41,842 nucleotides of DNA from Planctomycetaceae bacterium. Lineage in GTDB: Bacteria > Planctomycetota > Planctomycetia > Planctomycetales > Planctomycetaceae. Position numbers and translations under genes: made by a program. Where the stretch lies: assembly GCA_021732845.1 (NCBI GenBank), contig JAKFUF010000083.1, positions 1 to 41,842 on the forward strand, written 5' to 3'. Under the pieces are notes generated by a model. The model was given only the letters and a program-made list of their open reading frames with translations, was not told where the DNA came from and made no database searches. Within the stretch, counting starts at the first letter, position 1. Each line of letters opens with the position of its first letter. Positions 1-41,842 of this stretch are shown one piece after another.

Positions 1-157
1 GAGGGCGGGAGGGCTTGCCCTGCCGCTGACTTGGGCCGGGAACCGGCGAATTGCCGTTCATTTTGACGCATCAACCAGTTAGAATGCATGCTCGCATTCA
101 AATTCGGTTGACGGCCGCGCAGCACCGGTCAGCCTTCGAAACGGGATCGTACCTGCC

Positions 158-1546
158 ATGAATTTTTCTCGCCGTGAGATGCTGGGCCGACTGGGTGCCG
201 GGTTGGGTTCGGTGGGGCTCGCGGCTGTCATGGCCGATGAGCTGCACGCTGCCACGAGCAGCGCGACCGAAAGCACCAACCCGCTGGCCCCCAAGCGGTC
301 GCATTATCCCGCCAAGGCCCGGCGGGTGATCCACCTGTTCATGAACGGCGGACCCTCGCAGGTTGACACGTTCGATCCCAAGCCGGCGCTGGAGAAGTTC
401 GCGGGTCAGGCACCGCCGGAATCCTTACTTCCCCGTGGACGCAGCAAGGGCGCCCTGCTCGCTTCGCCGTTCAAGTTCGCGAAACATGGCGAGTCGGGGA
501 CGGAAGTCAGCGAGATTTTTCCCAATATCGCGCGGCACGTGGATGATCTGTGCGTCATCCGCTCGATGCATACCAATCTGCCGAATCATGAGCCGTCGCT
601 GCTCATGATGAATTCCGGCGAAACGCAGCCCACGCGGCCCAGCATGGGCTCGTGGCTCACTTACGGCCTGGGCTCCGAGAATCAAAATCTGCCAGGGTTC
701 GTCGTGCTTTGCCCCGGCAGCCCGGTCGTCGGCCCGCAATTGTGGAGCAACAGCTTTCTGCCCGGCATCTACCAGGGCACCCACATCAACAACAGCAATC
801 TCGACCCGCGGAGCGTCATCCGCCACATCAACAACAAGTTCGTCTCCGAACCGGTCCAGCGGCGGCAGATGGATTTGCTGCAGAAGATGAACGCGTTGCA
901 TCGCGATGAACGCTCTGGCGATGGCCAGCTTGAGGCGCGGATTCAGTCGCTGGAGATGGCGTTTCGCATGCAGTTCGAAGCTCAGGACGCCTTTGACATC
1001 CAGAAGGAATCGGAAGCCACGCGGAAGCTGTATGGCGAAGGGGAGTTTGCCAACGCCTGCCTCGCCGCGCGGCGGTTGGTCGAACGCGGTGTGCGGTTCG
1101 TGCAGATCTACTATGGGGCCGGCCAGCCGTGGGATGACCACGGCGACATCCTCAACCATCGCAAGCACGCGGAGAAGAGCGACCAGCCGATCGCCGCGCT
1201 GCTGACCGATTTGAAGTCGCGCGGAATGCTGGAGGACACATTGATTGTGTGGGGTGGCGAGTTCGGTCGCACGCCCTCCTCAGAGGGATCAAAGGGCCGC
1301 GACCACAACAACCTGGGCTTTTCGATGTGGCTTGCGGGAGCGGGGACCAAAGGCGGCCTGACCTACGGAGCCACCGATGAGATGGGCTTCGGCGCGGTGG
1401 ACAAGCGGATGCATGTGCACGACCTGCACGCCACGATTCTGCACCTGCTGGGGATCGACCACGAACGCCTGACCTACCGCTACAGCGGCCGCGACTTCCG
1501 TTTGACCGATGTGCATGGGAAGGTCGTCCACGACCTGATCGCGTAG
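158..1546 (+). CDS. Tat-exported DUF1501 protein
   Basis: 462 residues. The N-terminus has a twin-arginine signal (SRREMLGRLG, Arg5-Arg6, then a hydrophobic stretch ending near the AHA-like DELHAA), so export by the Tat route is likely. The mature part carries the DUF1501 hallmark MNGGPSQVDTFDPKP (about residues 62-76) and a C-terminal GGEFGRTPSSEG segment (about 366-377). DUF1501 proteins belong to the alkaline phosphatase/sulfatase-like fold superfamily, are very abundant in planctomycetes, and usually sit directly behind a DUF1549/DUF1553 (PSD1) gene. That partner would lie left of the window edge. The substrate is unknown. The ATG at 158 is chosen because it places the Tat motif at the extreme N-terminus; no strong ribosome binding site is visible. 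Family assignment is firm; any enzymatic activity is inference. Confidence 0.93.
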   Translation: MNFSRREMLGRLGAGLGSVGLAAVMADELHAATSSATESTNPLAPKRSHYPAKARRVIHLFMNGGPSQVDTFDPKPALEKFAGQAPPESLLPRGRSKGALLASPFKFAKHGESGTEVSEIFPNIARHVDDLCVIRSMHTNLPNHEPSLLMMNSGETQPTRPSMGSWLTYGLGSENQNLPGFVVLCPGSPVVGPQLWSNSFLPGIYQGTHINNSNLDPRSVIRHINNKFVSEPVQRRQMDLLQKMNALHRDERSGDGQLEARIQSLEMAFRMQFEAQDAFDIQKESEATRKLYGEGEFANACLAARRLVERGVRFVQIYYGAGQPWDDHGDILNHRKHAEKSDQPIAALLTDLKSRGMLEDTLIVWGGEFGRTPSSEGSKGRDHNNLGFSMWLAGAGTKGGLTYGATDEMGFGAVDKRMHVHDLHATILHLLGIDHERLTYRYSGRDFRLTDVHGKVVHDLIA

Positions 1547-1799
1547 AATGACGTGCCGCACCACTTACCAGCCCGCAGCGCCGGCAAGTACAATCGCAAT
1601 CACGGCAATAAGAGGAGGAACCACGGATAAGATTGAGCATGGAAGTCAGTTCAGATGTGGATCTGCAATGATTCGTGCGATTCGTTTTATTCGTGGTTAA
1701 TCTTCTGGCCGTACGATTCATGGGAGGTATGGGCTCCATGATTCGTGGTGACGTAATATTGCGCGTCGAGCCGTTCTTGGTTGTGGTTGTCTGATCGTC
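1547..1799. other. intergenic gap with ATTCGTG-type short repeats
   Basis: No gene is visible in this 253-base gap. It holds several loosely spaced copies of ATTCGTG/ATTCGTGG (about 1670-1750), a word that recurs at 5295-5335. I see no convincing promoter or terminator. Confidence 0.5.
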
Positions 1800-4199
1800 A
1801 TGTCGTTGATCCATCCGTGGCTCTTGCTGGGTTTGGGGCTGACCGCGATTCCGGTCATCCTGCATCTCATGCTGCGGGCGACGCCCAAGAAGCTGGTCTT
1901 CCCTGCCTTGCGGCTCATCCAAAACCGCAAGCGTCAAAACACGCAGCGGCTGCGGTTGCGGCACATTCTGCTGCTGTTGCTGCGGATGGCAGTGATCGCG
2001 GCGATCGCCTTGGCCATCGCCCGGCCCAAGGTGCCGGCGGGCGATTATCGCCCCTCGTTGTATGACAGCCTGCGGCTGCTGCTGGTGCTGGGGGCGGCCA
2101 CAGGGGTGTATTTCGGACTACTGGCGTATTGGAAACGGCAGAAACTGCCGCCACATGTGACGGAGCATCGCCGCACGCTGCTGCGGTATGCGACCACTGC
2201 GGCCAGCATCCTGTTGTTTCTGCTGCTGGTGGCCTGGCCGTACCAGCAGCGGGTTTCGGCGTCGATGGACAAGCCGATGTCGCCGGGAGACGCCAATATT
2301 CCCGTGGCTGCGGTGTTGGTGCTCGATACCAGCCTGAGTATGCAGTACCGCTTCGAGAATCGCACGCGCTTCGAGATTGCCGCTGAGATCGCGGCGCGGC
2401 ATCTGGCCAGCCTGCCCTCGGGAAGCCGCGCGGCGGTGTGCGATACGGCGCTGGATGCGCCCATCCGCATGCAGACCGTTGCCGCTGGCCAGACAAGGCT
2501 GGCGAACCTGCAAACTCGGATCGCCAGCCGGCCGTTTGAGGAAGTGCTGGAGGCGGCGCTCCAGGCGCAGTGGGAAGACCGGGAGAAACCAGCAGCGAAA
2601 ACAACAGCGGCCGCGACTGCTGGATCCGTACCAGTCGACGAGTTCGCGCGAGAAATCTATGTCTTCACCGATCTCGCCGCCAGCGCCTGGCGGGGCGGCG
2701 AGGCACCGCGGCTGGGGGTGCTGCTCAATCAACTGCCGGGCCTGAAGATCTACTTCATTGATGTGGGAGCCACTGAGCCACAGAACGTCGGGTTGTCTGG
2801 GTTGTCGCTCTCAACGGAAGAGCCGGTCTTGGGCAGTGACCTGACGGTGCGGGCGATGCTGGCGGCAACGGGAGGGACACCCACTGAGCGGACGGTGGAA
2901 CTGTATTTTGAGAATGACGCCGGGAAACTTGTCAAACGCGACCCGGTGACCATCCGCCTGGACCCCGCGAACCCGGCCCCAATCACCTTCAACCTCGCCG
3001 ATGTTCGGGGGACGGTGCGGCAGGGTGAACTGCGGATCGCCGCGAGTGATCCCCTGGAATTTGACAACAGGCTTTCGTTTACGGTGCAGATCCATCCGCC
3101 GCGAAAAGTGCTCGTGGTGTCAGACACGCGGGCCAGTGCCGAAGGGCTGATGAACCTGCTGGCTCCGCCGCGGGTGGATGCCCAGTACGACTGCAAGTTT
3201 CTTCAGCCCGCGGGTCTGGCGGCTGAGCCACTGAAGCCGTATTCGCAGGTGTGGCTCGTCAATGTCGCCGACCCGACGCCGGCGGGTTGGAAAGCCTTGC
3301 GGAAGTTCGTCGAAGAAGGCGGCGGACTGGGTATTGCCCTGGGCAGCCGGACGAAGCTGGACGCCTATTCGGCGGACCAGTTGCCGGATGCGGCGGCCAT
3401 TCTGCCGGCTGAGCCACTGGTCCGCGCGGTGGACCCGCGTGATCCGGTGTTTCTCGACATGCAGGATCTGGCACATCCGGTCATGAGCCGCTTTCAGGAT
3501 TGGGGGGTGGCGGAACTCACCGGCGTGGAGATTCCGCGGTACTGGAATGTGGGGCCGGTGGGAGAGGCCCGACCATTGGTGCGGTTCACCAACCTGCGGC
3601 ATTCGCCGGCATTGGTTGTCCGCGACGTGGGCAAGGGACGCGCCTTGCTGATCGCCACCGCCATCGACCGCAACGGCTGGAACGACCTGCCCACGGCCGG
3701 CTGGAAATACCTGGCCTGGATGTATGAAATGGCGCGGTTTCTGGCTCAGGCCGGATCGCAGCAGACCAACGTGCAGGCCGGTTCGGATGTGGTTGTTCCG
3801 CTTGATCCAGAACTGCGGATGGACAAATATCTGCTGCAAAAGCCAGCCTTCGAGCAGCTTCCCGGAGTGATTCCCACCGATGCCGAACAACTGGTCCTGC
3901 ATGACATCGACCAGCTTGGCTCCTACCGCGTGCGTGGCTCGGGCGAAGCTGCCACGTTCGAACGCGGGTTCAGTGTGAATGCCGCCCCGCATGAGGGGGT
4001 GCTGAAGAAGCTGACCAATGTCGACCTGGAGAAGAACCTTCCAAAAGAGCGGTTCAGCATTTCACAAAGCATTGAAGGCCTGCAGCGCGAAGTGTACGAC
4101 ATCCGGATCGGACGCGAACTCTATCCGTTCGTGGTGCTCATGCTGGCCCTCGCCTTTATGGGTGAACAAATCGTGGCGAACCGCTTCTATGAGAAGTGA
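1800..4199 (+). CDS. BatA N-terminal/VWA-domain membrane protein
   Basis: 799 residues. The N-terminus (HPWLLLGLGLTAIPVILHL, about 5-23) and the following LRLRHILLLLLRMAVIAAIA segment match the aerotolerance-regulator (BatA) N-terminal membrane domain. A further hydrophobic segment lies near 130-145. A von Willebrand factor A domain begins near 168 and has a complete start of the MIDAS metal site, DTSLS at Asp176-Ser180. The middle is a long periplasmic-type region, and a last membrane helix lies near the C-terminus (YPFVVLMLALAFMGEQIVA). Planctomycete relatives of this architecture often sit in MoxR/DUF58/BatA clusters, but none of those partners is adjacent here. It is probably an inner-membrane protein that presents a metal-dependent protein-binding domain. 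The role is not established. Confidence 0.85.
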   Translation: MSLIHPWLLLGLGLTAIPVILHLMLRATPKKLVFPALRLIQNRKRQNTQRLRLRHILLLLLRMAVIAAIALAIARPKVPAGDYRPSLYDSLRLLLVLGAATGVYFGLLAYWKRQKLPPHVTEHRRTLLRYATTAASILLFLLLVAWPYQQRVSASMDKPMSPGDANIPVAAVLVLDTSLSMQYRFENRTRFEIAAEIAARHLASLPSGSRAAVCDTALDAPIRMQTVAAGQTRLANLQTRIASRPFEEVLEAALQAQWEDREKPAAKTTAAATAGSVPVDEFAREIYVFTDLAASAWRGGEAPRLGVLLNQLPGLKIYFIDVGATEPQNVGLSGLSLSTEEPVLGSDLTVRAMLAATGGTPTERTVELYFENDAGKLVKRDPVTIRLDPANPAPITFNLADVRGTVRQGELRIAASDPLEFDNRLSFTVQIHPPRKVLVVSDTRASAEGLMNLLAPPRVDAQYDCKFLQPAGLAAEPLKPYSQVWLVNVADPTPAGWKALRKFVEEGGGLGIALGSRTKLDAYSADQLPDAAAILPAEPLVRAVDPRDPVFLDMQDLAHPVMSRFQDWGVAELTGVEIPRYWNVGPVGEARPLVRFTNLRHSPALVVRDVGKGRALLIATAIDRNGWNDLPTAGWKYLAWMYEMARFLAQAGSQQTNVQAGSDVVVPLDPELRMDKYLLQKPAFEQLPGVIPTDAEQLVLHDIDQLGSYRVRGSGEAATFERGFSVNAAPHEGVLKKLTNVDLEKNLPKERFSISQSIEGLQREVYDIRIGRELYPFVVLMLALAFMGEQIVANRFYEK

Positions 4200-4242
4200 C
4201 TGATGCACGCAAAGAATTGGTTTTCATGGCAATGATCGACGC

Positions 4243-4389
4243 GGCGGGAGGGCTCTGGTCCTCCAGAGCCGTGAGCAACAGACGACTTGGCTGTTTGGAA
4301 GGAATTTGAAGTCATTTGTGGGAAAGTCGATGCGTGGAATCTACACGTACCGTTGACCGCGGCACAGCAGGAGCTGGTGCCCTCCCGCC
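4243..4389. repeat. MITE-like palindromic element, copy 1
   Basis: A 147-base element bounded by the inverted repeats GGCGGGAGGGC (4243-4253) and GCCCTCCCGCC (4379-4389). An internal perfect hairpin, GGCTCTGG-TCCT-CCAGAGCC, follows the left end. A diverged second copy lies immediately downstream (4436-4580), and the hairpin plus one end recur in opposite orientation at 24547-24574. There is no coding capacity; the short ORFs across it are shadows of the repeat. Confidence 0.75.
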
Positions 4390-4435
4390 TCGTCGAACTG
4401 ACGCAAATCATTCGTGTTCCATGAGGGATCGACGT

Positions 4436-4580
4436 GGCGGGAGGGCTCTGGTCCTCCAGAGCCGTGAGCAACAGGCGAATTGGTTTTTGGAGGTATTGGG
4501 AGCCATTTGTGATAATGACGATGCGTGGAATCAGCGCGTACCGTAACCCGCGGCACAGCAGGAGCTGGTGCCCTCCCACC
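4436..4580. repeat. MITE-like palindromic element, copy 2
   Basis: Second tandem copy, 193 bases downstream of copy 1. It starts with the same GGCGGGAGGGC and ends with GCCCTCCCACC (one mismatch). It keeps the GGCTCTGG-N4-CCAGAGCC hairpin and the shared inner words GATGCGTGGAATC and GCGGCACAGCAGGAGCTGG. The interior has drifted by substitutions and small indels, so the duplication is not recent. Confidence 0.75.
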
Positions 4581-4644
4581 GCGCCGAACTGCGAATTCGA
4601 ATACTCCTTTTCAGCCGCAATAACCGGTTTTTTTTTTTTTGCCA

Positions 4645-5196
4645 ATGACCAAACTCGACGCACAATCGAACTCAGAGCACGCAACGGTGCGGGCACCACA
4701 GCGACCACAAACACCCTGGGAACACGTCGCCCTCTTCCTGGCGACAGGTTTCGGCATTGGATGGATCCCGGTGGCCCCCGGGACTTTTGGAAGCCTGTGG
4801 GGCCTGCCGCTGGTCTGGCTGTTGCAGCACGGCGTGCCCTTGCCTGGTGGAGAAGCAGCGCGGGCTCCCTTCCAATGGGTGGCTGGGGTGGCGATTTTCT
4901 TGATTGGAATCCCCCTGTGTGGCACGGCGGCGCGGCTCATCGGCAGGGCCGATCCGGGACCGGTCGTGTGGGATGAGATCGCGGCGTTTCCAGTCGTGTT
5001 CGCGTTTGTGACCATCACTCCGCTGACGGCCGTCCTCGGGTTTCTGTTGTTCCGGATCTTCGATGTCTGGAAACCGTGGCCGGCCTACCGCCTCGAATAT
5101 CTGCCCGGCGGCCTGGGTGTGATGGCCGACGATTTTGCCGCCGGAGTCTACGCGGGGGCGATCTTGACCGGCATCGCGCGATGGCAGGGATGGTAA
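4645..5196 (+). CDS. pgpA: phosphatidylglycerophosphatase A
   Basis: 183 residues. PgpA removes phosphate from phosphatidylglycerophosphate to give phosphatidylglycerol in the inner membrane. Family signatures are present in order: GFGIGWIPVAPGTFGSLWGL near the N-terminus, WDEIAAFP in the middle, then FRIFDVWKPWPAYRLE and GGLGVMADDFAAGVYA near the C-terminus, with hydrophobic segments between them. The acidic residues of the WDE and DD motifs are kept. The ATG at 4645 is preferred over the in-frame TTG at 4639, which overlaps the end of a run of 13 T (4628-4640). No Shine-Dalgarno sequence is visible upstream of either. The gene stands alone between the repeat pair and an IS remnant. Confidence 0.93.
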   Translation: MTKLDAQSNSEHATVRAPQRPQTPWEHVALFLATGFGIGWIPVAPGTFGSLWGLPLVWLLQHGVPLPGGEAARAPFQWVAGVAIFLIGIPLCGTAARLIGRADPGPVVWDEIAAFPVVFAFVTITPLTAVLGFLLFRIFDVWKPWPAYRLEYLPGGLGVMADDFAAGVYAGAILTGIARWQGW

Positions 5197-5343
5197 GGAC
5201 CGGACAAAGAATGAAGCACGCCTTAAGATGCTGACAGAAGGCCGGTCTTGGGCAACGAGCAGGATTCGATCGCCCGCGAAGCCATGCCGGTTGATGATTC
5301 GTGAAATTCGTAGGATTCGTGAAAATTCGTGGTGAATTGATGA

Positions 5344-5778
5344 CCGTACGACGTCACCACCACCCTTCGCTGCGAGATCAACACCCTGGGTTATCCGGAC
5401 GCGGCCTTGTTCGGCTTCAGCGTGGCGTTGCTGTTGTACAACGTGCTGAGCGTGGTTCAGGCGGCCCTGCGTGATTCTCAGACAGAAAAGCGGACCATCG
5501 AGCGCAAGGTCTCCATGTACGCCATCGCCGATGAAATCAGCGGCGTATGGCGCGGCATGGAGATCGCCATTCCGCCGGAACTCTGGGCGGAACTCTATGC
5601 GGGACTGACACCCCGGCAACTGGTCGGCAAGTTGCGCAGCCTGGCGCGCAACGCGGACCTGGCACGCTACACAACCTACAAGTGGTCACCCAAGCGGCCT
5701 CAGCCCAAACGCCTCAGCGGCAACCGCGGCAACCATGTCTCCACGCAGCGAATTCTCAATCAACCCAAGGCGGCGTGA
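5344..5778 (+). pseudogene. IS4-type transposase, C-terminal remnant
   Basis: The frame opens after a TGA at 5341 and runs to 5778 without a credible start codon. It reads TTTLRCEINTLGYPDAALFG, then SVALLLYNVLSVVQAALRDS, then ADEISGVWRGMEIAIPPELW. This matches the C-terminal end of IS4-family transposases, including the conserved Glu of the YREK-type region's neighbourhood and the closing IAIPPE(E/L)W block. The N-terminal two thirds, including the first catalytic residues, are absent. I found no flanking inverted repeats that would define the element's ends. It is a degraded relic rather than a working mobile element. Confidence 0.75.
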
Positions 5779-5855
5779 CACCTTCAAAAGGCTGGGGCTC
5801 GCGCCCTTCCGCTCAAGAACTTCTGGTCGGAGTCGACAATTCCAAGAATTGTGGG

Positions 5856-5883
5856 TTGACGGGCGATTCGCTAATTGTATTAT
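5856..5883 (+). promoter_or_regulatory. sigma-70-type promoter for the GntR regulator
   Basis: TTGACG (5856-5861), a 16-base spacer, then TATTAT (5878-5883). The -10 box lies inside the inverted repeat at 5875-5896, so binding there would block initiation. The same TTGACG-N16 layout precedes the tRNA-Asp gene. Confidence 0.7.
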
Positions 5884-5896
5884 TGGATTAATACAA
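5875..5896. promoter_or_regulatory. probable operator of the GntR/YtrA-type regulator
   Basis: A perfect inverted repeat, TTGTATTA (5875-5882), a 6-base spacer, and TAATACAA (5889-5896). It is AT-rich in a GC-rich setting, overlaps the -10 box, and sits 40 bases upstream of the likely GTG start of a GntR-family gene. GntR-family regulators typically bind palindromes of this length and often repress their own operon, so autoregulation is the natural reading. Confidence 0.7.
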
Positions 5897-5936
5897 ATTG
5901 ACGCCTTCGCGTCGCAGCTCCACACGGACTTCAACC

Positions 5937-6329
5937 GTGCAAATCCATATCTCCGCCAACGATGGCATCCCGATCTATCTGCAGATCGTCAATCAGATCA
6001 AGTATCTGGTGGCTTCGGGCCGGATGTCGCCCGGGGAGGAGCTGCCGCCGATGCGCGTCCTCGCCCAGACGCTGCTGATCAACCACAACACCGTGCAGCG
6101 CGCCTATCGCGAACTTGAGGCGGCGGGAATCGTGGAGAAGCGGCGGACGGCTGGGACGTATGTCACCGACCAGAAGTCGCCGCTGGCGCGGGCCGAACGG
6201 ATCAAGATTCTGACGGAGCGTCTGGACGCGCTGCTCGCCGAAGCGCGGCAGATGGATGTCTCGTTTGAAGCACTCATGAAACTTGCCGAGCAGCGGCAGG
6301 CGCTGCTGCTTTCTGAGTCACCGTCGTGA
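5937..6329 (+). CDS. GntR family (YtrA-type) transcriptional regulator
   Basis: 130 residues from the GTG at 5937 (an in-frame TTG at 5898 would add 13 residues that do not look like protein). The winged HTH is complete: GIPIYLQIVNQIKYLVASG, then SPGEELPPMRVLAQTLLINH and NTVQRAYRELEAAGIVEKR, ending in the wing GTYVTD. Only about 50 residues follow, a short helical tail rather than a FadR- or HutC-type effector domain, which places it in the YtrA subfamily. YtrA regulators are normally cotranscribed with ABC exporter genes that they repress, as seen here with the ATPase 55 bases downstream. The operator and promoter directly upstream support self-control. The effector is unknown. Confidence 0.92.
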   Translation: MQIHISANDGIPIYLQIVNQIKYLVASGRMSPGEELPPMRVLAQTLLINHNTVQRAYRELEAAGIVEKRRTAGTYVTDQKSPLARAERIKILTERLDALLAEARQMDVSFEALMKLAEQRQALLLSESPS

Positions 6330-6384
6330 AATGCTGTCGTTCAGCACCGTGAACCTCCCGTCTTTACCCGTCACGAGACGCGCC

Positions 6385-7320
6385 ATGTCCGATCCATTTC
6401 CCAGCGCCAGCCCTCCCATGATCGAAGTCCGCCGCCTGACCCGGCAGTTCGGCGCGAAAACCGCGCTGGATGAGGTGTCGCTGACTGTTCCGCGGGGCGG
6501 TGTGTTTGGTCTCATCGGCGGCAACGGAGCGGGCAAAACCACGCTGATCAAGCATCTGCTGGGATTGCTGCGGCCACAAAGCGGCACGGTGCGGATCTTC
6601 GGCCTTGATCCCATCGAAAACCCAGTCGGCACCCTGGGGCGGATTGGTTTTCTGTCCGAAGACCGCGATCTGCCGAATTGGATGCGGATCAGCGAACTCC
6701 TGCGATACACGCAGGCGTTCTATCCGAATTGGGACTCGGCCTTTGCCGAAGAACTGCGGGAGGCATTTGACCTCGATCCCAATGCACGCGTCAAGAACCT
6801 GTCGCGCGGGCAGCGCGCCAGAGCCGGACTGCTCGTCGCCCTGGCCCACCGGCCGGAACTCCTGGTTCTCGACGAACCCTCCTCGGGACTCGACCCAGTG
6901 GTCCGCCGCGACATTTTGGGGGCGATCATCCGCACGATTGCCGAGGAGGGCCGTACCGTGCTGTTCTCGTCGCACCTGCTGGACGAAGTCGAGCGGGTCG
7001 CCGATCGGGTGGCGATCATTCATCAGGGCCGGATTCTGTTGACGGCCTCAATGGACGAGATTCGCGAAAGTCACCGCCGTGTCACGCTGCGGTTCGGCGA
7101 GCCACAGGAGCGGGCGCCGGCCCTCGTCGGGGCCTTGTCCCACGAAGGCCGTGGCTCGGAATGGACCTACATCTGCAATGGCGAAAGCAGCCAGTTGCGC
7201 CGCGCCGCCGAAGCGCTTGGAGCCACGGTGGTCGGAGAGGCGACTCTGACCCTGGATGAGATTTTCGTCACCCGGTTGTCGGGTGAGTTTTCAACGCAGC
7301 CGGTCGAGTCGGGCCACTGA
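6385..7320 (+). CDS. ABC transporter ATP-binding protein
   Basis: 311 residues from the ATG at 6385 (an internal ATG at 6418 is possible; the longer reading frame upstream overlaps the regulator and is not needed). The nucleotide-binding domain is complete: Walker A GGNGAGKTT, signature LSRGQRARAG (Arg in place of the usual Gly), Walker B LLVLDEPSSGLD and the switch His in SSHLLDE. A C-terminal regulatory part follows (about 220-311). It is most similar in layout to YtrB/NatA-like ATPases that pair with GntR-type regulators. It should energise export by the polytopic membrane protein at 7714, although 393 bases of repeats now separate the two genes. The substrate cannot be inferred. Confidence 0.93.
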   Translation: MSDPFPSASPPMIEVRRLTRQFGAKTALDEVSLTVPRGGVFGLIGGNGAGKTTLIKHLLGLLRPQSGTVRIFGLDPIENPVGTLGRIGFLSEDRDLPNWMRISELLRYTQAFYPNWDSAFAEELREAFDLDPNARVKNLSRGQRARAGLLVALAHRPELLVLDEPSSGLDPVVRRDILGAIIRTIAEEGRTVLFSSHLLDEVERVADRVAIIHQGRILLTASMDEIRESHRRVTLRFGEPQERAPALVGALSHEGRGSEWTYICNGESSQLRRAAEALGATVVGEATLTLDEIFVTRLSGEFSTQPVESGH

Positions 7321-7713
7321 CCCCAGTGATTTGCATCGGAAGAGATTCGCGAATCTGAGGTGCCCCAACGGGGCAAAATTCGACAGCCCAGGGCGAAGTT
7401 GGCACCGCCAACGAAGCCCTGGGTTCGTGGCAACGTGTTCGTGGAGCCCCAAGTGGGGCGTGATTCGCAGGCTGGGACGAATTTCGCCCCCGTTGGGGCT
7501 TTTGGTTGATGGCGGTGCCGGACCCAGGGCTGACGCCCTGGGCTATCGAATCATGCCCCTTTGGGGCGGGTTGGAAATCACGATTTTCCGTCCGGTCAAT
7601 GGTTTTCCACCCCGCAAAATCCGTGACGATCAGGAAATTTGAAATTAAAAAGAATTCTGAAAAGGCCTTCCATCGTACCCCCGCGTTTAGCCACCCTGCC
7701 AGGAACCACCGCC
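7321..7713. repeat. palindromic repeat block between ABC genes
   Basis: No gene is visible. The block holds several GC-rich palindromes. GCCCCAACGGGGC lies at 7362-7374, and a compound hairpin at 7387-7423 pairs CCCAGGGC with GCCCTGGG and GTTGGC with GCCAAC. GCCCC-N4-GGGGC-type copies lie near 7445-7460 and 7550-7570, and CCCAGGGC-TGAC-GCCCTGGG at 7523-7542. A copy of the first palindrome with its flank (GGGCAAAATTCGAC) recurs inverted at about 7478-7500. Such CCCAGGGC and GCCCCAACGGGGC words are typical of interspersed repeats in planctomycete genomes. Confidence 0.75.
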
Positions 7714-9303
7714 ATGCGGTCCGTCACGCTCGCCCTGAATTGGGAAATGTTGCAAAACGACAAGTGGAAGCTGCTCGCTTTCGCCCTCGCGGCGAATTTT
7801 TTCCCGGTGCTGCTGCTCAGCGCGCTGGCGCGCGATGGGTATGTGGATCCGCTCGACAGCAGCCAGATCCTCGTGCATGTGTTCCTGGTGCAGATCAACG
7901 TGTTTATCTTTGGGGCCGCGTTGATGTCCATGCTCACCCGGTCAACACGGCATCACGTGCTGCCCATTACCACGGCAAACCTCGTGACCTCCCGGCTGCT
8001 GCCAGCCATGGTGCTGATGGCCGCCGAGATGGCCCTCAGTACGGTCATGGTCAATGCCCTGTTTGGCCTGCACTGGCCCATTTGGGGGCCAGCGCTGTAT
8101 GCCGCAGTCTCGTTGGTCGTGATCGCCGCCGTCCTCTGGCAGACAGAAAAATCCACATGGCTGTTCCTCGCCCTGACCGGCGTCTCCATCCCGCTGGCGC
8201 TGTGGCATAGATCGCGGCATGGGTCCATTCTCGGTCCGCCAACGCACTATTGGGATCACCTGACGCTTGCCGAAGGACTGACGATGACCGTCGTGGGGGT
8301 GGTGGCGTTTTTCGCGGCCATTCAAGGTGTCGCCCGCAACCGCTGCGGCGACACCCTTCACTCGCTCGGAATCCTGGCGTGGCTCAACCGGCTCTTCGAC
8401 CCGCCACCCGCCATTGGAGCGCCATTCCCCTCTCCCGCCGCAGCCCAGTTTTGGTTCATCTGGAGGCAGAAGGGCTGGGCCATGCCCGCCTGCGTGATAT
8501 TTGGCGCGGTGTTCGGTTCGCTGATGTGGCTCATCACCAACCGGCAAGCCACGGACCTGCTGGAGGGAGTCGTGGCTGCCGGCGGCGTCTTGACCATCGT
8601 TGGGCTGCTCGGCGGCTTTGTCATCGGGAATTACTCTTCCAATGATGCCAGCTTTGAGATGGGAAGCTTTCTGGGCACCCGTCCCGTGACCACGAATGAG
8701 CTGTCCAAAACGCTGTTCAAAGTCCTGCTGTATAGCGTCTTCTCATCCTGGTGCATTTGGGCTGCCAGCCTGGCGGCTGTGTCGTTCATCATCTGGGCCA
8801 CGGGCATCGCGGTGCATCCAACGTGGGCGCCGGGCTTTTCCGTCTGGTGGTATGCGCCGGCCACCATTCTTGGCCCGTGGATCGTGGCCGGCCTGGGTGC
8901 GTCGCTGGGACTGACCGGCCGCAACGCGTTGATCACCGGCGTGATCTGCGGAGGTTTGGCGCTGCTCATCGGGGGGATGATCTCGGCAGGGATGGTGTTG
9001 AGCCACGAGGCTCAGGAGCAACTCATGCTCAGCCTGTGCGTGACTCTGGGAGTCGCCTTCGTGGCCGGAACCGCGCTCGCTTTGATCATCGCGCGACGGC
9101 GGTCACTTGTCGCCTCTTCAACCGTCTACGCGACAGCCCTCGTCTGGCTGCTGCTGTCGGCTCCGATCGTCGCGGTGGCCCTGATGAGAATCATCCCGAC
9201 ACTGCCGGTGCCCGTGTCTATCTTGGGCGTGGGCGTCGCGGCCCTGGCGGTCGCCCCTGTTTCGCTCATCCCGCTGGCAGTGGCTTGGAACCGGGTGCGA
9301 TGA
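7714..9303 (+). CDS. polytopic membrane protein, probable ABC exporter permease
   Basis: 529 residues from the ATG at 7714; the frame is open back to a TTG at 7639 but those 25 residues are not membrane-like. I count roughly twelve hydrophobic segments, starting with WKLLAFALAANFFPVLLLSA and ending with SILGVGVAALAVAPVSLIPL. There are no clear enzymatic motifs. Position behind a GntR regulator and an ABC ATPase suggests that it is the membrane partner of that ATPase, in the way large permease-like proteins accompany YtrB-type ATPases. That pairing is inferred from context, not from a recognised permease signature. Confidence 0.8.
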   Translation: MRSVTLALNWEMLQNDKWKLLAFALAANFFPVLLLSALARDGYVDPLDSSQILVHVFLVQINVFIFGAALMSMLTRSTRHHVLPITTANLVTSRLLPAMVLMAAEMALSTVMVNALFGLHWPIWGPALYAAVSLVVIAAVLWQTEKSTWLFLALTGVSIPLALWHRSRHGSILGPPTHYWDHLTLAEGLTMTVVGVVAFFAAIQGVARNRCGDTLHSLGILAWLNRLFDPPPAIGAPFPSPAAAQFWFIWRQKGWAMPACVIFGAVFGSLMWLITNRQATDLLEGVVAAGGVLTIVGLLGGFVIGNYSSNDASFEMGSFLGTRPVTTNELSKTLFKVLLYSVFSSWCIWAASLAAVSFIIWATGIAVHPTWAPGFSVWWYAPATILGPWIVAGLGASLGLTGRNALITGVICGGLALLIGGMISAGMVLSHEAQEQLMLSLCVTLGVAFVAGTALALIIARRRSLVASSTVYATALVWLLLSAPIVAVALMRIIPTLPVPVSILGVGVAALAVAPVSLIPLAVAWNRVR

Positions 9304-9359
9304 TCGCGGGTGCGAGTCCATCAAGTTGAGCCTGGCGAGAGGCGGCTTCAGTCAACACG

Positions 9360-10103
<744 letters not shown>

Positions 10104-10263
10104 GACAAGACTCCCAACTTCACGAATGTGAACGCAGAGAGTTTGATTATACGCGAGCGCGGCGCGCCTTTGGAGGGCGGACATCGGGGAGTGTGGGAGT
10201 GTCGCCTGTGCCGCCACGAATTCGTGCATCCGCTGCTGCGCGGCGGTCATCAGCGGTGACCAA

Positions 10264-10290
10264 CCCCCGCGTTCTTAGAGAACGCGGGGG
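10264..10290 (-). terminator. strong hairpin behind the isomerase gene
   Basis: A perfect 12-bp stem, CCCCCGCGTTCT (10264-10275) against AGAACGCGGGGG (10279-10290), with a 3-base loop. It lies 17 bases beyond the stop of the minus-strand isomerase gene. There is no T-tract on either strand, so it is either a non-canonical terminator or an RNA-stabilising hairpin. Confidence 0.5.
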
Positions 10291-10307
10291 CACCAGAGTC
10301 ATCGGGC

Positions 10308-11303
10308 TCAGTCAGCAAACGCCGCATCGAACGCCCGGTTGGACGGTTCGAAGTCGACGTTCTTGACGAACTGGCAGGCTTCGCGGGCGCCGGCTTCGCG
10401 GTCCATGCCCATGTCTTCCCATTCCACCGACAGAGGTCCGGTGTACTTGGCCTGGTTCAGGGCGCGGATGATCTCTTCGAACCGCACGCCGCCGCGGCCC
10501 ACGCTGCGGAAGTCCCAGCCACGGCGGGGGTCGCCGAAGGACAGGTGGCTCGCATTGATCCCCGTCCGGCCGTTGAGGGTCACGACCGCATCTTTCATGT
10601 GGACGTGGTAAATCCGCTCGGGGAAGGCGCGGATGAACTCGACCGGATCGACACCCTGCCACAGCAGGTGGCTCGGGTCGAAGTTGAACCCAAACTCTTC
10701 GCGTCCATCCAGAGCTTCCAGAGCCCGTTGCGAGGTGTAGATGTCGAACGCGATTTCGGTGGGATGCACTTCCAGGGCGAACTTCACGCCGCATTCCTGG
10801 AACACGTCCAGAATCGGATTCCAGCGTTCGGCCAGCAGCTCGAAACCGCCATCAATCATCGAGCGGGGCGTGGGTGGGAAGTCGTAAATCAGGTGCCAGA
10901 TGCTGGAGCCGGTGAAGCCGTTGACCACGCCGACGCCCAGTTTCTGGGCGGCACGGGCGGTGTTCTTCATCTCTTCAATGCATCGCTGGTTGACGCCGGC
11001 CGGATCGCCGTTGCCCCACACATATTCCGGCAGAATCGACTTGTGGCGGGCGTCGATCGTATCCAGCACGCCCTGGCCGACGAGGTGATTGGAGATGGCG
11101 AACAGCTTGAGGTCGTGCTTTTCCAGCAGGTCCCGCTTGCGGGTGCAGTAGGTGTCGTCGGACAGCGCCTTGGCGACTTCAAAGTGATCGCCCCAGCACG
11201 CCAGTTCGACGCCGTCGTAGCCGAAGGCCTTGGCCTTCTTGCAGAGTTCTTCCAACGGCAAATCGGCCCACTGGCCGGTGAACAACGTGACGGGACGCGC
11301 CAT
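10308..11303 (-). CDS. sugar phosphate isomerase/epimerase (TIM barrel)
   Basis: 331 residues from the ATG at 11301-11303, preceded by AAAGG. This is a xylose-isomerase-like TIM barrel (AP endonuclease 2 / IolE-IolH family). Likely metal-binding positions are visible as the Glu of FALEVHPTE, the Asp and His of [12 protein letters not shown], the His residues of YHVHMKDA and the Glu of [13 protein letters not shown]. These are the four-ligand set expected for a divalent-metal-dependent isomerase or epimerase. The reaction is probably aldose-ketose or epimer interconversion in the cytoplasm; the specific sugar is not evident. No sugar-catabolic neighbours narrow it. A longer in-frame extension to 11615 is low-quality sequence and is rejected as coding. 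Confidence 0.93.
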
Positions 11304-11593
11304 CGCAAACCTTTCGTATCTTCGGGCACCACGCGGGATCGCCCGCGGCACGAACTGCGCAGGCACGGAATGCCACCCACAGTAGCGCAGTCCCCCGGCA
11401 TTGTCAAAGCCGTGCGAGGCAGGATCTGATCTCCGCGCCAGCGTGCGAGCACGCAATCCGGGGCTTCCCCATTCGCCGCCAATTCGCGACGGAAGGTTTC
11501 CTCCTGCGGCCTGGTCTCTGCGCGGGAAGGGGCGCCACGGGTTTCCACGGATTGGCCAGCGTCCGGCCAGGTTTTGGGACGGAGCCGCGGAAA
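11304..11593. other. gap between two minus-strand genes
   Basis: No gene, promoter or strong hairpin is evident in these 290 bases apart from the AAAGG ribosome binding site of the isomerase gene. Both flanking genes read leftwards, so the isomerase promoter should lie here. Confidence 0.4.
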
Positions 11594-14104
11594 TCAAAGC
11601 CCCTCGTAGACCCATTTCAGCGGATCTTCGTCCTTCTTCTTCTCCTTCGTCGTCGCCTTTTCCGAAGGCTCAACGGCGTACCGTTTTGTCAGTTGGACCA
11701 ATCGTTCCCTGACCGGTTCCCGCAAGACGAGCGGCCAGAGTTCCGTGAGCGTCTGGAGCAGCACCTCGTTCGGTTCGGCTTGGGTGTTGGTGTGAAACGC
11801 CTGCAAAATCCGGCCAACCTCCGCCGCCTTCTCTCCGGGCGAAAGCATCCGGCCAAGCATGTTCAACTCATCCGGGGTGCATTCCCTCAGGCTGATGGCG
11901 AGATCCGAGGCACAGCGCGACAACAGAGTGTCGCCCTGTAACAGAACTTCAAGGTCTCGGCGGAAGTACTTGTCCTCAAGCCGCGTCTGCCCGCGGCGGC
12001 CAAGCTGGGGAATCGACTTGTCGTGTAGAAAATACCCAAGCAATGTCCCCGCGCAGAGGCAGCCGAGCGGTCCGGTGTGGTACGAAGCGAGGATCTCGTC
12101 GGTGTGCATCTGTGTGAAGCGGGTTTCCTGCATCATCAAGAACAGAAACTCTCGTGTGGCGATTCCCGGCCAGTCTGCGTCCGGATAAAGCTGAGAACTG
12201 ATGTTCTTTCCGATTTGGTACGCGAAGCCAACCGCGGACGGTTTGCTCAGGTCTGGCGGAATGTTGAAGCAGTCTTTCCGCTGACTCCGTTCGTGCTCTT
12301 GGAGTTGCTGTTGTTTCCAGACGGACAGAAGTCCGTCCAGTTGACCCAATGGCCGTCGCAACACCTTGAGAGCCAGCCGCAACTCATCCGCCGAAAGCGA
12401 CGGCTGCGGCAAGATCTGCAGTTGGATCAGATCTGGCGCCAGATATTCCACCAGGGACGCCACGGGGTGCCGTGCGTCGAAGACGTTCTTCAGGGTCGCG
12501 CACGACTTCTCGAATGATTGGACCTCGGCATCGAAGAGGCCAGGAGCGACCTGGATGAACACTCGTCCGTTTTCGTCGCCATATGAGCAGTCCAACGGCC
12601 GGCCAGTCCTTTCGTCAATGCGAAGGACGTCGTTTCCATTCTTGACTGTCAGAATGTCGTTCTCGAAGGTGTACTGCGCGTCTTTGAAATGGGCCCAGAC
12701 AAGGCCGGCCACGGGTGAGACGCTGAATCCCACGTCGATCGGAAAGGAAAGATCCGCCGTGGACTTGAATGGAACCGCAAAGCCGTAGCTCAACGATTCT
12801 TTATGGGACAGGTCGCAGCCGGTAATTGCCAGATTCGCGCCAATCCGAAAATCGGACAGCAGCAAACGCGTCCCTGGCGCGCTGCGTGTCTCCCAAAATT
12901 GGCCACGGGGGCGAGACGCCGCGACCAGACGATCCGGTTGAAGAACGCAAATCTGTTCCCAAGTGGAGGCCGCCTGATCTTCGCACCGCACGCGTGCATA
13001 AACGCCGCGCCCGGGCGAGAAGATGAATTCTCCATGTGCCGCCTCCATTGGAACTGGCATCGAAGGCAGGCCCAAACCGCGCAGCGATCCAGTGAACTTC
13101 AGATCGTCATGGCCGTCTTTCCAGACGTTGAGCCACTCGCCAAACTTCAGGCAGGCCTGTTCTTCGCGTGAGAGCGATCCGCCAATTTTTGGTCCGCCAA
13201 TCACTTCCCGGACGGCGATCGTCAGCGTGAATGGGTTGGCTCGGATTCGTCCAGGCCGCAGCGTGATTTCACGGTGCAGGAAATGCCGGCTGTCGTCCAG
13301 TTTTTTGAGCATGGCCTGCGCGAGCTTCGGCTCCAGGATGGCCCCGTCGCGAAGGCCCACAAAGTCCAGGAGTTCGTCGCGAGACATCTGACTGAGTCCC
13401 AAGACTTCGATCCGCTCCAACAGCGGTTTTTCTCTCACGGATACGACGTCGACTTTCAAAATGGCTTCAGCAGTGTCTCCCGGAACGACGTCAACGTGAA
13501 ACAGGGGCAGGATCCATCCCTGGTCCATCAGCCCCTGCCTGACAGTGCCTGTGTAGTAGTGATTCACCACTGGGCCGAATTCTGCATCGCCTTTGGTTTG
13601 CCAGGGAATCGACTGATCTTCCGGGATGATCGTGATTGCGCCCTTGTCAGGCTTCAGGGCGATCCGTGGCAGGTCTGGTGACTTGGGTGGGTGGAGAATC
13701 CAAGCCCGCAGGGCTTCGACGTCAACTTCAGGCGGAGCGCTGATCTGGATTGCCCCCCATTTGAATCTGGGGCCTTCTTCAATCCGGACCACAAGCTTGT
13801 CGTCCACCAGTTGCGTGTCGACTTTGACCCGCCCGAACCCCTTTTCGTAGTAGGCCGTGGTCAGCCGCCGCGTGATCACTGCCGGGAGCACGCTGAACAA
13901 AGCCCGGGGATGGGTGGCAACCGTGATTTCAAAATCACGGGCGAGGCCCTCGCGAATCGCCTCGGGGGAGAAAGCAACTGCTCCTTCGATCACAATCTTC
14001 GAAACATCGCCCAGTTCACGCACCAGCAGGCGTGGAGGCGATTCGGCAGCCAGCGGCAAGGCCCCCGCTGCAATGAACCATGTCGCCAGCCAGAACGCAC
14101 GCAT
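11594..14104 (-). CDS. secreted POTRA-repeat protein
   Basis: 836 residues from the ATG at 14102-14104, chosen because it opens a clean Sec signal peptide ([20 protein letters not shown]). Two POTRA/surface-antigen variable-number-repeat-like domains are visible. One is near residues 36-125 ([19 protein letters not shown] with [17 protein letters not shown]). The other is near 250-325 ([20 protein letters not shown] with the closing [10 protein letters not shown]). POTRA domains bind unfolded outer-membrane proteins in BamA/TamA-type proteins. The C-terminal 500 residues lack an obvious BamA beta-barrel or terminal aromatic signature and end in a charged, lysine-rich tail ([20 protein letters not shown]). 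It could be a periplasmic POTRA protein or a very divergent barrel. Function is unknown. Confidence 0.78.
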
Positions 14105-14415
14105 GGAAAGGCCCTCAGCCAGGTGCTGGTCACAAAAGGCCAGCTTATCGAGAAATTTGGCAAACGGGTCAAGAGATCGTCGGGAACGAGCCATCACGCG
14201 CTTTTGGGGAGGCGAACCGGGTTGCGTTGAGTTCCGACGTACCGCACAATGCGAACTGATTTTAATTGCATGATTCCGAGACAACTGTCGTGGATCCGCC
14301 CGCTGACGCTTTGGCTGGATCCACGGTCAGTGTCCTGGAATCATGCGGGATCCGCAGCGCCACACGGCGTTCTGAATCCCGGCCGCCAATTCTCTCTGGT
14401 TCCAGCGCCGATCCC
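14105..14415. promoter_or_regulatory. divergent intergenic region with inverted repeat
   Basis: This 311-base region separates the minus-strand POTRA gene from the plus-strand DUF485/symporter pair. It holds one clear inverted repeat, CGTGGATCC (14289-14297) against GGATCCACG (14317-14325), with flanking ACTG/CAGT also matching. Its position before the transporter pair suggests an operator or attenuator-like hairpin, but no promoter hexamers stand out. Confidence 0.4.
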
Positions 14416-14682
14416 ATGCTGCACGAACATCAAAACCTGGTTGACGAACAGGACACTCCGGCAGAAGCGGCGCGGCGGTCACGCTACGGCCTGTGGCTCT
14501 TCGCCTTGTACCTGCTCCTGTACGCTGGGTTCATGGGGCTGACGGCGTTTGCGCCGGGCGTCGTCGCGCAGACTCCGTTTGCCGGTGTTAACATCGCCGT
14601 GCTGTACGGGCTGGTGCTGATCGGCATGGCCCTGCTCTTGGCGCTGGTGTATGCCTGGCTGTGCCGGCCCCGGCAGGTCTGA
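14416..14682 (+). CDS. DUF485 membrane protein
   Basis: 88 residues from the ATG at 14416; a longer frame from 14266 starts with unlikely sequence. Two membrane helices are present (GLWLFALYLLLYAGFMGLTA and NIAVLYGLVLIGMALLLALV). The sequence between them, FAPGVVAQTPFAGVNIAVLY, fits the DUF485 pattern. These small proteins are almost always encoded directly ahead of an SSS-family symporter such as ActP, as is the case here (58-base gap). A supporting role in the transporter is likely but not defined. Confidence 0.87.
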   Translation: MLHEHQNLVDEQDTPAEAARRSRYGLWLFALYLLLYAGFMGLTAFAPGVVAQTPFAGVNIAVLYGLVLIGMALLLALVYAWLCRPRQV

Positions 14683-14740
14683 GCCACGGGCAGCGAACAC
14701 TTCTTCAGATCCCCACCATCCGTCATCCACGAGCGCGTAC

Positions 14741-16708
14741 ATGTCGCTGACGATCCCCATTTTCCTGCTCTTCGTGTTGTTTACACTCGGTTTGAGCTTT
14801 TATCTCGGAAACCGGGCCAAGTCCGCGGCGGGATACTTTGCGGCGGGCGGACAGATCCACTGGTTCGTGAACGGCATCGCCTTCGCGGGCGACTACCTCT
14901 CGGCCGCCTCGTTCCTGGGCATCTGCGGCCTGATTGCGTTCTACGGCTACGATGGATTTCTGTACTCCATCGGGTATCTGGCCGGCTGGGTCGTGGCTCT
15001 GTTTGTCATCGCCGAACCGCTCAAGCGGATGGGCAAATACACCTTCGCCGACGCCCTCGACAGCCGGTTTCAGTCGCGGGGGATCAAGCTCTCCGTGGCG
15101 ATCAGCACGCTGGTGGTCAGCGTGTTTTACCTCATCCCGCAAATGGTGGGAGCGGGGACGCTGATCAAGCCACTGCTGGGGTATCCGCATTATGTCGGCG
15201 TGATCATGGTCGGGACGGTGGTGATCCTGATTGTCGCCACGGCGGGCATGGTCAGCACGACCTACGTGCAGTTCATGAAGGGCTCGCTGCTGGTGCTGTT
15301 CAGCACGATTCTGGTGGGGATGATTTTGTTCCGGGGACTGGAAGTGAAAAAGCCTCGCGGCGAGGCGGGGGAGAGCGTTTACAACCTGTTCAAAATCAAG
15401 CTCCCCCAGAAATTCGATATTCACTCGGAGAAACCGATAGAAACGCTGGAAGAATGGTTTGAACAGGGAATGAAACATGACATCCTCCCGGCTGAGGGTG
15501 CCTGGAAAGGCAAGCCGTACCTGCGAACGAAGGATCGCGAAACAGGAAAGGTCGATATTTACCGCGTGGTCAAAGATGGCTCAGTGACCAAAGCGTGGGA
15601 ATTAGCCAATACGCAGACCGCAATTGAGTTGAAATCGGGTGAAAAGAAGGTCGAATTGACCCATCGCCCGCTGACGCTCAAGCACGAATTTCTGCCCGTC
15701 GGCCACCTGTTGACCCTTGGATCCGGAGCGACACGCACCGGACCGGTTGGTCCGCTGAAGTACCTCGAAGAGCTGGGCAAAGGCACAATCCTCGTGTGGG
15801 GCTCAGAACTGATCGTCGACGGCAACACCAAGTACACCATCTACTACCCCACCGTCAAAAGCGGCGCTGACATGCTGCTGCCCGGCAATTACTTCAAGGT
15901 GCGCACCGGAAAATTCTTCGACAAGATCGACTTCCTGTCGCTGATGCTCGCGTTGTTCTGTGGCACAGCCTCGCTGCCGCACATTCTGATCCGGTATTAC
16001 ACGGTCAAGGACCAGGCGGCCGCACGGCTTAGCACGATCGTGGGTATCGCCAGCATCGGCTTCTTCTACATCCTCACGCTGTACATCGGCCTGGGCGCCA
16101 TGATCAGCGGCGCGCTGGATGTCACCAACAGCAACATGGCCGCGCCGCTGCTGGCCAAGAGCTTCAGCGAATGGCTGTTCGCCTGCATCTCGGCCATCGC
16201 CTTCACCACCGTGCTGGGCACGGTCAGCGGCCTGATCGTTGCCGCCAGCGGGGCCATCGTGCATGACCTGCTGAGTGGTGTCTGCGCGATTCAGATGACC
16301 GACCACATCAAGATTCGCGTGGCCAAAATGGCCTCAGTGATCGTGGGCATCATCGCCATCGTGCTGGGGATCCTCTTCGAAAAGATGAACGTGGCCGTGC
16401 TGGTTGGCTGGGCGTTCAGCATCGCCGCCTCGGCCAACCTGCCCGCCCTGATCATGCTGCTGTTCTGGAAAGGCACGACCAAACACGGAATTACCGCCGC
16501 CGTCACCTTCGGAATGCTCACCTCGCTGACGTGGGTGTTGCTGAGCGCGGATGCCTACAAGAATGTGTATGGCCTCAACCCGGCCAACGCCCTTGTTCCG
16601 TTCAGCCAGCCGGGCATCATCACGATCCCGCTGAGCTTCGCGGTGCTGGTGGTGGTGTCGCTGATGACGAAGAGCCGGTCCGTGCCCCAATCGATGCATC
16701 AAAATTGA
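14741..16708 (+). CDS. SSS-family (ActP-like) sodium:solute symporter with a large insert
   Basis: 655 residues from the ATG at 14741. Alignment from memory to acetate permease ActP is clear through AAGGQIHWFVNGIAFAGDYL, SAASFLGICGLIAFYGYDGF, YTFADALDSRF, LIPQMVGAGTLIKPLLG, then GTASLPHILIRYYTV and GILFEKMNVAVLVGWAFSIA. ActP is 549 residues. The extra length here is one hydrophilic stretch between the LEVKKPRGEAGE region (about 206) and KIDFLSLMLALFCGTASLPH (about 395), where ActP has only about 55 residues. A monocarboxylate such as acetate or pyruvate, driven by a cation gradient, is the likely substrate class. It is encoded just behind DUF485. The inserted domain is not one I recognise. 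Confidence 0.9.
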   Translation: MSLTIPIFLLFVLFTLGLSFYLGNRAKSAAGYFAAGGQIHWFVNGIAFAGDYLSAASFLGICGLIAFYGYDGFLYSIGYLAGWVVALFVIAEPLKRMGKYTFADALDSRFQSRGIKLSVAISTLVVSVFYLIPQMVGAGTLIKPLLGYPHYVGVIMVGTVVILIVATAGMVSTTYVQFMKGSLLVLFSTILVGMILFRGLEVKKPRGEAGESVYNLFKIKLPQKFDIHSEKPIETLEEWFEQGMKHDILPAEGAWKGKPYLRTKDRETGKVDIYRVVKDGSVTKAWELANTQTAIELKSGEKKVELTHRPLTLKHEFLPVGHLLTLGSGATRTGPVGPLKYLEELGKGTILVWGSELIVDGNTKYTIYYPTVKSGADMLLPGNYFKVRTGKFFDKIDFLSLMLALFCGTASLPHILIRYYTVKDQAAARLSTIVGIASIGFFYILTLYIGLGAMISGALDVTNSNMAAPLLAKSFSEWLFACISAIAFTTVLGTVSGLIVAASGAIVHDLLSGVCAIQMTDHIKIRVAKMASVIVGIIAIVLGILFEKMNVAVLVGWAFSIAASANLPALIMLLFWKGTTKHGITAAVTFGMLTSLTWVLLSADAYKNVYGLNPANALVPFSQPGIITIPLSFAVLVVVSLMTKSRSVPQSMHQN

Positions 16709-16740
16709 ATCCGCATGTCTCTCGTCGCAAAGCGCAGGCG

Positions 16741-17169
16741 ATGATGGCAACCAAGCACGTCTGTCGCATGTGTGGCTCAAAGACACTCGCGGATGCCAGC
16801 GAATGTCCCAAGTGTGGCGAAACACTGCCAAACGCCCCCGCCACGGATGAGCCATCCATCCCGCTGCCACATTCCGGTCCAGGGATTGCTTAATTTTCGT
16901 TCGGCATCTTTGCGTGGACCGCATTGGGCTGCGTCGTCGGATTGACTCTCCAGATAGGTCCACCCTCGCCCGCAGAAGGTGTGTTTTACTCCTTCACGAA
17001 TTTTGTATTCTGGACCGGGATGGCGTCGTTGCTTGCCGGTGGGGTGTTCGGCATCATTGGGCTGTTGCTCCCCAACCGCAACACGAGCTTCGCCTACTTG
17101 GGAATGGCCCTCTTCCTGACTCCGTGCGCAGTGTGCTTGGGAATGGTCTTGCTATTGCTGTCCGTCTAA
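16741..17169 (+). pseudogene. zinc-ribbon membrane protein split by an in-frame stop
   Basis: A 50-codon frame starts at the ATG 16741 and encodes a zinc ribbon (CRMCG and CPKCG, two CxxC pairs). It ends at TAA 16891-16893. The same frame continues without another stop to 17169, giving three hydrophobic helices: FSFGIFAWTALGCVVGLTLQ directly after the stop, FVFWTGMASLLAGGVFGIIG, and LFLTPCAVCLGMVLLLLSV. Zinc ribbon followed by membrane helices is a common small-protein layout. The most economical reading is therefore one 142-residue protein interrupted by a nonsense change or sequencing error. Alternatives are two genes, although the second part lacks a good start before its first helix, or stop readthrough. 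Confidence 0.72.
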
Positions 17170-17416
17170 ATTGAGGGGAAGTTCTCGGTCCAAACTGGCT
17201 GAATGATTTACTCCGTCTCGCGACATGACGATATCCAATAAATGCCGCGAGATTCAGATCATCCGTTTTCAGCGGACTGGTAAACGGCTGAGACGGGGCG
17301 TATTGGGTCCAGCCGGCAGTCAGGTCGCGGTGATCCAAAGACTCGACAGACCGGTTCTTGTTCAATGTGTATAATGAAACACTCGAAGTTCCATTGGACT
17401 CAACCGAAGCGCAACC
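17170..17416. promoter_or_regulatory. gap with a consensus -10 box ahead of the VOC fusion gene
   Basis: A perfect TATAAT lies at 17370-17375, 41 bases before the GTG start at 17417. No good -35 hexamer is found at 16-18 bases. A weak TCGACA (17343-17348) is too far away. Nothing else stands out in the 247 bases. Confidence 0.4.
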
Positions 17417-18139
17417 GTGAGCGAACCTTCCAACGCACCTGTCATTTCCCCCACGAAGACACGCTGGATGCGTGCGGTCTTGTGGGTCGCGGCGGTCTAC
17501 AATCTGGTGTGGGGCGCGGCGGTGGTGCTTTTTCCCAATGCCCCGTTCAGGTTGGCCGGGATGACGCCGACGACGTACCCCCAAATCTGGCAGTGCGTCG
17601 GGATGATTGTGGGCGTGTACGGCGTGGCTTACGCTCTGGCCGCCCGTGATCCGTTGCGGCACTGGCAGATCGTGTTGGTGGGGCTGCTGGGTAAGGTGCT
17701 TGGCCCGATCGGCTTTGTCTACTATGCCGCGCGGGGTGAACTGCCGTGGATCTCTGGTCTGACCTGCGTGTTCAATGACCTGATCTGGTGGGTGCCCTTC
17801 GGGTTGATTCTGTTGGCGGCCCGGCGGGAGATGCAGGCGGCCACGGTCGACCATATTGCCATCGTCGTCGAGGACATACCGGCAGCCATCGCCTGGTATC
17901 AGTCCCGCTTTCGCTGTCCAGTGGAATATCAGGACGACACTTGGGCGATGCTGCGTTTTCAGAATGTCCGGCTGGCGCTGGTTGTGCCACATCAGCACCC
18001 CGCGCACATCGGGTTTGTCATTCCCGACGCGGAAAAATACGGGACGCTGCGGCCGCATCGGGATGGCAGCCGTTCAATTTATCTGCCCGGCCCATCCGGC
18101 AATATGGTTGAGATTCTCGCACCTTACCTGCGTCAATGA
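17417..18139 (+). CDS. membrane domain fused to a glyoxalase/VOC domain
   Basis: 240 residues from the GTG at 17417. The first about 140 residues hold four hydrophobic helices (TRWMRAVLWVAAVYNLVWGA; IWQCVGMIVGVYGVAYALAA; WQIVLVGLLGKVLGPIGFVY; FNDLIWWVPFGLILLAARRE). The last about 95 residues form one vicinal-oxygen-chelate module: VDHIAIVVEDIPAAIAWYQS, a middle HIGFVIPDAEKY, and the closing SGNMVEILAPY. His of VDHI, His of AHIGF and Glu of VEIL sit where VOC metal ligands usually lie, but a full site normally needs two modules, so dimerisation or a non-catalytic role is possible. The TM part resembles planctomycete proteins usually found alone. The fusion is visible in one uninterrupted frame. 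Confidence 0.83.
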   Translation: MSEPSNAPVISPTKTRWMRAVLWVAAVYNLVWGAAVVLFPNAPFRLAGMTPTTYPQIWQCVGMIVGVYGVAYALAARDPLRHWQIVLVGLLGKVLGPIGFVYYAARGELPWISGLTCVFNDLIWWVPFGLILLAARREMQAATVDHIAIVVEDIPAAIAWYQSRFRCPVEYQDDTWAMLRFQNVRLALVVPHQHPAHIGFVIPDAEKYGTLRPHRDGSRSIYLPGPSGNMVEILAPYLRQ

Positions 18140-18295
18140 ACCGGAAGTCCATTCGCCCGGAGGTGTCCCAAAAGCCACCCCAACTTTCTCCGGTCTGGAC
18201 AAGTGTGGTAAAATCAAGAGCATGCAGGGCCTTGCACGAGCATGTGAGGCGTGCCGTTCCATGCGCAGTTTCCGCAGCCACGAACGGGGATTCGA

Positions 18296-20638
18296 ATGCA
18301 GTTCAGGCGATCGATTCTGACCGGAACAGTTCTGGCGATCCTGCTGGCAACGGCAGTTTCCAGCACCCGCGGTGGCGATGTGATCCTCAAAAACGGGATG
18401 ATCCTGCGGGGCAGGCCCGTGCTGATTCCCAAGCTGCTGTCGTCTCCGCAGTCGAATGCGGGGCCGGTCCCCAACTATCCCATTCTCCTTGTCGCCAATG
18501 ACCTGGCCCGATATTTCGTCCCGCGGCAGCAGGTGGAGTCGTGGAAGGAAGGGGTGGACATCGAGGAGCTGGAGACGTTCCGGTTCCAGACGATTCCGAT
18601 GTCCAAGACGGTGGCTCTGGGCAGGCTGGGCGCGGTTTTGGCGACCACGCCATTCGATCCGTTTGGCCATCGCAGCATCACGCTGCAAACTCCGATGGGT
18701 CCGCTGAACGTCTTTCAGGGGATCACCAAGCTCAATGCCAACTATGCGAAAATTGTCGGTTTGAATGTTGATTGGGAAACGGCGATGGCCACCAGCTCCA
18801 TCCCGCCGGACATCGTCGAAGCGATCCTGAAGAAGGCGATCAAGCCACACAATACCGATCAGCGGCTGGCGGTGGTGCGGTTCCTGGTGGAGTCCCAGCG
18901 GTTCAAATCCGCCTTTCGCGAACTGGAAGAGATCGAGCAGGAATTTCCCGAACTCAAAGCCAAATGCGAGGAGGTCCGCGCCAATTTGACGCAGGCGCAG
19001 GCCACGACGATTTTGGAGGAACTGAAGCTGCGGCAGCGCGCCGGCCAGTATCTGTTGGCGCAGAATTTCGCCCAACAGTTTCCCACAAAGGGTGTCAGCG
19101 GCGCAATCCTCCAGGATGTGCGGGAATTCATCTCTGCCTTTGAGGAGCAGAAGGAACAGGCGGAAATGGCCGTCGCCTCCATGGGCGATCTGCAGGCGCA
19201 GTTGAAGGATTCCAAGCTGGAGGCGGAGGTCGCGCCCATTCGGGCCGAGATCGCCGAGCGGATCCATCCCGCCAATCTCGACCGGCTGGAGGCGTACATC
19301 AAGTTGTCGGCGGATCCCAAGTTGGGTCCGGCGGACAAGCTGGGACTGGCCCTCTCTGGCTGGGCCGTCGGCAGCAGCAACGCCGTTCCCGACCTTCAGC
19401 AGGCCCTCAACCTGTGGAAGGCCCGCTTCTTGCTGCGGACCTACATGCGCACGAGCCACGACGACTCGCTGCTGCGTGATTCATTGCGGACCAAGCTCAA
19501 CGACGTTGAAGGTGTCGGCCCCAAATCGATCGCCCAGATGCTGCCGCTGCTGCCGCCGTTCGTGGAATCACCACTGACTCCAGGCACCATCGAACGGATT
19601 CAGGTCAGTTCACCCACGGAAAAGCCCGCCGTGGCTTACCAGGTGATGCTCCCCCTCGAATACCATCCCGACCGCGCGTATCCAGTCATTGTTGCCATGC
19701 ATGATCTGAACCACGGTCCGGAACAGATGATTCAATATTGGGGTGGCACGACCGAGACGCCCGGCCAGGCCCAACGGCACGGCTACATTGTCATCGCTCC
19801 TGAGTGGCTCGACCCCCGCGACCGCGCCTACAGCTTCAAGTCCGATGTGCACAAGATTGTGCTGGAATCCCTCTACAACGCACGCCGCCGCTTCAACATC
19901 GACTCGGACCGCATTTTTCTGGCTGGCCACGGCATTGGGGGCGACGCCGCGTACGATCTGGCTTTCACCCATCCCGACCTGTGGGCGGGCGTCATGCCAA
20001 TGAACGGGGTGGCCGAAAAAATCTGCAATTTCTGCTGGCAAAACGGCAGTGCGGTGCCGTTCTACATTCTGAATGGAGAGTTCGACCGCGGTTCCCTGCT
20101 CGATGAACCACGGAACGTTCCACTCATGATGACCGGCTTCACGGACTCCAGAGGGGTGAGCCATAAATTCAACATGATTTTTGCCGAATATCGGGGTGGC
20201 GGAGGGGGCGAAAGCTATTCGGCGGAAATCCACCGCCTGTTCGAGTGGATGTCGCATCTGAGCCGGGAGAGGTTTCCCAGGGACATCGAGATGCGGGTGC
20301 TTCGTCCGACGGACAACCAGTATTTCTGGTTTCAGTTCGAAGGGCTGCCAAAGACGGTCGTGGAGGCGGACTGGACGGCCGAACGGCCGAAAGGCACCGC
20401 CTTCCGCGTGGCTGCCCACATCAACGAGGGGAACAACGTCATCGTCGAATGCCGCAGCGCCTCCAACACTGTCCTGCTCGCGCCGGATTTCATCGACTTT
20501 CAAAAGCGGGTCGAAGTGCGAGTCAACGGCAAGACGAAGTTCAACGGCTTCCTGGAGCCCGACGTGAAAGTGATGCTGGACGACCTGCACCGCCGCGGCG
20601 ATCGCCAGCGGATTTACTGGAAGTCGTTGACGTATTGA
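18296..20638 (+). CDS. secreted esterase-like alpha/beta-hydrolase with missing nucleophile
   Basis: 780 residues from the ATG at 18296, which opens a Sec signal peptide (MQFRRSILTGTVLAILLATA). Residues about 30-440 are a helical, partly coiled region (for example LEEIEQEFPELKAKCEEVR). The C-terminal part is an alpha/beta-hydrolase of the PHB-depolymerase/esterase D type: YPVIVAMHDLNHGPEQM, GYIVIAPEWLD, RIFLAGHGIGGDAAYDLA, and HPDLWAGVMPMNG. In active relatives the nucleophile elbow reads GHSxGG; here codon 546 is GGC (Gly) instead of AGC (Ser). A later FYILNGEFDRGS could hold the acidic residue. The protein may be a binding pseudoenzyme. Its substrate is unknown. Confidence 0.85.
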   Translation: MQFRRSILTGTVLAILLATAVSSTRGGDVILKNGMILRGRPVLIPKLLSSPQSNAGPVPNYPILLVANDLARYFVPRQQVESWKEGVDIEELETFRFQTIPMSKTVALGRLGAVLATTPFDPFGHRSITLQTPMGPLNVFQGITKLNANYAKIVGLNVDWETAMATSSIPPDIVEAILKKAIKPHNTDQRLAVVRFLVESQRFKSAFRELEEIEQEFPELKAKCEEVRANLTQAQATTILEELKLRQRAGQYLLAQNFAQQFPTKGVSGAILQDVREFISAFEEQKEQAEMAVASMGDLQAQLKDSKLEAEVAPIRAEIAERIHPANLDRLEAYIKLSADPKLGPADKLGLALSGWAVGSSNAVPDLQQALNLWKARFLLRTYMRTSHDDSLLRDSLRTKLNDVEGVGPKSIAQMLPLLPPFVESPLTPGTIERIQVSSPTEKPAVAYQVMLPLEYHPDRAYPVIVAMHDLNHGPEQMIQYWGGTTETPGQAQRHGYIVIAPEWLDPRDRAYSFKSDVHKIVLESLYNARRRFNIDSDRIFLAGHGIGGDAAYDLAFTHPDLWAGVMPMNGVAEKICNFCWQNGSAVPFYILNGEFDRGSLLDEPRNVPLMMTGFTDSRGVSHKFNMIFAEYRGGGGGESYSAEIHRLFEWMSHLSRERFPRDIEMRVLRPTDNQYFWFQFEGLPKTVVEADWTAERPKGTAFRVAAHINEGNNVIVECRSASNTVLLAPDFIDFQKRVEVRVNGKTKFNGFLEPDVKVMLDDLHRRGDRQRIYWKSLTY

Positions 20639-20826
20639 GAGGGTATCTGTGGACTTCCAGTTCGCGGCATGCCGGGACAAGATCAAATCTCAAATCTCAA
20701 ATCTCACAGTCTGTACTGCGGCTTCGACCTGACTGCACGACTTGACGGCGGGTCGCGCCCCTTGACCTACGAAGAGAGCCGCGAGAAAAGCCTTTTTACA
20801 GGCAGACGACGCAACCGTACGACACG
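20639..20826. other. convergent gap with a short tandem repeat
   Basis: The end of the esterase-like gene meets the end of the ABC permease gene here. Three consecutive CAAATCT units lie at about 20684-20704. Similar AAATCTGAAATT words form the inverted repeat at 24100-24242. I see no obvious terminator. Confidence 0.4.
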
Positions 20827-21891
20827 TCACTTCCAGCGAAAGATCTTCAGCGCCACCCCGAAGCAGACGCTGCCCCAAAGGGTGAGAATCAGCAGTTGCG
20901 GCCAGACGGCGGTCAGTCCCTGGCCTTCCAGCATGACAGCCCGCAGGGCGTGGGTCAGGCAGGTGAGCGGCAGGGCCTGGATGATCGGCTGCATTTCGGC
21001 GGGAAAGCGTTCAGCGGAAAAGAACACGCCGGAGGCGATCCACATCGGCAGCATGACCAGGTTCATCAGCCCCGACACCGATTCAACCGTTTGGGCACGG
21101 CTGGCCACCAACAGGCCGATTCCCGAAAAGCTGGCTCCGCCGACCAGCATCACAAGGATCAGTGTCAAAGGGTTCCCTTGCGAGGCGACGCCAAAGGCGA
21201 AGTACCCAAACGCGACCAGAAACACCATGTCAAACACGGCGAAGAACAGCCGGGCGATCATCACGCTCAGCAGAAAATCGCTCTGCCGCATCGGCGTCGC
21301 CAAAAACCGCTTGAGCAGTTTGCGGACCCGCATGTCGACCAGCACGAAGCCCACGCCCCACATGCCGCCGCCCATCAGGTTCATGCCGATCATCCCCGGG
21401 AGGAGGAAGTCGATGTAACGCGTCCCCTTTTCCTCCAGGAAATGAGCGGGAAACTCAGGTTCCTGAGCCTTCCCGCCGGCACCGTGGCTCACCTCAGCCT
21501 TTGCCCGCAGCAGCACGTTTTCCACCGCTTGCTGTGCCAGCCGGCTCTCGGCCCGGCGGGGCTCGATCCACAGTTCCGGCGTCTCGTCGGCGCGGGCATG
21601 CAGGACGAGATCCGTCTTGCCCACCTGCAGCCGGCGCTTCCACTCGGACTCCGCGACAGTCTTCACGACGAAGCGCGTGTCGGAGCGAAATTGGGCCAGG
21701 ATCGATTCGCTGACCGGCCCCACCGTGTCGACGAGAATCTCGACCTTTTGTTCGCCGCGAAACGCCAGCCCCAGCGCCGTGATCATCATCAGCGGGAAGC
21801 CGTACGTCCAAAAGACTGCCGCCGGCTGTCGATAAAACAGCCGCAACCGGCAGAGCACAAGGTGCCACAACGGAGATTGAAACAGGTTCAT
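20827..21891 (-). CDS. ABC-2 type transporter permease
   Basis: 354 residues. The layout is that of ABC-2 exporters: one N-terminal helix (AAVFWTYGFPLMMITALGLA), a periplasmic loop of about 130 residues, then five C-terminal helices (FLLPGMIGMNLMGGGMWGVG; IARLFFAVFDMVFLVAFGYF; LILVMLVGGASFSGIGLLVA; GLMNLVMLPMWIASGVFFSA; LLILTLWGSVCFGVALKIFR). The phrase MWIASGVFFSAERFP matches the conserved ABC-2 loop. Its ATG overlaps the stop of the ATPase gene (shared ATGA at 21888-21891), so translation is coupled. The substrate, possibly a drug, lipid or polysaccharide, is unknown. Confidence 0.93.
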   Translation of the reverse strand: MNLFQSPLWHLVLCRLRLFYRQPAAVFWTYGFPLMMITALGLAFRGEQKVEILVDTVGPVSESILAQFRSDTRFVVKTVAESEWKRRLQVGKTDLVLHARADETPELWIEPRRAESRLAQQAVENVLLRAKAEVSHGAGGKAQEPEFPAHFLEEKGTRYIDFLLPGMIGMNLMGGGMWGVGFVLVDMRVRKLLKRFLATPMRQSDFLLSVMIARLFFAVFDMVFLVAFGYFAFGVASQGNPLTLILVMLVGGASFSGIGLLVASRAQTVESVSGLMNLVMLPMWIASGVFFSAERFPAEMQPIIQALPLTCLTHALRAVMLEGQGLTAVWPQLLILTLWGSVCFGVALKIFRWK

Positions 21892-22853
21892 GCAGCCTCT
21901 GCTCCGTCGCTCAAATGCCGCCCGGTCAAAGCGACGAACACGTCTTCCAGCGTGGTATGCCGCGTCGACAGGGCCGCCAGTTCCCGCTGCGTGTTCTGCA
22001 GGTGGTTCAAGAGCGCCGGCAGCGCCAGGTGTGGCTCAGCCACCGCCAGGCTGCCCGTGGCTTGAGTCACCCGCGCCGTCTGCACGCTGGGCAGGCGGAG
22101 CAATTCAGCCTCGTCGAGGTGTGTGTTCGAGGCATTCACCGAAAAATCGATAATGTGTTCGCCCCCTAGCCGTTGAATAAGTTCGACTGGCGTGCCCAGC
22201 GAGATCACCCGGCCCTGGTCGACGATCGCCACGCGGTCGCACAGCCGCTCGGCCTCGTCCATGTAGTGCGTGGTCAGCAGCACCGTTTTTCCCGCGGTGC
22301 CAAACCCGCGAATAATGTCCCAAAGCTGCCGCCGCGACTGCGGGTCCAACCCGGTGGTCGGCTCATCCAAAAACAGCAGTTGCGGGTCGCCGACCAGTGC
22401 GCAAGCCACGGCCAACCGCTGCTTCTGTCCCCCAGAAAGCTGCTCCACTTGAGATCGCGATTTTTCTTCGAGCGACACCTGCTGGATCGCCGCTTCGGGC
22501 GCGATGCCCTTGGCGTAGAAACTGCGAAACAGGGCCACCGTCTCCAGCACGGTCAGTTTGTCCGCCAACCGGGTTTCCTGCAGCGAAATTCCGATCCGCT
22601 CGCGAATTTCCGCCGCCTGCTCTTTCCACGAGTACCCAAGGATTTCCACCTCACCGGAGGTCGCCGAGAGCAGGCCTTCCAGGATCTCCATCGTCGTGGT
22701 TTTGCCAGCACCGTTCGGCCCCAGCAGGCCAAAGCATTCACCCGCCTCGACGTGCAGATCCAAGCCACGGACAGCCTCCACGGGAGGTCGGCCGGGATAC
22801 TGCTTGGTGAGCTGCTGGCAGCGGATGGCGGGCGAATTGGCAGGTGCGGGCAT
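21888..22853 (-). CDS. ABC-2 exporter ATP-binding protein
   Basis: 321 residues from the ATG at 22851-22853; a GTG five codons upstream (22868) is possible but less likely. The nucleotide-binding domain has Walker A GPNGAGKTTTME, Q-loop SLQETRL, signature VEQLSGGQKQRLAVA, Walker B LLFLDEPTTGLD and switch His LTTHYMDEAERL. This is the DrrA/CcmA-like exporter class. A C-terminal extension (about 215-321) is typical for that class. It is coupled by a 4-base overlap to the permease and may share a transcript with mnmA upstream (91-base gap). Confidence 0.95.
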   Translation of the reverse strand: MPAPANSPAIRCQQLTKQYPGRPPVEAVRGLDLHVEAGECFGLLGPNGAGKTTTMEILEGLLSATSGEVEILGYSWKEQAAEIRERIGISLQETRLADKLTVLETVALFRSFYAKGIAPEAAIQQVSLEEKSRSQVEQLSGGQKQRLAVACALVGDPQLLFLDEPTTGLDPQSRRQLWDIIRGFGTAGKTVLLTTHYMDEAERLCDRVAIVDQGRVISLGTPVELIQRLGGEHIIDFSVNASNTHLDEAELLRLPSVQTARVTQATGSLAVAEPHLALPALLNHLQNTQRELAALSTRHTTLEDVFVALTGRHLSDGAEAA

Positions 22854-22944
22854 CGGGGGATGATACACGAACCGATGAAGTCACCACAGCGGACGACGGA
22901 CGACAGGTGGAAATCTCGGCCGCGGCCAGTAGCACCTGGCCCAC

Positions 22945-24051
22945 CTACCGGATCCAGCCACCACCCAAAACACGGTCGCCTTCATACAGGACAACCGCCT
23001 GGCCGGGAGCCACGCCGAACTGCGGATCATCAAACGTCACGCGCAGGCGGTCGGTATCAGTCTGTTCCGCCACGCACGCGGCGGGCGTGTGCAGGTAGCG
23101 GATTTTGGCGGTGCAGCGGACTTTTTCTGGTGGCTCTGGCACGAGCCAGTTGAGGCGGTGGGCTTCCAACTCGTGACGTCCGAGTTCCGCATGCGTCCCC
23201 ACGACCACCCGCCGCGTTTCAGCCTCGACAGCCACGACATACCGTGGCTCACCGAAGGCGATTCCCAAGCCACGCCGCTGGCCGATGGTGAAGTGTTCGT
23301 AGCCGGTGTGCGTGCCCAGCACCCGCCCGGTGGTGTCCACAATTTCGCCGGTCGTTTCCTGCGGACCGCGATGGCGGCGGATAAAGCCGGCATAGTCCTG
23401 GTCCGGGACAAAGCAGATGTCCTGGCTGTCGGGCTTGTCGGCCACGCGCAGCCCAGCGCGACGGGCGATGTCGCGGATCTCATCCTTGTCATAGGCCCCG
23501 ACCGGGAAGATCACCTTGTCCAGCAGATCGCGCGGGAGCCCGAACAGCACGTACGACTGGTCCTTGCCCAGGTCGATGCCCCGCACCAGCGCTGGGCGGT
23601 CTTCGTTTTCGAGGGGAGTGAGCCGCGCGTAGTGGCCGCTGGCGATGAAGTCGGCGTCGACCTGGCGGGCGAAATCCCAGAGCTTGCCGAACTTGAGCCA
23701 GTTGTTGCACATCACACAGGGGTTGGGAGTCCGTCCCGACAGATATTCGTCCGCGAAATAATCCTTGATCCGCCCAAACGCCTCCTGAAAATTCAGGGCG
23801 TGAAAGGGGATATCGAGTTCGTCCGCCACGCGCCGGGCATCGGCGGCGTCGCGTGAGCTGCAGCACCCCTGCTTGCGCCCGTCTTCGCGGACAATCGGCA
23901 GCGAGCCCTGTGGCAGCGACGTGGCGCACACTTCTTCCGCAGCCCCGGAACGCATGAACAGGCCGATGACCTCGAACCCCTGCTCGCGCAGCAGCCAGGC
24001 CGAGGCCGAACTGTCGACCCCGCCACTCATTGCCAACACCACCCGTGACAT
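22945..24051 (-). CDS. mnmA: tRNA-specific 2-thiouridylase
   Basis: 368 residues. MnmA adds sulfur to C2 of the wobble uridine (U34) in tRNA-Lys, -Glu and -Gln. The PP-loop for ATP binding is SGGVDSS (residues 9-15). The two catalytic cysteines are visible in NPCVMCNNWLKFG (Cys112) and DSQDICFVPD (Cys213), together with SGHYAR and KDQSYVLFGL. The segment around residues 38-68 (AAEEVCATSLPQGS through QGCCSSRDA) adds four extra Cys and is longer than in E. coli. Relatives from other phyla vary at this point. The start at 24051 has GCGGAG upstream. It may head a transcript that includes the ABC-2 pair. Confidence 0.96.
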   Translation of the reverse strand: MSRVVLAMSGGVDSSASAWLLREQGFEVIGLFMRSGAAEEVCATSLPQGSLPIVREDGRKQGCCSSRDAADARRVADELDIPFHALNFQEAFGRIKDYFADEYLSGRTPNPCVMCNNWLKFGKLWDFARQVDADFIASGHYARLTPLENEDRPALVRGIDLGKDQSYVLFGLPRDLLDKVIFPVGAYDKDEIRDIARRAGLRVADKPDSQDICFVPDQDYAGFIRRHRGPQETTGEIVDTTGRVLGTHTGYEHFTIGQRRGLGIAFGEPRYVVAVEAETRRVVVGTHAELGRHELEAHRLNWLVPEPPEKVRCTAKIRYLHTPAACVAEQTDTDRLRVTFDDPQFGVAPGQAVVLYEGDRVLGGGWIR

Positions 24052-24099
24052 GCGCTCCGCCTGCTAATGCTTTGAAGAACTGGCTGGAGTGTGCGGGGA

Positions 24100-24242
24100 G
24101 AATTTCAAATTTCAGATTTCACAGTACGGGATCTTTTGCGACATCTACACATGTCACCCAGTCGCACTTTCAGCGCGACTCTGAAGGGCAGTCCGACGCT
24201 CTTTGAAAGACTGTGAAATTTGACATCTGAAATCTGAAATTC
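24100..24242. repeat. 143-base element bounded by AT-rich inverted repeats
   Basis: Left arm 24100-24124 (GAATTTCAAATTTCAGATTT then CACAG) is the reverse complement, with one 7-base indel and one or two mismatches, of the right arm 24211-24242 (CTGTGAAATTTGACATCTG then AAATCTGAAATTC). The interior is unrelated. The region lies just upstream of mnmA, so it could also influence that gene's promoter. No coding potential is present. Confidence 0.6.
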
Positions 24243-24423
24243 GTTGCCGCACACGCCTCCACAAAATTGTATCGCCCCTCGACTGTCCGGGGCCACTTAG
24301 GATCGCAGCCACAAGCACTGTGACAAGTGTCTCCCTATCCAGCAGCGAATGCCATCAGGGACTACGAATGAATTTGTTGGTGCAGTCGGCAGGCCTGGCA
24401 AAACAGTGCGGAAGTCGTACGGT
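24243..24423. other. gene-free stretch between two repeat elements
   Basis: I see no gene, promoter or hairpin of note in these 181 bases. Confidence 0.35.
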
Positions 24424-25258
24424 GGCACAAGCCCTCCGGTGAGCCTCAAAGTCGCCGAGTCACTTCGGCTGGGTTCGAGTCACGGAGTGACTCGGCAACG
24501 TTGCGGTGCCCGAGTGAGGACGACGTGAGGCTCGCGAGTTGCCCGCGGCTCTGGAGGACCAGAGCCCTCCCGCCACGCCGATTGACAAATGGAAACAACC
24601 GGTTTGTCCCAGCGGCTCACCGGACGGCTTGCGCCGTGCCGCTACAAGTGGTCGTAATGTCGTCTTTTGCTCCGCGAAAGGTAACACAAAGTAGTCGAGT
24701 CACTCCGTGACTCGCATCGTGGCTTCCTCGACGGCTTGCAAGTCACAGACAGCGGCAGGGTACAAGCGGCACAAGCCCTCCGGTGAGTCTCAAAGTCGCC
24801 CAGCCACTCCGGCCGGGTTCGAGTCACGGAGTGACTCGGCAACTTTGCGGTGCCCGAGAGAGGACGACGTGTTCGGGAGAACAGAGCCCTCCCGCCACGC
24901 CGATCGACAAATGGAGACAACCGGTTTGTCCCAGCGCAACACCGGACGGCTTGCGCCGTGCCGCTACAAATGAATGGCGTAAAGTCGTCTTTTGCTCCGC
25001 AACAGAACGCGAACGTCTGGCGACAATGCCGACAGCGCGAATCTTGAGTCACCGTGCTGGGCCTCGCCGGACCACGCTCGCGTCCTTTCGCCGAGCGAAA
25101 GGCAACACAAAGTAGTCGAGTCACTCCGTGACTCGCATCGTGGCTTCCTCGACGGCTTGCCCTCCAAAGCGAGCGGCAGGGCGCAAGCAAACTGGGGAGT
25201 CTCAAAGTCGCCCAGTCACTCCGGATGGGTTCGAGTCACGGAGTGACTCGCCTACTTG
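24424..25258. repeat. cluster of tandem units carrying five identical palindromes
   Basis: The region holds two full units and one partial. Unit starts are marked by GCAC/GGCACAAGCCCTCCGGTGAG near 24426 and 24770, and a third unit begins at about 25197. Five perfect 8-bp-arm palindromes occur. CGAGTCACGGAGTGACTCG lies at 24476-24494, 24820-24838 and 25232-25250, and its reverse complement CGAGTCACTCCGTGACTCG at 24696-24714 and 25117-25135. Orientation alternates strictly. Shared flanks include CAAAGTCGCC before the forward form and CATCGTGGCTTCCTCGACGG after the reverse form. Each full unit also carries CCTCCCGCCACGCCGAT and ACCGGACGGCTTGCGCC. The first unit includes the GGCTCTGG-N4-CCAGAGCC hairpin (24547-24566) known from 4250. 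The stretch is non-coding. Confidence 0.85.
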
Positions 25259-25271
25259 ACCCGGCGTCGCG

Positions 25272-25298
25272 AAACGACATAGAAATTCTGTCGTTTTT
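25272..25298 (+). terminator. terminator-like hairpin upstream of the HTH gene
   Basis: AAACGACA (25272-25279) pairs with TGTCGTTT (25289-25296) across a 9-base loop and is followed by two further T. It would insulate the HTH gene from transcripts crossing the repeat cluster. Confidence 0.5.
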
Positions 25299-25302
25299 GT
25301 GT

Positions 25303-25341
25303 TTGACATTGACAGGACACTCGGATAATGTATTTGATACA
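25303..25341 (+). promoter_or_regulatory. promoter and small palindrome ahead of the HTH gene
   Basis: Two TTGACA hexamers lie back to back (25303-25308 and 25309-25314). The first is 17 bases from TAATGT (25326-25331), and GATAAT (25324-25329) is an alternative -10. A palindrome, TGTAT-TTG-ATACA (25329-25341), overlaps the -10/+1 area and could be an operator. The stretch is markedly AT-rich compared with its surroundings. Confidence 0.55.
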
Positions 25342-25370
25342 TGGGTACATTGTGTTTTTTTGGGTGAATT

Positions 25371-26603
25371 ATGGAAGTTTTTATTCAGGATCCGGTGGCT
25401 CCCCAAAGCCCTCCAGGCGTGGCTCCATCCGGCGAGGGGCGGGCGCGGAAGGAGCGGGCGGACTGCAAGGTGTCGGACGAGGGGTTGTACCACGCCATCG
25501 TGGCTCATCTCGGCGTGTTGTCCTACGTCGCGATCGCGGTGGGGATCAACCGCTCGGCACTCTATAAACGGATCGAGCGTGCCCCCGCACTGCAGGCCGC
25601 CCGCGACGGGGCGCGGCGGATGCTGTTGTCGCGGGCGACCTACCATTTGCGCAAGGCACTGCACGCGGGGATTGACTGGGCGGTCCACTACGTCATGTGC
25701 CGCGAGGACCAACTTTGGACGCCGTTCAACGAGCCACAGCCGCCGACGGAAGCGCAGGCCAACAGGGCTCCCCGCGAGCCGAAACTGGAAGAGGCGGAGG
25801 AGGTTGAGGAACAGCCGGAGCGGGCGGGCAAGTCGCTGCGGCGGCTGATCCGCGCGGTGGAGCGCGGGGAGCCATGGGCGGTGAAATACTGCCTGAACCA
25901 TCTGGACCCCCGCGGCCGCTACGCGAAGAAATCCTGCGGCCGAAAGGCGGAAGCCACGGTTGGACAGGTCGCGCCCCAACCGCCGGTCGTCATTGATGAA
26001 GTCGCCGCCGAGCTGGCGAAGGCGGTCTTTGATGCGGAACGCGGCCGTGGGACAGGCCAACGCCAAAAGCAAGTTGCGCCGCCTGTCTTGGCGTCGGACA
26101 ACCGACCGGCGGACGAGCCCACAACAGTCGTCGAGACCGCGCAAGAAAACACTTCGCCCGCGCAGGCGTTGATGTCAGAGGCGGCTTGCCAGGAAGGAGC
26201 GATGACCTCTTCGGCACACGCTCAACAGCCCCTGGTTTCCGCGCCCACCCTCGAGACAGAATCAGCGCCCACTGTTTCCGTGAACGGACAGAATCTGAAC
26301 CACGAGTTCGCGCCCACCGTGGATGTCGGGTTCACGCACAGCTCCACTTCTCGACTGCCGACCGCCGCGCCGCTCCGCACGGCGATCGCGCCCGAACCGT
26401 TCACGCCCACCCTCGACCCAGCGCCCACCTTGGACGCCGCACCACTTCCAAACAGCGCGCCCACCAAGCCCATCAAGTGTTCGCCATCGCCGAAGCGCAA
26501 GCAGCAAAAAGCCCAATCCCGCGATCGCACCCGAAAACGGCGCGTGCGACCTCTCTCAACGAAAAAGCGCAGCCACGTGCGCCGGTCACATTCGAAGCCG
26601 TAG
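25371..26603 (+). CDS. HTH protein with duplicated helical motif and low-complexity tail
   Basis: 410 residues. Residues 34-70 look like a helix-turn-helix (SDEGLYHAIVAHLGVLSYVA then VGINRSALYKRIER), with the KVSDEGLY...ALYKRI pattern of planctomycete proteins resembling phage terminase small subunits or homeodomain-like regulators. A motif then occurs twice: TYHLRKALHAGIDWAVHYV (90-108) and LRRLIRAVERGEPWAVKYCL (156-175). The second is followed by DPRGRYAKK. From about 190 the sequence is rich in Ala, Pro, Thr, with recurring (S/F)APT(L/V) units, and ends in a strongly basic tail (RTRKRRVRPLSTKKRSHVRR). The stop TAG (26601-26603) is formed by the end of a repeat element. DNA binding is likely; the role is unknown. 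Confidence 0.8.
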   Translation: MEVFIQDPVAPQSPPGVAPSGEGRARKERADCKVSDEGLYHAIVAHLGVLSYVAIAVGINRSALYKRIERAPALQAARDGARRMLLSRATYHLRKALHAGIDWAVHYVMCREDQLWTPFNEPQPPTEAQANRAPREPKLEEAEEVEEQPERAGKSLRRLIRAVERGEPWAVKYCLNHLDPRGRYAKKSCGRKAEATVGQVAPQPPVVIDEVAAELAKAVFDAERGRGTGQRQKQVAPPVLASDNRPADEPTTVVETAQENTSPAQALMSEAACQEGAMTSSAHAQQPLVSAPTLETESAPTVSVNGQNLNHEFAPTVDVGFTHSSTSRLPTAAPLRTAIAPEPFTPTLDPAPTLDAAPLPNSAPTKPIKCSPSPKRKQQKAQSRDRTRKRRVRPLSTKKRSHVRRSHSKP

Positions 26604-26729
26604 GATGGCCTTCCGAGGCCGTCCCGATGAACAGTTGATGCTCCCTACACCGTCGATTTGGCGAATCCCGACGTTTTTCGGCGAGTGGGCGTCAACCGCC
26701 CTCCGAACGGCCTAGGAAGGCCATTCTAC
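26600..26729. repeat. MITE-like element with GTAG...CTAC terminal inverted repeats, copy 1
   Basis: A 130-base element. The left end GTAGGATGGCCTTCCGAGG (from 26600) is nearly the reverse complement of the right end CCTAGGAAGGCCATTCTAC (to 26729), with two mismatches over 23 bases. The interior includes CCGATGAACAGTTGATGCTC and GGCGTCAACCGCCCTCC. Its first bases supply the stop codon of the HTH gene. It is related to the element at 41113-41306. I see no clear target-site duplication. Confidence 0.75.
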
Positions 26730-26736
26730 AAACACC

Positions 26737-26846
26737 GTAAGATGGCCTTCCGAGGCCGTCCCGATGCACGGTTGATCCTCCCTTCACCATCGGTTTGGCG
26801 AATCCCTACTCCATCCATTCATCCGACGTTTTTCGGCCCTCCGGTG
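26737..26846. repeat. second, truncated copy of the GTAG-type element
   Basis: Starts GTAAGATGGCCTTCCGAGG, seven bases after copy 1 ends, and follows the same interior (CCGATGCACGGTTGATCC, TTGGCGAATCCC, GACGTTTTTCGGC). The right terminal repeat is missing. The end at 26846 is approximate, where similarity to copy 1 is lost in CCCTCCGGTGAGCC. Confidence 0.65.
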
Positions 26847-27061
26847 AGCCACCACGAATGGACGCGAATTGACGCGAATAAAGGCTGTTGGTTCGGTGGC
26901 CGGACCAGGAGTTGCGGGCCAGATTTGCGGGGCACGTCAATCCCGGCTTCGCCATCTTCAAAACTGGCCATCCAATATGCCACTGTTGACTGTGGCATTT
27001 TCTTTCGACGGACCGGACAATTTCAGGACAGACCCAGTTGGCTGTCCAGGAGCGATTCATC
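26847..27061 (+). other. gap with a hairpin upstream of the propeller gene
   Basis: No gene is visible. ATGCCAC (26977-26983) pairs with GTGGCAT (26992-26998) over an 8-base loop and is followed by TTTCTTTC, a weak terminator-like structure on the plus strand. The ribosome binding site AGGAG (27048-27052) of the next gene closes the region. Confidence 0.4.
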
Positions 27062-28234
27062 GTGTCACGACTGTTGCCTCTACTCTTCATTTTGACCTTC
27101 GTTGCCCTAATAGCGCCTGAAGGCACCGCCGCTGAACCGGCCGCTGCTGTTCCGGTGAAAGACGCCTGGCCTTCCTTTCGCAACGGTCCGCAGCAACTGG
27201 GGATTGCGAACGGAAAACTCCCGGAGAAATTGGAGCTGAAGTGGACGTACAAGGCCGGCGACAAGGATGCCATGATCGCCTCGACGGCGGCGATTGTGGA
27301 CGGACGGGCCTATGTGGCATCGCTCAATGGAAGCATCGTCTGCCTGAATCTCAAGACCGCGGAAAAGCTCTGGTCTTACAAGACCAAGGAGACCACCGAT
27401 TCCAAGACGTTCCTGCCGGGCTTCAAGGCCGCCCCCACGGTGACCGCGAAAACGGTTTACATCGGCGATGAGGAAGGGGTGTTCCACGCCATCGACCGGG
27501 AGACGGGCAAGAAACGCTGGACGTTTGAAGCGGGCGCCGAGATTATCGGCGCGGCCACGCCCCATGAAGACAAGATCATCTTTGGCTCGTACGACAGCAG
27601 CCTGTACTGCCTGAAGGAAGACGGCACGAAGGCCTGGCAATACACCACGCAGGACCGGATCAACGCCTCGCCGGCCATCTCGGGGCACCATACCTTCGTT
27701 GCCGGCTGCGACGCGCGGCTCCGCGTGGTCGACATTACCGACGGCAAGGAACAGGGAAACTTCGACCTGGGTTCGCACATCATCGCCTCGCCCGCGGTCA
27801 TTGGCGACATCCTGTATGTCGGCAATTATGCGGCCGAAGTTTTTGCCATCGACTGGAAGACCGGGAAGCGGCTGTGGACTTATACCGACCCGGACAGGCA
27901 GTTCCCTTACCATTCGTCTCCCGCGGTGACCGACAAACATGTCTTCATTGGCGGGCAGGACAAGCGACTGCACTGCATCGACCGGATGACCGGCAAAAAA
28001 GTGTGGACGTTCACCGCCCGCAAGCACATCAACAGTTCGCCGGTGGTCGTTGGCGACAGGATCTATGTCGGCTCTGATGACGGCGTGTTGTACGGGCTGA
28101 ACATGCAGGGCAGGGAGATCTGGCGGTTCACCGATGGCCGGCCGTTTTCGGCGTCTCCCGCCGTGGCCGAGGGCTGCCTGATCATTGGTTCGGAGTCGGA
28201 CCAGGGGCTGGTTTATTGCTTCGGAGCCAAGTGA
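27062..28234 (+). CDS. exported PQQ-like beta-propeller protein
   Basis: 390 residues from the GTG at 27062, chosen because AGGAG (27048-27052) is well spaced before it and it opens a Sec signal peptide (LLPLLFILTFVALIAPEGTA). The body is built of about eight propeller blades of the PQQ/WD-like type: WSYKTKET, GVFHAIDRETGKKRWTFEA, SSLYCLKEDGTKAWQYT, AEVFAIDWKTGKRLWTYTD, KRLHCIDRMTGKKVWTFTA, GVLYGLNMQGREIWRFTD. It lacks a dehydrogenase domain, so it is probably a periplasmic interaction or ligand-binding scaffold rather than a PQQ enzyme (compare BamB). The next gene, a UvrA paralogue, begins on the base after its stop codon. Confidence 0.9.
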   Translation: MSRLLPLLFILTFVALIAPEGTAAEPAAAVPVKDAWPSFRNGPQQLGIANGKLPEKLELKWTYKAGDKDAMIASTAAIVDGRAYVASLNGSIVCLNLKTAEKLWSYKTKETTDSKTFLPGFKAAPTVTAKTVYIGDEEGVFHAIDRETGKKRWTFEAGAEIIGAATPHEDKIIFGSYDSSLYCLKEDGTKAWQYTTQDRINASPAISGHHTFVAGCDARLRVVDITDGKEQGNFDLGSHIIASPAVIGDILYVGNYAAEVFAIDWKTGKRLWTYTDPDRQFPYHSSPAVTDKHVFIGGQDKRLHCIDRMTGKKVWTFTARKHINSSPVVVGDRIYVGSDDGVLYGLNMQGREIWRFTDGRPFSASPAVAEGCLIIGSESDQGLVYCFGAK

Positions 28235-30832
28235 ATGGCTGCGGAGAGCGCGGCTGTGCCGATGGAAGAACCTGAACGACGGATCGAACTCCGCGGCGTG
28301 CGGGTTCGCAACCTGCAAAACATTGATGTCGACTTTCCGCTGGGAAAGCTCACGGTCATCTCTGGTGTGAGCGGGGCGGGGAAAAGCAGCCTGGCATTCG
28401 ACACGCTCTACGCCGAAGGCCAGCGGCGGTTCATCCAGTGCCTGTCCATCTCGGCGCGTCGCGCCTTGGAACAGATGGAGCCACCGCTGGCGGATCGGAT
28501 CAGCGATCTGCCGCCGGCGATTGCCATTCGCCAAACGCAGCGTGAAGCTTCGCCGCGGGCGACTGTCGCCACCATGGCGGAAATTCACGATGACCTGCGG
28601 ATCCTGTATGCCCGGTTGGGGCAGATTCGCTGCCCCGACTGCCGCCTGCTCGTCACCCGCGATTCGCCCACCAGCGTGGCTCAGACACTCAGCCGGAGCG
28701 TCGCCGACGGTGCCCGCTTGCTGGTCTGCGCCCCCTGGCAGAGTGCGGGCGAACCGGATGCGGCCAGCCTGGCGGTCCTCCGAGAGTCTGGCTTCATCCG
28801 TGCCATTGCGGGCGGTCAGACGCTCGACCTCAACACGCTTCCCCCGACGATGCCCACCGGTCCGTGGCTCATTGTCGTGGATCGTGTGGTGATGGGACAG
28901 ACCACATCTGCGCGACTGCTGGAAAGCCTGGAAACAGCGTTCTCGCAAGGTCTCGGCCGGGCGGTTGTGCTTGCGGCTTCGCAGGGTGAAACGCCGGCTG
29001 CGGATCAGGCGGTCGTCAACGTTGATGGGAGGGATTGGGTAGAACACCGCTTTGCCAGCGATTTGGTCTGTCCGAACTGTGGCCGGGAATTTTTGGTGCC
29101 TGAGCCACGGCTGTTCAATTTCAATTCGCCACTGGGGGCGTGCCCGGTGTGCCACGGGCTGGGGTTCGTGAAAGTCGACGGTGGGCGGCAGATTTGCGAA
29201 GAGTGCCACGGCGCACGCCTGCAACCTCAGGCTCGTGCCGTCGAATGGCAGGGTGAGTCACTGCCCAGCCTGCTGCGGTGGACCATCGGCGAACTCCAGG
29301 CACGCCTGGCGACCATGAAACTCGATTCGCCATCGACGGCGACCGGCCCGTTGGAGAGTGTTCGCCAGCATTTGCTGAGTCGCGTGAATTACCTGGCGAG
29401 CGTGGGGTTGGGACACCTGACACTGGACCGGCCGATCGGCACGCTCAGCGCAGGTGAGACCCGCCGCGTGCTGATGACCGCCGCCCTCGGCTCCCAAATG
29501 GTCAATGCGTTGTATGTGCTGGATGAACCCTCCGCCGGCCTGCATCCACGGGATGCGGAAGGTTTGCGGGCGGCGATCCTGCGGCTCCGCGACGCCGGCA
29601 ATACCGTGGTCATTGTGGACCACGAGCGCGACCTGGTGGAGCACGCCGACCATTTTCTTGTATTGGGTCCGGCGGCCGGACGTGACGGGGGCCAGGTGAT
29701 TTATCAAGGCGTTCCACGCGCAGAGGATTTCGCGAAGACTCCGTCCCCGGCGCGTCAAATCTCCGCTTCGGCCACGTGTCTAAAACTTTCTGGTGTGACG
29801 CATCGGAATCTCAGGAATCTGACCGTCGAGTTTCCGCTGGGGGTGTTGTGCGTCGTGACGGGCGTCAGCGGCAGTGGCAAAAGCAGCCTGGTGTGCCAAA
29901 CCCTGTACCCGGCACTTGCCACGGAACTGGCTCGCCGAGGCGCAGGGCAGGCCAATACCGGAAAGCCTGCCCGCACGACCAACGCTGCGGAAAAGGCGGC
30001 ACTCACCCTGGAAGACGGGGGCTTCGAACGACTGGAGGGGACGGGCCAATTGGACGCGGTGCTTCTGCTCGACCAGCAACCACTGACACGTTCGCCCCGC
30101 AGCAATGCCGCCACCCTGCTCGGCGTCTTCAACGAAATCCGGGGGTTGTTCGCCCAGACCGCCGAAGCGCAGGTGCGGAACTATGGAGCCGGTCATTTCA
30201 GTTTCAACGCCGCGTCCGGCGGACGCTGCCCGACCTGTGACGGCGCGGGCAAACTGGAGATCGACCTGCAATTCCTTCCCGATGTGCGGATGAGCTGTCC
30301 CGATTGTCACGGCACGCGGTTCCGCAAGGAGATTCTGGAGGTCAAATATCGCGGGCTGAACATTGCCGAGGTGCTGAACCTCACGGCGCGCGAGGCGTTT
30401 CCGTTCTTTCGTGGTCTGCCCCGCGTCCAGCGGCGATTGCGGGTCCTGAAGGATGTGGGGCTCGACTATCTGCCTCTCGGCCAGTCGCTGGACTCGCTCT
30501 CAGGGGGTGAGTCACAACGGCTGAAACTGGCATTGGCGCTGACCCGCCATTCTCGGGCACGAACCTTGTTGATCCTGGATGAACCAACGGTCGGCCTGCA
30601 TGCCGCCGATGTGGACCGCCTCCTGGAAGTCTTCCGCCTGCTCGTGGAGACCGGACATTCGCTGGTCGTCATCGACCACAACCTGGCCGTGCTGCGTGCC
30701 GCCGACCATTTGATGGAATTGGGACCGGGCGCGGGGAGCATGGGCGGCAAAATCGTGGCTCTGGGCACGCCCGCCGCGGTCACCACTTCCCCCCATTCCG
30801 TGATTGGCCAGTGGCTGGCCGCCAGCCAATGA
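28235..30832 (+). CDS. UvrA-like ATPase (divergent UvrA paralogue)
   Basis: 865 residues, about 75 shorter than typical UvrA. Two ABC modules are present, with Walker A GVSGAGKSS (44-52) and GVSGSGKSSL. The first signature is LSAGETRRV instead of LSGGEAQRI, while the second, LSGGESQRLKLA, is standard. Walker B motifs are YVLDEPSAGLHPRD and LLILDEPTVGLHAAD. Zinc-finger cysteines appear as RCPDC, CPNCG with CPVCHG and CEECHG, and CPTCDG with CPDCHG. UvrA loads UvrB on damaged DNA; paralogues of this type may serve in other DNA-protein transactions. The altered first signature and short UvrB-binding area suggest this is not the housekeeping UvrA. It abuts the propeller gene (TGA then ATG), implying coupled translation. 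Confidence 0.9.
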   Translation: MAAESAAVPMEEPERRIELRGVRVRNLQNIDVDFPLGKLTVISGVSGAGKSSLAFDTLYAEGQRRFIQCLSISARRALEQMEPPLADRISDLPPAIAIRQTQREASPRATVATMAEIHDDLRILYARLGQIRCPDCRLLVTRDSPTSVAQTLSRSVADGARLLVCAPWQSAGEPDAASLAVLRESGFIRAIAGGQTLDLNTLPPTMPTGPWLIVVDRVVMGQTTSARLLESLETAFSQGLGRAVVLAASQGETPAADQAVVNVDGRDWVEHRFASDLVCPNCGREFLVPEPRLFNFNSPLGACPVCHGLGFVKVDGGRQICEECHGARLQPQARAVEWQGESLPSLLRWTIGELQARLATMKLDSPSTATGPLESVRQHLLSRVNYLASVGLGHLTLDRPIGTLSAGETRRVLMTAALGSQMVNALYVLDEPSAGLHPRDAEGLRAAILRLRDAGNTVVIVDHERDLVEHADHFLVLGPAAGRDGGQVIYQGVPRAEDFAKTPSPARQISASATCLKLSGVTHRNLRNLTVEFPLGVLCVVTGVSGSGKSSLVCQTLYPALATELARRGAGQANTGKPARTTNAAEKAALTLEDGGFERLEGTGQLDAVLLLDQQPLTRSPRSNAATLLGVFNEIRGLFAQTAEAQVRNYGAGHFSFNAASGGRCPTCDGAGKLEIDLQFLPDVRMSCPDCHGTRFRKEILEVKYRGLNIAEVLNLTAREAFPFFRGLPRVQRRLRVLKDVGLDYLPLGQSLDSLSGGESQRLKLALALTRHSRARTLLILDEPTVGLHAADVDRLLEVFRLLVETGHSLVVIDHNLAVLRAADHLMELGPGAGSMGGKIVALGTPAAVTTSPHSVIGQWLAASQ

Positions 30833-30835
30833 CAA

Positions 30836-30872
30836 CGGCCCGTGTTTCGGTGAATCACCGTGACACGGGCCG
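30836..30872. terminator. bidirectional hairpin between uvrA-like and cold-shock genes
   Basis: CGGCCCGTGT (30836-30845) pairs with ACACGGGCCG (30863-30872), and an inner CGGTG/CACCG pair closes the hairpin on a 3-base loop. On the plus strand it is followed by CAGAAAAA, so a T-tract is lacking there; on the minus strand five T precede rather than follow the stem. It sits between convergent stops and probably ends both transcripts or protects their 3' ends. Confidence 0.6.
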
Positions 30873-30912
30873 CAGAAAAACCTGAGAATCAATACGTCTT
30901 CAATGCCGGAAT

Positions 30913-31110
30913 TCAGCGGGGTTCAATCGACACGGCCTGCGGCCCACGTTTACCCTGTTCGATATCGAAAGAGACGGTTTGTCCCACCTTGAGGTCTTCG
31001 AAGGCCACTCCCACCACCGCCGTGCAGTGGAAGAAAATGTCTCCCTTGTCCTGTGAAATGAACCCGAAACCTCGATCCAAAACCAGCTTCGCTATGGTCC
31101 CTTGCGGCAT
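30913..31110 (-). CDS. cold-shock domain protein
   Basis: 65 residues, the full length of a CspA-type single-stranded nucleic-acid-binding barrel. The RNA-binding motifs RNP1 (RGFGFISQ) and RNP2 (DIFFHCTA) are intact. The start at 31110 has GGAAGGG about nine bases upstream. It probably acts as an RNA chaperone. Cold induction cannot be read from the sequence. Confidence 0.95.
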   Translation of the reverse strand: MPQGTIAKLVLDRGFGFISQDKGDIFFHCTAVVGVAFEDLKVGQTVSFDIEQGKRGPQAVSIEPR

Positions 31111-31394
31111 TTCGTACGCCCTTCCACCGACAACGAATCATCACGCATACGCTTCGCGCGAACTCAACCGTCCATGATAGCGGACCCGCCGCAAATGGGA
31201 AGAATTCATGATCATGCCAACGAACTCCAAAGTTCAATCCACGCTGTATTCCACGAGGCTTTCGTGGTATCGGTAGCCTAGGGAAGTTGTGTCCCGCAAG
31301 CTTCATTTCCGTGCATCACAACCGAGCATAAACTGCTTCACGGCAGGACCGAATTCGTCACCATCCGACAACGCCGCCCTGCCTGGGGGATCAC
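31111..31394. other. divergent gap, no recognised element
   Basis: These 284 bases lie between the minus-strand cold-shock gene and the plus-strand sialidase gene and must hold both promoters. I could not identify convincing hexamers. GGGGGA at 31385-31390 is the probable ribosome binding site of the next gene. Confidence 0.35.
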
Positions 31395-32465
31395 ATGTTG
31401 CTGTCATTGCTGAACCGCTGGATTCCCTTCGCAACCTTGGTGTTACTTTCGCTTCTGGCGGGTTGCCTAGAATCAACGATGGCCGCCGAACCCGATGGAA
31501 TTCTGAGCCGCGCGTTTGTCTACGAAACAGCACCGTTTCCCTCGTGCCATGCCTCAACCATGGCGGAGGGCAAGGCTGGCCTGGTGATGGCCTGGTTTGG
31601 CGGCGAATACGAAAAACACCCCAGCGTCGGCATTTGGTCGGCACGGCTGGTCGAGGGGAAATGGACGGCTCCGGTCGAAGTGGCCAACGGCAACCAACCG
31701 GACGGCAAGCGTCTGCCATGCTGGAACCCAGTACTGTTCCAGCCGCGTGCCAAAGACGGCGGCGAAGCGCCGTTGCTGCTTTTCTACAAGGTTGGCCCGG
31801 ATCCCGAGACCTGGTGGGGCATGCTGCGGACTTCCACCGATGGCGGAGTGACCTGGAGCGAGGCCCGCCGCCTGCCGCAGGGGATTCTCGGACCCATCAA
31901 GAACAAGCCGGTCCAACTGCCGAACGGGGACATCCTGAGCCCCACCAGCACCGAGACTCCGACCAATCCGAGCGACTGGCGCGTCCATTTTGAACTCTCG
32001 TCGGACATGGGCCAGACCTGGACCCGCTCTCAACCCGCCGCCTCAAATCCCGAGATCAATGCCATTCAACCCAGCATCCTGTTCCACAGCGATGGCAAGT
32101 TGCAGGCGGTCGGACGATCCCGCTCGGGGAAGGTGTTTGAAACCTGGTCCAGCGACGCTGGGAAAACGTGGAGCGCATTGACGTTGACGGCGCTCCCCAA
32201 CCCCAATTCCGGCACCGATGCCGTCACGACAAAGGACGGCCGCCACCTGATCGTTTACAACCACACGCCGAAGGGCCGTTCGCCACTGAATGTTGCGGTT
32301 TCGGCGGACGGAAAAGACTGGAAGCCGGTGCTGGTCCTGGAAAATGAGCCCGGAGAATACAGCTACCCCGCCATTATCCAGACCAAAGACGGCCTGATCC
32401 ACATCTCGTACACGTGGAAGCGGCAGCGGATTCAACATGTCACCGTGGATCCAGCGAAATTGTGA
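31395..32465 (+). CDS. sialidase-family (BNR repeat) lipoprotein
   Basis: 356 residues. The signal peptide ends in a lipobox (LLAGC, Cys about residue 25), so the protein should be lipid-anchored. The body is a six-bladed sialidase-like propeller with Asp-box repeats STDGGVTWS, SSDMGQTWT, SSDAGKTWS and SADGKDWK. MAWFGGEYEKHPSVGIWSAR near the N-terminus is typical of the BNR_2 family seen in planctomycetes. I do not see the Arg-Ile-Pro motif of true neuraminidases, so sialic acid specificity is not established. It may be a glycoside hydrolase on another sugar or a binding protein. It is followed 82 bases later by a DUF1570 gene. Confidence 0.88.
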   Translation: MLLSLLNRWIPFATLVLLSLLAGCLESTMAAEPDGILSRAFVYETAPFPSCHASTMAEGKAGLVMAWFGGEYEKHPSVGIWSARLVEGKWTAPVEVANGNQPDGKRLPCWNPVLFQPRAKDGGEAPLLLFYKVGPDPETWWGMLRTSTDGGVTWSEARRLPQGILGPIKNKPVQLPNGDILSPTSTETPTNPSDWRVHFELSSDMGQTWTRSQPAASNPEINAIQPSILFHSDGKLQAVGRSRSGKVFETWSSDAGKTWSALTLTALPNPNSGTDAVTTKDGRHLIVYNHTPKGRSPLNVAVSADGKDWKPVLVLENEPGEYSYPAIIQTKDGLIHISYTWKRQRIQHVTVDPAKL

Positions 32466-32547
32466 GAGAATCGTAGCGTGGGCCTGAGCCCATGCGCTGC
32501 TGAGCGTCACTTAGCGCTCAAGCCCCAGCCACGAAAAGCTTCGTCTC

Positions 32548-33714
32548 ATGCCCAAACATATGCTGATGGTGACCGGCGGGCTGATGGTACTCATCACCTT
32601 TCTCGCAGCACCAACGCTGCGGGGACAGCCTGCCGATGGCACCCGGCCGCTGGAAACCATCGTCTTTGAGGACGAGAAAAAAATTCAGCACGAGGTGACG
32701 GGCGGCGTCCTTGTCGAAGCGGATGACGGCCTACTGGTGGTGGAACAGGACGGCCGGTTGTGGACGGTGGAGAACGATCGGCTGCAAAAGCGTACGGGAA
32801 CGATGAACCCCTTTGTGCCGCTCCCGCCAGCGGTGCTGGGGCAGAAAGAGCAAGCCACGCTGGGCGCGGGTTTCGACGTGGTGGTGACCAAGCACTATGT
32901 GGTGGTTTGCAACGCCGGAAAGCCCTACGCGCAATGGTGCGCCGCGTTGTTCGAACGGTTGTACGCCGCCTTCCACAACTACTGGAAACAGCGCGGCCTG
33001 ACACTCACCGAACCCGAGTTTCCCCTGGTGGCCATCGTCTTTGCCAATGAACGAGAGTTTGGCGCATTTGCCACGAAGGACGCCGGACCCGATGTGGCTT
33101 CGGCCAAGGGATATTTCAACATCGCCACCAATCGCATGGTGCTGTATGACCTGACGGCAATCGATGGCAGAGGTGCTGGTGGAGGTTCTGCCGCCGACAT
33201 CTCCCGGCGGCTGGCGGCTTCGCCCTACAACGTGGCAACCGTCATTCACGAAGCCACGCATCAAATCGCCTTCAACAGTGGCATGCACCTGCGGTACGCC
33301 GACAACCCACTGTGGCTCACCGAAGGGATGGCGATGTACTTTGAAACGCCCGACCTGCAAAGCCAGACCGGCTGGCGGACCATCGGTGCCCTCAACCGCC
33401 TCCGACACCGGCAGTTTCTCGACCTGCTTAAGAAACGTCCGCGGGATTCGCTCACGACATTGATTGAATCCGATGCCCGCCTCACCGACCCAGCGACCAG
33501 CGGCGAAGCCTACGCCGAGGCCTGGGCGTTGAGCTACTTCCTGATCAAGACCCGCAAAACCGACTACGCCGCCTATTTGCAGAAACTCGGGGCGAAGCCC
33601 CGGCTGCAATGGGACGACAAACCGACGCGGCTGGCGGAATTCAAAACCACCTTTGGCGAAGACTTGCAAAAAATCGACACCGAATTCGTGCGCTACATGC
33701 AGCGGGCCAAGTGA
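32548..33714 (+). CDS. secreted DUF1570 protein, probable zinc metallopeptidase fold
   Basis: 388 residues with a signal-like N-terminus (LMVLITFLAAPTLRGQPADG). The DUF1570 domain carries HEATH within VATVIHEATHQIAFNSGM and, about 25 residues on, LWLTEGMAMYFETPD. This is the HExxH plus downstream Glu arrangement of gluzincin-type metallopeptidases. An upstream part (about 40-85) reads like a small SH3/propeller-like module. DUF1570 genes are numerous in planctomycetes and their substrates are unknown. Catalysis is inferred from the motif. Confidence 0.88.
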   Translation: MPKHMLMVTGGLMVLITFLAAPTLRGQPADGTRPLETIVFEDEKKIQHEVTGGVLVEADDGLLVVEQDGRLWTVENDRLQKRTGTMNPFVPLPPAVLGQKEQATLGAGFDVVVTKHYVVVCNAGKPYAQWCAALFERLYAAFHNYWKQRGLTLTEPEFPLVAIVFANEREFGAFATKDAGPDVASAKGYFNIATNRMVLYDLTAIDGRGAGGGSAADISRRLAASPYNVATVIHEATHQIAFNSGMHLRYADNPLWLTEGMAMYFETPDLQSQTGWRTIGALNRLRHRQFLDLLKKRPRDSLTTLIESDARLTDPATSGEAYAEAWALSYFLIKTRKTDYAAYLQKLGAKPRLQWDDKPTRLAEFKTTFGEDLQKIDTEFVRYMQRAK

Positions 33715-33720
33715 GCTTCG

Positions 33721-34725
33721 TCAGACGGTCTCCGGCACCAGCGTCTGGATCTGCAGTTCGCGGCGGGCCAGCAGCAAGTCGGCCTCCACCATGATCCGCA
33801 CCAAGTCCCTAAAACCGACCTTGGGAGTCCAGCCAAAGGATTCGCGGGCTTTTGACGCATCTCCCCGCAGCAAGTCGACCTCAGAGGGGCGGAGGAACTG
33901 CTGATCGAGTTCGACGTGGTTTTGCCAGTCCAGGTTGAGCGAGTTGAACGTCGCCTCCAGGAATTCCCGCACCGAGTGGGTCTCGCCAGTGGCGATCACA
34001 AAGTCGTCGGGCTGGTCTTGTTGGAGCATCAACCACATTGCCTCGACATAATCGCCAGCGAATCCCCAGTCCCGGCGAGCTTCGAGGTTTCCGAGCTTCA
34101 AGGTCTGTTGCAGCCCGACTTTGATCCGTGCTGCCGCCCGGGTGATCTTGCGCGTGACAAAGGTCTCGCCCCGCCGCGGCGACTCATGGTTGAACAGGAT
34201 CCCATTGCAGGCAAAGAGGTTGTACGCTTCGCGATGGTTGATGGTCTGCCAGTAGGCAAAGACCTTGGCACAGGCGTACGGGCTCCGGGGATGAAATGGG
34301 GTCAGTTCCGTCTGTGGCGTCTCTGAAACCTTGCCGAACATCTCGCTGGAAGAGGCTTGGTAAAAGCGGATGTTATCGCCTGTTCGGTCGCGGTGGTTGC
34401 GGATCGCTTCGAGCCACCGTAGGGTTCCAAGCCCCGTGACATCGGCTGTGTAAACTGGAATCTCGAACGACAACTGGACGTGGCTCTGGGCCGCGAGGTG
34501 ATACAGCTCGGCGGGACGCGTATCCCACAGCAGAGCCTCGAAATTTGTGCCATCGGCCAGGTCGCCGGTGTGGTAGTGGACGCCAGCGACGCGGTTGGTC
34601 GGTCCACTGCCGCCAGCCACCAGTCCGTGGACCACATACCCTTTGCCGAGAAGAAGTTCCGCCAGGTAGGAGCCATCCTGACCGGTGGCTCCCGTGATGA
34701 AGGCGACGCGTGCTGGACGATTCAC
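33721..34725 (-). CDS. GDP-mannose 4,6-dehydratase-like SDR
   Basis: 334 residues from the GTG at 34725, which has GGGAGG nine bases upstream. It is an extended short-chain dehydrogenase with cofactor motif [11 protein letters not shown], the catalytic residues in ASSSEMFG and YACAK, and the family block [40 protein letters not shown] and [13 protein letters not shown] are also diagnostic of GDP-mannose dehydratase. The enzyme makes GDP-4-keto-6-deoxymannose for fucose, rhamnose or perosamine. The usual basic RRSSSFNT/R loop after the second strand is replaced by [14 protein letters not shown], so cofactor or substrate preference may differ. No sugar-biosynthesis neighbours are present. Confidence 0.88.
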
Positions 34726-34869
34726 TCAATAATCCCTCCCATGTTGCCGATTTTCTCGACGTTAGGACTCTGGCTGGCAAGCGTCAAGCGCAGCGTTGCC
34801 GCAGTCCTTTCAATTGTGCGAGCCAGAACGCCCAATCAACCAAGAATTCTGCACATTGCCTGTGGTCGG

Positions 34870-34897
34870 TTGACGCCGGCCAGCAGGCAGTTATAAT
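34870..34897 (+). promoter_or_regulatory. tRNA-Asp promoter
   Basis: TTGACG (34870-34875), 16-base spacer, perfect TATAAT (34892-34897), ending 16 bases before the tRNA. It matches the hexamer and spacing of the GntR-gene promoter. Confidence 0.8.
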
Positions 34898-34913
34898 CAT
34901 GCACTCGCACCAC

Positions 34914-34987
34914 GGCCTCGTAGCTCAGTTGGTTAGAGCGTCGGCCTGTCACGCCGAAGGTCACGGGTTCAAGTCCCGCCGAGGTCG
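34914..34987 (+). tRNA. tRNA-Asp (GTC)
   Basis: 74 bases with a full cloverleaf. The acceptor stem GGCCTCG pairs with CGAGGTC (one G-T). The D-arm is GCTC...GAGC. The anticodon stem is TCGGC/GCCGA with loop CTGTCAC, giving anticodon GTC at 34948-34950. The T-arm is ACGGG/CCCGC-like with loop TTCAAGT. The discriminator is G, the identity base for tRNA-Asp. CCA is not encoded. Confidence 0.97.
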
Positions 34988-35027
34988 CTTCGCCCTGAAA
35001 GGCATGCCTTTCAGGGCGAAGGCTTTT
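34988..35027 (+). terminator. intrinsic terminator of tRNA-Asp
   Basis: A perfect 16-bp stem, CTTCGCCCTGAAAGGC (34988-35003) against GCCTTTCAGGGCGAAG (35006-35021), is followed by GCTTTT. It starts on the base after the tRNA discriminator, so the mature 3' end is set very close to the hairpin. Confidence 0.88.
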
Positions 35028-35068
35028 GGCCGTAGCCCGATTTTCTCGACGGGTGCCGATTCCGCGTT

Positions 35069-35681
35069 TCATTGCACCGGCGGCTTGATGGCCTTAACGC
35101 GGAACGGCGAGATCTGTCCGTCGCGTGGAGGCCAGGGACAGCCCGAGAAATAGAACATCCCTTCGGTCACAAGGTCATCGCCGTCGGCTTTCATTTGGCC
35201 CACCACGATGAACTCAGTGCCATTCCTTCCATCCAGCGCCAGAACCTCCAACGGCTCAGTCGTCGTATGGAATCTGGCCTGATGGAAGGCAAATTTCTGA
35301 TGCACATGCCCACCCCCGAGCAATGAACGTCAGACAATGAAACTCCGTGGCCGGAAAAGACTCCAACTGGACCACCGCCATCAGGTTCTTCTGGTCCAGC
35401 TTGGCGAGGAACAGTGCGACAATTCGGGCCTTCTTGGGAACCGTGAATTTCAGCTCCACACTTTTCGACTTCTCGGATTCTCCAGAGTCGGTCAATTGCA
35501 TTCCCGGCAGTGGTTGAGACGTTAAAGTCAAACGATCCTTAATGAATTCCAAGTGATAGAGGCAGTCTTTGACCACGACCTTCTCGGAGGCTGGAGTGAC
35601 GACAACCTCTTCGCCGCAAGCCGGAATGCCAGCCCACAGGAATGCCGTGCCCAGGAAGACCGCCAGCATGGAACTTCGCAT
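35069..35681 (-). pseudogene. small secreted protein, frameshifted
   Basis: The frame starts at the ATG 35679-35681 (GGAAG upstream) with a signal peptide (SSMLAVFLGTAFLWAGIPAC) and reads to SFPATEFHCLTFIARG. It then runs into an unlikely tail ending at 35256. A different frame carries sensible protein from there to the stop at 35069 (HVHQKFAFHQARFHTTTEPL, MKADGDDLVTEGMFYFSGCP). Removing one base from the run of five C at 35313-35317 (plus strand) joins them as FIARGGHVHQKFAF, giving about 203 residues. It is either a recent frameshift mutation or a sequencing error. I do not recognise the family; it looks planctomycete-specific. Confidence 0.72.
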
Positions 35682-35819
35682 GACTTCCGCTCCAACGAGC
35701 CTGAGAAAACTACCCCTTGGACTCCGGGAACATATCACCAGGTCACGAAACTGGACAGACTGGCATCTGCCCAGGTGAAACGGGCCAGTTTTTCAAATGA
35801 GGCAGCGATCACAGTCATG

Positions 35820-35852
35820 AAAAAGGCTCCAGAGGCACTGCCTCTGGAGCCT
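35820..35852 (-). terminator. intrinsic terminator of the molybdenum hydroxylase operon
   Basis: On the minus strand AGGCTCCAGAGGC pairs perfectly with GCCTCTGGAGCCT over a 3-base loop (35824-35852) and is followed by a run of T (35820-35824). It lies 24 bases after the stop of the last operon gene. Confidence 0.88.
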
Positions 35853-35876
35853 AAATATTCCATACCGTGGCCTGCC

Positions 35877-36881
35877 TTATACGTTCAGCATGTCCACGGC
35901 CTTCAAAATCGCCCGCTTCACGGCGGCCCGGGCGATGGAGACTTTGTAGTCGTTCTCCGAGAGCGGTGTGGCGTGAGCCACGGCGGCTTCGGCGGCGGAC
36001 TCGGCCAATTCCACGGTGACCTCGCGGCCCATCAGAACAGTCGCGGCATCCAGCGAGACCCAGGGTGTGGGAGCGACATGCCCCAGCACGACCTGTGCTT
36101 CACGGACGATGCCTGCCGAGACGCCGAGCGTGACCGCTGCCGAGGCGAGCGGCCAGTCGAGGCCCTCCAGTTGCAGGACTTCGTAGGCCGCGCTGAGCTG
36201 TTCGACGGGTGAAGTGGGCTCCACCGCGGGCAGCCACACATGGGTGACGAACTGGCCGGGCTGCAGGACGGTGACGCTCTGCTTGTCGGTCTTGGGGTTC
36301 ACATAGAAATACTCCAGCGGCATCAGTTCCACCTGGTCGGGAGCGGGGCCGACGAGGCGGACCTTGGCTCCCCAGGCGATCAGAGCCGGAGCGAACCGCG
36401 AGGCGCTGACGAACATCGCCGGGCCACGGTTGCCGAAAATGGCGTGGAACTGATTGCGGCCGTCGGCGGCGAGGGACTCGCCGTTTACCGTCCCCAACAG
36501 TCCGTAGCCATTGCGGAAGTACCAGCAGTTCGGCAGGTGGCACAGGTCGCCGCCCACCGTTCCCATCGCCTGAATCTGCATGCTGTGATGCGCGTCGGCG
36601 ATCTGCCGCAGCGAATGGTACGGTGACAGCAGCGGGCTGGCGAGAATCTCGTCCAGCGTCGTGGCCGCGCCGATCAGCAGGCCATCGCTGACCTGCTGGA
36701 TCCCCTTGAGCGAATCAATCCGCTTGATGTCGACCACCCGTTTGGGGGCGATCAAGTCGGACCGCAGCAGGTTGAACAGGTCGGTTCCGCCCGCCAGGAC
36801 GGCGGTCTGGCCGCCGTGCGACTGCAGGAACTCGACCGCTTCGGCCTCGGTGCGGGGCTGGGCATATTCAAAGTTGATCAT
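35877..36881 (-). CDS. molybdenum hydroxylase FAD-binding subunit (PaoB/CoxM-like)
   Basis: 334 residues. The FAD-binding motifs are AGGTDLFN (30-37) and GTVGGDLC (107-114), as in the CoxM/YagS/XdhB family. The C-terminal CO-dehydrogenase flavoprotein domain follows. PaoB-type subunits carry a 4Fe-4S cluster in the segment after GTVGG. Here that segment is CHLPNCWYFRNG (Cys114, Cys119), and no further Cys follow where the cluster ligands would be expected, so the extra cluster may be absent. Its ATG overlaps the stop of the large-subunit gene. It passes electrons from the 2Fe-2S subunit to FAD and then to an acceptor. Confidence 0.93.
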   Translation of the reverse strand: MINFEYAQPRTEAEAVEFLQSHGGQTAVLAGGTDLFNLLRSDLIAPKRVVDIKRIDSLKGIQQVSDGLLIGAATTLDEILASPLLSPYHSLRQIADAHHSMQIQAMGTVGGDLCHLPNCWYFRNGYGLLGTVNGESLAADGRNQFHAIFGNRGPAMFVSASRFAPALIAWGAKVRLVGPAPDQVELMPLEYFYVNPKTDKQSVTVLQPGQFVTHVWLPAVEPTSPVEQLSAAYEVLQLEGLDWPLASAAVTLGVSAGIVREAQVVLGHVAPTPWVSLDAATVLMGREVTVELAESAAEAAVAHATPLSENDYKVSIARAAVKRAILKAVDMLNV

Positions 36882-39052
36882 GCGCGGGCTCCTTTCAGAG
36901 CATCGAGGACTCGTTTGGGGGTCAGCGGGATCACGGGGACACGGACGCCGATGGCGTTCGCCACGGCATTCGACAGGCAGGCACCGGGGGAGATGACCGG
37001 GGGCTCGCCCAGGCCGATCACACCGCGATTGTACTCGCTGTCGGGCTGATACATGATCGCCACCAGTTCGCCGATGTCGCCGATGCGGGGCAGCTTGTAG
37101 TTTTGCAGGTCGGAATTGATGTACCGACCGGTCTTGTTGTCCATGATCCGCTCTTCGCTGAGCGAGTAGGCGATGCCCATCGTCAGCGCGCCGGTCACCT
37201 GGCTGCGGGCGGTCAATTCATCAATGATCAGACCGCAGTCCTGCACACTGACAAACTTGTGAACCCGCACGATGCCGGTTTCGGTGTCGACCGAGACATC
37301 GGCCATCTGCACCCCGCCGACGACGGCGGAGGTCAGCTTGTCGTCCTTGGGACCGGTCCCCTCGACTTCCAAAGGCATTTTGCCAAGGAGCGAGCAGGCT
37401 TCCTTCCACGTACAGACCTTGTCACCGCCATTGAGAATTGAGCCGTCCTTGGCATTCAATCCATCCGTGGATTCGAGTCCGTACTTGACCTGAACCTTGT
37501 CGAAGATCTGCCACAGGGCGGTTTGAGCCGCACGGCGGTGAGCCCCTGACACGCCGCCCACCGTGATGCTGCCGCCCGAGGGGGCCGAGGCGGGATACTT
37601 GCTGGAGCCGAGATTGACCTTCACACCAGTGATCGGCAGGCCGAACGTCTCAGCCAGTACAATGCTGATGACCGTGCGCGTGCCGGTGCCGATGTCCTGC
37701 GAGCCGACGAACGATTCGACCGAACCGTCAGGATGAATCTTGACCGTGCACTTGCAGGCTCCGGCACCGCCGCCCCAGGTGTGGAGCGCCATGCCGAGAC
37801 CGCGTTTCACGGGCCCTTTGGTGTCGCCATGCTTGTGCCACTTGGCCTTCCAGTCGATCTCCTTGGCGGCGATCCGCATCTGGTCGGCATAAACGGCTTC
37901 GCGGCCATTGGTGACAGCCGACAGGTTCTTCAGAAACAGGTCGTAGCTGTCCATCCCCAGTTTGGCCGCCACGTCATCCATGGCGGTCATGGTGAGGGCG
38001 CACAATTGCGGATGCGGCGGTGCCCGCCACGCCTTGTTGGGTCCCGTGTTGCACATCAGGCCGTATTGCTGGCTGATGCGGTTGGGGAAATCGAACACGT
38101 AGGGCAGTTTTGTCACGTCGACGCCGCCACCGGCGATGCCGGCGGTGCCCCAGTGAACGCTGTCCCAGGCGACAATCGTGCCGTCGGCAGCCGCACCGAT
38201 CGAAATCTCGGCAAAACCCGAGGGCCGCGTGCCGGCAACCTTGAGTTCCGTCGCCCGGTCGAGCATCAGGCGGACCGGCTTGCCGGCCTGCTTGGCCATC
38301 TTTGCGGTGGCCAGCCCCCATTCCTCCGCGGCGAACTTCGAACCGAAGCCACCGCCCTCGTAGTCGGCCGTCACGGTGACGTTCGACATCTCGATCTCGA
38401 GCCCTTCGGCAAACTGTGCCGGAGTGGTCGAGACAGCCTGTGTCGACATGTGAATGTCGAGGTCGTCACCCTTCCATTCCGCATGCGTGCCGTGTGGCTC
38501 AAGGCACATGTGACTGATGGTGACGATGCCATACGTCCCCTTGTGGACGACCTTGGCGTCGGCAAACGCCTTCTTCACGCCGGCATCCACATCGTCCTTG
38601 TTCGCCTCGGAGCGGGCATTGCGGCCCAGCTTCTGCAACCGCTTGGCCGCTTCGGCACCCGCCTTGTCCGCTTCGTCGACGAAGTGCTCCAGCACCTCGT
38701 ACTTCACGACCTTTTCCAGAGCCTTGATGGCGTCTTCCGCCTGGTCGGCGCGTTCGGCGGCGACGGCGGCAATCAGTTCACCATCCCACTTGATCTCCGC
38801 GCCAATCTCTTTGAACTGATGCCAGGCCTTCACCCCGGGCATCTTCTCCACAATCGCCAGGTCCAGGGCGGACAGCTTGGCGTGAGCGTGCTTGCAGGTC
38901 AGCAGCCGGGCGATGAGCGTGCCCGGCGTGGCGAAATCGGCGGTGTATTTCGCCTTGCCGCTGCACTTGACCACCCCGTCGATCCGCTGGATGTCCTTCC
39001 CGATCAGGGCATTGTCTTTGCGGGAGCCCCACCCGAATTTGCGTTCAGCCAT
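36878..39052 (-). CDS. molybdenum hydroxylase catalytic subunit (PaoC/YagR-like)
   Basis: 724 residues from the ATG at 39050-39052; longer frames upstream read through the 2Fe-2S gene. The start (LIGKDIQRIDGVVKCSGKAK) matches the aldehyde oxidase/xanthine dehydrogenase a/b-hammerhead domain of YagR. The molybdopterin-binding part follows, with GGGFGSKF, AWRAPPHPQ, GTGTRTVIS, and the catalytic-Glu motif GLGEPPVISPGA near the C-terminus. The cofactor should be a Mo-pterin cytosine dinucleotide. It hydroxylates an aldehyde or N-heterocycle. It is translationally coupled on both sides: 2 bases from the 2Fe-2S stop and a 4-base overlap with the FAD gene. Confidence 0.94.
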   Translation of the reverse strand: MAERKFGWGSRKDNALIGKDIQRIDGVVKCSGKAKYTADFATPGTLIARLLTCKHAHAKLSALDLAIVEKMPGVKAWHQFKEIGAEIKWDGELIAAVAAERADQAEDAIKALEKVVKYEVLEHFVDEADKAGAEAAKRLQKLGRNARSEANKDDVDAGVKKAFADAKVVHKGTYGIVTISHMCLEPHGTHAEWKGDDLDIHMSTQAVSTTPAQFAEGLEIEMSNVTVTADYEGGGFGSKFAAEEWGLATAKMAKQAGKPVRLMLDRATELKVAGTRPSGFAEISIGAAADGTIVAWDSVHWGTAGIAGGGVDVTKLPYVFDFPNRISQQYGLMCNTGPNKAWRAPPHPQLCALTMTAMDDVAAKLGMDSYDLFLKNLSAVTNGREAVYADQMRIAAKEIDWKAKWHKHGDTKGPVKRGLGMALHTWGGGAGACKCTVKIHPDGSVESFVGSQDIGTGTRTVISIVLAETFGLPITGVKVNLGSSKYPASAPSGGSITVGGVSGAHRRAAQTALWQIFDKVQVKYGLESTDGLNAKDGSILNGGDKVCTWKEACSLLGKMPLEVEGTGPKDDKLTSAVVGGVQMADVSVDTETGIVRVHKFVSVQDCGLIIDELTARSQVTGALTMGIAYSLSEERIMDNKTGRYINSDLQNYKLPRIGDIGELVAIMYQPDSEYNRGVIGLGEPPVISPGACLSNAVANAIGVRVPVIPLTPKRVLDALKGARA

Positions 39053-39054
39053 GA

Positions 39055-39726
39055 TTATTTGCCTCCCTTGCAGCATTCGACGGCAGCCTGTTCCACACCC
39101 GCGTACGTCCCACAGCGGCAGAGATTTCCGCCCAACCCCTTGAGAATCTGTTCGAGATTCGCGCCGGGGTTCTTGTCGACGAAGGCCTTCACCGCCACGA
39201 CGAAGCCGGGCGTACAGTAGCCACACTGCGTGGCATCATGCTTGACGAAGGCGTTGATCACCTGGCTGACGCCCTCCATCGCGGCGACGCCCTCGGCCGT
39301 CGTGACCTTCTTGCCGACAGTTTCAATGGCCAGCGTGGCACAGGAGTAGACGGGCTTGCCGTCCACGATCACCGTGCAGGCACCGCAGTTGGTGGCCGCG
39401 CCGCACACATCCTTGCAGCCGGTCAGTTGCAGGTCGTGGTGCAGGGCTTCCTGCAGCGTCACGCGGGGCTCAAGCTGCAGCGTGTGCTCCTTGCCGTTGA
39501 CGGTCAGCTTCACTTCGACCGGTGCGGCCGGCGCGACAGCCTCTACCTTCTTCTTTTCCTGGGCGATCGTCTCTTGAACCTGCGACACCATCGCGGTGGC
39601 GGCAACGGCAGCTCCAGTTCCACGCAGAAAATCGCGGCGGTTGACGCCAGATCCGCTGCGCCCCGAACTTTCGCCAGAACTTTCGCGGGGAAGAGTCTCA
39701 CGGGAATCCGTGGAGGGGTCTCGCAT
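39055..39726 (-). CDS. molybdenum hydroxylase 2Fe-2S subunit with Tat signal (PaoA-like)
   Basis: 223 residues. A long N-region is followed by a Tat motif, NRRDFLRGTGAAVAATAMV (29-47), so the assembled complex is probably carried to the periplasm on this subunit, as in E. coli PaoABC. The ferredoxin-type cluster residues are Cys108, Cys114, Cys117 and Cys129 (VCGAATNCGACTV). The spacing between the first two is five residues rather than the usual four, and an additional Cys104 could substitute. The second cluster uses Cys168 and Cys171 (QCGYCTPG) with Cys203 and Cys205 (NLCRCGTY). AAGGAG lies about ten bases before the ATG. Confidence 0.94.
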   Translation of the reverse strand: MRDPSTDSRETLPRESSGESSGRSGSGVNRRDFLRGTGAAVAATAMVSQVQETIAQEKKKVEAVAPAAPVEVKLTVNGKEHTLQLEPRVTLQEALHHDLQLTGCKDVCGAATNCGACTVIVDGKPVYSCATLAIETVGKKVTTAEGVAAMEGVSQVINAFVKHDATQCGYCTPGFVVAVKAFVDKNPGANLEQILKGLGGNLCRCGTYAGVEQAAVECCKGGK

Positions 39727-40160
39727 GGCCAGTTGTCTCCTTCAAAGGGGCAATCAGAGGCGTCCCAGACTGGGAGTCGGCATTGTACCGCGTGAATTCG
39801 TGGCCACAACCGAAGCGAAATCATGCGGATGTGATGACCGTATCGTGGTGGTCGATGACATGATCATGCCTCTCCGGTCGGCAACCGTGGAGAGGCGAGC
39901 CCTTGCGATGTCGCGCGGCAGAGTGCAACATGAGTGCCGTGTACAGTGCTGATTCTCGGGCTGATTGAAGGCACCCTCGGGGTCGTGCTCAATCTCACTT
40001 CTGCCGAAGGACCGGAAGTGACGTCCCGCGCCGAGCGCAAGAAAAAGCTAACGCGAAGGATTCGCCGGCCGCGCACCAGCCAGCAGCACGACGATAATTC
40101 AGTCGACGAATAGCCGGCCTGTCGACTTCGGGCAGTCGCTTCTCTTCGTGGAGGATCAAC
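39727..40160. other. gap upstream of the molybdenum hydroxylase operon
   Basis: No gene is visible in 434 bases. A hairpin pairs GCCTCTCC (39868-39875) with GGAGAGGC (39889-39896), with inner GGT/ACC pairs and no T-tract. The promoters of the leftward operon and of the rightward hydrolase gene should both lie here, but I could not fix hexamers. GGAGGA (40150-40155) is the ribosome binding site of the next gene. Confidence 0.45.
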
Positions 40161-41030
40161 ATGAGCCGCGCTGCCATGGCAGGAGACATCGCCGGATCCA
40201 GGTTTGAGCGGTCGCTGTGGGAGGGTGGCACGCTCGAGGAGGCCCGTTGCGTGGGATTTGATGTGGCTGAGCCACGGTTCGACTGCCGGGGTGAAACGGC
40301 GACGAAGTTTGAGCTGTTTCATTCGAGCTGCCTTCCCACGGATGACACCATTCTGACCATCGCGGTGATGGAGTGGCTGCTGCATGGGGGCGACCCGCGG
40401 GTCTCTCTGAGAACCCATTTTCGCCACTCGCCACAGCCCGAGCTGTTCGGCAAGTTCTTCCGCGTCTGGGCAAAGACCGACAACGACGCCCCCTGTGGCA
40501 GCGTGGGCAACGGCGCGGCGATGCGGGCCGCACCCATCGGCCACGCCGCCGAGAACGCCGAACAAGCCCTGTCGCTTGCCCGCCAAAATGCCCTCGCCAC
40601 GCACGCCACTCCAGACGCCATCGCCGGTGCCGAGGCCATGGCCCTCGGAGTCTTTCTGGCCCGCACCGGGAAGCCACGCGAGGCGATCGCACAAGAAATT
40701 CAAACCCGGTTTGGGTATGACCTCAGCAAATCTGTGGATGCCTGGCGTCTTGGCTACACTTTCACCAGCGCGTGCGACCAAACAGTCCCCATCGCCTTCC
40801 GGGCCTTCCTGCAGACGGAGAGCCACGAAGCAGCCATTCGGGCTGCTGTCTCCGTCGGCGGCGACTCTGACACCATTGCCTGCATGGCTGCCGGATTGGC
40901 CGGGGCGTACTGGGGAATTCCGCGGCAGGTGGCTGAAGACGTGGCTCGCAAGGTTGGGACGGAGCAATTGGAGATCATGACCGCGTTTGAACGCCGGTTT
41001 CCCACTGCGCTCGTGTACTCGGACACTTAA
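40161..41030 (+). CDS. ADP-ribosylglycohydrolase family protein
   Basis: 289 residues from the ATG at 40161, with GGAGGA (40150-40155) six bases ahead. It is an all-helical DraG/ARH-type hydrolase that removes ADP-ribose from proteins or small molecules. The metal-site motifs are AGDIAGS, LPTDDTILTIA and GGDSDTIACMAAGLAGA; the last holds the Asp-x-Asp-Thr that binds two Mg. The conserved GNGAAMRAAPIG and HATPDAIAGAEA are also present. The N-terminus is compact (starts at the GDI strand), as in bacterial ARH proteins of about 250-300 residues. No ADP-ribosyltransferase gene lies nearby, so the target is unknown. Confidence 0.93.
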   Translation: MSRAAMAGDIAGSRFERSLWEGGTLEEARCVGFDVAEPRFDCRGETATKFELFHSSCLPTDDTILTIAVMEWLLHGGDPRVSLRTHFRHSPQPELFGKFFRVWAKTDNDAPCGSVGNGAAMRAAPIGHAAENAEQALSLARQNALATHATPDAIAGAEAMALGVFLARTGKPREAIAQEIQTRFGYDLSKSVDAWRLGYTFTSACDQTVPIAFRAFLQTESHEAAIRAAVSVGGDSDTIACMAAGLAGAYWGIPRQVAEDVARKVGTEQLEIMTAFERRFPTALVYSDT

Positions 41031-41112
41031 GCCAGCGAGCGCCGCGGTTTCTGTTTCTGCGATGACGCTGCGATTTTTTCAGCGTTTTGATGAGATCTGG
41101 GCAAGCGAAGCC

Positions 41113-41306
41113 GTAGAATTGCCTTCCTAGGCCGCTTGGTGGGCGGTTGACTTTCGCTCGCCGAGGAATCCCACCTGGGCATCACATTCATGGTGCGGGT
41201 TTTAAGCTCCCCGATTGCTCTTGCTGGATCGAGACGGCGTTTGCCATATCGATTTGTGCAGGGAAGGTCGACTGTCCATCGGGACGGCCTCGGAAGGCCA
41301 TCCTAC
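41113..41306. repeat. MITE-like element with GTAG...CTAC ends, copy near the edge gene
   Basis: A 194-base element. The left end GTAGAATTGCCTTCCTAGG and right end CCTCGGAAGGCCATCCTAC are imperfect inverted repeats. Read on the minus strand it starts GTAGGATGGCCTTCCGAGG then CCGTCCCGATG and ends with CGGCCTAGGAAGG, the same ends as 26600-26729 but with a longer and different middle. It begins 10 bases after the stop of the minus-strand edge gene. Confidence 0.72.
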
Positions 41307-41316
41307 ATGACAAAAA

Positions 41317-41841
41317 TCACAGCCTCTCCGCAATAGGGGGCGCACCCTTCAACACCGCGCTGTCAGCCAGGGCGGCGGGAGCGGGACCATCCCGGTTCGC
41401 CTCGCTGGTCTCAATAGGGGGCGCAGTGGGTTCCGCCTCGATGTGGGGTACTGCGGGCAGCACGTTGTGCTTCTTCGGCATTTTGACTGGCTCTCTGGAC
41501 GCCTCGTCTTCCAAGTGATCGAAGTCGTCGGTTGCAGCCTGCTGATGTTTGTGGTGCAACAATAATTCCGGCGATCCTGGCTGCGCCAACTCCAAGATGC
41601 GGGGCGCGGTCGGCAAACCGGGTTCCCGGCTTCTTGGGGAACACACCTCCGGTTCATCCACCGTTTCGCGAGTGGACACAACATAAATGGCATCGGGCCT
41701 CTTCAGGGTCATCACCACCCGTTCTGATTGCACGACGGAGGGCGCGGTGGCTGCGGAAACACCGCTCGGGGGCGATGTAGGTGCCGCCTTCGCGACAGGG
41801 GGCGCAGGCGGCAGTTCGAGTCGCCCCGACAGCAGCCCGTA
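41317..41841 (-). CDS. Ala/Pro-rich C-terminal part of an unidentified protein, 5' end outside window
   Basis: The minus-strand frame is open from the right edge to TGA at 41317-41319, about 174 residues; the start lies outside the window. The visible part reads YGLLSGRLELPPAPPVAKA, then a low-complexity region rich in Ala, Pro, Ser and Glu with recurring APP(I/V) units (TAPPIETSE, GAPPIAERL at the end). The middle stretch LLLHHKHQQAATDDFDHLE is more protein-like. Tail composition and the GTAG-type element right behind the stop resemble the HTH gene at 25371, so it may be a paralogue whose conserved N-terminal half is cut off. That relation is inference; no domain is visible here. Confidence 0.55.
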   Translation of the reverse strand, partial: YGLLSGRLELPPAPPVAKAAPTSPPSGVSAATAPSVVQSERVVMTLKRPDAIYVVSTRETVDEPEVCSPRSREPGLPTAPRILELAQPGSPELLLHHKHQQAATDDFDHLEDEASREPVKMPKKHNVLPAVPHIEAEPTAPPIETSEANRDGPAPAALADSAVLKGAPPIAERL

Positions 41842-41842
41842 A

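Follow-up and report, generated by a model that had tools for sequence, protein, structure and literature searches.

A multicopy family of helix-turn-helix genes associated with GTAG-headed palindromic repeats in a Planctomycetaceae genome

Results

The locus and its protein

We analyzed a window of 41,842 nucleotides, which is contig JAKFUF010000083.1 (positions 1 to 41,842, forward strand) of Planctomycetaceae bacterium assembly GCA_021732845.1. The assembly is a draft of 262 contigs, 9.25 Mb in size and 95.7% complete. The relevant features are as follows, with coordinates and, where one applies, the strand.

24424-25257: array of GTAG-headed R1 palindromes and further palindromes, of a type also found beside many paralogues
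25268-25370, plus strand: left boundary of the repeated unit, with the promoter region; copies whose left flanks differ lose homology here
25371-26603, plus strand: ORF of a multicopy helix-turn-helix (HTH) protein, 410 amino acids, with HTH, duplicated helical motif, low-complexity linker and basic tip
25476-25580, plus strand: HTH, residues about 36-70, from profiles and a structure model
25638-25694, plus strand: helical motif, copy 1, residues 90-108, LSRATYHLRKALHAGIDWAVHYVMC
25836-25895, plus strand: helical motif, copy 2, residues 156-175, GKSLRRLIRAVERGEPWAVKYCLNH
26076-26087, plus strand: 12-mer GCGCCGCCTGTC coding for APPV, with nearly the same codons in the tails of all three groups of the family
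26496-26600, plus strand: basic C-terminal tip, residues 376-410, kept between paralogues
26600-26729: R2 element, REPIN-like, with GTAG and an imperfect GGCCTTCC-type palindrome at both ends, inverted; its head gives the stop codon
26735-26809: partial second copy of R2
41113-41306: R2-type repeat, with its GTAG head 10 nt past the stop of the following gene
41317-41841, minus strand: second family member, a paralogue of group B of which the 3′ part (174 codons) is present up to the contig end

An earlier note on this DNA had described a 410-residue protein with an HTH, a duplicated helical motif and a tail that is rich in A, P and T and finally basic, and this architecture was borne out. The HTH region is matched weakly by the Pfam family P22_Cro (E 0.0036, below the cut-off) and is confident in the structure model (block pLDDT 84-93 over model residues 21-70), and HTH_8/Fis exceeds the cut-off in three of five distant relatives tested. 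Four residues of the duplicated motif (W103, A104, W169 and Y173) are invariant in the 21 paralogues compared. Residues 191-375 contain 16% A, 14% P and 10% T, while residues 376-410 contain 46% K+R and have a net charge of +15. Judged by its HTH, the protein is predicted to bind DNA. Searches of NCBIfam with the window protein, and of solved structures by sequence, gave nothing useful, and a fold search gave 32 matches with E ≤ 10, none of them ≤ 0.001 (mean pLDDT of the query model 62.7). The weak matches in the fold search include chains of Fis, NtrC4 and phBC6A51.

A multicopy family

A protein search of the same genome gave 66 matches. Sixteen of these, the window protein included, are near full length at 76-100% identity; the others are pieces of further copies and more distant members. 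With a profile of the core we obtained 63 matches, 44 of them with a complete core, and a stop inside only two. Many copies are located at the ends of contigs, some of them truncated. By their cores, the genes fall into three groups: group A contains the window gene, and the cores of groups B and C are 39-45% and 29-33% identical to the window core, respectively. One core, that of L064, is intermediate between A and B, with 58% identity to that of the window gene. The genome thus encodes more than 40 HTH proteins of a family that is otherwise unknown.

We compared 16 group A copies with one open frame, excluding L053, which has a frameshift. The mean dN/dS, as a plain pairwise Nei-Gojobori mean, is 0.081 in the core (residues 15-200), 0.649 in the linker (residues 201-375) and 0.189 in the basic tip (residues 376-410), with a mean dS of 0.25-0.41. 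These values indicate that the tail is translated and that the tip matters, whereas the linker is nearly free. The core and the basic tip are under purifying selection, the linker is loose, and the window ORF is a real, selected gene.

A search with the full protein gave no match in 39 relatives' genomes (best 45 candidates per genome scored). The core profile matched one of 391 other genomes in a sample of the phylum (best nine candidates per genome) and eight of 169 in a sample of the taxonomic family (best 20 candidates per genome); the three samples overlap, and since only the best candidates were scored, these counts do not prove absence. Each matched genome has one match, except for one genome with two. 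The matches cover about the first half of the core, with E-values of 3e-13 to 7e-4. A scan of GTDB contigs with two peptide patterns, which may leave out the window's own genome, found two short relatives. Most of the relatives in the matched genomes are short HTH proteins or reading frames that have a single WAV-like motif.

The R2 element and the stop codon

The TAG stop of the window gene had been assigned to the terminal inverted repeat of an element at 26600-26729, and we located the arms of this element, R2. The arms (26600-26627 and 26702-26729) are 86% complementary and are separated by 74 nt, which makes an element of 130 bp. The stop (26601-26603) sits in the GTAG at 26600-26603, the first bases of the inverted repeat. 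R2 resembles a REPIN, in which two GTAG-headed REPs stand face to face, since the palindrome GGCCTTCCGAGGCC of its left arm is nearly matched in the right arm. As in a REPIN, the two REPs are of one type, are inverted and form one repeated unit; R2 recurs elsewhere in the genome, both with and without the gene. In a scan for a possible cognate RAYT of R2, one Y1_Tnp ORF lies about 1.9 kb from an R2 on contig C233. An Rfam search of window positions 24200-27000 gave three matches, all far below the gathering score.

R2 is present at the 3′ end of ten of the 17 aligned group A copies (the window gene included), and nine of the 17 take their stop from its head. In eight of the nine the stop is TAG; in L046 the R2 head reads GTAA and the stop is TAA. 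The nine share the junction ...TTCG|AAGCCGTAG, with small variants. L048 keeps its own TGA, with R2 a few bases behind it. Five of the seven R2-free copies end in RSHSPIG-TGA; L047 runs one residue longer and L051 stops earlier. R2-bearing copies end in RSHSKP-TAG or close variants. By this comparison of C-termini, R2 replaced the stop along with the two to three residues before it.

The earlier note had suggested that the element truncated or remodelled the 3′ end of the gene. Remodelling did occur, but it is small (PIG-TGA versus KP-TAG). Truncation by R2 is ruled out, because copies without R2 are about as long. A chance overlap of stop and repeat is likewise ruled out, given the same junction in nine of 17 copies.

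R2-type repeats also meet the gene outside group A. In L069, a group B gene whose core is 43% identical to that of the window gene, the TAG is again supplied by the GTAG of such a repeat. Counting the group A junction, L048, L069 and the R2 head at window position 41306, R2 joins the 3′ ends of family genes at four distinct junctions, for which we infer four independent insertions. In the group A gene tree, R2-bearing and R2-free copies are intermixed. The history of R2 is therefore not a simple single gain, and exchange between copies is suggested.

R1 palindromes near the family

The palindrome cluster noted previously upstream of the window gene contains five exact sites of R1 (CGAGTCACnnnGTGACTCG), near 24476, 24696, 24820, 25117 and 25232. 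Exact R1 occurs 300 times in the genome, as compared to 0 for the reversed control. R1 has the features of a GTAG REP: its GTAG head lies beside an imperfect palindrome of 20-40 bp, and it is high-copy and dispersed, with inverted pairs. The form GTAG[T/G/C/A]CGAGTCACTCCGTGACTCG makes up 50 of the 61 GTAG hairpins in 40 family loci, while hairpins of all kinds number five in a 400 kb control.

These 40 loci, with 3 kb on either side, cover 226,687 b, or 2.5% of the genome, and hold 99 of the 300 exact R1 sites. By group, there are 72 sites in 115 kb for A (21 loci), 22 in 77 kb for B (12 loci) and five in 34 kb for C (7 loci). The controls have five sites per 400 kb of contig interiors (20 stretches of 20 kb from large contigs) and five per 100 kb from 20 contig ends. 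Among the left flanks of 17 group A copies, eight share one R1-bearing flank and six share another with a different palindrome. Much of the enrichment in group A therefore comes from flanks duplicated along with the gene, so that the R1 sites are not independent and a binomial P overstates the case; with this dependence, the group A density is about 50 times that of contig interiors, 12 times that of contig ends and 19 times the genome mean. The enrichment of palindromes near the family that was predicted for such an association is thus seen. The reverse outcome, namely homologues with the same tail and stop but no repeat, together with no enrichment, was not what we found; the enrichment is strong. 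One of the 20 control contig ends opens with part of a group C gene (29 residues).

When up to two mismatches are allowed, R1 lies inside or within 1 kb of 17/20 loci of group A, 7/12 of B and 1/7 of C (the same set minus L058), compared to 3.9% of random control windows. We also classified 54 ORFs anew by profile (22 A, 16 B and 16 C), which moved L064 from B to A; this set includes fragments cut at ends. Here, group A has R1 nearby in 16/22 and R2 in 11/22, group B has R1 in 7/16, and group C has R1 in 1/16 and another GTAG repeat, R4, in 8/16. As to a pair of inverted REPs around the gene, R1 or R2 is near most A copies but on varying sides and at varying distances, and most C copies have neither. 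In other copies R1 also occurs downstream, at varying distances, or inside ORFs. Group C is nearly free of R1, and five of the 12 group B loci lack it.

R1 probably has a transposase elsewhere. On contig C57, twelve exact R1 sites in alternating orientation lie on one side of a 232-aa Y1_Tnp ORF (L132, 5223-5921) that exceeds the Pfam cut-off. On the other side of this ORF there is only a diverged form of R1 and no exact copy. The genome has five Y1_Tnp matches. We conclude that R1 is a REP, likely with its own Y1 transposase, on another contig than the window gene. We found no remnants of the family at 14 hand-picked R1 places outside the known family loci, including arrays of eight on C6 and C12.

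Repeats within the tails

In addition to flanking the genes, REPs are read as protein. R1 lies inside the ORF in at least 6/16 group B and at least 1/16 group C genes, where it is read as (V)AESLRDSN. R4 (GTAGTGTGGACTTCAGTCCACA and variants) lies inside at least 8/16 group C ORFs and is read as RSVDFSPQ or variants, with a spacing of 183 bp in some of them. Overall, at least 14 of 54 members have R1 or R4 within the ORF; all of these counts are lower bounds, as the set includes fragments cut at contig or stretch ends. In group C, R4 was found inside ORFs only, and could thus be a module of the tail that was copied in tandem rather than a partner of the protein.

Among the genes listed, many B and C tails are chains of modules that open with APP(V/I/L). 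Of 66 such motifs in the tails of 34 genes, 62 are coded GCG-CC[GC]-CCT and 50 continue with GTC. In control frames, 8% of proline codons are CCT and 31% of alanine codons are GCG. The APPV in the group A linker near residue 204 uses the GCG-CC[GC]-CCT codons in 0/14 cases. The 12-mer GCGCCSCCTGTC occurs 176 times in the genome versus 19 for its reversed control. ORFs that do not belong to the family contain it too: on contigs C2, C67 and C70 it is repeated, and C51 and C55 have a single occurrence each. Recent duplication accounts for part of the uniformity of the 12-mer within groups, and for less of it between groups.

Promoters and the edges of the repeated unit

The promoter region of the window gene contains a dyad, ATGTAT-TTG-ATACAT, at 25328-25342 (identified by eye), and dyads in promoters of the family include ATGTATnnnATACAT and GTACAT. 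Each paralogue group has its own promoter, as judged by eye against a consensus. Given the dyads, the protein is probably autoregulated. By eye, the dyads and the GTAC/TACAT motifs are unlike R1, R2 and R4.

The best 45 pairs of copies include 27 group A pairs with different left flanks, which were assigned by reading of the 17-copy alignment, with hand correction of frame starts that differed by 3-33 nt. All but one of the 27 become homologous at about 95-110 bp upstream of the start; one pair, L043/L052, breaks off inside the gene. On the right, copies with full R2 stay homologous throughout R2, up to 132-136 bp after the stop. Among five R2-free copies, it ends 0 to 14 bp after the stop in nine of ten pairs, while L045/L050 share 50 bp and more past the stop. 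Homology mostly ends sooner in pairs that include L047, L048 or L051. Within group A, there are thus constant ends between unrelated flanks, as in a transposon, and the copies of this group appear to have been dispersed as units of promoter and ORF.

Other signs of transposition were sought. No empty site was found by a search with joined flanks, which gave only 75-76% matches inside repeat arrays. We did not see a target duplication, nor a terminal sequence common to groups A and B at the right end. In 18 relatives' loci (1.5-kb flanks), mnmA did not occur within 1.5 kb of the PQQ gene. Three group B copies have near-identical ORFs and a promoter that is divergent in one of them, which suggests gene conversion rather than transposition.

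No gene family recurs as neighbour in more than 6/40 loci when repeat-array frames and frames over the gene are excluded. The commonest neighbour family, which occurs in six of the 40, is ABC-ATPase-like by eye. Neighbours were first clustered by single linkage, which mixed in antisense frames of the gene, and were recounted without frames over the gene.

Comparison to phage and transposase proteins

The window protein has no match in PHROGs. Twelve of 21 family cores match phrog_33852, which is of unknown function, and none match a family named terminase. Three of five distant relatives weakly match PHROGs annotated as terminase small subunit (best E 2.3e-5 to 4.6e-5). For the family itself, there was neither a significant match to a small terminase (TerS) profile nor an adjacent large terminase gene. 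No relative was confirmed among viral contigs by a pattern scan; a single match (E 0.3) came from phage records and none from plasmids. One relative adjoins an ORF that looks integrase-like by eye. The HTH and the matches of the distant relatives suggest, weakly, a distant relatedness to phage small-terminase or Fis-type HTH proteins.

A Pfam search found no Y1_Tnp in the window protein or in 21 cores. The HTH gene thus lacks the HUH/Y1 nuclease domain that would identify a RAYT, with HUH features judged by eye.

Discussion

Interpretation of the association

We think it probable, though well short of certain, that this terminase/Fis-like family of HTH proteins, spread as units of promoter and ORF, is a landing ground for RAYT-mobilized REPs. 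In this model, RAYT-type Y1 transposases would move GTAG-headed REPs in trans, with the transposase of R1 being the one on C57. Preferred targets of the REPs would be the DNA around the units and the units' own dispensable 3′ ends. R2 would have entered an ancestral copy immediately ahead of its three final codons, changing PIG-TGA to KP-TAG, and gene and R2 would then have multiplied together. In other paralogues, REPs may have landed inside the tail in an open frame and become coding sequence. Selection keeps the core and basic tip, while the disordered linker tolerates REPs and duplicated modules. Exchange between copies would spread some of the junctions.

The earlier note had also speculated that gene and repeat form a long-lived unit, perhaps with a DNA-binding protein that acts on the repeats as in RAYT/REP pairs. 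As an association, such a unit is supported, in that repeats are strongly enriched and gene and R2 recur as one block. A RAYT/REP-like action is not supported: no nuclease domain was found in the protein, R1 probably has a Y1 transposase elsewhere and the promoter dyads are, by eye, unlike the repeats. That the HTH protein binds REPs directly is possible but unsupported.

The alternatives to a landing ground are not mutually exclusive, and their odds overlap. Protein and palindromes could be a cognate pair, in which the HTH protein binds the palindromes as a dimer on a dyad and has a role in their organization, protection or spread, which would make it another kind of REP-linked protein besides RAYTs. 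This would fit the excess of repeats over background, the different REP types of the groups (R1 and R2 in A, R1 in B, R4 in C), a recognition helix in C that by eye is unlike those of A and B, and the REPs written into tails. However, neither the promoter dyads nor the GTAC/TACAT motifs resemble R1, R2 or R4 (by eye), R1 probably has a Y1 transposase already, and R4 in group C occurs in ORFs only and may be a tail module, and we regard a cognate pair as unlikely. A related proposal is that the HTH gene is a transposase-less genomic parasite or a domesticated REP partner, each group having its own GTAG REP, with REPs in the tail. Repeat and protein would then co-evolve as a second class of REP-linked genes beside RAYTs, which we find rather unlikely.

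Promoter and ORF might instead constitute a non-autonomous mobile element, moved in trans by a Y1/HUH transposase and carrying REPs as its ends or as passengers. The left edge 95-110 bp before the start, a right edge that coincides with the stop or the R2 end, the unrelated flanks, the five Y1_Tnp matches and, apart from repeat-array frames, the lack of any neighbour family in more than 6/40 loci are what such an element would leave. Against it, there is no empty site, no target duplication and no common right terminal sequence of A and B, and the group B trio shows signs of gene conversion; we entertain this tentative alternative as somewhat unlikely. An ordinary lineage-specific expansion of transcription factors, at which REPs merely collect in long intergenic gaps, would agree with the separate promoters of the groups and with the occurrence of R1 away from the family, and REPs favour intergenic space and 3′ ends in many genomes, according to PMC3733652. 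Such an expansion is doubtful in view of an R1 density far above those of contig interiors and contig ends (controls not matched for gap length), the R1 or R4 inside ORFs of at least 14 of 54 members, and the repeated R2 junctions at the stop. It is very improbable that the copies are remnants of prophages or phage satellites that each carry a small terminase gene. The TerS matches of three of five distant relatives, and the relative beside an integrase-like ORF (by eye), point in this direction. We nevertheless rejected such remnants as the main reading, because no gene family lies beside most copies, the window protein has no PHROG match, and the viral, phage and plasmid searches were near-empty, with no relative confirmed in the viral contig scan and one match at E 0.3 in phage records.

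Comparison to known systems

The combination of a multicopy family, a load of REPs and tails written by REPs appears to be new, while a repeat that supplies a TAG stop was already known. GTAG-tagged REPs have been described by Di Nocera et al. (2013, PMC3733652), also in Planctomycetes, and have a GTAG head and a palindrome as ours do. According to the same paper, their GTAG termini often supply the TAG stop of flanking ORFs, and REPs are also read inside ORFs; the effect of R2 on the stop codon is an instance of this. The host genes described there are of varied categories, many of them in DNA synthesis or repair, whereas here one multicopy HTH family is hit repeatedly, in its flanks, stop and tail. 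No description of an HTH gene family linked to REPs emerged from a partial literature survey, mostly outside subscription journals.

The aligned copies amount to a natural experiment on how mobile palindromes reshape genes: 17 of them can be compared with and without the repeat that takes the stop, and the sister groups show REPs becoming protein. If the association is functional, the gene would be a REP-linked gene other than a RAYT, and would provide a testable protein for the role of REPs and REPINs in their hosts. If it is not, this is still a family that gathers REPs far above background while its core is under strong purifying selection.

RAYT is normally a single-copy gene per REP family. 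By contrast, the HTH gene has more than 40 copies and no HUH/Y1 domain. REPINs and RAYT/REP systems were reportedly treated by Bertels and Rainey in 2011. In other respects our loci resemble these systems, with inverted REP doublets, a Y1 ORF beside twelve R1 and a repeated arrangement of gene and palindrome (Nunvar et al. 2010, PMC2817692).

In a likeness to TerS and Fis-type HTH proteins (Pfam HTH_8), the family has an HTH followed by a helical G-x-x-WAV motif, the arrangement of the single-motif relatives with weak TerS matches. It differs from TerS in that the motif is duplicated, the tail is long, there are dozens of copies, and no neighbour such as a large terminase recurs.

The position of R2 could also affect expression. 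In E. coli, translation can be reduced by REPs that lie fewer than 16 nt from a stop (PMC12306157), so the R2 hairpin at the stop may act on translation. By analogy, a hairpin so near the stop probably lowers the translation of each copy, which is a fair guess.

The reading of REPs within tails has a parallel in Rickettsia. Rickettsia palindromic elements (RPE) lie inside genes. In both cases short palindromes turned into coding sequence in permissive parts of proteins, as related for RPE in PMC3733652. Here, however, the palindromes gather in the tails of one gene family, and some were multiplied as modules.

R1 repeats and a Y1 transposase

One retrieved stretch of DNA, L132, carries a Y1 transposase ORF adjoined by R1 repeats:

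L132 5223-5921 (-), Y1 transposase ORF, 232 aa
L132 4297-5221, R1 repeats (n=12)

This ORF and its twelve repeats are likely a REPtron for R1. Two other stretches contain R1 arrays, near which tblastn (E 1e-3) found no HTH-family gene:

L116 4982-7583, eight R1 copies
L117 4672-6538, eight R1 copies

Further HTH-family members and a short HTH relative

Three group B copies (L070, L071 and L072) share ~99% identity across the ORF, past the first stop as far as an older stop, and have in common an in-frame R1 followed by an apparent frameshift. Given that the ORFs are nearly identical but one of the three promoters is clearly different, gene conversion among these copies is suggested. The tail of another group B gene, in L067, contains several repeats of a 58-residue module, each starting with APPV.

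L067 6275-8539, group B ORF, 755 codons
window 41317-41841 (-), HTH-family member with a group B tail, cut by the contig's right end
L114 1371-1757, short HTH relative (MAG labelled Meiothermus)

The window holds two HTH-family paralogues from different groups, the second followed by an R2-type repeat. The relative in L114 is adjoined by an integrase-like ORF (judged by eye), and other inverted repeats (TGTCGGT...) cluster beside this relative as well.

The 12-mer outside the family

The 12-mer that codes APPV/APPI stretches in the family, GCGCCSCCTGTC, does so in non-family ORFs too:

L149 3077-3268
L155 3214-3543
L156 3424-3831

Non-family ORFs in L152 and L153 have one such stretch each. 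The pattern resembles the spread of a short coding repeat from gene to gene.
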